From a virus, in IMG/VR virus record IMGVR_UViG_3300042691_018666, positions 1-31,374 of that record: a stretch of DNA of 31,374 bases. One strand, 5' to 3'. Positions within the stretch are counted from its first letter, which is position 1. Each line of letters starts with the position of its first letter. This document shows positions 1 through 31,374 of the stretch, one piece after another. The translations under genes and the position numbers were made by a program. Under the pieces are notes generated by a model. That model made no database searches, was not told the origin of the DNA, and saw nothing but the letters and a program-made list of their open reading frames with translations.

Positions 1-142
1 CCGTACCATCTGTAAACCACTTTCCGTTTGACTTCTTATAAACGTATAGTCCCCAGTCATAATGCTTATCAATGACCTTACGACGTACATTATTGACAAT
101 TGGTTTACCAGTTTTTGGGTTAATTAAAGAATCCATAACCAT
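1..142 (-). CDS. Partial hypothetical protein, N-terminus only
   Basis: The first 47 codons of a leftward gene are present and the rest lies beyond the window edge. The reading starts MVMDSLINPKTGKPIV and contains aromatic and basic residues (HYDWGLYVYKK). It begins 12 bases after the stop of the large tail protein, so it is probably the next gene of the same tail operon. A second in-frame ATG at base 136 is an equally possible start, because neither has a clear Shine-Dalgarno sequence. I do not recognise the family. A small tail-associated protein is the best guess from position only. Confidence 0.6.
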   Translation of the reverse strand, partial: MVMDSLINPKTGKPIVNNVRRKVIDKHYDWGLYVYKKSNGKWFTDGT

Positions 143-154
143 AAGTATACCAGA

Positions 155-3100
155 TTAGACTGGTGTGCCTACAGATATAGACCAAGTTGTATCATTATAG
201 ATCTTTAACTTATCTGCATCAAAAATCATGCCTGCTTCATCATCAATAATAATCTTATTAGTTCCTAGATAGTTCTTATAAATATCTTGTGCATTAACTC
301 CGTATAGGGCTGAGGCTGAAATAACAAGAACGCCTTCCCATGTAAAGTTATTTAGCCAATATGACCATTCACGCTCAGTCAAACCTTCTTGCTTTACTTT
401 AAGCCATGGCCTATTAATCTTTGACTGCAACTGCTGAAGGTTATTTGCCTGATAGTAAGAAATGTTATTAAATATCGCTGGGCTATTTAAATTAATAGCA
501 CCTCTAAATAGGTCAAAGTTTAGTGCTTCTCCAAAGTTAATACCTAGGACTGCCCACTCTTTAAGGGTTAAGACTGGCTCTCTTACCAGGGTTCCATTTA
601 GGAAGTAAGATATTCCCTGGAACTCTGAATTGTCTGATTTATTCTTGGCGTATACCCTGCCTCGTTGACCAAACTCATCATTTGATACAACATAAAAAAC
701 AATTGTGTCACCCTTATGCTTTATTTCAAATAAACTTATTGGGGTACCTGTAAAAGACTCTTGGTCATATCTTATCCAAGATTGCATAGCGCTAACTCTG
801 TAGTTTTCTGATAATGACTGATTTATTGGCATAGAGATACCACGATCAAAGTTAGAATCAAAGTCTCCACGAACCTGAATTCCAGAGGTTCTATTCATAT
901 ATAAGTATGGTGTGCTTCCCTTATAAATACTAAATGGATTTTTTGATTTATAGTCAAAGTATATTCCAGATCTCTTGTAAGGAAACAAACTTGTTCCAAA
1001 TCTTGTACCTACTGGATTAAATGAGTTATCGTTTAGCGCTTTAGATGCAACCTCTAGTTTTCTTAAAAGAATAGGCTTTGTTAGTATTCCCCTTATGTTA
1101 AAGTCAAGGTGATAAACAATTGCTAAATCATTAAAATCAACATCTTTTCTAGGATAAATAATTGTATTATCAACAACCTCAAATTTTGTTGTTGCCCAAG
1201 ATGAATACTCAGAAACGTCTACAATTGCATTTTCTTTTGCTGGCACAGTTGTAGTAAATGCTTCTTGTGGTCTGTTTGCACCCTCTTGTATATATTGAAA
1301 AGTTACATAACTTCTTATTGCTGCATCCTGAGTATTATATTCGTAATACTTAAGTGCACGTTCTTTAAGATCTTGATAGTTATTCCATCCAGTAAACAGA
1401 GCATTGTCTAGTTGCTGATAAGTCCTTTGTGCTGGAAGAGAATACTCTGTTAACAAGTCTTCATATGTCCAACTTCCAGTCGTCTCTGACTCTAAAAGGC
1501 TAGATGGTGATGGGTATCCAATATTAAACTGTAAAAAGTCTAAGTCGTAAAAAGAGTTACCAATATCATTTTGTACGTACTGTGCAAAATAAGATAAAGG
1601 CATATAGTCTTCCCAAGATCCAGAAACACCTATATCTAAAAATAGTTTGTCGTAAGAGTATGTTGGAAGAAGAGTATAACTAGCAGTATGCGATAGTAAA
1701 GACAAGGCGTTTTCTGATGTTTCAACACCGCTCCCAGTGTATGAATCCATAATAGCAATACCAGAGTCATTAAAGTGGGTTGAAATGCTGTTAAGGTTTA
1801 GGGCTGTAGAAAATCCTACTGAGAATATATATCCTTTAAAGGTTTTATCTTTGTTATTATCTCCACCAACATAAAGACTTAAAGAGTTCTGATTTCCAAA
1901 AAATGTTGCAACGTTTCCACCAAATGTGTTTACAAGGTCTTGTATATTTATTCCTGCAGCAAACAATTCTTCTACTGCAAATGTATCTGTACGGTAAATC
2001 TCTTGTAAAATACCGCTGTAAAACAATGAGTATACAATCTCTAAACCATCTACATTTACTGAAAAGTAATTTCCTGTGCTAGGACTATAGATCTTAAACA
2101 GTATCTCTTCTTGTTCACCTGTTCCGCTACCCTCCTGATTTACCTGAAAGACACCATACAGTGCTGCTACTTGACTATTTAATATATTAAAGTTTGGAAA
2201 GTTAAAGTGCGATCCTTCTGAGTCCCAAGAAGAGTCTGGATTTAAACAAATAAAATGGCTATCTGTTCCTAAGTCTCCGCTTGTAAGATTATCATATAAA
2301 GACTTTGAGTCGTCATATAAATCTTGCAATGTTTTTGTACCAGTAAAAATAGTTGGAAGAGAATACTGTGGAGTAGTTAAAGATGTTGCGGTAGTTGCTA
2401 AATTATCAAAAGATCCCTGTTGCCACTGTGCAAAATCTGGATAATTATAGTTAGCAGTATAGTCAGCAAATGAGTAGTCAATTGCAGCAGTTGTTCCACT
2501 ATATGCAGAGTCAATACTTTCTGAAGATCCAACACCCTGTCCATAAACATATCTTCTTTTGGCTACAATGTTTGGAACAGTATATGAATAGATTGCTATG
2601 CAGTCAATTTCTATTGGTGACACATCTTCATGTGCATAAAACCCAAGCCAGTCTTCGCCATCTAAAACTGGCAATGCAATTGACTCTGTTATAAAATCTA
2701 AAGAAATTACCTCTTCTCCATTTATTAAAATAGTAGCATTATTAGAAATAACTCTTAGGTGAATTAGCATTGGTCTAAACCATTCTCCAACAAAGTGAGA
2801 GGCAAAGTTGCCACCAATAAGTAATGTTAAGAATCCACCCTCTACATATATACCGTCTTGACTTGCTATTGGTCCAAAGATTCTTTTGGGTAGATTTGAG
2901 TCACAACTAATCCTTGCCCAAAACTCAATAGTATAATCGTTATACCTTCCTTTTTCATGCAACAAACCTTTTCCAGGAATAATAAACGATGGATCGTTTC
3001 CATTTGGTAAAAGTTTGGTAACACTGGATGCACCAAAGACTAGCGGGATTCCAGTATTTTTTGCAACCATAGAATTTTCATTTACTAGATAATATCCAGT

Positions 3101-3796
3101 GTCCGAAGAAATTCCATATGCTGGTGCTTCTACTACTGTGTTTGTTGTTGTAAGTTCAACTCCTGCTGGAAAAGCCTCTGTTGTAATTCCTAAAGATACA
3201 ACATTAAAGTCTTCAGACCACTGACCAAAAGATAATCCATTTATGTAAAACTCATAATCATTAATGTTATCTCCACCAGTATTTGTTACTATTTTAATAA
3301 TTAACCTTATGTTGGTATTTTCATTTGGTATTTCAAATGTTTCTGAGACAAAACCCCACTGGTTAGATATGGATGTATTAAATGTTTTTAACTTTTGAAC
3401 TACTTGAGATGTTGTTGTGTCTGTATATTCATATCCAATAGATATAGACTCAAGATAAACGCTGGCTGAGTAAAAGTGTGTTCCTATACAAAACGTACCA
3501 AGCGATAAGTCTAGATCTTGAAAATTTACAATCTCTGGACTTTTTAGTATTGCTTCATTGGTTAACCCAACTGGTATATCACAACTAACCTTTGTGTTAT
3601 AACTATTTGGGAATGGTTCACCTAAAAACCCTGTACCTGAAGAAAGTGTGCAACCAGTCTCGCTCCATAAGCCAAGTATATTTCTTTGAGCCTCAGTGAT
3701 TAGGCTAATATAATCAAGTTTATCGTCTAAAGCCCAAAGAGCCAGAGGATGCTCGCTGAAGATCTTTTCTGCATATAAATTAGATGGGTTAGACAT
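155..3796 (-). CDS. Large minor tail protein with LamG-like domain
   Basis: This 1213-residue protein is the largest in the window. Its N-terminus (SEHPLALWALDD) resembles the start of minor tail proteins of actinophages. Residues about 285-405 look like a LamG or concanavalin-type beta-sandwich: YTIEFWARI, a strand giving FLTLLIGG, then ILINGEEV and WLGFYAHE. Such domains bind carbohydrate, so a role in host-surface recognition at the tail tip is likely. The rest is rich in Ser, Thr, Tyr and Asn with no transmembrane segment. The start is supported by AGGAG eight bases upstream and by a TGCTATAAT promoter that overlaps the end of the reductase gene. Function is inferred from domain shape and neighbourhood. 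Confidence 0.8.
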   Translation of the reverse strand: MSNPSNLYAEKIFSEHPLALWALDDKLDYISLITEAQRNILGLWSETGCTLSSGTGFLGEPFPNSYNTKVSCDIPVGLTNEAILKSPEIVNFQDLDLSLGTFCIGTHFYSASVYLESISIGYEYTDTTTSQVVQKLKTFNTSISNQWGFVSETFEIPNENTNIRLIIKIVTNTGGDNINDYEFYINGLSFGQWSEDFNVVSLGITTEAFPAGVELTTTNTVVEAPAYGISSDTGYYLVNENSMVAKNTGIPLVFGASSVTKLLPNGNDPSFIIPGKGLLHEKGRYNDYTIEFWARISCDSNLPKRIFGPIASQDGIYVEGGFLTLLIGGNFASHFVGEWFRPMLIHLRVISNNATILINGEEVISLDFITESIALPVLDGEDWLGFYAHEDVSPIEIDCIAIYSYTVPNIVAKRRYVYGQGVGSSESIDSAYSGTTAAIDYSFADYTANYNYPDFAQWQQGSFDNLATTATSLTTPQYSLPTIFTGTKTLQDLYDDSKSLYDNLTSGDLGTDSHFICLNPDSSWDSEGSHFNFPNFNILNSQVAALYGVFQVNQEGSGTGEQEEILFKIYSPSTGNYFSVNVDGLEIVYSLFYSGILQEIYRTDTFAVEELFAAGINIQDLVNTFGGNVATFFGNQNSLSLYVGGDNNKDKTFKGYIFSVGFSTALNLNSISTHFNDSGIAIMDSYTGSGVETSENALSLLSHTASYTLLPTYSYDKLFLDIGVSGSWEDYMPLSYFAQYVQNDIGNSFYDLDFLQFNIGYPSPSSLLESETTGSWTYEDLLTEYSLPAQRTYQQLDNALFTGWNNYQDLKERALKYYEYNTQDAAIRSYVTFQYIQEGANRPQEAFTTTVPAKENAIVDVSEYSSWATTKFEVVDNTIIYPRKDVDFNDLAIVYHLDFNIRGILTKPILLRKLEVASKALNDNSFNPVGTRFGTSLFPYKRSGIYFDYKSKNPFSIYKGSTPYLYMNRTSGIQVRGDFDSNFDRGISMPINQSLSENYRVSAMQSWIRYDQESFTGTPISLFEIKHKGDTIVFYVVSNDEFGQRGRVYAKNKSDNSEFQGISYFLNGTLVREPVLTLKEWAVLGINFGEALNFDLFRGAINLNSPAIFNNISYYQANNLQQLQSKINRPWLKVKQEGLTEREWSYWLNNFTWEGVLVISASALYGVNAQDIYKNYLGTNKIIIDDEAGMIFDADKLKIYNDTTWSISVGTPV

Positions 3797-3813
3797 TGTT
3801 CTCCTATACCCTT

Positions 3814-3819
3814 ATTATA
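3814..3819 (-). promoter_or_regulatory. Extended -10 for the minor tail protein
   Basis: On the minus strand the text reads TGCTATAAT, an extended -10. No good -35 is visible. Transcription should start near 3807 and give a leader of about 11 bases that carries AGGAG. The promoter lies between this gene and the reductase and uncouples the two. Confidence 0.55.
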
Positions 3820-3831
3820 GCAGGATGAGGC

Positions 3832-5862
3832 TTAATATAACTTAATCTCACATGCATCTGTTGAGCAATATTTTTCAGACTCAGCGTCTAAATTATCTTT
3901 GCCGTCATAAATTGCAGACCAATCAATCTTTCCAATTGTGCCAACATAAGAGTTATATTGCTCTCTTGTGATCTCTGTATATGGCTGCTGAGGATATGTT
4001 TTATTTCCCATTGGAAGGAATGAAACTGCCTTTAATTGACCTTCATACATGTTTAGTGCTGGAGCAACAAACTTCTTTTCCTCTTCTTTATCAAATGATA
4101 GAGTTACAGAAACACCATTGTCTGACCAGTACTTTTGGGCAGTTGCTGCTAAACCAATTTTTTCAAATAGACTTACCTGCTTTTCAGAACGCTTATGTCC
4201 TGATGCAACTGGGAAGTATACTACTGAGGTATTTGCTGATACTAAGTCGTCTTCAACCTTATACCCCGCTGCTTTGAAAAGATGAAGCATTGGGTCTGTA
4301 TTTCCAAAACGAATGGCACGAAGATAAAATTCTCCTCCAGGGCCCCAGTGAACTCCAGGAGTAGCGCCAGAAAGAAGTGATACAGATCCTGATGGCTTAA
4401 CTGTTGTTACACGGACTGATTCACGAACACAAAGCCACTCTGAATATTGGTGGTCATAATGACGAATCTTGTTATACCCTTCGTCCATCCATTCACGAGT
4501 TGTTGGAAGACCATGCTCATCAGCAAATGCAGCAATGCCTGTAAGAGATGTTCCAATACGACGGTTTCTTTGCATGATACCGTTTGTCTGCTGCCAATGT
4601 GTAGGCATTAGGGTTACAGTCTTTCCATAAAGATATGCAAACTTCAATGTCTTGAGGAAGTCCTCCTTAGATTCATGACGATTTAGGTGCACTTCTACAA
4701 GTGTACAGAGTTCGTATGATTCTAATGGCTGCTCCGCACAAGGATTGAAGCCCATAATGCGAGTGTCCTTGTAATCAGGAGCATCTGCAAGACGGCCATA
4801 ATTACGTGCAACGTCTAGCCAAATAAAACCTGGCTCTCCGTTGTCTGCAATTAAATCTACATAGTCTTCGTACTTTGTTCCAACTGTTGCTGAAATAGAA
4901 TTATTAGACATCCAAGCCCAACCTGGTTTTTCTGGATCATAAGAATTACGCTCTGGAAATACTTCTGGATTCTTAAGATTAATAAATCCATCATCTTCTG
5001 GAGTTCCAAGTGCAAGGGTTGCAGAACGACGAACATTGCCAGAAACAACACAAGTTCCAATAAGGTTTACAATATCAACAATAGCACGACTATCAAGGGC
5101 TTCTCCTGCTCTAGAGCCCACAACATTACGAATACGTACATGGAGATCAATCAGTGGTGCTGGACCGCTTGCTACCCCTCCAAAGCCCTTAATTGGTGCT
5201 CCTAGTGGACGGATAAGGTCATAGTTAAACTCTTGAATTGGCTGGTTTTGACGAAGGAATGAGTTAATCAAAAGACGAACTGACTCTACCCATCCCTCAC
5301 GAGTATCAGGAATTTCATAAATAGATGCAGGCTCAGTAGGAGCATAAATAGACATCTGCTTGTCTTGTCCAAGGGTATCAAAACCTACCCCAATACCCAA
5401 CATTAATGCATCCATTACCCAAGCAAATAATGCACCAGGATCGTTACGATCAATGTCTCTTGTTGAAACCATTGCACAGTTTTGAAGGGAAGCAGAGTTT
5501 CGCTTCTCCATAGTCATAGGAGTTCCAAATGCCCAAAGACCACGGCCTGGAGGTGTCCATTTTAATTCAAACATTCTTTGAAAGGCTTCTTGTGCAGACT
5601 TCTGTGCCTTGTTATCATTCCATGGTAGACGATTATCTTTAGCGTGGTTCTTCTGCACTGAATACATACCCTCAATTACACGGCGACAAACCTCATGCCA
5701 ACGTTCTTTTGTACCGTCCTCTTTAACACGAGAATATGTGCGAATAAATGTAACCTCTCCTAAAGAGTTTGACCCAGCATCTGAGAATCCAAATGGTGCT
5801 GGAACATTATTATATTTATTTACAAAATCTTCTGATAGACGAAACGAAAAAACTTCTGACAT
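3832..5862 (-). CDS. Adenosylcobalamin-dependent (class II) ribonucleoside-triphosphate reductase
   Basis: The 676-residue product aligns by eye over its whole length with the monomeric Lactobacillus leichmannii RTPR. The reaction reduces ribonucleoside triphosphates to deoxyribonucleotides, supplying phage DNA synthesis. Expected catalytic residues are present: Cys129 in SLQNC, the radical Cys375 and Glu377 in NPCAE, Cys386 as its disulfide partner, and the C-terminal shuttle pair Cys666 and Cys671 with the same spacing as Cys731/Cys736 of L. leichmannii. VKPSGSVSLLSGATPG (488-503) and RRIGTSLTG (434-442) are family blocks. Length is somewhat below the usual ~740. AAAGG precedes the ATG. It has its own promoter and sits between tail genes, an unusual place for a nucleotide-metabolism gene. 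No nrd partner gene is adjacent, as expected for a monomeric class II enzyme. Confidence 0.95.
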   Translation of the reverse strand: MSEVFSFRLSEDFVNKYNNVPAPFGFSDAGSNSLGEVTFIRTYSRVKEDGTKERWHEVCRRVIEGMYSVQKNHAKDNRLPWNDNKAQKSAQEAFQRMFELKWTPPGRGLWAFGTPMTMEKRNSASLQNCAMVSTRDIDRNDPGALFAWVMDALMLGIGVGFDTLGQDKQMSIYAPTEPASIYEIPDTREGWVESVRLLINSFLRQNQPIQEFNYDLIRPLGAPIKGFGGVASGPAPLIDLHVRIRNVVGSRAGEALDSRAIVDIVNLIGTCVVSGNVRRSATLALGTPEDDGFINLKNPEVFPERNSYDPEKPGWAWMSNNSISATVGTKYEDYVDLIADNGEPGFIWLDVARNYGRLADAPDYKDTRIMGFNPCAEQPLESYELCTLVEVHLNRHESKEDFLKTLKFAYLYGKTVTLMPTHWQQTNGIMQRNRRIGTSLTGIAAFADEHGLPTTREWMDEGYNKIRHYDHQYSEWLCVRESVRVTTVKPSGSVSLLSGATPGVHWGPGGEFYLRAIRFGNTDPMLHLFKAAGYKVEDDLVSANTSVVYFPVASGHKRSEKQVSLFEKIGLAATAQKYWSDNGVSVTLSFDKEEEKKFVAPALNMYEGQLKAVSFLPMGNKTYPQQPYTEITREQYNSYVGTIGKIDWSAIYDGKDNLDAESEKYCSTDACEIKLY

Positions 5863-5893
5863 TTATTTACCTTTCTTAGCAAATTATATGAGT

Positions 5894-5925
5894 ACTTTGA
5901 GTTTTCCAAAGTGGTCTTAAGTATA
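5894..5925 (-). promoter_or_regulatory. Reductase promoter followed by a +2 hairpin
   Basis: The minus strand reads TGATATACT, an extended -10 (hexamer 5920-5925). Transcription should start near 5913. The transcript would then fold at once: ACTTTG (5907-5912) pairs with CAAAGT (5894-5899) around a 7-base loop. A second weaker TATAAT lies nearer the gene. The hairpin position matches two other promoters in this window. Confidence 0.45.
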
Positions 5926-5943
5926 TCATAAATTTACAAAGAA

Positions 5944-5970
5944 AAAAACTCCGTTTTATGCGGAGTTTTT
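5944..5970. terminator. Bidirectional intrinsic terminator
   Basis: A perfect 10-bp stem, AAAAACTCCG against CGGAGTTTTT, encloses a 7-base loop and gives a U-run on both strands. It lies just past the end of the tail fibre gene at 6021 and insulates it from the reductase. Confidence 0.9.
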
Positions 5971-6020
5971 AACTTATCAACCTTAAGTTTAGGTTGAGTA
6001 CTTTATTTTATTTAAAGTTG

Positions 6021-7568
6021 TTATGCACCAATTAGCATTAATTCGCTAAATGATGCCCCACCTGATGCCCACTTAACACCAGTTCCAGTTGACTGTAGGT
6101 ATAGTCCGTTAGTTCCAGCAGAACCTCCAGCAGTCAATGTTCCAGTAAGTGTTGCTCCAGATAGTGTCAGACCAGTAATTGTTGTTACTGTTGCACCTGA
6201 TGCTATTGATGTTGATCCAAGCGTTGGGGCTGAGTATCCTGTTACAGTTCCCCAAGAAGTTGAAGTTCCATCTGTTGTAAGGTACTTTCCTGAATTTCCA
6301 GTTTGAGAAGCAACTGGATTAGTTACACTAAATTCTGTTCCAGTTAAAGTTAAACCAGTTCCAGCAGTATATGTTCCTGCTCCAGAAAATTGTGTGAAAG
6401 CAATAGCATCAGTACCAATTGTTACTGGTTTATTTGTTTGAACCCAACCAGTTGCTGCATTAACGGTGCCTGAGTATACAAAAACAAAGTCTCCGCTATC
6501 TATCTCAGTTGCAGTATCAAAGTCTGTAGCACGAGTTGGCTGACCAGATGCCTGGACCACATATATACCATTTTCTGATGCAGTGCTTTGATTCTTTACA
6601 AGAATTCTATTTCCTGTAGCAAGTGTGATACCATCAAGAGTATCTCCATTTTCAAGAGCACTTGATAAAGTGACATTTGTTGTTGTTGCAGCAACTACTG
6701 CTTCATGAATATGTAATCCCTCTGCTATTGCATCTACATAAGACTTTGTTACTGCGTCTGCAGAATCTGTAGGGGTTCCAAGTCCTGTAATTTTATTTGT
6801 TCCCATTGCAATAGAACCAGTCATGGTACCGCCAGCAAGTGCTAGTTTGGCTGCAAGATCTGTTGTAAGTCCATCAATCTTAGACTGAGCAATTGCTGCT
6901 GATGCATTAATATCAGCGTTAACAATTGTTCCATCAAGAATCTTACCTGAAGTTACTGCACCGTCTGCTAGATCTCCAGCAACGATTGTTCCATCCAAGA
7001 TCATTGCTGATGTAACTGTTCCTGTTGGAAGGGTTACAGTTCCTGTAAATGTTGGTGAATTAAGTGGAGCATATGAAGATAAATCCGATGTAATGGCTAC
7101 TGTGCCTGTTGCATCTGGAAAAGTAATAGTACGATCAGCGGTTGGGTCTCCAGCAGAAAGTGTAAGTTCAAAAGCATCTGCCGTAGAACCTTCCATTGTA
7201 ATAGTTGAAGAGAATACACCAATGTCTGTAATATCTGAAAGGTTTCCTGTTGTAATTACTGTACCGCTTGCATTTGGAAGCGTAATAGTTCTATCCGCTG
7301 TTGGATCTGTTACCTGAAGAGTAGTCTCATATGCATCTGCGGTTGCTCCCTCAAATACAATATTTGTACCAAATGATGGATTAATTGTTGAGTTAATATC
7401 AGAAAAATAATCAAGGTCTGCCCAATAAGATACTCCATCGCCTATCTTGAACTTATTAGTGTCTGACTCCCAGCCAATTTCACCAGCATTTAGGATTGGA
7501 CCATTACCGCTATTAGAAGATATCCACTGTGATGCGGTACCTCTACGTTGTTGCATTCTTGTTGCCAT
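6021..7568 (-). CDS. Tail fibre protein with Mtd-like N-terminal domain
   Basis: The 515-residue product starts with a short attachment domain (RRGTASQW, then GEIGWESDTNKFKIGDG, residues about 8-50) typical of phage fibres related to the major tropism determinant N-terminus. Two copies of a module follow, VFEGATADAYETTL / DPTADRTITLPNASGTV and MEGSTADAFELTL / DPTADRTITFPDATGTV (about 71-157). A longer block from about 280 to 400, with NGDTLDGITLATGNRILV and SENGIYVVQASGQPTRATDFDTATE, recurs nearly unchanged in the neighbouring 788-residue fibre. It is a trimeric-fibre type sequence without transmembrane segments. GGAGG and a TGATATAAT promoter support the start. A role as side or tail fibre is likely; the receptor is unknown. 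Confidence 0.85.
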   Translation of the reverse strand: MATRMQQRRGTASQWISSNSGNGPILNAGEIGWESDTNKFKIGDGVSYWADLDYFSDINSTINPSFGTNIVFEGATADAYETTLQVTDPTADRTITLPNASGTVITTGNLSDITDIGVFSSTITMEGSTADAFELTLSAGDPTADRTITFPDATGTVAITSDLSSYAPLNSPTFTGTVTLPTGTVTSAMILDGTIVAGDLADGAVTSGKILDGTIVNADINASAAIAQSKIDGLTTDLAAKLALAGGTMTGSIAMGTNKITGLGTPTDSADAVTKSYVDAIAEGLHIHEAVVAATTTNVTLSSALENGDTLDGITLATGNRILVKNQSTASENGIYVVQASGQPTRATDFDTATEIDSGDFVFVYSGTVNAATGWVQTNKPVTIGTDAIAFTQFSGAGTYTAGTGLTLTGTEFSVTNPVASQTGNSGKYLTTDGTSTSWGTVTGYSAPTLGSTSIASGATVTTITGLTLSGATLTGTLTAGGSAGTNGLYLQSTGTGVKWASGGASFSELMLIGA

Positions 7569-7597
7569 TATTTATTCCTCCAGGGGTCTATGTTCAT

Positions 7598-7603
7598 ATT
7601 ATA
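7598..7603 (-). promoter_or_regulatory. Extended -10 for the 515-residue fibre gene
   Basis: The minus strand reads TGATATAAT. The predicted start near 7591 leaves a leader of about 22 bases carrying GGAGG. Confidence 0.55.
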
Positions 7604-7611
7604 TCAGAGTA

Positions 7612-8064
7612 TTAATTAAATACTTCTGTCGCTATTCCGCCATCATATGTGACAGACCAACTATTTGTATTATAGAAGCCAGCATCTTCTGTAGCGCCTG
7701 CCTCATTATAAAATCCTGCATCTTTAAATGTTGAAACAATTAAACCAGTTCCATCAATCGCTGTATCGTGGATGTGTTGTGCTATTTCAATTGTGTCATT
7801 TAATAGTGCAAGTGTATTCCATTGACCATTATAATAAAATGAAAGTCTATTTTCTATGGTGTCAATAAAAAGTTGTCCATTTGAAGCAGATCCTGGTGCT
7901 GAAGAGGCGGTTTCAACAAGAAGTTCTAGGCTATCTACATAAAGTTTAGTAGCAGCATGTCCATTTTCTGTTGGAGTGCCAACTGTGACAGCCTGACCAA
8001 AAGTACCGCCTTCGGCTACTGATAGCCCATGCTTTACCTTAAAGTCTCTATTAGTTGTTGTCAC
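7612..8064 (-). CDS. Short tail fibre protein
   Basis: This 150-residue product begins MTTTNRDFKVKHGLSVAEGG. The DFKVKHGL block matches the DFRVKAGLVVEG start of the 788-residue fibre, so both probably attach the same way. A middle stretch (NGQLFIDTIENRLSFYYNGQW, about 61-82) is common in phage fibre proteins. The C-terminus repeats DAGFYN twice. The GTG start is chosen because GGGAG lies seven bases upstream. The gene follows the 788-residue fibre gene by 19 bases and has no promoter of its own that I can see, so co-transcription is likely. Confidence 0.75.
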   Translation of the reverse strand: MTTTNRDFKVKHGLSVAEGGTFGQAVTVGTPTENGHAATKLYVDSLELLVETASSAPGSASNGQLFIDTIENRLSFYYNGQWNTLALLNDTIEIAQHIHDTAIDGTGLIVSTFKDAGFYNEAGATEDAGFYNTNSWSVTYDGGIATEVFN

Positions 8065-8083
8065 AGTTGACTCCCGTCTCTAA

Positions 8084-10450
8084 TTATGCTTCTATGTATG
8101 TCTTGCTTACCTTAACAGCAGTATCTGCTGATGCGCCAGTAACCTGTAGTAGAACATTTCCGCTGCTGTATACAGCATTTGTTGTTCCAAGAACTTCATT
8201 ACTAATTACATCTGCATACTCTGTTAGATAAACGTTATTATTTCCATCAACTGCTACTAGTACTTCAATAACCTCAATGTCGTTACCCTTTTTCATTTGA
8301 ACTAAGTACTTTGCGCTTGAGTATGTTGTTGCTGACCATGTATCAATTGTTGTTGCTGAAGTTCCAGCAGTTGCTAGAGCAGAACCAAGAAGTGCATCTG
8401 CAAGAGTTACAGATCCAGCAATAACTCCACTAAATGTAGGAGTTGCTGTTGAATTGATGTCCTGTGGTAGTGATAGTGTCACTGATCCAGTTGAAGTAGA
8501 TACAGATACCTGATTAGATGTTCCAGTAAGACCTGTAACACCACTGTTAGAAATTGCTCCAGTTGTATCATTATATGAAAGACCAGTTCCTACAGCGTTA
8601 CCAACTGCGTCTTGTGCTCTTTCATCAGTAAACCATAGGTTTGTTGGTGATCCATCTTCTGCAATGTCGTCTGTTACAAGTGTACGAGTTCCACCAAGTG
8701 AGGTAGATGTTCCGTTGATTGTAATTGCTGAGTTATCAAGTGATGAATTTGGGATATTTGAAAGTGTGTTTGCTGAACCACTAATTGTCTTATTTGTTAG
8801 TGTTTGAGCGGTAGAAAGATCTGCAGTAATTGTTGTATTAATGCTAAACTCTGTACCATTGAGAGTTAATCCATTACCAGCAGTAAATGTACCTGCACCA
8901 GAGAACTGTGTAAATGAGATTGGATCTGTGCCGATTGTTGCTGGCCTTAATGTTTGTACCCATCCTGTATTTGCATAAGTACCAGAAGTTACGAAGATAA
9001 AGTCTCCGCTATCTACCTCTGTTGCTGTATCAAAGTCTGTTGCACGAAGTGCTTGACCTGAAGCCTGAACTACGTAAATACCGTTTTCTGAAGTAGTTGT
9101 CTGACCATTAACAAGAATACGATCTCCTGTTGCAAGTGTTACTCCACCAGCAGTGTCTCCATTTTCAAGAGCGGTAGCAAGTGCAACATTTGTAAGAATT
9201 GCTGCTCGTGCTGCCTCATGAACATGTAGTCCTTCTGAAACTGCATCAACATATGCCTTTGTTGCTGCATCTGTTGAGTTTTCTGGTGTTCCAAGACCTG
9301 TAATCTTGTAGGTAGCCATGCTCACATTGCCAGTTGGTGCTCCAACAGCGTTTAGTGCAAACTCTGATGGATCTACAGAAATTGCTCCTGAAGTATCATC
9401 ATAGTCAAGACCATTTCCTACGTTATTTCCCACAGCATCTTGTGCTCTTTCGTCTGTGAAATACTTGTTAGTTGATCCTTCTGCAATATCATCAGATCCT
9501 AGTGTGCGTGATCCGCCAAGAGAAGTTGATGTTCCGTTAATCGTAATTGCTGAGTTTGAAAGTTTTTCGTTTGCAATTGATCCTGCAAGCATTGTGTTTG
9601 TTACAGATCCTGTGTCTCCAGTTGTAACAACTGTACCAGTGACATCTGGAATAGTAATTGTACGGTCTGCTGTTGGGTCAGTTACTGTAAGTGTTGTTTC
9701 AAAATCATTTGCTGTAGCACCTTCAAATACAACCCCATTACCATTAACTATTGGAGATGTAAGAGTCTTATTTGTAAGTGTTTGTGTGTTGGTTGTTCCA
9801 ACTACTGCACCAGTTGCACCGTGTGTTTCTGTAAGACCTGCATGTGTTGAAACATATCCTGAAGCAGTTGACTCTGCTGCAGTCTGTGCTGCTGCTGCTG
9901 CACCGTATGCATCATAAGTGTTTGCTGTTACAGAAATTGCACCTGTTGAGTCTGTATATGTAAGACCAGTTCCAACATTGTTTCCAACTGCATCCTGTGC
10001 ACGTTCATCTGTGAAATATAGGTTTGTGCCTTCTTCAATATCAGTTGTTGACAATGCATCTACTGCTGATGTAATATCTGAAGTAAGTGCTACAGTTCCT
10101 GTTGCATCTGGAAGAGTGATTGTACGATCTGCAGTTGGGTCTGTTACTGTAAGTGTTGTTTCAAAGTTATTTGCTGTTGCACCTTCAAATACAACGCTTG
10201 ACTCAAATGTTCCAACTGCTGGGGCTGCTGCCCACTTAACACCTGCTGTTTGAGAATCGTCTGCAGTAAGGATATATCCGTTTGTTCCTAGTGCAACACG
10301 AGTTACCGTATCTGCAGCAGAGGCTACTAGTAAATCACCTTTTGCGTCTACTAGTGCTTCTGTAAGTATGTCATGACCATTTACGGTTGCTGTTGATCCT
10401 TCAACTACTAACCCTGCCTTGACTCTAAAATCTTTTGTTACTGTTGCCAT
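8084..10450 (-). CDS. Long repetitive tail fibre protein
   Basis: The 788-residue product is built from repeats. FTDERAQDAVGN followed by a GLxYxDxxGAIS block occurs three times (about 146, 331 and 605). FEGATAN(N/D)FETTLTVTDPTADRTI occurs twice (about 88 and 242). A block from about 395 to 520 is nearly the same as one in the 515-residue fibre gene. The part KGDLLVASAADTV to AGVKWAA (37-74) recurs in the 174-residue protein at 16132. These modules are typical of tail fibre shafts. AGGAG precedes the ATG. Only 15 bases separate it from the gene upstream, so it probably shares its promoter. Repeats this similar invite recombination between fibre genes. Confidence 0.88.
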   Translation of the reverse strand: MATVTKDFRVKAGLVVEGSTATVNGHDILTEALVDAKGDLLVASAADTVTRVALGTNGYILTADDSQTAGVKWAAAPAVGTFESSVVFEGATANNFETTLTVTDPTADRTITLPDATGTVALTSDITSAVDALSTTDIEEGTNLYFTDERAQDAVGNNVGTGLTYTDSTGAISVTANTYDAYGAAAAAQTAAESTASGYVSTHAGLTETHGATGAVVGTTNTQTLTNKTLTSPIVNGNGVVFEGATANDFETTLTVTDPTADRTITIPDVTGTVVTTGDTGSVTNTMLAGSIANEKLSNSAITINGTSTSLGGSRTLGSDDIAEGSTNKYFTDERAQDAVGNNVGNGLDYDDTSGAISVDPSEFALNAVGAPTGNVSMATYKITGLGTPENSTDAATKAYVDAVSEGLHVHEAARAAILTNVALATALENGDTAGGVTLATGDRILVNGQTTTSENGIYVVQASGQALRATDFDTATEVDSGDFIFVTSGTYANTGWVQTLRPATIGTDPISFTQFSGAGTFTAGNGLTLNGTEFSINTTITADLSTAQTLTNKTISGSANTLSNIPNSSLDNSAITINGTSTSLGGTRTLVTDDIAEDGSPTNLWFTDERAQDAVGNAVGTGLSYNDTTGAISNSGVTGLTGTSNQVSVSTSTGSVTLSLPQDINSTATPTFSGVIAGSVTLADALLGSALATAGTSATTIDTWSATTYSSAKYLVQMKKGNDIEVIEVLVAVDGNNNVYLTEYADVISNEVLGTTNAVYSSGNVLLQVTGASADTAVKVSKTYIEA

Positions 10451-10465
10451 TTCTTATCTCCTTGG

Positions 10466-10906
10466 TTAAGCCTTTAATCCCATACGCATATAACGTAGGG
10501 TTATAGGGGTCTGTCCGCTTACTGGAACTACAGATAGTGAAACTGTGTTTCCAGCCCTAGAGACGCTAATGGTGCCAATATTCCCATCATTGTCTACAAA
10601 ACCATACTCGCTAACTGACACATCTGTACCGTCAGGAAGAATGGTTAATTCTGTTGTATAGTACTTGTTTCCTGTACTCTTTTTAAGTGAGATCGTGTAC
10701 TTCATAGATCTCCATATTGTGGCATCAAAATTATCAAAGATTGTGGTGTTTTCAATGCCGTTGATAGTTGACTCATTGTTACCAGCAGAACCTAAATCTG
10801 TTGCTTGTGCACTTGTGGTATCAATTAAATCTTCATAATTTGCTTGAGTTGGTCTATCGCCTGTCTGAAACAGTGACTTTACGCTTGCTATTGATATTCT
10901 GGCCAT
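10466..10906 (-). CDS. Putative tail fibre or structural protein, leaderless
   Basis: The 146-residue product begins MARISIASVKSLFQTGDRPTQANYEDLID, a start often seen in small phage fibre or baseplate proteins. No catalytic motif or membrane segment is visible. I chose the ATG at 10906 over the TTG at 10912 because TGATATAAT ends exactly six bases before it, which places the transcript start on the ATG itself. The gene heads a group with the 788- and 150-residue fibres downstream. The exact function is not recognisable. Confidence 0.7.
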   Translation of the reverse strand: MARISIASVKSLFQTGDRPTQANYEDLIDTTSAQATDLGSAGNNESTINGIENTTIFDNFDATIWRSMKYTISLKKSTGNKYYTTELTILPDGTDVSVSEYGFVDNDGNIGTISVSRAGNTVSLSVVPVSGQTPITLRYMRMGLKA

Positions 10907-10912
10907 GCCCAA

Positions 10913-10918
10913 ATTATA
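10913..10918 (-). promoter_or_regulatory. Extended -10, leaderless type
   Basis: TGATATAAT on the minus strand, then six bases, then ATG at 10906. The start of transcription should coincide with the start codon. Confidence 0.6.
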
Positions 10919-10926
10919 TCACATTA

Positions 10927-11148
10927 TTAAAGTATATAGTTATTGATTTCAATGATTTGCAAACCAATTCCTGGAACATTGGCATTTGCTCCAGCAAGTC
11001 CTATGGTAGTAAACTTAACTCTAAAAGGGATCACCTCGTTAATACGAATACCTCTACTTACAGGTATTATATTTGTTATTGGGTGGTCTATATCTTTAAT
11101 TACCCTTGCTTTTTGCAGGGTATCGTCAATGATTACTGCAGATGCCAT
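10927..11148 (-). CDS. Small structural protein of unknown function
   Basis: This 73-residue product (MASAVIIDDTLQKARVIKD) has no recognisable motif. Predicted beta-rich stretches and the location between tail genes suggest a small virion protein. It starts two bases after the stop of the RGDT-motif gene, so it is probably read from the same mRNA by translational coupling. It ends about 20 bases before the next gene. Confidence 0.65.
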   Translation of the reverse strand: MASAVIIDDTLQKARVIKDIDHPITNIIPVSRGIRINEVIPFRVKFTTIGLAGANANVPGIGLQIIEINNYIL

Positions 11149-11150
11149 AG

Positions 11151-11567
11151 TTATGAAACTATTTCGCTATTTGTAACATCTTCAATAACAACGACAGTGC
11201 CACGAGCAACCGTCCAGACTCTTGATTCATCTCTTAACTCAATATCAAAAATATCACCAGTCTCAAGAAGCACTGACTCATTGGCAGTTAAAGAAACTGT
11301 AAACTCTCCTGGACCATCTATGTCAGTTGGAATTGGCTCTAGTTCAACAATAAGTTCTGCATTGTCTGTAAAGTCTCCAGGTGTTGTGTTTGGTCTCTTT
11401 ACTTCCATAGCGATTGTCCAGTCTACAATTGTGAGTGGATCCTTGTTGTCATCTGTTACATAAACTCTAAATGCTGCTGTATCGCCTCTGACTACCGTCC
11501 AAGTTACAGTAGGAGGTTTCAAACCAACAAGATAGTTTTCTTGTGCTTGATTTCTTAATATAGCCAT
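11151..11567 (-). CDS. RGDT-motif beta-sandwich tail protein, leaderless
   Basis: The 138-residue product contains TWTVVRGDTAAFRVYVTDD near residue 22. It shares this block with the genes at 18448 (WTVVRGDTGTLKVEF) and 17238 (YYRGDTYQFVI). The rest alternates hydrophobic and polar residues like an immunoglobulin or BppU-type baseplate domain. The three form a paralogous set, most likely adaptors or small receptor-binding parts of the tail. TGGTATAAT ends six bases before the ATG, so the mRNA should be leaderless. The function is an inference from family shape and place. Confidence 0.7.
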   Translation of the reverse strand: MAILRNQAQENYLVGLKPPTVTWTVVRGDTAAFRVYVTDDNKDPLTIVDWTIAMEVKRPNTTPGDFTDNAELIVELEPIPTDIDGPGEFTVSLTANESVLLETGDIFDIELRDESRVWTVARGTVVVIEDVTNSEIVS

Positions 11568-11573
11568 TTTTAA

Positions 11574-11579
11574 ATTATA
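11574..11579 (-). promoter_or_regulatory. Extended -10, leaderless type
   Basis: TGGTATAAT on the minus strand, six bases, then the ATG at 11567. Confidence 0.6.
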
Positions 11580-11582
11580 CCA

Positions 11583-12101
11583 TTATGAGAGGCCATTTTT
11601 TAATGCTCCCCATGTTCCATTTCCTTTAGGCTGACCAACAATTATTGTTCCAGTTGATGCATTTGAAGTTGCAACAACTGCTACTGCTCCTGATACAGGG
11701 CTTGCAGTTAGTCCTCCACCGTTTGCAACATATAATATATCTCCAGCGGTATATGAAGAAGTGTCTAAACCTTGAAATACACCAGAGATAATTATTACTC
11801 CATCTGTTGCATTAGATATTGCTGACTGAGTTATTCCAACTACTGGAAAAGTATTTAGGTCATCTGAATCACATTTTGCAATAGTTGGTTTTGTTGAATA
11901 TCCAGAAATATAAACTGGAGTTCCTTTTGCAATTGTTGATCCTGTTGTATTTCTAACTTCTAGAGAAGTAAATGGAACACCAACATTAGATAAAATATCT
12001 TCTAGTCGTTCTGCAAGGGATTGAATGTCCTCATGAACATTAACGGGGTCGCTTAAAACAGGATAGGGAAGATCATAATTAGTAGTTGAACCAGTAGCCA
12101 T
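11583..12101 (-). CDS. Tail-associated structural protein
   Basis: The 172-residue product begins MATGSTTNYDLPYPV. A central domain (VRNTTGSTIAKGTPVYISG to VVGITQSAI, then GLDTSSYTAGDILYVANGGGLT) is a common phage fibre or decoration module. The ATG at 12101 is preferred over one 30 bases upstream, because TGGTATAAT lies ten bases before it and leaves a leader of only about four bases. The farther start would precede the transcript. The gene faces away from the lysozyme gene across a 146-base divergent region. Confidence 0.72.
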   Translation of the reverse strand: MATGSTTNYDLPYPVLSDPVNVHEDIQSLAERLEDILSNVGVPFTSLEVRNTTGSTIAKGTPVYISGYSTKPTIAKCDSDDLNTFPVVGITQSAISNATDGVIIISGVFQGLDTSSYTAGDILYVANGGGLTASPVSGAVAVVATSNASTGTIIVGQPKGNGTWGALKNGLS

Positions 12102-12111
12102 AGTACTTATT

Positions 12112-12117
12112 ATTATA
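12112..12117 (-). promoter_or_regulatory. Extended -10 for the gene at 11583
   Basis: TGGTATAAT on the minus strand, ten bases before the ATG. The predicted leader is about four bases. Confidence 0.5.
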
Positions 12118-12166
12118 CCACTTACCCGCATAAAAAATAAAAAGTTACCAAAATGTTACCTAAAGT

Positions 12167-12196
12167 TTGACTTATGACCCAATTTCATGTTATAAT
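12167..12196 (+). promoter_or_regulatory. Lysozyme promoter
   Basis: TTGACT (12167-12172), an 18-base spacer, and TGTTATAAT with the hexamer at 12191-12196. This is one of few late promoters here with a good -35. Predicted start is base 12203. Confidence 0.7.
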
Positions 12197-12202
12197 TAAT
12201 AC

Positions 12203-12226
12203 ATGCTACTAACAAGTAGCATTTTT
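12203..12226 (+). terminator. Transcript-5'-end hairpin, possible attenuator
   Basis: ATGCTACT and AGTAGCAT form a perfect 8-bp stem around AACA, followed by a run of five T. It begins at the predicted first base of the lysozyme mRNA. It could stabilise the 5' end or act as an early terminator or attenuator; the U-run favours some termination. Confidence 0.6.
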
Positions 12227-12247
12227 AGTCTCTAGGAGGTTTTTATT

Positions 12248-12793
12248 ATGAGAAGAGATTTGAAGGCTTGGATTGGAATCCTAGCACTGGTAGGGGTTGT
12301 TGCACCATTTAGCAACTTTGCCAATGCATCAAGTACGGAAAATAATTTACTAATTAAACAGGCTGAAAACCCTGCTGCCACCCACAAGGTGGCTTTTGTT
12401 ATTTCTAAAGCAAATAAATTAGAAAGTTATGAGAATAAGACACACCTCACAGATCGTGAGTTAAAAGAACTTCTTTATCTTGTGGGGTTTAGAGGTAAGG
12501 ACTTGGTTGTGGCTTGGGCCATTGCTAAGAAAGAATCTAATGGTCGTCCTTTAGCATTTAATGGAAACCATAAGACTGGTGACTCATCCTATGGGATGTT
12601 TCAAATTAATATGATTGATAACTTGGGTCCAGATAGACGAGATAAGTTTGATCTTAACTCTAACGCTGAACTATTTAATCCCGTAAAAAATGCTGAGATT
12701 GCATACTACATGTCTAGGGGTGGAGAAGATTGGTCTTCTTGGAAGGGCATAACACCTAAAACTAAAATGTGGATGAACAAGTTTCCTAAATAA
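12248..12793 (+). CDS. Secreted lysozyme / SLT-type transglycosylase (endolysin candidate)
   Basis: The 181-residue product starts with a signal sequence: basic MRRDLKAW, a hydrophobic core to about residue 20, and a likely cleavage site after ANA (27). Residues about 75-180 form a lysozyme-like domain. The catalytic glutamate candidate is Glu96 in AKKESNGRP, followed by SYGMFQIN (114-121) and a helix NPVKNAEIA (144-152). This resembles soluble lytic transglycosylases and resuscitation-factor type wall hydrolases. Export by the host Sec system would avoid a need for a holin to release it. A strong AGGAGG stands six bases before the ATG. It may act in lysis or, less likely, as a virion wall hydrolase. 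No peptidoglycan-binding domain is present. Confidence 0.85.
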   Translation: MRRDLKAWIGILALVGVVAPFSNFANASSTENNLLIKQAENPAATHKVAFVISKANKLESYENKTHLTDRELKELLYLVGFRGKDLVVAWAIAKKESNGRPLAFNGNHKTGDSSYGMFQINMIDNLGPDRRDKFDLNSNAELFNPVKNAEIAYYMSRGGEDWSSWKGITPKTKMWMNKFPK

Positions 12794-12804
12794 CTATTCT
12801 GTGA

Positions 12805-12810
12805 TATACT
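12805..12810 (+). promoter_or_regulatory. Extended -10 for the tandem DUF6065-like genes
   Basis: TGATATACT lies 20 bases before the ATG at 12830, leaving a short leader with GGGGGAA. No clear -35 is seen. Confidence 0.5.
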
Positions 12811-12829
12811 TTATTTTATTGGGGGAACT

Positions 12830-13552
12830 ATGAAGAAAAAAATAGTAAAATTTTTTAGAGAAATTGAACTTCAGGGTGCGGAATTTTTAGATAAACCAAA
12901 ACCAGCAAAAGCGTATATACCAAAATGGTATAAAGATTCTGAATCGTATTCAGATGACAACTATCCACATTTTCATGGAAATGGGGAAGTTGGAAATACA
13001 AACGCTGGTTTAAAAAAATGCATTCCTTTTTTAGATGGTATGACATATGGATATATGCTAGAAACTGCAATGGATATAATTGTTGAACTTGATGATGCTG
13101 GAAATCCAAGACTTTCTTGGGGTGGAACTCCAAAACCACTTGCTGAAAGATTTGGAAAAGTTGGATCATTAATTCCAAGACCTTCTGGACACCATGAAAA
13201 TCATTTTGCTTGGCAACTTCCTTTTGGATTTAAAACTCCTAATGGATATAGTTGTATGATAACTCACCCATTAAATAGATTTGATCTTCCATTTACAACT
13301 ACTTCTGGAGTAATGGATAGCGATAAATATTCTACTGGTGGATTCATTCCTTTTTTTTTGAGAAAAGATTTTGAAGGAATAATTCCAGCAGGGACACCAT
13401 ATGCACAACTAATTTTTATTAAAAGAGACAGTTGGAAGTCTATTGAAGATCCAGAATTATCAAAAAATGCAAAAAAACTAAGATGGAAAACAAGAGCAGT
13501 TCATTCTGGATATTATAAAAATAACTCTTGGCAAAGAAAAAGTTTTGAATAA
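12830..13552 (+). CDS. Phage protein of a DUF6065-like family, paralogue 1
   Basis: The 240-residue product is one of three clear paralogues here. Shared blocks are AKAYIPKWYKD (26-36), KKCIPFLDGMTYGYM (62-76), GYS (139-141), DSDKY (163-167), PFFLRKDFEGII (174-185), GTPYAQ (188-193), KRDSW (198-202), and a C-terminal W..KSF. The pattern GY(S), then LPF, then G(V)xDxDKY, then GxxxxGTP resembles DUF6065 proteins. That link is by eye and remote. The function of such proteins is unknown, though they travel with tryptophan-halogenase genes in phages. The next paralogue overlaps its stop by one base (TAATG), so the two are coupled. No membrane segment is present. Confidence 0.75.
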   Translation: MKKKIVKFFREIELQGAEFLDKPKPAKAYIPKWYKDSESYSDDNYPHFHGNGEVGNTNAGLKKCIPFLDGMTYGYMLETAMDIIVELDDAGNPRLSWGGTPKPLAERFGKVGSLIPRPSGHHENHFAWQLPFGFKTPNGYSCMITHPLNRFDLPFTTTSGVMDSDKYSTGGFIPFFLRKDFEGIIPAGTPYAQLIFIKRDSWKSIEDPELSKNAKKLRWKTRAVHSGYYKNNSWQRKSFE

Positions 13553-14295
13553 TGGCTCAAAAAATCAAATTTGTTTTGGCTGAAAAAAAATATAAATCTA
13601 TTGCTCCAACGCCAGTGCCTGCTATAAAAATGTTGCCTGAATGGTTTAAGAATACTCCATCTACATGGAATAGTAAGAATCCAAACATGCCTATTTTAAC
13701 ACCTCATGATGATCATCACTATGAAACAAAGCAAATAAATTTAACAATAAAAAAATGTGTTCCTTTAAGAGATTCAATGTCTATGGGATATATAATTCCA
13801 ACTATTGCAGATATTCAAGTAAAAAATATTGAAGAAACAGGTGAAAAGTATTTAAACTGGATACTTCCAAATTCAACACTAATTACTGGACATAATGAAG
13901 ATCAATTACCACTTTTACCAGTAGGAGACGAGTTTCAGGAATATGCATATAAGTGGATTAATCCATATTTTATAAAAACACCAAAAGGCTATAGTTCTTT
14001 ATTTATAACACCAATGCATCACGATCTTCCTTTTTACTGTCTGCCAGGTGTTGTAGATACTGATAAATATCCTGCAGTTGTACACTTCCCATTTTTCATG
14101 AAAAAAGATTTTCAAGGAATTATTGAAAAAGGTACTCCTATGATTCAGGTTATACCTTTTAAAAGAGATGAGTGGTTGTCAGAAATAGATAATTCTGGAG
14201 ATGGTTTTGACAATGTAGATGCTATGAGTTTAATTAGATCAAAAATTATAGCATCATATAGAAATCAATTTTGGAACAAGAAAACCTTTAATTAA
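13552..14295 (+). CDS. Phage protein of a DUF6065-like family, paralogue 2
   Basis: The 247-residue product shares every main block with paralogue 1: PAIKMLPEWFK near residue 23, KKCVPLRDSMSMGYIIP, GYSSLFITP, VDTDKYPAV, PFFMKKDFQGII, GTPMIQVIPFKRDEW and a C-terminal FWNKKTF. It adds a slightly longer acidic loop before the last helix. The two genes probably arose by tandem duplication. The start codon overlaps the preceding stop. The gene ends four bases from the converging minus-strand gene, with a 16-bp perfect AT palindrome (AATTAATATATTAATT, 14290-14305) across the junction but no proper terminator. Confidence 0.75.
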   Translation: MAQKIKFVLAEKKYKSIAPTPVPAIKMLPEWFKNTPSTWNSKNPNMPILTPHDDHHYETKQINLTIKKCVPLRDSMSMGYIIPTIADIQVKNIEETGEKYLNWILPNSTLITGHNEDQLPLLPVGDEFQEYAYKWINPYFIKTPKGYSSLFITPMHHDLPFYCLPGVVDTDKYPAVVHFPFFMKKDFQGIIEKGTPMIQVIPFKRDEWLSEIDNSGDGFDNVDAMSLIRSKIIASYRNQFWNKKTFN

Positions 14296-14299
14296 TATA

Positions 14300-14680
14300 T
14301 TAATTAGTAGGATTTACTTGAATACCTTTAGAGCGAAGAACTTCAGCAAGTTCCTCTTGATCTAAAAGGTCCCAACGGCTTTCAACTTGATTCCAGTCAT
14401 ATAGTTTTCCATCCGATGGATAGTCTACTGGTGGTATCCATCTATTTTCTACTCCCCAAACCCAATTCTCAAATGGCTTTGGTGGCTTACCTAATGTATT
14501 TGTTTCTGGATCATAAACGCTATTAATTGCTGCTGTAAATCCAGGATTTAACAAAAGATCTGCACCAAGGGCTACTCTAAAAGTTTCTAGTTCTTCTGGT
14601 GTATCAACCATCTCTTCTTCAACGACTATGTTTGTTACAACAACATTGTCTTTTATTACTGCAATATCAACTGTTGCCAT
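14300..14680 (-). CDS. Tail-fibre-associated protein (assembly-type)
   Basis: The 126-residue product ends with a block (ENRWIPPVDYPSDGKLYDWNQ, about 87-107) typical of small proteins encoded next to phage tail fibres, often called tail fibre assembly or adhesin-cap proteins. The N-terminus MATVDIAVIKDNVVVTN is a short beta region. AGGAG overlaps the stop of the upstream adhesin gene. Two ATGs stand in a row; the second (14680) has the better spacing, and the first at 14683 would add one residue. The partner is probably the FN3 and glycine-rich adhesin just upstream. Confidence 0.7.
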   Translation of the reverse strand: MATVDIAVIKDNVVVTNIVVEEEMVDTPEELETFRVALGADLLLNPGFTAAINSVYDPETNTLGKPPKPFENWVWGVENRWIPPVDYPSDGKLYDWNQVESRWDLLDQEELAEVLRSKGIQVNPTN

Positions 14681-14688
14681 CATATCTC

Positions 14689-15735
14689 CTATGCATACCA
14701 ATAAATTCGTGCGATTCCTGCAGAACCAAAGTTATTCCAAGCACCGCCATTACCATGTCCAGAAGCAGCCGTTCCTGTTGATCCTCCTGGTGGATTCATT
14801 CCATTGAAAGACGCAGTTGAACCTCCAGCACCATAATTTGAACCACCTGTTGGCTGATACCAGTAGTTACCTTGTGGGGCATCAGATGCACCATTAAATG
14901 GGTTTCCTGCTCCACCACCGCCTGTTCCCCAACCTGCCCCAAACTGCTCTGCTCTATTAAATGTAGCCATAATAATATTTGTATTTCCATTTGGTGCTAG
15001 ATGAGCCATCGAAGCACCCATAGCACCTGCTTGAAGATTAGATTGATCAAAATACATACTGCCACTGTATATATTAGAAAAACCACCAGGACCACCGTGT
15101 GATGTATATGTTGTTCCGCCAATAACAATTGATGTATTTCCACCATGTGCTGATGAACCTGAGTTAGTTCCTCTTGCACCAATTGTTACAGTATAGCCAG
15201 TTGATGGAGTAACGCTTACATCAAGCCATGCTTTAACATCTGAGGCATTTCCTCCTTGACCTTGGCGATTGCTACCGCCACCACCACCGCCACCTACTAA
15301 ATAAAAGTTTGCCTTTGTAACACCTGCAGGGCATGTCCATGTTCCAGTTGAGGTAAAGTCTTGATAAGTAAGCGTTCCTAAGCCAAACTTAAGTGTTGCT
15401 GTAAATGAATTTGCTTGTCCTGCTCCAACACTGTTATTTGGTGTAATTCTAAATGTATAATTTGTTCCGTTGGTTAAACCAGTGATATTTGCTGTTGTTC
15501 CTGCTTGGTTTGCTGCAAAAGTTGTATACGATCCAACAGAAGTTACAGCATGCTCTACCTTATAACCAGTGATTGTGTCGTTTCCGTTATTTGATGGTGC
15601 AGACCAAGAAAGGTCCATCTGTGTTGCAGATGATGGTGTTGCACTAAAGGTAGATATTGGTCCAGGAGTTGTCTTTGCTGGGAAAGATGCACCTGTTGCT
15701 GTGCTTTGTATTGATCCATTAGAACGTATTGCCAT
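14689..15735 (-). CDS. Tail adhesin with FN3 and glycine-rich domains
   Basis: The 348-residue product has a fibronectin type III domain (about 23-115: PGPISTFSATPSSATQMDLSW, then GYKVEH and NGTNYTFRITP). A glycine-rich adhesin region follows (about 120-348) beginning FTSTGTWTCPAGVTKANFYLVGGG, with GGGGGGGSN and GWGTGGGGAGN. Such glycine-rich domains form the receptor-binding tips of many phage tail fibres. The C-terminus (GSAGIARIYWY) is the usual end of this fold. It starts two bases after the preceding gene and has no promoter of its own, so it is in an operon with the 110-residue protein. I regard this as the likeliest host-range determinant of the right tail cluster. Confidence 0.85.
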   Translation of the reverse strand: MAIRSNGSIQSTATGASFPAKTTPGPISTFSATPSSATQMDLSWSAPSNNGNDTITGYKVEHAVTSVGSYTTFAANQAGTTANITGLTNGTNYTFRITPNNSVGAGQANSFTATLKFGLGTLTYQDFTSTGTWTCPAGVTKANFYLVGGGGGGGSNRQGQGGNASDVKAWLDVSVTPSTGYTVTIGARGTNSGSSAHGGNTSIVIGGTTYTSHGGPGGFSNIYSGSMYFDQSNLQAGAMGASMAHLAPNGNTNIIMATFNRAEQFGAGWGTGGGGAGNPFNGASDAPQGNYWYQPTGGSNYGAGGSTASFNGMNPPGGSTGTAASGHGNGGAWNNFGSAGIARIYWYA

Positions 15736-15737
15736 GA

Positions 15738-16070
15738 TTAGGAAATCTCGCTTCCAAATGCTTGAAACGCTAGTGCGTTATTTGTACCAGATGTTACTCT
15801 GATAAGGTCTGCTGCTCCAAGAGTTAGTCCTACAGTAAATGTAACTGTTGATGTTGCTGGAATTGAAACAGTCTTTAAGAATGTGTTTGCGTTTGCAGAG
15901 GCTGCACCATTAACACAAACGTTAATTGTTGCATTTGCTGCTGTTCCAGTTAAGTTTGATACAGAAACTGTTGATACTACTGCTTGTGTTGAAGAAGGCA
16001 CAGTATAAAGTGTTGCCTCTGATGTATTTGCTGGTGCTAGTTGTCCAAGCACCTTATAAGTTGTTGGCAT
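15738..16070 (-). CDS. Small tail structural protein
   Basis: The 110-residue product is rich in Thr, Ala, Ser and Val and predicted to be all beta (SEATLYTVPSSTQAVVSTVSVSNLTG). Short proteins of this kind lie next to receptor-binding genes in many phages and probably decorate or cap the fibre. GAGGAG precedes the ATG with good spacing. A TGTTATAAT promoter lies about 47 bases upstream. The two genes downstream follow closely, so this one heads the adhesin operon. Confidence 0.7.
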   Translation of the reverse strand: MPTTYKVLGQLAPANTSEATLYTVPSSTQAVVSTVSVSNLTGTAANATINVCVNGAASANANTFLKTVSIPATSTVTFTVGLTLGAADLIRVTSGTNNALAFQAFGSEIS

Positions 16071-16116
16071 TTATTTTTCTCCTCTTTTTCTGTGCACTTG
16101 CACTGAATCTATGCTA

Positions 16117-16122
16117 ATTATA
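16117..16122 (-). promoter_or_regulatory. Extended -10 for the adhesin operon
   Basis: TGTTATAAT on the minus strand, about 47 bases before the ATG at 16070. It overlaps the region just past the stop of nothing else on this strand except the 16132 gene, so it lies in a true gap. Confidence 0.5.
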
Positions 16123-16131
16123 ACATACATT

Positions 16132-16656
16132 TTATCCACCCATCATCATCAATGTGACTGGAATTCCTGCTTCTGCTGCTGCAGAGGCTAAATCATATGC
16201 AGACTTGACTGATGCTGGTGTTGCAGCAGTTGTTGTTGATGTTGAAGAAGTTGAGTCTGTTAGTTGAACTACTCCTGCTCCACTTGTGCTTGCTGTTGGA
16301 AGTGCTGCCCACTTTAATCCAAGTGTCTGAGTTGAGTCTGCTGTTAAAACATAATTATTACTTCCAATAGATAAATTATCTACTGCATCGTTTGCAGAAC
16401 CTACAAGTAAATCTCCTTTTGCATCAATTGTAGATTTTGATACAGATCCTGTTGGATCAAGATTTGTTATCTGTTCTTGTAAATCATTAAGGCTATAGGC
16501 TATAGATGGATTAACTAACTCTGCAACATCTGTTTCTGTAGTGTCATACTCTAATGACCCATAATGGTATAGTTTAAATGCAGCCTGAATATCAGCGTTG
16601 TCTGCATACCCTGGAATTTGTGTTGGGTATAATGTTCCAATTAGTTCAGATGCCAT
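16132..16656 (-). CDS. Tail fibre protein sharing a module with the 788-residue fibre
   Basis: The 174-residue product contains DAKGDLLVGSANDAVDNLSIG to TLGLKWAALP (about 79-117). This is the same module as residues 37-74 of the long fibre at 8084. A Ser/Thr/Ala-rich tail (LTDSTSSTSTTTAATPASVKSAYD) follows and is typical of fibre C-termini. The last residues are hydrophobic and methionine-rich (LMMMGG). GAGGTG and a TGATATAAT promoter support the start. The function is inferred from the shared module. Confidence 0.75.
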   Translation of the reverse strand: MASELIGTLYPTQIPGYADNADIQAAFKLYHYGSLEYDTTETDVAELVNPSIAYSLNDLQEQITNLDPTGSVSKSTIDAKGDLLVGSANDAVDNLSIGSNNYVLTADSTQTLGLKWAALPTASTSGAGVVQLTDSTSSTSTTTAATPASVKSAYDLASAAAEAGIPVTLMMMGG

Positions 16657-16673
16657 GTTTTTTCACCTCGTTC

Positions 16674-16679
16674 ATTATA
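16674..16679 (-). promoter_or_regulatory. Extended -10 for the 174-residue fibre gene
   Basis: TGATATAAT on the minus strand overlaps the stop of the upstream gene. The leader is about 11 bases and carries GAGGTG. Confidence 0.5.
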
Positions 16680-17238
16680 TCACAACCGATATAAAAATAT
16701 GAACAGATACTTCTGCGTCAAATGGACCCCATGCTCCATCATACTCTGAAGCCTCAATGTTGATAACTAGGTCTGTTCCAGAAATTTCAACGGAAGATAG
16801 AGATGAAGCAATTGGATTTGCATTTTGAATAGAGTATTGAACGCTAAAGTTTTCTGCTATCAATCCAGTCGCTGTAGATATGTCTGTTATTGGTATAACG
16901 ATTGATCCACTACCAGCATAAGCACTTGTTCCTGAAGCAAAGGTTGTTACGTGTAATTTAGAGTATATCGTTGGATTGATCTTTAAAACCTCTACCCAAG
17001 AATTTCCACCAGGCTCTGAGACATATTGATAAAGATATCCGTAGTTTTCTCCAGGTGCAGAGTTTATATACATATCGTTTAGTATTGGTTCTAGACCTCC
17101 AACTGAGTTAGGGTTTCCAATACCAACAAAAAATTTGCTTCCACGAGTTCCAGTTGGACCTATGTCAACAAGAAGTTCAACTGTTGATGGGCCAGCCAAA
17201 ACCGTTAAATCATCATTTGATAAAACTACATCTGCCAC
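16675..17238 (-). CDS. Tail structural protein with a short GPxGxRG start
   Basis: The 187-residue product has a GPTGTRGSKFFVG segment (about 27-39), seen in many phage fibre proteins as a vestige of a collagen-like stalk, followed by ILNDMYINSAPGENYGYLYQY. The C-terminal half is beta-rich. The GTG start overlaps the stop of the preceding RGDT-type gene (TAGTG), which indicates coupled translation. A fibre or baseplate role is probable; nothing more specific can be said. Confidence 0.7.
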   Translation of the reverse strand: MADVVLSNDDLTVLAGPSTVELLVDIGPTGTRGSKFFVGIGNPNSVGGLEPILNDMYINSAPGENYGYLYQYVSEPGGNSWVEVLKINPTIYSKLHVTTFASGTSAYAGSGSIVIPITDISTATGLIAENFSVQYSIQNANPIASSLSSVEISGTDLVINIEASEYDGAWGPFDAEVSVHIFISVVI

Positions 17239-17594
17239 TATACTACTGCTCCAGTAATATCATCTGTAACAGTTATTGAGCCAGTAAGTAATGTAAAAAT
17301 TACTCCAGCGCCATTGTCTATTTGAACGTCATAAACATATGTTGTTCCAGCAACAAGACCTCTTCCTGTTGATCCAGAAATAGTACAGGTAATAATGTCA
17401 TTTGCTGTATCTACAGTTGCTGTAGCAGAAATCTGTGTTCCTGTGCTACCACGTCTATTTGCAATAGTGAAATCTGCATTCCCTGCATAATCGTCAAGAG
17501 CAAATGTTGTTCCGTTTGCATTTTTTGGACGGATTACAAATTGATAAGTGTCACCACGGTAATAACTAAAATTATATGTGCCTGGAAATGCCAT
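17238..17594 (-). CDS. RGDT-motif beta-sandwich tail protein
   Basis: The 118-residue product has NFSYYRGDTYQFVIRPKN near residue 8 and ends GSITVTDDITGAVV. It is the second member of the RGDT set (others at 11151 and 18448) and has the shape of a small immunoglobulin-like baseplate domain. AGGAGG and a TGGTATAAT promoter lie upstream; the predicted leader begins almost at the Shine-Dalgarno. Its stop overlaps the GTG of the next gene. Confidence 0.7.
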   Translation of the reverse strand: MAFPGTYNFSYYRGDTYQFVIRPKNANGTTFALDDYAGNADFTIANRRGSTGTQISATATVDTANDIITCTISGSTGRGLVAGTTYVYDVQIDNGAGVIFTLLTGSITVTDDITGAVV

Positions 17595-17609
17595 TATTCC
17601 TCCTGCTTT

Positions 17610-17615
17610 ATTATA
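17610..17615 (-). promoter_or_regulatory. Extended -10 for the 17238 gene pair
   Basis: TGGTATAAT on the minus strand. The leader is about 9 bases, nearly all of it AGGAGG. Confidence 0.55.
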
Positions 17616-17618
17616 CCA

Positions 17619-18353
17619 TTAACAGACTGATATATATATACCATTTAAAACAATGGTACTTTCCATGTCAGTTCTGGCTTGTGGTCTTGCTCCATACCCT
17701 TTGATTCTTTGGTCATCTATGTATAAGGTTTGGTAAACTGACATATCATAAGAATATTGATACTTAAGGTTTGCCACATAGGAAGTTGGTGAATTTTTAT
17801 ATTTTTCATTAAATGTTCTAAACCATAACTCTGTATAGTTTGATTCTGTGGAGATAGTAAAGTCATATCTTATATCTACCTTAGCCCCTAGTTTTAATGA
17901 CTTAAAATTAAACATGTTCATATCTGCTTGCCATAATTCGTTAGAGCCTTTTGGCATATAAATTTTACTTGAGGTGTCTTCTTTTGGATTAAATATAATA
18001 GATACCCAGCCATCATCTCCTCTTTGTGGTCCAAGTTGGGTTAGTCTATCTGATCCATTTTCATAATATGCCCATCCTGGATACTGACCAGATACTGAGT
18101 CATACCCCTCAGCACCCTTTCCTGGCTCTCCACGCTCTCCTTGCGGACCAGGCTTTCCAGGATCACCCTTTTGGCCCTGTGGCCCTGTATCGCCCCTATC
18201 ACCCTTATCTCCTTTAGGTCCAGTCTCTCCACGTTCACCTTGAATTCCAGGAACTGCAAGATATTCTTTTATTTCTTGTGGACTTGAAGATTTTACTGCG
18301 TCAAGATAGTTTTTCTTTTTTAGTGGCTGAGGTGGATCCATGCTAGTTGCCAT
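17619..18353 (-). CDS. Collagen-like tail fibre protein
   Basis: The 244-residue product has 15 unbroken Gly-X-Y triplets at residues 36-80 (GERGETGPKGDKGDRGDTGP and on). These would form a trimeric collagen-like stalk. A globular C-terminal domain (about 83-244) is rich in Tyr and Ser and probably binds the receptor or ends the trimer. The N-terminal 35 residues are basic and likely attach to the tail. GGGGATGGG precedes the ATG. The small 28-residue gene stops 11 bases upstream and the two are in one operon. Confidence 0.82.
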   Translation of the reverse strand: MATSMDPPQPLKKKNYLDAVKSSSPQEIKEYLAVPGIQGERGETGPKGDKGDRGDTGPQGQKGDPGKPGPQGERGEPGKGAEGYDSVSGQYPGWAYYENGSDRLTQLGPQRGDDGWVSIIFNPKEDTSSKIYMPKGSNELWQADMNMFNFKSLKLGAKVDIRYDFTISTESNYTELWFRTFNEKYKNSPTSYVANLKYQYSYDMSVYQTLYIDDQRIKGYGARPQARTDMESTIVLNGIYISVC

Positions 18354-18364
18354 AGACCCATCCC

Positions 18365-18451
18365 CTACTTTGACTGAGTTCTATAAGTTTTTTTGCCAAC
18401 CTTAATAACAGGGGCAATATTAGGTGTTGCTGGAGAAACCTTAACTATCAT
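18365..18451 (-). CDS. 28-residue basic peptide in the tail operon
   Basis: A short gene encodes MIVKVSPATPNIAPVIKVGK and ends KTYRTQSK. Its ATG overlaps the TGA of the RGDT gene upstream (ATGA), and it ends 11 bases before the collagen-like fibre gene. The tight overlap is the main evidence that it is real. It has no recognisable motif. Confidence 0.55.
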   Translation of the reverse strand: MIVKVSPATPNIAPVIKVGKKTYRTQSK

Positions 18452-18864
18452 AGCGTCCCACTTACATCACCTAGAACACAAATAGTTCCTACTACTGGTG
18501 TCCAGGTTGTTTCATCATCCCCGCCTCCTCCAGAAACTCCATCTCCTGGAATAGTAGCGGTAAGGTCAAATCTTAGTTCTGCAACTACTGGTTTATATTT
18601 TGATCCTCCCCAGAATAGTGTAATATCTGGTTTAGCAATAATATAAACAACTCCATCCTCGTATGTCTCAACTATTAATTCGTCAAGTATGTCTCCAGAG
18701 GGATCATAGGATGTTGCTGAAAACTCCCACAGGCTTGTATCGTATGGGGTTACTTCGTCATCTTCAAAAAACTCTACTTTAAGCGTTCCAGTGTCCCCAC
18801 GGACTACTGTCCACTGTATATTGGCTGGTGTTGCACCAAGTTTTTCTATCGCAGGAGAGCACAT
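18448..18864 (-). CDS. RGDT-motif beta-sandwich tail protein
   Basis: The 138-residue product carries NIQWTVVRGDTGTLKVEFFEDDE near residue 15. It is close to the protein at 11151 in length and motif. A glycine and aspartate-rich loop (GDGVSGGGGDDETTW) precedes a last beta strand. It is probably a tail adaptor or small receptor-binding protein. TGGTATAAT lies eight bases before the ATG, so the mRNA should be nearly leaderless; a second promoter with a large hairpin lies further upstream. It heads the collagen-like fibre operon. Confidence 0.7.
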   Translation of the reverse strand: MCSPAIEKLGATPANIQWTVVRGDTGTLKVEFFEDDEVTPYDTSLWEFSATSYDPSGDILDELIVETYEDGVVYIIAKPDITLFWGGSKYKPVVAELRFDLTATIPGDGVSGGGGDDETTWTPVVGTICVLGDVSGTL

Positions 18865-18872
18865 AATATTAG

Positions 18873-18878
18873 ATTATA
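18873..18878 (-). promoter_or_regulatory. Extended -10, nearly leaderless
   Basis: TGGTATAAT on the minus strand, eight bases before the ATG at 18864. Predicted leader is about two bases. Confidence 0.5.
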
Positions 18879-18891
18879 CCATAATTCATAA

Positions 18892-18940
18892 CTGGACACT
18901 CTAGACGCAGTGGGGTGGGGGTAGCAATCTAGAGTGCCAG
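18892..18940 (-). other. 13-bp stem-loop at the start of a transcript
   Basis: CTGGACACTCTAGA and TCTAGAGTGCCAG pair as 13 bp with one bulged A, around a 22-base loop that on the plus strand is G-rich (GTGGGGTGGGGG). The minus-strand promoter at 18948 would start at 18941, so the stem would begin at base +2. It may protect the 5' end of the fibre mRNA. No U-run follows, so it is not an ordinary terminator. Confidence 0.65.
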
Positions 18941-18947
18941 CCTTCAC

Positions 18948-18953
18948 ATTATA
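18948..18953 (-). promoter_or_regulatory. Extended -10 upstream of the stem-loop
   Basis: TGTTATAAT on the minus strand, the same nine bases as in the lysozyme promoter. Predicted start is 18941, one base before the stem-loop. Confidence 0.55.
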
Positions 18954-19059
18954 ACATTAATTTATACCAGTATACATAGAACTATAACAAAACGTTATAT
19001 CTATAGTAACAAAAAGTTATAATGTGTATATATTTGAAATTGTTATAAAAAGTTATAAT
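18950..19059. repeat. Six GTTATA repeats
   Basis: GTTATA occurs on the plus strand at 18994, 19016, 19042 and 19052 and as TATAAC at 18950 and 18983. Two of these are in identical 13-mers AAAAAGTTATAAT (19011-19023 and 19047-19059), 36 bases apart. This could be an operator array or iteron-like set, or chance in AT-rich DNA. Confidence 0.5.
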
Positions 19060-19076
19060 CAGCCAGGGTATAAAAG

Positions 19077-19105
19077 TTGAAAACTAAAAACTTTTGGTGT
19101 ATACT
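19077..19105 (+). promoter_or_regulatory. Orphan rightward promoter
   Basis: TTGAAA (19077-19082), a 17-base spacer and TATACT (19100-19105) form a good sigma-70 type promoter. It points into the 3' end of the leftward holin-like gene, and no plus-strand gene follows. Confidence 0.5.
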
Positions 19106-19108
19106 TAA

Positions 19109-19164
19109 AATATATAAGAAAAGAATATACTGTAGTTAAGTTTTTTAAAGATATCTTATATATT
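19109..19164 (+). repeat. 11-bp inverted repeat at the orphan promoter start
   Basis: AATATATAAGA (19109-19119) and TCTTATATATT (19154-19164) are perfect inverted copies 34 bases apart. The left arm covers the predicted start (about 19112) of the orphan promoter. A transcript would fold on itself. Confidence 0.45.
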
Positions 19165-19175
19165 ATATATAGTAG

Positions 19176-19463
19176 TTATTTAGAATTTTTAGATATATAG
19201 TTAATAAGTATATCGTACATATGATCTAGTTTATCGTTATAGACTGCACGTGTTTTAGCAGATCTTTCTTGCTCAAGTTTAATGAACTTAATCTCATCAC
19301 GCATGCTGGATCCACCATTTGTTTTTGTCTCTGAACGAATATCATCTACTGCTTCTTTTATTGGTGCAACTTGAATCTTTATGTACCAGCGAATTGAACT
19401 AATTATGACTGTGCCAATTGAAAGCAAAGCAAGAATAAATTGAGCCCAATCGGTGGTTGTCAT
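19176..19463 (-). CDS. Single-TM coiled-coil protein, holin candidate
   Basis: The 95-residue product has one N-terminal membrane segment (about 6-27, AQFILALLSIGTVIISSIRW) followed by a charged, helical cytoplasmic part (EAVDDIRSETKTNGG and KFIKLEQERSAK) likely to form a coiled coil. This matches the small membrane proteins beside lysis genes in actinophages, sometimes annotated as holins or DUF2746. TGATATAAT lies nine bases before the ATG, so the leader is about three bases. It is not beside the lysozyme gene. A holin role is possible but unproven; a membrane-anchored virion or superinfection protein is an alternative. Confidence 0.65.
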   Translation of the reverse strand: MTTTDWAQFILALLSIGTVIISSIRWYIKIQVAPIKEAVDDIRSETKTNGGSSMRDEIKFIKLEQERSAKTRAVYNDKLDHMYDILINYISKNSK

Positions 19464-19472
19464 AATGAGATT

Positions 19473-19478
19473 ATTATA
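19473..19478 (-). promoter_or_regulatory. Extended -10 for the holin-like gene
   Basis: TGATATAAT on the minus strand, nine bases before the ATG at 19463. Confidence 0.5.
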
Positions 19479-19491
19479 TCATTATTTAAGA

Positions 19492-19932
19492 CTAAATAGA
19501 TATATAAGTACCAGTCACGTAGAAAAAATCTCCTGTTTCTAATACGTGTGGAGAGTTATGATCTACTGCACCGTCTAAACCATTTGATGCTGTGTAATAT
19601 AATTCTAAGTCAGTTGAGTTTGGTTCTGCATCTGCCATTAGTTGAAAGTGATAGTTCTGTGCTGGATGATGAATACCGCCATCTCTAAAAGCATAGTGAT
19701 AAGCAGATGCAATTGGCAATGTCAAATGATATTGTCCAGATCCAAAATTTGTAACGGTTGCACAAGATACTGTAATATTAAAATGAATTAATTTACCAAG
19801 TTGAACATATCGTCCAGTTGTTGGAGTTCCAGTAAAAGTAAGTCCAGTTCCACTCCAAACAGGTGTCCATGTTTTTGTTTCGGTTGTAAGTCCACCGATA
19901 TCACCAAATGCTGGATGAGTAAACCGTGCCAT
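19492..19932 (-). CDS. Tail fibre C-terminal-type protein
   Basis: The 146-residue product begins MARFTHPAFGDIGGLTTETKTW and continues TPVWSGTGLTFTGTPTTGRYVQLGKL. TWTPV plus GRYVQLGK is a common motif of phage fibre and tail-tip proteins that bind surfaces. The remainder is beta-rich and His/Tyr-rich. Its ATG overlaps the stop of the 94-residue gene (TAATG), so both are translated from one mRNA. A receptor-binding role is likely. Confidence 0.75.
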   Translation of the reverse strand: MARFTHPAFGDIGGLTTETKTWTPVWSGTGLTFTGTPTTGRYVQLGKLIHFNITVSCATVTNFGSGQYHLTLPIASAYHYAFRDGGIHHPAQNYHFQLMADAEPNSTDLELYYTASNGLDGAVDHNSPHVLETGDFFYVTGTYISI

Positions 19933-20216
19933 TACGATCCAGATTCTAGATTAATTTTAATAACAGCAGCATTCATGTCTGCAGCAGAGGCAAATCCGTA
20001 AAGGGTATCTCCGCCTGCAAGTTCAAAAGAAATTGAGTGGTTCGGCATAATTCTAAAGCCGTAATTTGTAGCGTTTACAGTATCGTCAACGCCAATATAA
20101 ATATAACCTGATGCGTTGACATTTTGAATTGTAACATCCATTCCAGAATGAGTTCCGCCAGGTGTCAAACGAGTCGCAGCAGAGTTACTTACCGCTATTA
20201 ATGAATGTTCAGCCAT
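19932..20216 (-). CDS. Small virion protein, leaderless
   Basis: The 94-residue product (MAEHSLIAVSNSAATRLTPGG, then YIYIGVDDTVNATNYGFRIMP) looks like a small beta-sandwich found in phage structural clusters. The ATG stands six bases after TGCTATAAT, so the mRNA should be leaderless. It is first in a two-gene unit with the 146-residue fibre protein and lies back to back with the halogenase gene, whose promoter is about 40 bases away. Confidence 0.7.
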   Translation of the reverse strand: MAEHSLIAVSNSAATRLTPGGTHSGMDVTIQNVNASGYIYIGVDDTVNATNYGFRIMPNHSISFELAGGDTLYGFASAADMNAAVIKINLESGS

Positions 20217-20222
20217 ATATAC

Positions 20223-20228
20223 ATTATA
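20223..20228 (-). promoter_or_regulatory. Extended -10, leaderless type
   Basis: TGCTATAAT on the minus strand, six bases, then the ATG at 20216. It is divergent to the halogenase promoter. Confidence 0.6.
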
Positions 20229-20266
20229 GCATTATTTGTTCGCAAGACATACAGAATCAGCGATGG

Positions 20267-20272
20267 TACAAT
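20267..20272 (+). promoter_or_regulatory. Extended -10 for the halogenase gene
   Basis: TGGTACAAT lies 19 bases before the GTG at 20292. No good -35 is seen. AGGTGG follows as the ribosome-binding site. Confidence 0.5.
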
Positions 20273-20291
20273 AGTATAAAGGTGGTATTAA

Positions 20292-21878
20292 GTGATTAAT
20301 TTAAATAAAATAGTAATTGTTGGCGGTGGATCTGCTGGCTGGATGTCTGCAGCAACAATGATAAAAGCCTTTCCAGAGAAAGAAATTGTTGTAATTGAGT
20401 CTCCTGATTATCCAATAATAGGTGTTGGTGAGTCAACCCTTGGAGGCATTACAGGATGGGCTAATTGGATCGGTATTGATGAGAAAGATTTTATGCCAGC
20501 AACAGATGCCGTATATAAGATGTCCATTAAGTTTACAGATTTTTATAAGAAGGATTCTGGTGGATTTCATTATCCATTTGGAAATCCATTTTTAGAAGGA
20601 ACTCTTGATGGGTTAACTGACTGGTATTTTAAAAAAGTTAAATTACCAGATCTAGATGTTGCTGATTACGCTAGAACCTTTTTTCCTGCTTTAACTTTAG
20701 CAGAACAAAATAAACTATCTTGGAACAAGTCTGGAAAATTAGGAAACTTTAATTTTAAAAAAGATGTTGCATACCACTTCGATGCTACCAAGTTTGGTCA
20801 ATGGCTAAAGAATAACTATTGTATTCCTCGTGGAGTAACAGTAATTCCCCAAACAGTAGAAACAGTAAATACAAATGAAGAAGGTATTGAATCCTTAGTA
20901 TTGACAGATGGAACACTTATTACATCAGATCTATTTATTGACTGTACAGGATTTAAATCTATGCTACTTGAAGGAGCATTAGAAGAACCTTGGAATGACC
21001 AAAGCCACATGCTTCCAAATAATAGCGCATGGGCTACACGTATACCCTATACAGATAAAGAAAAAGAAATGGAACCTTACACTAACTGTACTGCAATTGG
21101 AAACGGATGGGTATGGAATATTCCATCTTGGGAACGAATTGGAACAGGATATGTGTTTAGCGATAAATATATTTCTAAAGAAGATGCATTAAAGGAGTTT
21201 AAGGAGCATCTTCGCTCAGACAAAATGACTGTTTATAATCCAAATCGTGACGTAGAGGCGCTAGAGTACAAGTATATTAAGTTTAGAGTAGGTATACACG
21301 AACGTACATTTGTAAAGAATGTTGTTGCTATTGGATTTGCTGCTGGATTTATTGAGCCTTTAGAATCTAATGGATTATTTACAGTTCATGAATTCTTAGA
21401 TAAATTGGTAAAAACTTTACAGCGTAAAACAATAACTCAGTGGGACAGAGATGCTTATAACATGAATACAAGCAGACAGTATCTTACATTTAGAGAATTT
21501 GTTGCACAGCATTATGCACTTTCTAATAGAACTGATACACAATATTGGCGTGATATAACCGAAAAAACTTATAAGCCAGATGTTCCATTATTAGAGCCAT
21601 CAATGATTCCAGGATTTCAAGATCTAGCAGATATTCAGTTTAATACACAAAAACACAACGGTTACTCTGGAATTCACTGTATTGCAACTGGAATGAATTA
21701 TATGCCAGTAAATTCTATAGATATTGAAAGATGGATTCATAGAGATGGAATCGATTACTATTATTTTGTTGAAAAAACATTGAAGCAGTGGGAAATTAAT
21801 AGAAAAAAATGGCAAGAAGAAGCAGATTCCTCTCCAACCATGTATCAATGGCTCAAAGAAAATATACACAATAAATAG
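20292..21878 (+). CDS. Flavin-dependent tryptophan-halogenase-like protein
   Basis: The 528-residue product belongs to the FADH2-dependent halogenase family (PrnA/RebH type). It has the FAD-binding GGGSAGW (11-17), the Lys80 that forms the halogenating lysine adduct in PrnA (Lys79), the signature WVWNIP (273-278), and EPLES (355-359), whose Glu358-Ser359 match Glu357-Ser358 of RebH. Length is as expected. The substrate cannot be read from the sequence; it may be tryptophan, another indole or a peptide. No flavin reductase is nearby, so reduced flavin would come from the host. The start is GTG with AGGTGG upstream. Halogenase genes of this family, next to DUF6065-like genes, occur in other phages; their role is unknown. 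Confidence 0.92.
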   Translation: MINLNKIVIVGGGSAGWMSAATMIKAFPEKEIVVIESPDYPIIGVGESTLGGITGWANWIGIDEKDFMPATDAVYKMSIKFTDFYKKDSGGFHYPFGNPFLEGTLDGLTDWYFKKVKLPDLDVADYARTFFPALTLAEQNKLSWNKSGKLGNFNFKKDVAYHFDATKFGQWLKNNYCIPRGVTVIPQTVETVNTNEEGIESLVLTDGTLITSDLFIDCTGFKSMLLEGALEEPWNDQSHMLPNNSAWATRIPYTDKEKEMEPYTNCTAIGNGWVWNIPSWERIGTGYVFSDKYISKEDALKEFKEHLRSDKMTVYNPNRDVEALEYKYIKFRVGIHERTFVKNVVAIGFAAGFIEPLESNGLFTVHEFLDKLVKTLQRKTITQWDRDAYNMNTSRQYLTFREFVAQHYALSNRTDTQYWRDITEKTYKPDVPLLEPSMIPGFQDLADIQFNTQKHNGYSGIHCIATGMNYMPVNSIDIERWIHRDGIDYYYFVEKTLKQWEINRKKWQEEADSSPTMYQWLKENIHNK

Positions 21879-21887
21879 TCTTTAAAA

Positions 21888-21913
21888 TTCGGCGGGATAT
21901 AAGTTAAGCCGAA
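21888..21913 (+). terminator. Hairpin after the halogenase gene
   Basis: TTCGGC and GCCGAA pair around a 14-base loop, ten bases after the stop. The U-run is weak on the plus strand (AAAAT follows) and better on the minus strand. Confidence 0.4.
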
Positions 21914-21946
21914 AATAGAGTACACAAACCTACCCATGACAACATA

Positions 21947-21978
21947 AGGCATAATATGCCTAACAATGTCAAACATTG
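21947..21978. promoter_or_regulatory. Two adjacent 15-base hyphenated palindromes
   Basis: AGGCAT-AAT-ATGCCT (21947-21961) and CAATGT-CAA-ACATTG (21964-21978) each have 6-bp arms and a 3-base centre, and are two bases apart. The second overlaps the -35 of the next promoter. They could be operators. Confidence 0.5.
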
Positions 21979-22005
21979 GACTTATATATTCTTATGGGCT
22001 ATAAT
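21976..22005 (+). promoter_or_regulatory. Leaderless promoter of the zinc-ribbon gene
   Basis: TTGGAC (21976-21981), an 18-base spacer and TATAAT (22000-22005), then six bases and the ATG at 22012. Confidence 0.65.
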
Positions 22006-22011
22006 AGATAT

Positions 22012-22209
22012 ATGAGTGATGACGTAAAGCCTTGGGATTTATTTAATGGATCTCCTAGAAGTCCTGAAGAGGTAGCAGAGTATAGGCTAGAGGTTTGTAA
22101 GGGCTGTGATTTTTTTAGACCAAAAACTCAAACATGCAAGAAGTGTGGATGTTTTATGAAGGCTAAATCTATGCTTGCAAATGCTAAATGTCCAGTGGGG
22201 AAATGGTAA
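22012..22209 (+). CDS. Small zinc-ribbon protein
   Basis: The 65-residue product begins MSDDVKPWDLFNGSPRSPEE. It has a four-cysteine zinc site: CKGC, then CKKCGC (with a further Cys near the C-terminus in AKCPVGKW). Small proteins with this pattern occur in many phages and bind zinc, but the role is unknown. The ATG at 22012 is chosen because TATAAT ends six bases before it; upstream in-frame starts would precede the transcript. The next gene overlaps the stop (TAATG), so the two are coupled. Confidence 0.75.
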   Translation: MSDDVKPWDLFNGSPRSPEEVAEYRLEVCKGCDFFRPKTQTCKKCGCFMKAKSMLANAKCPVGKW

Positions 22210-22940
22210 TGAAAAACAATACAGTAACTATATATTATGCACCCGTCCCACGTATAGACGGGTATCTAGAACATTTACACTACCAAAGCCCAAATCTACT
22301 ATCTACTGAGTATGCTAAAAAGATCATTAAGGGTAGAGGACCATTTTCTAGTTTATTTTCATGCCCTGCTTCTGCAAATAAATTAAAAAGAACTTTAGTT
22401 TATACAAGTCCCTTTGAAATGTCAGTTAAATATGACATAGAAAAAGAGCCTAAGATTTTTGATTTTACTAGAGATAGAATGACAATAGACTTTGTTAGAG
22501 ACCCAATGTTTGATTTTGGTCCAACTCTAGGTTTATCTCTGGGATTTTCAATATTTGCTGATCAGCCTTTAGAGGCTTCTTTTACAGCACCATACTTCCA
22601 CAAAACTCAATACATGAATTATGGATCTGTAATTCCAGGTAACTTTGATATCGGTCAATGGTTTAGACCATATAATTTTGAATTGCAAATGTGGGAAAAC
22701 GCTGGTGAGTTACACATAGAAAAAGATGAACCATTGTTTTATGTTGAGTTTTTAACTGACAAGAAGATTGTATTTAAAGAGTTTGTCTTTACCCCGCTAT
22801 TGGACAAATATATGCAATCTTGTGTTAATTCAACAATTGTTTTTGGATTAGGTCAATCTTTACAGGATCGTTATAATAGATTTAAGAATTCAAGACTTAG
22901 AGAAAAAATTCTTGCAGAGATAAATAAAAATTTGGTTTAA
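22209..22940 (+). CDS. DUF6065-like relative, divergent member
   Basis: The 243-residue product begins MKNNTVTIYYAPVPRIDGYL. It shares the general layout of the three paralogues: an internal GLSLGFSIFADQPL block, IGQWFRPYNFELQMW, then GELHIEKDEPLFYVEFLTDK, which mirrors GIIEKGTPMIQVIPFKRD in paralogue 2. Identity is low, so common descent is an inference. It has no signal peptide or membrane segment. The start overlaps the zinc-ribbon stop; an earlier GTG would overlap that gene by 22 bases and is less likely. It ends two bases from the converging paralogue 3. Confidence 0.65.
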   Translation: MKNNTVTIYYAPVPRIDGYLEHLHYQSPNLLSTEYAKKIIKGRGPFSSLFSCPASANKLKRTLVYTSPFEMSVKYDIEKEPKIFDFTRDRMTIDFVRDPMFDFGPTLGLSLGFSIFADQPLEASFTAPYFHKTQYMNYGSVIPGNFDIGQWFRPYNFELQMWENAGELHIEKDEPLFYVEFLTDKKIVFKEFVFTPLLDKYMQSCVNSTIVFGLGQSLQDRYNRFKNSRLREKILAEINKNLV

Positions 22941-22941
22941 A

Positions 22942-23658
22942 CTATTTAAAACTTTTATTTGTCCAGATATTCTTAACATAGTTGTTTACAATTGTTGAAA
23001 GACTTTCTTTGTTTAAGTTAGCAAAAAATTCTTGCTCATCATAAAAATTAAATGACGATTCCCAGTTGTCTCTTTTAAATGGAACAATCTGTGCAATTGG
23101 AGTTCCCTTTTCAACAATACCATTAAAGTCTTTTTTAACAAATACTGGAGGAAGTAAAGGGTGATGTGATTTATCATAATCTATAATCCCAAAAATTGGT
23201 TTAAATACAGGGTTAGGATATCCTGCTGGTGGCATTATCAATAAAGAGTATCCCTTTGGTAGTTTTGGCACCCAGGGATTTCTATACTTTAGTTGTAGAT
23301 TTTGATCATATCCTTCTGGAACCTCAACCTCTTGACCATTGTGTTCTTCAAATACTGGATAACTAACTCTCCAGTCAATAGATATTTGACCATCATTATT
23401 TTTTACAAGCACATCTGACCATAGTGGTAGCATATATCCAAATGTTAGTGTATCTAGCATTGGACGACATTTTTTAAATGATGCGTTTGTGTTATTGTTT
23501 TCTATAACTAATGTTTTTCCGTCAGGATTTTTAGGACCACGCACATATGGGTCTGCCTCTTTCCACCATTCAGGAATATATTTAGAGGCAGGTTCAGGTT
23601 TTGGAGCAATATCATACATCATTTTGCTTGTTGCCCAGAACTCAATTTTTTTATTCAT
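22942..23658 (-). CDS. Phage protein of a DUF6065-like family, paralogue 3
   Basis: The 238-residue product carries the same blocks as the pair at 12830-14295: ASKYIPEWWKE near residue 24, KKCRPMLDTLTFGYMLP, GYSLLIMPP, IDYDKSHH, PVFVKKDFNGIV, GTPIAQIVPFKRDNW and a C-terminal W..KSF. It lies on the opposite strand and about 9 kb from them. The ATG at 23658 follows AGGTGGGG by five bases; the GTG three codons upstream is inside that ribosome site and unlikely. It follows the 45-residue Cys-rich gene by 14 bases and is in its operon. Confidence 0.75.
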   Translation of the reverse strand: MNKKIEFWATSKMMYDIAPKPEPASKYIPEWWKEADPYVRGPKNPDGKTLVIENNNTNASFKKCRPMLDTLTFGYMLPLWSDVLVKNNDGQISIDWRVSYPVFEEHNGQEVEVPEGYDQNLQLKYRNPWVPKLPKGYSLLIMPPAGYPNPVFKPIFGIIDYDKSHHPLLPPVFVKKDFNGIVEKGTPIAQIVPFKRDNWESSFNFYDEQEFFANLNKESLSTIVNNYVKNIWTNKSFK

Positions 23659-23672
23659 ATACCCCACCTATT

Positions 23673-23810
23673 TTATATTTTATGATCTGATTCAGACTTG
23701 CAAGTACATCCATTGCAACAGGTTTCTGAAAAAACCTTTATAGCCAGAGAAGATGATTCTGTCTCAAATAGTGGATACTTATCGTTATCTACGTTATCTA
23801 GTATGGCCAT
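23673..23810 (-). CDS. 45-residue cysteine-rich protein, leaderless
   Basis: A short gene encodes MAILDNVDNDKYPLFETESS and later ETCCNGCTCKSESDHK, a tight cluster of four cysteines that could bind a metal. TATAAT (23817-23822) ends six bases before the ATG, so the mRNA should be leaderless. It is the first gene of an operon with paralogue 3. I recognise no family. Confidence 0.65.
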   Translation of the reverse strand: MAILDNVDNDKYPLFETESSSLAIKVFSETCCNGCTCKSESDHKI

Positions 23811-23816
23811 AGAATC

Positions 23817-23822
23817 ATTATA
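23817..23822 (-). promoter_or_regulatory. Leaderless -10 of the Cys-rich gene
   Basis: GGGTATAAT on the minus strand, then six bases and the ATG. Upstream, TTCAGATTT occurs twice in the same direction. Confidence 0.55.
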
Positions 23823-23969
23823 CCCTATCCCGTCGAAATCTGAAAAATTTTATAAAAACCACTTTTGCCAAAATCTGAATATTTTTCAAATGTGTATGAT
23901 ACATACTTTTGTAAAATAAAAATAATTTAAATAGTGAGCACACTAGCAGGGTGTGTGCAAAGATCTTGA

Positions 23970-24006
23970 CACTAGTGCCACCTAACTTTTTAGCACTAGT
24001 GCCACC
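23970..24006. repeat. 13-base direct repeat
   Basis: CACTAGTGCCACC occurs at 23970-23982 and 23994-24006. The second copy sits in a perfect 10-base palindrome (GCACTAGTGC). It lies just past the last gene of the leftward micro-gene operon. A GCACAC/GTGTGC inverted repeat lies to its left near 23938-23958. Confidence 0.6.
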
Positions 24007-24014
24007 GATTTATT

Positions 24015-24113
24015 CTAACACTTGCAAGGGTCTATGCGGGTCTCTTTTTCATCAAAAATAATTATACCCGTATCCCCACAACTTTCGCAAGTGTGTGCAT
24101 ACATAGCGCTCAT
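24015..24113 (-). CDS. 32-residue Cys-rich micro-protein
   Basis: The product reads MSAMYAHTCESCGDTGIIIF and ends DPCKC. CxxC near the start and CxC at the end suggest a minimal zinc ribbon. The ATG overlaps the stop of the gene upstream (ATGA). It is the last gene of a four-gene leftward chain with overlapping ends. Confidence 0.6.
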   Translation of the reverse strand: MSAMYAHTCESCGDTGIIIFDEKETRIDPCKC

Positions 24114-24274
24114 TGCTCAGGCTCCTTCTCTAATAGTATTCCTAGAATTAACTCTAACTGCGGTGTAGTTAGTAGTGCTTGGGCGCAACCCCATGACCAT
24201 GCTAAGTCCATGTCTCCATAGTGCTTTTTAGCAAGAGTGTTAATTTGTTGAGCAATCTCAAAATTAGTTTTCAC
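24110..24274 (-). CDS. 54-residue early protein of unknown function
   Basis: The product reads (M)KTNFEIAQQINTLAKKHYGD, then MDLAWSWGCAQALLTTPQLE, and is predicted to be helical. It uses a GTG start that shares its first base with the preceding TAG (TAGTG), and its own stop overlaps the next ATG. These overlaps on both sides are the evidence for it. No family recognised. Confidence 0.6.
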   Translation of the reverse strand: MKTNFEIAQQINTLAKKHYGDMDLAWSWGCAQALLTTPQLELILGILLEKEPEQ

Positions 24275-24420
24275 TAGTTTTCTTCTTTCTCTAGTAGGTA
24301 TTGGTTATTTAGAGGGCGAGCATTGTTAGAGAACATAGCCTCTATCTTAGCCTTATCCTTTTCACGCTGGATAGCGTAGCGAGCCTGTTGCTCTGCTCTT
24401 ATTCTTTCTAGTGTGCTCAT
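24274..24420 (-). CDS. 48-residue charged helical protein
   Basis: The product reads MSTLERIRAEQQARYAIQRE and then KDKAKIEAMFSNNARPLNNQ. It is highly charged and probably a single long helix or coiled coil. Its ATG overlaps the preceding TGA, and its TAG overlaps the next GTG. No family recognised. Confidence 0.6.
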   Translation of the reverse strand: MSTLERIRAEQQARYAIQREKDKAKIEAMFSNNARPLNNQYLLEKEEN

Positions 24421-24512
24421 TTGTTAGCACCTTTCTTTAGTAGGGTTAGGGCTTGCGCTAGGCTTTCCTTGCGCTGGGCTTCTACATAAGCCTTGTATTC
24501 ATCTAGTGTCAT
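24417..24512 (-). CDS. 31-residue early micro-protein
   Basis: The product reads MTLDEYKAYVEAQRKESLAQ and ends LLKKGANK, a likely amphipathic helix. AAAGG stands in good position (GAAAGGTCAGATAA before the ATG). It is the first gene of the leftward chain and follows an early-type promoter at 24547-24569. Confidence 0.6.
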   Translation of the reverse strand: MTLDEYKAYVEAQRKESLAQALTLLKKGANK

Positions 24513-24546
24513 TTATCTGACCTTTCTTGTTAATCTTTATACTGGA

Positions 24547-24569
24547 AGTCTATCAGAGGGGACTGACAA
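24547..24569 (-). promoter_or_regulatory. Early promoter, TTTGTCAG type, leftward
   Basis: On the minus strand AATTTGTCAG is followed, 11 bases after TTGTCA, by TAGACT preceded by TG. A CRP-like site lies upstream at 24607-24622 and a CGACACG at 24588-24594. Confidence 0.55.
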
Positions 24570-24606
24570 ATTAGCCGTTTTTTCGGGCGTGTCGGGAAAG
24601 TATTTT

Positions 24607-24622
24607 TGTGATTTAGGTCACG
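24607..24622. promoter_or_regulatory. CRP/GlxR-like operator 1
   Basis: TGTGATTTAGGTCACG fits TGTGA-N6-TCACA with one mismatch. Its centre is 62.5 bases from the first base of the leftward -10 at 24547-24552. It overlaps the end of the 38-residue gene. Confidence 0.45.
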
Positions 24623-24734
24623 CTCCAAAGGCAAAGGCTAGGGCTATTGCTATGCCTAAGCCTACAAAGGCTCCGATAGGGGCATAGTCTGCGTTCTCGT
24701 CTAACCAGTCAATGAGGGCGGTAAATGGGTTCAT
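24618..24734 (-). CDS. 38-residue membrane micro-protein
   Basis: The product reads MNPFTALIDWLDENADYAPI followed by GAFVGLGIAIALAFAFGA, so the second half is one membrane segment and the N-terminus is acidic. GAAAGG lies ten bases upstream of the ATG. It is the first leftward gene after the divergent control region and has its own promoter at 24784-24812. Function unknown; small phage membrane proteins can affect lysis, exclusion or the host envelope. Confidence 0.6.
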   Translation of the reverse strand: MNPFTALIDWLDENADYAPIGAFVGLGIAIALAFAFGA

Positions 24735-24783
24735 GTTAGTGACCTTTCGTTTAGTAGTTAGATTTTAACTATCTAATACTGCA

Positions 24784-24812
24784 AGTATAACAGAGAAATG
24801 TCAAAAAGTCAA
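24784..24812 (-). promoter_or_regulatory. Leftward early promoter
   Basis: On the minus strand TTGACT, a 17-base spacer and TATACT. The 17-base string TTGACTTTTTGACATTT is identical in the rightward promoter at 26281. Confidence 0.7.
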
Positions 24813-24833
24813 GACGACACGCCGTATAGTTAA

Positions 24834-24849
24834 TGTGATCTCCACCACA
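24834..24849. promoter_or_regulatory. CRP/GlxR-like operator 2
   Basis: TGTGATCTCCACCACA, one mismatch. Its centre is 52.5 bases from the start of the leftward -10 at 24784-24789. Confidence 0.45.
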
Positions 24850-24853
24850 TAGG

Positions 24854-24877
24854 TTATACACAGGGGGTTGTGGATAA
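24854..24877. promoter_or_regulatory. Inverted DnaA-box pair
   Basis: TTATACACA (24854-24862, one mismatch) and TGTGGATAA (24869-24877, the reverse complement of the perfect box TTATCCACA). Confidence 0.6.
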
Positions 24878-24949
24878 CTTTTTTTCGACCCGTTTTTGTC
24901 AAGGCGACACGCTGAGAATAGTGGTCATTCTTTTCTTTGACCATTCAAA

Positions 24950-24981
24950 TGTGACCCTTATCACTTGTGATACACCTCACA
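24950..24981. promoter_or_regulatory. Tandem CRP/GlxR-like operators 3 and 4
   Basis: TGTGACCCTTATCACT (24950-24965, one mismatch) directly abuts TGTGATACACCTCACA (24966-24981, perfect). Their centres are 74.5 and 58.5 bases before the -10 at 25032. Confidence 0.6.
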
Positions 24982-25014
24982 ATGTCCGTTTTGATACCAT
25001 TTTGGACTTGCGAT

Positions 25015-25037
25015 TTGTCAGACCCCCATGCTACACT
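25015..25037 (+). promoter_or_regulatory. Rightward early promoter, TTTGTCAG type
   Basis: ATTTGTCAG, then TGCTACACT; the hexamer TACACT (25032-25037) starts 11 bases after TTGTCA. It serves the micro-gene operon 25092-26163. Confidence 0.6.
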
Positions 25038-25091
25038 TACAGTATAAAGAAACACAGGCGGTAAAGAAATCCGCTAAGAAAGGTGGTCACT

Positions 25092-25268
25092 ATGACTACA
25101 CTAAACACACTATGCAAGTGGCATGAGCCTCTTGTTTCCGCTATCTCAGAAATCGGAGATGAGCAATTTACACTATGCATGAATTGCGATAGCAACATTG
25201 AGCGTTACTACTATGATAGTGACCCTGAGCAATTTCCAGCATGGACAGAGTGGAAGGTGTCAGCATGA
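25092..25268 (+). CDS. 58-residue Cys-containing early protein
   Basis: The product reads MTTLNTLCKWHEPLVSAISE, later FTLCMNCDSNIERYYYD. A CxxC and an upstream Cys/His pair (CKWH) could form a zinc finger. AAAGGTGG precedes the ATG, so this start is preferred over a GTG three codons earlier. The stop overlaps the next ATG (ATGA). First gene of a tightly overlapping rightward operon. Confidence 0.65.
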   Translation: MTTLNTLCKWHEPLVSAISEIGDEQFTLCMNCDSNIERYYYDSDPEQFPAWTEWKVSA

Positions 25269-25447
25269 ACGATACTATGCAATTTATAGACGAGCAAGGT
25301 CTATGCGCTATGGATAACATTTGCGCTTTCTGCATTACACTATTTGACGGGTGGAATAGATTTTGCCCAGCGTGTAAGGACTACAAGGGCGTTATGGCTC
25401 TCCCTGATTTTATTAACACTTATGGAAAGGAAGGACTTACAAGATGA
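25265..25447 (+). CDS. 60-residue zinc-ribbon early protein
   Basis: The product reads MNDTMQFIDEQGLCAMDNIC, then AFCITLFDGWNRFCPACKDY. CAFC and CPAC form a plausible zinc ribbon. Both ends overlap neighbours by ATGA. Family not recognised. Confidence 0.65.
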   Translation: MNDTMQFIDEQGLCAMDNICAFCITLFDGWNRFCPACKDYKGVMALPDFINTYGKEGLTR

Positions 25448-25608
25448 GTACCTTTGTTAATCTCCCCTCAGTTTGTGGGGCAACATCTGCAAGCGTAGAT
25501 GTCTATGACTTAGACCTTAACCCTCATGGGGTTATCTGTTGTGACAATTGCAAATCAATTGTGTTGTGCCGTAAGGCTTGGGATTTCTTGTATAAGGAGA
25601 GTAACTAA
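25444..25608 (+). CDS. 54-residue Cys-rich early protein
   Basis: The product reads MSTFVNLPSVCGATSASVDV, later VICCDNCKSIVLCRKAWDFL. The CCDNC...C cluster could bind zinc. The start overlaps the preceding stop by ATGA and the end lies one base before the next ATG. Family not recognised. Confidence 0.65.
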   Translation: MSTFVNLPSVCGATSASVDVYDLDLNPHGVICCDNCKSIVLCRKAWDFLYKESN

Positions 25609-25609
25609 C

Positions 25610-25720
25610 ATGGACTTCTATGATGACTACTATGAGACAGACATGCTTCGCCCTAATGCGAAATCATGCTATTGCAAAATCCATTCTATTTGTACTAATT
25701 GTAAGGAGAGTTATAACTAA
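25610..25720 (+). CDS. 36-residue Cys-rich early protein
   Basis: The product reads MDFYDDYYETDMLRPNAKSC, then YCKIHSICTNCKESYN. The C-x-C-x2-H-x2-C-x2-C spacing suggests metal binding. AAGGAGAG in the end of the previous gene serves as ribosome site; the stop overlaps the next ATG (TAATG). Confidence 0.62.
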   Translation: MDFYDDYYETDMLRPNAKSCYCKIHSICTNCKESYN

Positions 25721-25857
25721 TGCCAATTTTTAATTTTGAGTTATTTGTAGATGTTGAGGCAGATGATTTTGAGTCTGCACTATCATGGCTAAAGGCTATG
25801 CCCCTTGAGAGACAATTAGACTTTCATGTTATTGACTATAAACAATTGGAGGCTTAA
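25720..25857 (+). CDS. 45-residue acidic early protein
   Basis: The product reads MPIFNFELFVDVEADDFESA, then LSWLKAMPLERQLDFHVIDY. It is similar in length and opening pattern to the next gene (NVLISYAVEAEDEMRA): both have a beta strand, V(D/E)AE, then a helix. The two may be distant duplicates. The start overlaps the preceding stop. Confidence 0.62.
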   Translation: MPIFNFELFVDVEADDFESALSWLKAMPLERQLDFHVIDYKQLEA

Positions 25858-25860
25858 CAA

Positions 25861-26010
25861 ATGACTAAATACAATGTACTTATTTCTTATGCAGTAGAAG
25901 CAGAGGACGAAATGCGAGCATTGTTCGCACTTAACAAAACACTAATGCCACTTAGTGAAAACGAATTGACTAAGTTTGACGCATTTCTAGTAGAGGAGGC
26001 TACACAATGA
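25861..26010 (+). CDS. 49-residue acidic early protein
   Basis: The product reads MTKYNVLISYAVEAEDEMRA and then LFALNKTLMPLSENELTKFD. GGAGG lies ten bases before the ATG. Its fold pattern resembles that of the gene before it. The TGA overlaps the next ATG. Family not recognised. Confidence 0.62.
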   Translation: MTKYNVLISYAVEAEDEMRALFALNKTLMPLSENELTKFDAFLVEEATQ

Positions 26011-26096
26011 AAACACTTCAAGAGAAATTAGATTTGGTGTCTAAAGAATTAGAACCAATACTTTGGGATTTGCTAAATGAAATTGAGGAGAAATAA
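26007..26096 (+). CDS. 29-residue early micro-protein
   Basis: The product reads MKTLQEKLDLVSKELEPILW and ends DLLNEIEEK, a likely amphipathic acidic helix. GAGGAGG stands upstream, and the ATG overlaps the preceding TGA. Confidence 0.55.
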   Translation: MKTLQEKLDLVSKELEPILWDLLNEIEEK

Positions 26097-26097
26097 A

Positions 26098-26163
26098 TTG
26101 TTAGTTATTCTAATCGCAATTACTTCATTTGCTTTTGTTATTGCAATTCATAATGGTGCATAA
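26098..26163 (+). CDS. 21-residue membrane micropeptide 1
   Basis: The peptide reads (M)LVILIAITSFAFVIAIHNGA and is nearly all one membrane segment. The start is TTG, one base after the previous stop, with GAGGAG nine bases upstream. It is the last gene before a strong terminator. Two other peptides of exactly this length occur at 28260 and 29557. Confidence 0.5.
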   Translation: MLVILIAITSFAFVIAIHNGA

Positions 26164-26174
26164 ACAATAATAAG

Positions 26175-26205
26175 TTTTTCAGGATTGATCCCCTGAAAAA
26201 TTTTT
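26175..26205 (+). terminator. Intrinsic terminator
   Basis: TTTTTCAGG and CCTGAAAAA form a 9-bp stem with an inner GGAT/ATCC, followed by TTTTT. It ends the 25092-26163 operon. Confidence 0.9.
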
Positions 26206-26215
26206 CGACAAAAAG

Positions 26216-26236
26216 TTATCCACAGGCTTATCCACA
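26216..26236 (+). promoter_or_regulatory. Two perfect DnaA boxes, 12 bases apart
   Basis: TTATCCACA at 26216-26224 and 26228-26236, in the same direction and about one helical turn apart. Confidence 0.7.
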
Positions 26237-26243
26237 GGGTAGA

Positions 26244-26259
26244 TGTGGTGTAACTCACA
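26244..26259. promoter_or_regulatory. CRP/GlxR-like operator 5
   Basis: TGTGGTGTAACTCACA, one mismatch, centred 52.5 bases before the -10 at 26304. A CGACACG follows at 26262. Confidence 0.45.
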
Positions 26260-26280
26260 CACGACACGCCGTGACAGGAT

Positions 26281-26309
26281 TTGACTTTTTGACATTTTCT
26301 TGCTATACT
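26281..26309 (+). promoter_or_regulatory. Rightward early promoter
   Basis: TTGACT (26281), 17 bases, TATACT (26304-26309) preceded by TGC. The -35 region is identical over 17 bases to the leftward promoter at 24784. Confidence 0.7.
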
Positions 26310-26346
26310 TCTAGTATAACAATTAAATAAGGACAGACAAGGCAAT

Positions 26347-26397
26347 GAGCCTTAGCAAATAAATGTGACTAGAATCACAGCGAGCCTAAGCAAATAA
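26347..26397 (+). repeat. Direct repeat flanking a CRP-like site
   Basis: GAGCCTTAGCAAATAA (26347-26362) and GAGCCTAAGCAAATAA (26382-26397) differ at one base and lie on either side of operator 6. Confidence 0.65.
26364..26379. promoter_or_regulatory. CRP/GlxR-like operator 6
   Basis: TGTGACTAGAATCACA is a perfect match, centred 53.5 bases before the -10 at 26425. It is also downstream of the promoter at 26281. Confidence 0.6.
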
Positions 26398-26407
26398 GTG
26401 CCCCAAT

Positions 26408-26430
26408 TTGTCAGTGGTCCGTGATAGGAT
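26408..26430 (+). promoter_or_regulatory. Rightward early promoter, TTTGTCAG type
   Basis: AATTTGTCAG, then TGATAGGAT with the hexamer 11 bases after TTGTCA. Confidence 0.55.
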
Positions 26431-26462
26431 AGTCTTATCACTTAAAGAAAGGAAGTCACTCA

Positions 26463-26660
26463 ATGACTTACACTATAACACTAGAAACCTTTTCAGGTTC
26501 TACCAAAAAAATCAACTTCTCATCACGAGGTCAGGTTGCTCAATTCGTATCTCAATACCCTAACACTTTACCTGTTGGCGTATCTGTTAAAGTCGCTTGC
26601 GACTCTCTTGGAATTAGTGGCACACTTCGTGGCACTCGTACACTTACAAACTCAAACTAA
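26463..26660 (+). CDS. 65-residue early protein
   Basis: The product reads MTYTITLETFSGSTKKINFS, then RGQVAQFVSQYPNTLPVGVS. It looks like a small beta-alpha fold; no family is recognised. AAAGGAAG precedes the ATG. It heads a three-gene unit read from two tandem promoters (26281 and 26408). Confidence 0.68.
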   Translation: MTYTITLETFSGSTKKINFSSRGQVAQFVSQYPNTLPVGVSVKVACDSLGISGTLRGTRTLTNSN

Positions 26661-26680
26661 AGAATAGGAAAACTAAAAAA

Positions 26681-26887
26681 ATGACATCAATTGAACACTC
26701 ACTAAAATTTGTAACAGAATTTGATGAAACTCATCCAGTCGCTATGCAGGCCCTTGCACTGCCTCATGAGCAATTAGTAACACTGCTTGAAGGAATGCTA
26801 AAGGACCTACTTGTTCCCGCACTACTTCCAGAAATTAACAAAATCAATGAAAACGGGTCCTATGCAATTCTAAAGGTGGTTGCATAA
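26681..26887 (+). CDS. 68-residue early protein
   Basis: The product reads MTSIEHSLKFVTEFDETHPV, then AMQALALPHEQLVTLLEGML, and appears helical and acidic. AGGA is upstream. Its TAA overlaps the next ATG. Family not recognised. Confidence 0.65.
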   Translation: MTSIEHSLKFVTEFDETHPVAMQALALPHEQLVTLLEGMLKDLLVPALLPEINKINENGSYAILKVVA

Positions 26888-27081
26888 TGATGACTCGTAA
26901 AGACTATGTAGAAACTGCAAACATTCTAAATAAATTTGCGGATAGAATTGACTCACATGATTTTGAAGATTTAATTTTTGAATTCAGTGAGTGGTTCGCT
27001 TCTGATAATCCTAGATTTGATGAGCAAAGATTTTTTGACGCTTGCATGGATTCGGAAGAATTTCTCGCAACGTTAAAATAA
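26887..27081 (+). CDS. 64-residue acidic early protein
   Basis: The product reads MMTRKDYVETANILNKFADR, then IDSHDFEDLIFEFSEWFASD. It resembles a family of short phage proteins with the pattern RKDYxxxAxIL found widely in phages. It is helical and acidic. The start overlaps the preceding stop (TAATG). A hairpin of the conserved 3' family follows 12 bases after the stop. Confidence 0.7.
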   Translation: MMTRKDYVETANILNKFADRIDSHDFEDLIFEFSEWFASDNPRFDEQRFFDACMDSEEFLATLK

Positions 27082-27092
27082 AAACAAAATCC

Positions 27093-27124
27093 TGAGCAAG
27101 ATCTAAAACTGCTCAAAATTTTTC
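27093..27124 (+). terminator. TGAGCA hairpin family, copy 1
   Basis: TGAGCA (27093-27098), an 11-base loop ending AAAAC, and TGCTCA (27110-27115), followed by AAATTTTT. Confidence 0.7.
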
Positions 27125-27133
27125 GACCCGCCG

Positions 27134-27163
27134 TTATCCACAGGTCAGACTAAGTTATCCACA
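27134..27163 (+). promoter_or_regulatory. Two perfect DnaA boxes, 21 bases apart
   Basis: TTATCCACA at 27134-27142 and 27155-27163, same direction, two helical turns apart. Confidence 0.7.
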
Positions 27164-27175
27164 GGTCATATTTTT

Positions 27176-27207
27176 TGTGAGGTTTATCACATGGCTTGAG
27201 CGTCTCA
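27176..27207. promoter_or_regulatory. CRP/GlxR-like operator 7 with TGAGCGTCTCA
   Basis: TGTGAGGTTTATCACA (27176-27191) is perfect. TGAGCGTCTCA follows five bases later (27197-27207), the same arrangement as at 29639. Confidence 0.6.
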
Positions 27208-27239
27208 CTATTTAAGATTACTTGCTAGTAACTATACTT

Positions 27240-27262
27240 TTGTCAGTAGCCCATGATAGGAT
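27240..27262 (+). promoter_or_regulatory. Rightward early promoter, TTTGTCAG type
   Basis: TTTTGTCAG, then TGATAGGAT, hexamer 11 bases after TTGTCA. A separate TATACT lies at 27233-27238. Confidence 0.55.
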
Positions 27263-27304
27263 TACAGAGTAATAAAGTAATTAAACAAACGAAAGGCGGA
27301 CATA

Positions 27305-27535
27305 ATGTCAGCACTAACTTATACAATAGATAGCCTACTAGTAGGAAAATCCTATCGCTCAAACTCTCGTCACTTAGAGGGAGTAATTAAAGAGGCAACG
27401 CCTCACGATGCATGGTATGGCAACGAATACCAAGCGTATCGTATTCTTGTTCGTCCTACTTATACAGTAGGCAACACTTCACTTAATCGTTGGAAAGATT
27501 TTTATGCGGTTGTCGCAGTAAAGGTAATGGGGTAA
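27305..27535 (+). CDS. 76-residue early protein
   Basis: The product reads MSALTYTIDSLLVGKSYRSN, then SRHLEGVIKEATPHDAWYGN. It is beta-rich and may be a small SH3-like or DNA-mimic fold, but no family is recognised. GAAAGGCGG precedes the ATG. First of six closely packed genes (to 28569). Confidence 0.68.
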   Translation: MSALTYTIDSLLVGKSYRSNSRHLEGVIKEATPHDAWYGNEYQAYRILVRPTYTVGNTSLNRWKDFYAVVAVKVMG

Positions 27536-27539
27536 ATAA

Positions 27540-27716
27540 ATGAACGATTGGAATTGCAGAGATTGCTATGATGAGGGTGTCCTATTTTGGGGCAATGGTC
27601 ATGGAGAGTTTGACTCAGAGTTTTGTGAGTGCGCTTTGGGCGTGTCACTTGAAACTGAATACACCGAATGGTATGCTAGTAATGAATTAAACGAATACAC
27701 ATTGGAGAATGCATAA
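27540..27716 (+). CDS. 58-residue zinc-ribbon-like early protein
   Basis: The product reads MNDWNCRDCYDEGVLFWGNG, then HGEFDSEFCECALG. CRDC and CEC recall a half DnaJ-type zinc ribbon (C-x2-C-x-G...C-x-C). The start lies four bases after the previous stop, and its TAA overlaps the next ATG. Family not recognised. Confidence 0.65.
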   Translation: MNDWNCRDCYDEGVLFWGNGHGEFDSEFCECALGVSLETEYTEWYASNELNEYTLENA

Positions 27717-27937
27717 TGGATAAAGAATACTTATACTCAGTTACTATTGCTTATGACTCAGACCTTAAGCCACGTTGGACAGGGCGTTACTCAGATGCTT
27801 TAACTGCCGTTGAAGTTTATCAACGCTTTGTAGATGTCGGTTTTGCTAACGAATACGTTACAGTTAATTTGTCTGAACCTTCAGGCAAGATGCACACAAA
27901 AATTATTGACCGAATGGGAAAGGTAACAACACGATAA
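27716..27937 (+). CDS. 73-residue early protein
   Basis: The product reads MDKEYLYSVTIAYDSDLKPR, then WTGRYSDALTAVEVYQRFVD. This is a beta-helix fold with a pattern common to short phage accessory proteins. Overlaps on both sides (TAATG) indicate coupled translation. Function unknown. Confidence 0.68.
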   Translation: MDKEYLYSVTIAYDSDLKPRWTGRYSDALTAVEVYQRFVDVGFANEYVTVNLSEPSGKMHTKIIDRMGKVTTR

Positions 27938-28260
27938 TGGGAAGCATGACAGGAATTGAATTAGCAACAAACTTAGACCTACCACTTGAGCAGGCTATTG
28001 GTTATCACTTACAGGGTAATCACTATCCACCAGTACCACTAAGCATGGTACAACCTTGCATTGAGGCTATTGATGCATACCATGATAATGATGCTATGCG
28101 ACAGATTGCAATGCCTGATGGCGTATTCTATAAGGGCATGAGTCATGCACCAGCGTATGCAATTATTGAACAACACCACTTGGATTTTTGGTTGCCACAA
28201 GATGATGAATACTATGGCGAAGAGGATGCAGGCTATGAATTAGGATTGGGGCTTGAATAA
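27937..28260 (+). CDS. 107-residue early protein
   Basis: The product reads MGSMTGIELATNLDLPLEQA, then IGYHLQGNHYPPVPLSMVQP, and ends in an acidic tail (DDEYYGEEDAGYE). The segment IGYHLQGNHYPPVP occurs in many actinophage early proteins as I remember them, without known function. The first ATG overlaps the preceding stop; Met4 is an alternative. The stop overlaps the micropeptide start. Confidence 0.7.
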   Translation: MGSMTGIELATNLDLPLEQAIGYHLQGNHYPPVPLSMVQPCIEAIDAYHDNDAMRQIAMPDGVFYKGMSHAPAYAIIEQHHLDFWLPQDDEYYGEEDAGYELGLGLE

Positions 28261-28325
28261 TGGGAGAATTCTTATTTGTTGCAGGTTGCTTTTTATTCCT
28301 ACTAATGATTGCGGGGGCCCGTTAA
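28260..28325 (+). CDS. 21-residue membrane micropeptide 2
   Basis: The peptide reads MGEFLFVAGCFLFLLMIAGA followed by R. It is one membrane segment with a charged end. The ATG overlaps the preceding stop (TAATG) and the stop is one base from the next gene. It has exactly the length of the peptides at 26098 and 29557. Confidence 0.55.
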   Translation: MGEFLFVAGCFLFLLMIAGAR

Positions 28326-28326
28326 A

Positions 28327-28569
28327 ATGACTGTTACAATGAATGCTATGGAATTATTACACGCTGATAATCTAACACCAGATCAGATCATGCTTGGTGA
28401 TTTAATTAAAATCGGTGAAGACATTGTTGAAGTTATCTTTATTGAGAGTGACTCAACAGGTGATAACTATGACATCCAAACCGAAAATGAATTTGGTGAA
28501 AAGGAAGTTACTCAGTATGCATACACTGATTTAATTCCGTTGTATGTTTTTATTGAGGATGCTGATTAA
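28327..28569 (+). CDS. 80-residue acidic early protein
   Basis: The product reads MTVTMNAMELLHADNLTPDQ, then IMLGDLIKIGEDIVEVIFIE. IMLGDLIKIGEDIVEV recalls the small beta-barrel pattern of phage SH3-like proteins. The ATG at 28327 is preferred over one 18 bases upstream, which would lie inside the micropeptide gene. Last gene of its group; a terminator follows. Confidence 0.68.
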   Translation: MTVTMNAMELLHADNLTPDQIMLGDLIKIGEDIVEVIFIESDSTGDNYDIQTENEFGEKEVTQYAYTDLIPLYVFIEDAD

Positions 28570-28578
28570 CTAAAAAAG

Positions 28579-28607
28579 ATTTTGTGTGCTTCCCTGCACA
28601 AAATTTT
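28579..28607 (+). terminator. Intrinsic terminator
   Basis: ATTTTGTG and CACAAAAT form an 8-bp stem around a 10-base loop, followed by TTT and then CGACACG. Confidence 0.75.
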
Positions 28608-28629
28608 CGACACGAGGTCGGGCGTGTCG
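28608..28629. repeat. Inverted CGACACG / CGTGTCG pair
   Basis: CGACACG (28608-28614) and CGTGTCG (28623-28629) face each other, 8 bases apart, just upstream of the promoter at 28644. Confidence 0.55.
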
Positions 28630-28643
28630 TGTTTACGTAAGAT

Positions 28644-28672
28644 TTGACATTTTTCCCCGATTCTGCTAAGAT
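28644..28672 (+). promoter_or_regulatory. Canonical promoter, leaderless type
   Basis: TTGACA, a 17-base spacer and TGCTAAGAT (hexamer 28667-28672), then five bases and the ATG at 28678. This is the best sigma-70 match in the window. Confidence 0.75.
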
Positions 28673-28677
28673 TAAGT

Positions 28678-28821
28678 ATGAAAAAAAATGCTGAGGAATT
28701 AAGAAGGCTTATGGAATTACGTAGGTCTAATGCTGCCTCTGCCGTGCCCTCAAAGAAAAAGTATTCTAGAAAACAAATTCGTCAGTCCCTTATGCTAGAA
28801 TTAAAAAAAGAAAGCGAGTAA
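28678..28821 (+). CDS. 47-residue basic early protein, leaderless
   Basis: The product reads MKKNAEELRRLMELRRSNAA, then SAVPSKKKYSRKQIRQSLML. It is strongly basic and helical, so it may bind nucleic acid. The ATG is at the predicted transcript start. The GP88-like gene follows after six bases. Family not recognised. Confidence 0.68.
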   Translation: MKKNAEELRRLMELRRSNAASAVPSKKKYSRKQIRQSLMLELKKESE

Positions 28822-28827
28822 CCCACC

Positions 28828-29550
28828 ATGACTAAACTACTCAGAAGCAAAGATAGGAAAGTAACTAATGCCGTATCCCCTAATGGAAAAACCCCAACAA
28901 TTGCCAACACTTTCGGATTACCCGCAGGAAAGGCTTATTCATGTCCTGGAGCGACTAGCGTATGCGAGAGTGTTTGTTATGCTGGCAAATTGGAAAAAGT
29001 ATTCCCAACAGTAAAGAAAAACCTATTACACAATTGGGCATTGCTCAAAGACGCAGATCTTGAGACTATGCAAAGTCTACTATCAGAAATGATAGATGAG
29101 TTTATTGCAGATTGTGAAAAGCGTAATGCTAAAATGCTATTCCGCATTCACTGGGACGGAGATTTCTTTAACGATACCTATACACAGGCGTGGAAGAATG
29201 TCATCCTTAATAATACAAAGATTCAATTCTGGGTTTATACCCGTGTAAAATCAGCCGCCCTTATTCTTAAGGACATTGATAATCTTTCTTTATACTATTC
29301 TACAGATAGCGAAAACAAAGATACAGGAATTGATCTAAAAACTCAGCATGGTATTCGTCTTGCATACCTTGCTAAAAATTTCGCAATTGGACAGGCAGAC
29401 ATGAAAGCCTTGACTAATAAGCCTGGCGCTAAGTGTCCTGAAAACCTTAAGGCTATTCCCTTGATTAGTACTAAGGGTTCGGCTTGCGTTTCTTGCTCAT
29501 TGTGTGTATACTCAAAGAGCGACATAGTATTCTCAGCAACAAAGAAATGA
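28828..29550 (+). CDS. GP88-like phage protein
   Basis: The 240-residue product matches the actinophage GP88 (gene product 88) family by eye: SPNGKTPTIANTFGLPAGKA, CPGATSVCESVCYAG (38-52 or so), FRIHWDGDFF, and a C-terminal CVSCSLCVYS. Two cysteine groups (C-x6-C-x3-C and C-x2-C-x2-C) suggest a metal site, possibly an iron-sulfur cluster. Its biochemical role is not known. It shares a leaderless transcript with the 47-residue basic gene and is followed by membrane micropeptide 3 after six bases. Confidence 0.82.
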   Translation: MTKLLRSKDRKVTNAVSPNGKTPTIANTFGLPAGKAYSCPGATSVCESVCYAGKLEKVFPTVKKNLLHNWALLKDADLETMQSLLSEMIDEFIADCEKRNAKMLFRIHWDGDFFNDTYTQAWKNVILNNTKIQFWVYTRVKSAALILKDIDNLSLYYSTDSENKDTGIDLKTQHGIRLAYLAKNFAIGQADMKALTNKPGAKCPENLKAIPLISTKGSACVSCSLCVYSKSDIVFSATKK

Positions 29551-29556
29551 GGAAAA

Positions 29557-29622
29557 ATGGAAATGGTAATAGCAACAGTAATAGGGCTACTAATCATGCT
29601 AATCGTGGCAGGTGGACAATAG
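29557..29622 (+). CDS. 21-residue membrane micropeptide 3
   Basis: The peptide reads MEMVIATVIGLLIMLIVAGG followed by Q. It is one membrane segment. GAGGAAAA precedes the ATG six bases after the GP88-like stop. Its length equals that of micropeptides 1 and 2, and its end (AGGQ) resembles AGAR of micropeptide 2. Confidence 0.58.
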   Translation: MEMVIATVIGLLIMLIVAGGQ

Positions 29623-29638
29623 CCCTCAATCTGTCTAA

Positions 29639-29670
29639 TGTGACTCAACTCACACCCCCTGAGCGTCTCA
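29639..29670. promoter_or_regulatory. CRP/GlxR-like operator 8 with TGAGCGTCTCA
   Basis: TGTGACTCAACTCACA (29639-29654) is perfect; TGAGCGTCTCA follows five bases later (29660-29670), exactly as at 27176. Confidence 0.6.
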
Positions 29671-29695
29671 AATAGTGAGAAATCTCAGAAAAATG

Positions 29696-29724
29696 TTGAT
29701 AATGTCAGTAGGAAATGTTACACT
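29696..29724 (+). promoter_or_regulatory. Rightward early promoter
   Basis: TTGATA (29696), 17 bases, and TGTTACACT (hexamer 29719-29724); ATGTCAG stands 11 bases before the hexamer. Confidence 0.6.
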
Positions 29725-29764
29725 TAATACATAAGCAAAACACACTAACCAAAAGGAGAAATAA

Positions 29765-29929
29765 ATGTCAGTAGCAACAGCAACATACAAGGTAGGCGAC
29801 ACATACACAACACAGAAGTCAAAGGTCACAGGTACAATCGTAGAGATTAACCCACAGGCTAATGGTAATGTTCGTGTTAAGTTAGATGTCAATGGCTCAC
29901 ACCGCTACACAACTTGGACGGCTAAGTAA
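29765..29929 (+). CDS. 54-residue early protein
   Basis: The product reads MSVATATYKVGDTYTTQKSK, then VTGTIVEINPQANGNVRVKL. The alternating pattern KVGDTY...VTGTIVEI...VRVKL suggests a small SH3-like or KOW-type beta barrel, which often binds nucleic acid or protein. AAAAGGAG lies in good position. It is alone between a promoter and a conserved hairpin, so it is transcribed singly. Confidence 0.72.
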   Translation: MSVATATYKVGDTYTTQKSKVTGTIVEINPQANGNVRVKLDVNGSHRYTTWTAK

Positions 29930-29946
29930 TCTAATTACTTTATTCC

Positions 29947-29969
29947 TGAGCATGAATACAAACTGCTCA
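29947..29969 (+). terminator. TGAGCA hairpin family, copy 2
   Basis: TGAGCA (29947-29952), the 11-base loop TGAATACAAAC, and TGCTCA (29964-29969). No U-run follows. Confidence 0.6.
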
Positions 29970-30017
29970 AACCAACCCCCTAACAATTAACCCACCAAAG
30001 AAATGGAAAATAAAAAC

Positions 30018-30440
30018 ATGGCACGACAAAAAGCAATCTCAGTAAAAATCGCAACACCAAAGGTAATCAAGGCACTAGAACAGGCACTTGCTACACTAGA
30101 ACTAAACTATACATCACAAGAAGCAAACGAGGCTAAGTATGAAAAGGCTCGTAAAGCATGGCAGAAAGAAGTTATTGACTATGCCGTATCAAACATCAAG
30201 AAAGCAGAGAACTTTCGCACTAACTATCGCTCATGGAATAATCAACTAAACATTGACTTTGACCTAACAGTTTCAGAAAAGGAAATGCCTAAAGAGCCTG
30301 AGAAGGACTTTGAGTCAATGTCTATCTATAACTATCGTGAGCAAAAAGAGGAAATCTCTAACGCTATTCGTATTCTAAAGATGACAGATGAGGAAACAGT
30401 TTCCACATCAACCTATCAAGCGGTTGCTCGTTATCTCTAA
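30018..30440 (+). CDS. 140-residue helical early protein
   Basis: The product reads MARQKAISVKIATPKVIKAL, then EQALATLELNYTSQEANEAK, and is charged and helical with likely coiled coils. An upstream ATG at 30003 would add five residues; I prefer 30018 because GGAAAA stands nine bases before it. The family is not recognised, though MARQKAISVKI starts of this type occur in phage early proteins. A cluster of hairpins follows. Confidence 0.7.
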   Translation: MARQKAISVKIATPKVIKALEQALATLELNYTSQEANEAKYEKARKAWQKEVIDYAVSNIKKAENFRTNYRSWNNQLNIDFDLTVSEKEMPKEPEKDFESMSIYNYREQKEEISNAIRILKMTDEETVSTSTYQAVARYL

Positions 30441-30454
30441 TTAGATAATCCTCC

Positions 30455-30477
30455 TAAGCATGAGGAAAAACTGCTTA
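30455..30477 (+). terminator. TGAGCA hairpin family, copy 3 (TAAGCA/TGCTTA)
   Basis: TAAGCA (30455-30460), the 11-base loop TGAGGAAAAAC and TGCTTA (30472-30477). Compared with the other copies both arms change, so pairing is kept. Confidence 0.65.
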
Positions 30478-30482
30478 CACTT

Positions 30483-30531
30483 TCATCTCTGCTAAGCCCC
30501 AGGCCATGATGCGTGGGTATGCCTGAGATGA
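30483..30531 (+). ncRNA. Complex stem between two conserved hairpins
   Basis: TCATCT (30483-30488) pairs with AGATGA (30526-30531), and CAGGC (30500-30504) with GCCTG (30521-30525), with an 11-base bulge on the left side. No gene covers it. It may be part of a structured RNA; this is inference. Confidence 0.35.
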
Positions 30532-30537
30532 TGATCC

Positions 30538-30560
30538 TGAGTATGATCTAAAACTGCTCC
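30538..30560 (+). terminator. TGAGCA hairpin family, copy 4
   Basis: GAGTA (30539-30543) pairs with TGCTC (30555-30559) using one G-U pair, around the 11-base loop TGATCTAAAAC. Promoter 30566 follows at once. Confidence 0.55.
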
Positions 30561-30565
30561 TAAAT

Positions 30566-30588
30566 TTGTCAGCGGTACCTAGTACAAT
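30566..30588 (+). promoter_or_regulatory. Rightward early promoter, TTTGTCAG type
   Basis: AATTTGTCAG, then TACAAT (30583-30588) 11 bases after TTGTCA. No CRP-like site was found for this one. Confidence 0.5.
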
Positions 30589-30620
30589 TGAATTAATCAA
30601 CCAAACAGAAAGAGGCCCCC

Positions 30621-31037
30621 ATGGACCAGCCAGTAATAGATAATCACTACATGACACGAGAGTTTTTAGAAACTACTCTTGTTGAAAACAAAAACCGTAT
30701 TGAACAACTAGAGAAGCATGTTCAAACAGTCACACAACGTTCATATACAGAGGCTGCAGAACGCAATCGTATGCGTAATGAAATGCAAGAGTGGACACTG
30801 GAAGCGCTAGAGAATGGCACTTTTGATGAAAGCACTGCAGAAGAAATTGCAAACATTTGCGGCTTTGAGTTAACAAAAGAATTTGAATTGGAAGTTTCAG
30901 TTCAGTATTCAATTACAGTTAATGCACGTAATGAAGAAGAGGCTCAGAATGCAATTCACGAAATTGATTTTGATTCTGTTTCCTACGGCGAGGAAATTGC
31001 ATATCTATCATCCAGTATTGATAGAATAGAAATTTAG
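30621..31037 (+). CDS. 138-residue coiled-coil early protein
   Basis: The product reads MDQPVIDNHYMTREFLETTL, then VENKNRIEQLEKHVQTVTQR. Residues about 15-65 are likely coiled coil. A C-terminal part (FELTKEFELEVSVQYSITVN to EEEAQNAIHEIDFDSVSY) is a small beta-alpha domain seen in phage proteins that follow an EEA pattern. AAAGAGG precedes the ATG. Transcribed singly between a TTTGTCAG promoter and conserved hairpin 5. Confidence 0.7.
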   Translation: MDQPVIDNHYMTREFLETTLVENKNRIEQLEKHVQTVTQRSYTEAAERNRMRNEMQEWTLEALENGTFDESTAEEIANICGFELTKEFELEVSVQYSITVNARNEEEAQNAIHEIDFDSVSYGEEIAYLSSSIDRIEI

Positions 31038-31060
31038 TAGGGGGCTACTAAGTATAATCC

Positions 31061-31089
31061 TGAGCACGATTTAAAACTGCTCACTTTTT
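31061..31089 (+). terminator. TGAGCA hairpin family, copy 5
   Basis: TGAGCA (31061-31066), the 11-base loop CGATTTAAAAC, TGCTCA (31078-31083), then CTTTTT. TTTTTCGACACG follows at 31103. Confidence 0.75.
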
Positions 31090-31143
31090 ATTCCCTGAAA
31101 AATTTTTCGACACGGTTGACCAGTCAATGTCAAGTTACGAGCC

Positions 31144-31159
31144 TGTGTTTAAGATCACA
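31144..31159. promoter_or_regulatory. CRP/GlxR-like operator 9
   Basis: TGTGTTTAAGATCACA, one mismatch, centred 71.5 bases before the -10 at 31223. AATGTCCGATTTG follows, nearly as after operator 4. Confidence 0.45.
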
Positions 31160-31205
31160 AGAAAAATGTCCGATTTGCCCTATGTCTAACTATACCGATT
31201 TGCAT

Positions 31206-31228
31206 TTGTCAGCCCTTTTGTGTATACT
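31206..31228 (+). promoter_or_regulatory. Promoter of the DUF932-like gene
   Basis: TTGCAT, 17 bases and TATACT (31223-31228); ATTTGTCAG stands 11 bases before the hexamer. Confidence 0.65.
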
Positions 31229-31259
31229 TAAACTATCAACAACAAAAAGGAGAAAACTC

Positions 31260-31374
31260 ATGGCACATGAACTAGAATCACAAAATGGTAAGGCTTCATT
31301 CGCTTCATTTCGTGAACCTGCTTGGCATGGATTGGGTACCGTATTTACAGAAGAAAAAACAACAAGCGAAATGC
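31260..31374 (+). CDS. DUF932-like protein, N-terminus only
   Basis: The 38 visible residues (MAHELESQNGKASFASFREP, then AWHGLGTVFTEEKTTSEM) match the start of phage and plasmid DUF932 proteins, in which SF..REPAWHGLG is the hallmark. These proteins are usually about 300-400 residues and common in early regions of actinophages; their function is unknown. AAAAAGGAG precedes the ATG. The gene runs off the window edge. Confidence 0.88.
   Translation, partial: MAHELESQNGKASFASFREPAWHGLGTVFTEEKTTSEM

Follow-up and report, generated by a model that had tools for sequence, protein, structure and literature searches.

The halogenase gene and its surroundings

The window, by which we mean the whole 31,374-nucleotide stretch analysed (IMG/VR record IMGVR_UViG_3300042691_018666), derives from a tailed phage, as the preliminary description had stated: it carries fibre and collagen-like tail genes together with a ribonucleotide reductase. 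That description had also placed a zinc-ribbon gene and two DUF6065-like genes next to a flavin-dependent halogenase and two more DUF6065-like paralogues at 12830–14295, an arrangement that the family assignments bear out. The features considered here are the following:

6021–7568, minus strand: fibre-like protein, 515 aa, with a Major-tropism-determinant N-terminal domain (PF18454, E 2.6e-9)
12830–13552, plus strand: DUF6065-like paralogue 2 (phrog_7084), inside the fibre module; dN/dS 0.233
13552–14295, plus strand: DUF6065-like paralogue 3 (phrog_7084), directly after paralogue 2; dN/dS 0.136
14689–15735, minus strand: glycine-rich fibre-like protein, 348 aa (phrog_863, tail fiber assembly, E 7.6e-9)
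17619–18353, minus strand: collagen-like tail protein, 244 aa, with Gly-X-Y repeats and 7.4% Tyr (tail fibre PHROGs)
20292–21878, plus strand: VirX1-type flavin-dependent halogenase, GTG start, open frame of 528 aa
21976–22209, plus strand: small zinc-ribbon protein of the DUF6171 family (PF19668, 33 bits against a cut-off of 27), six Cys
22188–22940, plus strand: divergent DUF6065-like protein (phrog_17480), predicted dUTPase/dCTP-deaminase fold
22942–23667, minus strand: DUF6065-like protein (phrog_7084), predicted dUTPase fold, convergent with 22188–22940; dN/dS 0.087

The halogenase scored 343.7 bits against Pfam PF04820 (Trp_halogenase; cut-off 21) and 501 bits against phrog_2928; its best NCBIfam matches, QhpG and LodB, were both far under the cut-off. 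The nearest solved structure is that of VirX1 (cyanophage Syn10/syn9 gp42; 6qgm; E 1.4e-107), whose identity with syn9 gp42 rests on a full-length match of 1271 bits. The window halogenase and VirX1 are homologous over their full length, carry the same catalytic motifs and are ~38% identical.

The preliminary description had called the enzyme complete, with an intact catalytic Lys80, WVWNIP and Glu358-Ser359; all of this held except for the lysine. The flavin motif GxGxxG (G11-x-G13-x-x-G16) is kept in 110 of 111 relatives, the WxWxIP motif reads WVWNIP at residues 273–278, and Glu358 and Ser359 are both found, the former aligning with E354 of PyrH (2wet) and kept in 105 of the 111 relatives. 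In the alignment, Lys76 (within 'VYK76MSIK80F') pairs with Lys75 of PyrH ('GGYKLGIRF'), and position 80 corresponds to Arg in PyrH and also in VirX1. Lys76 occurs in all 111 relatives, and position 80 is Lys in 81 of them and Arg in 16. Because of the alignment to PyrH and this invariance, we assign the catalytic lysine to Lys76 and not to Lys80. The halogenase is intact and under strong purifying selection, with a dN/dS of 0.058 relative to a sister phage; four of its neighbours range from 0.09 to 0.23 in the same comparison.

Residues that bind free tryptophan in PrnA (Tyr443, Tyr444, Glu450 and Trp455) are replaced by Phe, Gln, Gln and Lys, respectively, in an alignment that is weak at the C-terminal end; judged from the sequence, the free-tryptophan-binding residues of PrnA/RebH-type halogenases appear not to be conserved in the window enzyme. 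In line with the reported lack of a flavin reductase, no Flavin_Reduct domain (PF01613) was found in the window or in eight related records. The phage carrying VirX1 resembles the window both in lacking a Flavin_Reduct gene and in having a DUF6065-family gene adjoining the halogenase. The two regions differ in that the VirX1 region is rich in 2-oxoglutarate (2OG) oxygenases and contains a second halogenase, whereas that of the window is rich in DUF6065, with no 2OG oxygenases anywhere inside the window.

DUF6065-like proteins and their predicted dUTPase-type fold

None of the four window proteins passed the Pfam cut-off of PF19541 (DUF6065), and direct assignment with Pfam and NCBIfam gave no significant matches for them. 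Among 64 of their relatives, however, 25 matched PF19541 (best 5.4e-37), and three of the window proteins belong to phrog_7084 (E 4e-35 to 1.6e-49), forming one family with the PF19541-matching relatives. We call the window proteins DUF6065-like because they remain under the Pfam cut-off while their relatives match. For the fourth protein, encoded at 22188–22940, comparison of its family with the DUF6065 family by hhalign gave 94% (E 1.4e-7), although the value fell to 9% when these families were aligned a second time; a common predicted fold also ties the two. An IMG/VR scan with 22188–22940 as the sole query returned no matches.

Structure prediction, which the preliminary description had suggested as a check, yielded dUTPase/dCTP-deaminase models for both subfamilies. 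For the 22942–23667 protein (AF2 pLDDT 92.1, pTM 0.86), the 50 PDB matches listed are dUTPases or their complexes, and for the 22188–22940 protein (AF2 pLDDT 88.9) all PDB matches among those listed are dUTPases or dCTP deaminases (best E 2.9e-4). Both DUF6065-like subfamilies are thus predicted to share a dUTPase-type beta fold, an assignment that is new here and that could guide the biochemistry of a family found in most Caulobacterales. Direct sequence matches of DUF6065 to the dUTPase superfamily were weak, and a PDB profile search returned only spurious toxin matches with the core DUF6065 set and weak dUTPase matches with a wider one.

The motif III Asp-x-Asp and the motif IV Gln of the trimeric dUTPase/dCTP deaminase superfamily are present in most DUF6065 members and invariant in the core subfamily; in divergent members, the neighbour of VirX1 included, the Asp-x-Asp is missing. 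The motif I Asp of dUTPases (G-Y-D-L) is absent from DUF6065: in most cases the residue after Gly74-Tyr75 is Ile, Thr, Met or Leu. Nor could a Gly-rich motif V be seen at the C-terminal end of the family. Invariant Trp31, Cys64 and Gly74 are additions relative to dUTPases. As far as these motifs indicate, the dUTPase active site is kept only in part in DUF6065-like proteins.

Genomic pairing and tail-fibre islands

Recurrent pairing of halogenases with DUF6065 had been noted in the preliminary description and read as one system. The pairing is well founded: DUF6065 adjoins 41 of 80 related viral halogenases and lies at most two genes away in 37 of these 41. The mean distance was 1.8 genes, compared with 4.4 +/- 0.5 when gene order was permuted within the same loci, and 0 of 2000 shuffles reached a value as low. 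DUF6065 is the gene immediately downstream of the halogenase in six separate cyanophage species, including the VirX1 phage, where the two genes overlap; VirX1 is the only halogenase of a phage to have been studied in the laboratory. Co-occurrence statistics, also suggested earlier, agree that the association is not random, with 14 INPHARED records carrying both genes (Fisher p ~1e-27, a value inflated by related records).

In the reverse direction, a halogenase was found in only 4 of 80 DUF6065-seeded viral loci. Haloviruses, Caulobacterales and some Gammaproteobacteria (chromosomal contigs) have DUF6065 with no halogenase next to it, and the presence of DUF6065 switches at least 20 times along the halogenase tree. 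The cellular copy of Caulobacterales stands alone, with neither a halogenase nor a 2OG oxygenase nearby; membership of a halogenase cluster was ruled out for this lineage within ~1.5 kb. The pairing is therefore non-random but one-way, so that the adjacency stands and 'one system' is an overstatement; as DUF6065 mostly occurs without a halogenase, it is not necessarily the partner of that enzyme. Many phages that are not related to one another carry the two genes next to each other and close to tail-fibre genes, so the two probably share one target.

By a rough composition-and-cluster criterion, fibre-like genes lie within 5 kb in 59/80 halogenase loci and 71/80 DUF6065 loci. Neighbouring families across these loci include tail-fibre-assembly, Gly-rich, fn3 and phage-fibre proteins; the neighbours of DUF6065 are chiefly fibre genes, and the cluster of the 14689–15735 protein is common among them. 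Such proximity would in part be expected if the island merely collects cargo. 2OG oxygenases occur near the halogenase in 42 of 80 loci. Within 3 kb, only 8 of 86 informative halogenases lack both DUF6065 and a 2OG oxygenase, and beside halogenases these two families tend to substitute for each other (Fisher p 0.007).

A possible role in fibre modification

Our preferred explanation, which we hold tentatively, is that the genes make up a protein-modification cassette linked to the fibres: the halogenase would target an aromatic residue of an adhesin, and the dUTPase-fold protein would bind that substrate or present it. The data show directly that the enzyme motifs are intact, that selection is purifying, that the adjacency recurs, that a dUTPase fold is predicted and that fibre and oxygenase genes lie nearby; a protein substrate, a partner role for DUF6065 and an effect on adsorption are what we infer. 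The locus would be an accessory cassette of a tail-fibre (receptor-binding) island, and its halogenase a working enzyme of the VirX1 type. Reduced flavin would probably come from the host, the halogenase would then make HOX, and this would be relayed by Lys76 to halogenate an electron-rich aromatic ring near Glu358. The likeliest substrate would be a Trp or Tyr in an adhesin or fibre protein that the phage makes from the same island, not free tryptophan, and on position alone the glycine-rich protein (14689–15735) and the collagen-like protein (17619–18353) are candidates. For the DUF6065-like proteins the most likely role would be to bind a ligand or the (trimeric) fibre, serving the modifying enzymes as partners or as subunits that present the substrate. 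The earlier proposal that a virion component is halogenated agrees with the location in a fibre module and with 2OG oxygenases as neighbours, the substrate itself being a matter of inference. FxFxP (aromatic-proline) repeat proteins were rejected as the substrate, as they occurred in 15 places near DUF6065 and in 0 halogenase loci.

Because 2OG oxygenases occupy the same place in many relatives, halogenation and hydroxylation may be alternative changes to fibre surfaces. Carried further, this would give a modular post-translational fibre modification in which halogenases and 2OG hydroxylases alter aromatic or proline residues of adhesins and DUF6065, probably as trimers, recruits them, this being the physiological role of VirX1; we regard the extension as speculative and, taken whole, rather unlikely. 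If true, host recognition would be diversified chemically rather than genetically. VirX1 is a well-known biocatalyst, and the dUTPase-fold neighbour of VirX1-type halogenases, together with their place in fibre islands, points to testable substrates.

Halogenase-like flavoenzymes acting on peptide Trp are known in SrpI, a RiPP brominase (PMC10858898), and QhpG (PMC7876137). Their chemistry is related to that of the window halogenase and provides a precedent for a protein-bound substrate, but they sit in bacterial RiPP or cofactor-maturation clusters, and QhpG hydroxylates rather than halogenates. We know of no fibre or DUF6065 genes in those clusters.

Unlikely, yet deserving serious weight, is the explanation that halogenase and DUF6065 are unrelated cargo that co-reside and move together in variable fibre islands, with no common substrate. 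The one-way association, the viral and cellular DUF6065 copies without an adjoining halogenase and the repeated switches along the halogenase tree are all consistent with it, but adjacency is tighter than in shuffled gene order, and DUF6065 directly follows the halogenase in six cyanophage species. Less likely again is an auxiliary metabolic gene by which a small host or environmental metabolite is halogenated during infection, a role that has been suggested for PrnA of cyanophages and for VirX1. The large, open active site of VirX1 accepts a wide range of small aromatics in vitro (PMC8407142), and a published phage halogenase annotation takes free Trp as the substrate (PMC9964418); our literature search found no natural substrate for VirX1 or any phage halogenase. 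Against the metabolic explanation, the PrnA free-tryptophan site is apparently not conserved, and fibre genes, oxygenases and DUF6065, rather than biosynthetic partner genes, adjoin the halogenase. Improbable is a nucleotide route, in which DUF6065 would process nucleotides and a halogenated pyrimidine would be the product or the substrate of the halogenase, serving to modify phage DNA or to control the nucleotide pool. The predicted fold of both subfamilies, the motif III and IV residues fully kept in the core subfamily and the ribonucleotide reductase that haloviruses, S-RIM4 and CRP-6 carry close to their DUF6065-like genes would suit this, but motif I Asp is absent and motif V not visible, the VirX1 neighbour is among the members without the Asp-x-Asp, a true dUTPase domain occurs separately in haloviruses, and the surroundings of DUF6065 are mainly fibre genes.

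The zinc-ribbon gene (21976–22209) is listed with a TTG start, and the ATG at 22012 is likelier. The 73-aa syn9 gp44 neighbour was discarded as a homologue (hhalign only 1.3%), and DUF6171 zinc-ribbon relatives were found in 11/80 halogenase loci and 16/80 DUF6065 loci.

The window halogenase and its catalytic residues

The left two thirds of this 31,374-base IMG/VR virus record form a structural module, mainly on the minus strand, whose fibre genes are of the Mtd and collagen-like types and which also encloses a ribonucleotide reductase. The halogenase and the DUF6065-like genes lie within this module or at its edge.

Halogenase and DUF6065-like genes of the window
12830-13552: DUF6065-like (phrog_7084), inside the fibre module
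13552-14295: DUF6065-like (phrog_7084), inside the fibre module
20292-21878, plus strand: halogenase, right edge of the structural module
directly after the halogenase: zinc-ribbon gene (DUF6171)
22188-22940: DUF6065-like (phrog_17480), after the zinc-ribbon gene
22942-23667, minus strand: DUF6065-like (phrog_7084), convergent with 22188-22940

The halogenase carries the full set of superfamily motifs, bearing out the preliminary description of a complete enzyme with Glu358-Ser359, and evolves under selection (dN/dS 0.058 against a 94%-identical sister). Its nearest PDB entry is the cyanophage halogenase VirX1. Alignment to VirX1 and the tryptophan halogenase PyrH identifies Lys76, invariant in 111 relatives, as the catalytic lysine, rather than the proposed Lys80, a position occupied by arginine in both references. 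With this one correction, the observation of a phage halogenase beside DUF6065-like proteins is confirmed. The reported lack of a flavin reductase also holds for the Flavin_Reduct domain, which was absent from the window and from eight related records, among them the complete genomes of syn9 and S-CREM1.

In PrnA, a known set of residues clamps free tryptophan; these appear unconserved in the window halogenase, in a part where the alignment is weak. This comparison does not support free-tryptophan chlorination or antibiotic protection, views of cyanophage halogenases repeated in PMC9964418 and termed speculative in PMC2984593.

Pairing of halogenases with DUF6065

We compared 80 IMG/VR loci seeded by the halogenase alone with 80 loci seeded by DUF6065 alone. 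DUF6065 was present in 41/80 halogenase-seeded loci and a halogenase in 4/80 DUF6065-seeded loci, both lower bounds because many loci are incomplete. Across the 41 loci, the two genes lie a mean of 1.8 genes apart, versus 4.4 +/- 0.5 in shuffled gene order (0/2000 shuffles as low). In INPHARED, a DUF6065 gene lies directly downstream of the halogenase in 14 records from six cyanophage species (co-occurrence by Fisher test, p about 1e-27, a value exaggerated because the records are related). These pairs include the VirX1 gene, a full-length match to syn9 gp42, whose end overlaps gp43; this constant VirX1 neighbour is newly recognized here.

The recurring pairing noted earlier therefore stands, but it does not hold in reverse: DUF6065 occurs in 49 haloarchaeal virus records, 145/200 Caulobacterales genomes and some gammaproteobacterial contigs, with no halogenase nearby where surroundings were examined. 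DUF6065 is thus a wide-ranging family, and VirX1-type halogenases frequently come to stand beside it. On the halogenase tree, the state of having a nearby DUF6065 gene switches at least 20 times, so the modules have often been reshuffled. Caulobacterales genomes (L188-L217) usually carry one DUF6065 copy, adjoining genes that resemble, by eye, prolyl-tRNA editing genes (ProX/YbaK type) and thioredoxin genes.

A predicted dUTPase fold for DUF6065

Three of the window proteins belong to PHROG 7084 and the fourth to PHROG 17480; Pfam DUF6065 made no direct call on them and matched 25/64 of their relatives. Our literature search found no paper mentioning DUF6065, and the predicted dUTPase fold is new. 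In the AlphaFold model of 22942-23667 (pLDDT 92), all 50 PDB matches listed were dUTPases. For 22188-22940, which is very divergent and was modelled independently (pLDDT 89), the matches listed were all dUTPases or dCTP deaminases. Although the best Foldseek E-values are modest (1.4e-4 and 2.9e-4), the two divergent families agree strongly, and sequence profiles point weakly to the same fold. Asp160-x-Asp162 and Gln190, invariant in the core subfamily, look like dUTPase motifs III and IV. The motif I aspartate is missing, and divergent members, syn9 gp43 for example, no longer have Asp-x-Asp. Across 228 sequences from phages and bacteria, the sole invariant residues are Trp31, Cys64 and Gly74. 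This pattern argues for a retained fold with a changed function.

Fibre setting and a proposed mechanism

The fibre-island setting is likewise new: 59/80 halogenase loci and 71/80 DUF6065 loci have fibre-like genes no more than 5 kb away, judged by a rough criterion whose composition part is passed by about 27% of all genes of at least 150 aa. The commonest halogenase neighbours are 2OG-Fe(II) oxygenases (42/80 halogenase loci; 21/80 DUF6065 loci), and c12, another family often seen near DUF6065, is distantly related to them (hhalign 94%). Of the informative halogenases, 86 in all, 24 are accompanied by DUF6065 alone, 30 by 2OG alone, 24 by both and 8 by neither, a mild tendency of the two to replace each other (p 0.007).

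The interpretation as one system, perhaps halogenating a host or virion component, is partly supported. FADH2 would come from a host reductase, and Lys76 would relay HOX to an aromatic ring near Glu358. By analogy with the peptide-modifying relatives SrpI (PMC10858898) and QhpG (PMC7876137), this ring may belong to a Trp or Tyr residue in a fibre protein or adhesin, with DUF6065 possibly binding substrate or enzyme. VirX1 was reported as trimeric with an open active site (PMC8407142). A putative three-fold arrangement common to VirX1, the dUTPase-fold protein and fibres is attractive; dUTPases are commonly trimers.

Many phage loci (L036, L043, L045, L058) contain several 2OG oxygenases alongside two to five halogenase genes, and in some a Nol-like carbamoyltransferase is present as well. 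A short, Trp-rich membrane protein (about 94 aa; cluster 15; one member searched, no PHROG or Pfam match) lies near the halogenase in 26/80 loci, in many directly adjoining it (L010:11580-11861, L032:10188-10466). Fibre-type proteins (L155:7460-8788, L162:8661-9971, L161:7490-8785 and 12 more) that carry long stretches of FGFTP/YSFVP pentapeptide repeats, some ending in what resembles, by eye, a Hint (intein-like) domain, adjoin DUF6065 genes and are absent from all halogenase loci.

The window's ribonucleotide reductase (3832-5862), classed as B12-dependent from its Pfam domains, is flanked within the fibre module by a 1213-aa protein and an Mtd-type fibre; haloviruses, S-RIM4 and CRP-6 likewise carry one near DUF6065-like genes. 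The Cys-rich product of 28828-29550 strongly matches phrog_1392 (E 8.8e-94), of unknown function, and presumably resembles gp88-type genes of actinobacteriophages, a possible hint of the host.

Follow-up and report, generated by a model that had tools for sequence, protein, structure and literature searches.

The intergenic region at positions 24735–25082 of an uncultivated phage genome probably acts, in our reading, as a divergent promoter hub under positive control by host cAMP-CRP/GlxR. The window that we analysed, i.e. the whole 31,374-nucleotide stretch of DNA, is a 31.4 kb record with no DNA similarity to isolate phages in a nucleotide search. The hub would head a 15–20-kb block of non-structural, probably early, genes of a ~100-kb actinophage; the block is called early because of its gene content (short ORFs without assignment, GP88, DUF932 and HNH in the relative G004) and its position. 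Host cAMP-CRP/GlxR most likely binds TGTGA-N6-TCACA sites and would activate RNA polymerase from upstream, in a class-I-like manner, on both strands: a leftward promoter of the TTGACT/TATACT type would be served by one site, and a rightward promoter of the TTTGTCAG type by an abutting pair. Since most of the block's other promoters repeat this layout, the block may act as a phage-borne CRP regulon, and infection would thereby read host cAMP.

The virus seems to be a large uncultivated actinophage of freshwater actinobacteria. It encodes a GP88-family protein (28828–29550) with homologues in mycobacteriophages and Streptomyces phages at <60% identity. We fetched 80 close relatives, partly out of 100–114 kb records, in which gene calls are simple ORF picks. 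WhiB is encoded by 12 of the 15 large relatives, and we assign the virus to actinophages because the WhiB profile matched Corynebacterium alone among the control genomes. A tryptophan halogenase gene is located at 20292–21878 of the window. Searching cellular genomes for gp88 gave two loci only, one of them in a bin labelled cyanobacterium, so the host call rests on WhiB, on the low GC content and on one small bin of actinobacterial origin that contains a contig related to the virus; together these suggest a low-GC, Nanopelagicales-like freshwater actinobacterium.

The ORFs flanking the gap are short and have no family assignment. The rightward ORF starts at GTG 25083 or ATG 25092, giving a gap of 348–357 bases; the 357 bases of the preliminary description hold for the ATG start, and the GTG start gives 348. 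In good agreement with the divergent control region proposed there, two opposed promoters are present, each with conserved CRP-type sites upstream, and in the ~100-kb relatives the gap lies near the split point of leftward and rightward transcription. The leftward promoter, TTGACT-N17-TATACT (24784–24812, minus strand), belongs to a family seen again at 26281–26309 and in relatives. Its CRP/GlxR-type site (TGTGGTGGAGATCACA read leftward, 24834–24849, minus strand) has one mismatch and is centred 52.5 bp upstream of the −10; several relatives carry the perfect version TGTGATGTCCGTCACA. The rightward promoter, TTTGTCAG-N7-TGCTACACT (25014–25037, plus strand), consists of a box at 25014–25021 and the −10 TACACT at 25032–25037. 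The box was invariant in the 14 contexts of its family, the selection of which permitted variation at three box positions. Upstream on the plus strand, two CRP-type sites abut to form a 32-base block: a distal member with one mismatch (24950–24965), 74.5 bp from the −10, and a perfect proximal member (TGTGATACACCTCACA, 24966–24981), 58.5 bp from it.

The gap further contains a DnaA-box-like inverted pair (24854–24877) made of TTATACACA (24854–24862, plus strand, one off consensus) and TTATCCACA (24869–24877, minus strand), as well as two plus-strand copies of the CGACACGCC motif, GTCAAGACGACACGC (24808–24822, CGACACG at 24815) and GTCAAGGCGACACGC (24898–24912, CGACACG at 24905), both inside a longer repeat GTCAAG[A/G]CGACACGC. 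Also present is a TGGTCA/TGACCA inverted repeat (24922–24943; TGGTCA at 24922, TGACCA at 24938), by itself a common hexamer with 26 occurrences in the window. Every motif that the preliminary description listed for 24735–25091 is present, and in numbers far above chance: a first-order Markov model predicts 0.025 CRP-like, 0.013 DnaA-like and 0.024 CGACACG motifs for the gap, against 3, 2 and 2 observed, and none of these counts was attained in 2000 simulated gaps. The density, which had been described as unusual, is not unique, as the gaps at 26.0–26.46 kb and 27.08–27.30 kb hold the same kinds of motif. The right-hand part of the window has about seven similarly built gaps, the flagged gap among them; self-comparison matches the latter to 26205–26317 and 24534–24571.

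Nine TGTGA-N6-TCACA sites with at most one mismatch occur in the window, each upstream of a promoter, at distances to the −10 of 52.5, 52.5, 53.5, 62.5, 71.5, 72.5 and 73.5 bp, plus 74.5/58.5 for the abutting pair. Outside the flagged gap, these are found at a second leftward promoter (24547–24622, minus strand; box 24570–24563, −10 from 24552, site 24607–24622 at 62.5 bp) and, on the plus strand, in five further places. The cassette at 26216–26309 combines two DnaA boxes, a CRP-type site (26244–26259), CGACACG at 26262 and a TTGACT promoter at 52.5 bp. Perfect sites precede box promoters at 26364–26430 (53.5 bp), at 27134–27262 (site 27176–27191, together with two DnaA boxes; 73.5 bp) and at 29639–29724 (promoter AATGTCAG; 72.5 bp). 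The last, with one mismatch, lies with its box promoter at 31144–31228 (71.5 bp), upstream of a gene whose product starts MAHELESQ and whose counterpart in G004 is likely the DUF932 match of the G004 block. In two gaps (27200 and 29660), and also in relatives, TGAGCGTCTCA lies downstream of the CRP-type site. The CGACACGCC motif is found in the window at 24588, 24815, 24905, 26262, 28608, 28623 and 31108, and CGACACG has 526 distinct contexts in related loci; the GACAC inside the motif is the WhiA core. A 34-nt repeat (CCTGAGCA...AACTGCTCA) follows genes in five copies (27089, 29943, 30451, 30534 and 31057), which are likely terminator hairpins.

We aligned the region upstream of the same rightward gene in nine relatives. 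The preliminary description had held that its reading would be refuted if close relatives with the same gene order lacked the motifs; the CRP block and the promoters are kept, and some relatives have lost the DnaA pair or the TGGTCA/TGACCA repeat. The TTTGTCAG promoter is retained in all nine, L051 having it as ATGTCAG. Most also keep the abutting CRP-type pair, frequently in the form of better palindromes (ATGATGTGTATCACA-TGTGATGAATCTCACA in L017), and little of it is left in L051. Among relatives that keep the rightward promoter, the DnaA pair is missing in L024 and L075 and altered in L015, L017, L019 and L051. The TGGTCA/TGACCA repeat is kept in L044, L012, L021 and L075 only, the CGACACG copies come and go, and the leftward-gene side of the gap has a different sequence in L012, L021, L075, L015, L019 and L017.

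This pattern bears on the suggestion of a DnaA-dependent replication origin in the gap, which we consider very improbable. The two inverted DnaA-like boxes in a divergent gap would fit an origin, as would the shift in strand skew near the gap in large relatives. However, the boxes are lost in L024 and L075 and differ in L015, L017, L019 and L051, DnaA box pairs occur in other gaps too, and the skew tracks gene direction and is thus no discriminator. Moreover, a denser cluster of DnaA boxes, with 2–5 copies of TTATCCACA, lies 7.1–9.1 kb past gp88 in eight of the nine large relatives (G001, G003, G004 and G006–G010; no boxes were seen 7–9 kb past gp88 in G005). The surrounding sequence is AT-rich and largely noncoding and has a ATATCAGTAA-like stretch, and in most cases CTCCACT repeats precede the boxes; the position of the cluster, carried over from the relatives, falls past the end of the window. 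This conserved cluster is a better candidate replication origin than the gap.

The CRP-type sites, in turn, show the specificity and placement expected of the proposed promoter hub. In 81 loci, a spacer of 6 gives 144 distinct 16-mers and any other spacer from 2 to 12 gives 0–3, with T|A favoured at the centre. Perfect sites number 4–9 per phage genome, and in nine relatives of 100–114 kb all 54 of 54 lie within −8 to +12 kb of gp88. The distances from CRP site to box fall into classes of 42–43, 51–53, 61–63 and 72–73 bp, so that neighbouring classes differ by one turn of the helix; over 42 promoter families, the Rayleigh test gives p of about 1e-12 in the range 38–76 bp. This phasing was repeated in a second set of 128 contexts in 50 families (p about 1e-7), which was chosen by DNA pattern and not by gp88 similarity, with sequences from the first 80 loci removed and 34–64 bp allowed. 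Both p-values are approximate, given that promoters share ancestry and families were collapsed with a simple similarity rule. Promoters of the TTGACT type follow the same phasing distances, with sites 41.5, 52.5 or 62.5 bp from their −10 (32 families).

Two features of the spacing speak against host CRP as activator. If the −10 starts at −12, the preferred spacing puts the site centre near −64.5; the class I optimum of E. coli CRP is −61.5, about 3 bp away. Furthermore, in the flagged pair the proximal site (58.5 bp) deviates from the phasing by roughly half a turn, and falls into a minor class of the pattern-selected set, with 47–48 bp from site to box. Conservation inside single promoter families gives weak evidence: half-sites exceed the centre at 27.2 kb (1.65 versus 1.2 bits) and at 25.0 kb (1.0 versus 0.52), and in the 26.4 kb family conservation is higher in the flanks than in the half-sites. 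On another virus contig (L303:1026–1663), twelve perfect TGTGA-N6-TCACA palindromes occur in about 640 bp, many as TGTGAAAT..TTCACA; this array is perhaps a different operator.

The number of sites could also mean that they are mainly decoys that titrate host CRP, or that the block is kept repressed by CRP until the cAMP level drops. With 4–9 perfect sites, a phage genome has far more of them than a host-family genome, and phage T1 offers a precedent for host cAMP-CRP control of phage promoters by repression (PMC6737242). Titration, however, requires no fixed promoter distance, yet the spacings are helically phased, and the sites lie 52–73 bp upstream of the −10, which is typical of activation and not of promoter occlusion. 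We consider both variants quite unlikely. The preliminary description had also suggested a switch; in the sense of a bistable lysis–lysogeny decision, such a region would be expected to have a divergent repressor gene, with operators that overlap both promoters. Limited Pfam scans gave no repressor: no HTH family matched the 37 block ORFs of G004 at E 0.01, with the remaining ORFs partly scanned.

The core of the rightward promoter type is itself distinctive. In TTTGTCAG-N7-TGnTAnnnT, the gap from box to −10 is a rigid 10 nt in 377 of 472 cases (shuffled-box controls gave 71–135 matches in all), and in 121 of 128 contexts of the second set. We rejected TTTGTCAG as an ordinary −35 on account of this rigid 10-nt gap and the 11 bp from TTGTCA to the −10. 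A similar box is found in the spacer of some TTGACT promoters, so the two promoter types may grade into each other. No phage sigma factor (Sigma70_r4) was found in 15 large relatives. The layout resembles T4 middle promoters, in which a MotA box near −30 takes the place of the −35: in both, a conserved box lies at a fixed distance from the −10 and no standard-spaced −35 is evident. The box differs, being TTTGTCAG at about −30 to −23 here. That such a conserved box has no known binder counts against our reading.

What, then, binds the CRP-type sites? TGTGA-N6-TCACA is the consensus of GlxR in Corynebacterium glutamicum, where mutating a native site to match the consensus raised promoter activity (PMC7999487). 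In a hand tally of 148 Actinomycetes genomes in all, those >2.2 Mb gave 517 perfect sites and the reversed control gave 34; for those up to 1.5 Mb the figures were 2 and 6. The likely host family is that of the small actinobacterial bin, and 17 of its 21 genomes have a CRP gene. We fetched 12 of these CRP loci; all except L114 gave a full-length CRP ORF, and all 11 ORFs carry the standard recognition helix ASRETVNKALADF. The 21 genomes hold only 2 perfect sites, one of them on a phage contig, and one-mismatch sites are at control level. This near-absence, which weighs against host CRP as the binder, may reflect a small CRP regulon, a different preference or a host from another group; if the family is the right one, the phage sites would be stronger than any other in the cell.

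The scarcity of host sites would also fit a dimeric activator encoded by the phage itself, so far unrecognised, that binds the TGTGA-N6-TCACA sites with a specificity like that of CRP. Many small proteins of the block match no Pfam family, and the TTTGTCAG promoter core looks phage-specific, with 0 matches in the 21 host-family genomes (the control likewise gave 0). We nevertheless regard this as unlikely. In 15 relatives, no cNMP-binding or Crp-type HTH match rose above the cut-off (one match, in G013, fell below it), and the motif is the actinobacterial GlxR consensus, enriched across the class. Related phages without the TTTGTCAG promoter (L103, L297 and L311) carry sites too. The phage contigs L297, L300 and L311, with 48–49% GC and gp88 at about 50% identity, have 6–8 perfect CRP-type sites and no TTTGTCAG promoter. 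Binding by host CRP thus remains the reading that we favour.

The proposed hub shares with E. coli class I CRP promoters an activator site upstream of the −35 at positions one helical turn apart; it differs in a main spacing about 3 bp longer. The likeness to the promoters of the C. glutamicum GlxR/CRP regulon lies in the consensus and in sites near promoters (PMC7999487), whereas here the sites are phage-borne, stand at most promoters of one block and are joined at many by the phage-specific TTTGTCAG core. As in phage T1, phage genes would be under host CRP, but in T1 a few promoters are repressed, whereas the array described here is phased, takes in many promoters and recurs throughout a large group of phages. 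We found no report of a comparable phage CRP-site array in the literature searched, which covered few subscription journals.

It is conceivable, although we would put it at somewhat below an even chance, that in a large and widespread group of freshwater actinophages the entire early block has come under host cAMP-CRP through near-perfect phased sites almost lacking on the host chromosome, so that infection reads carbon status, with the TTTGTCAG element as a second input. The analysis also points to a separate, conserved candidate origin. Phased perfect CRP palindromes together with TTTGTCAG-N10-TAnnnT offer a signature for the regulatory block in uncultivated phages. If our reading is true, a group of phages that we know from metagenomes only would have a defined promoter set, and infection of abundant freshwater actinobacteria would be tied to the cAMP and carbon state of the host.
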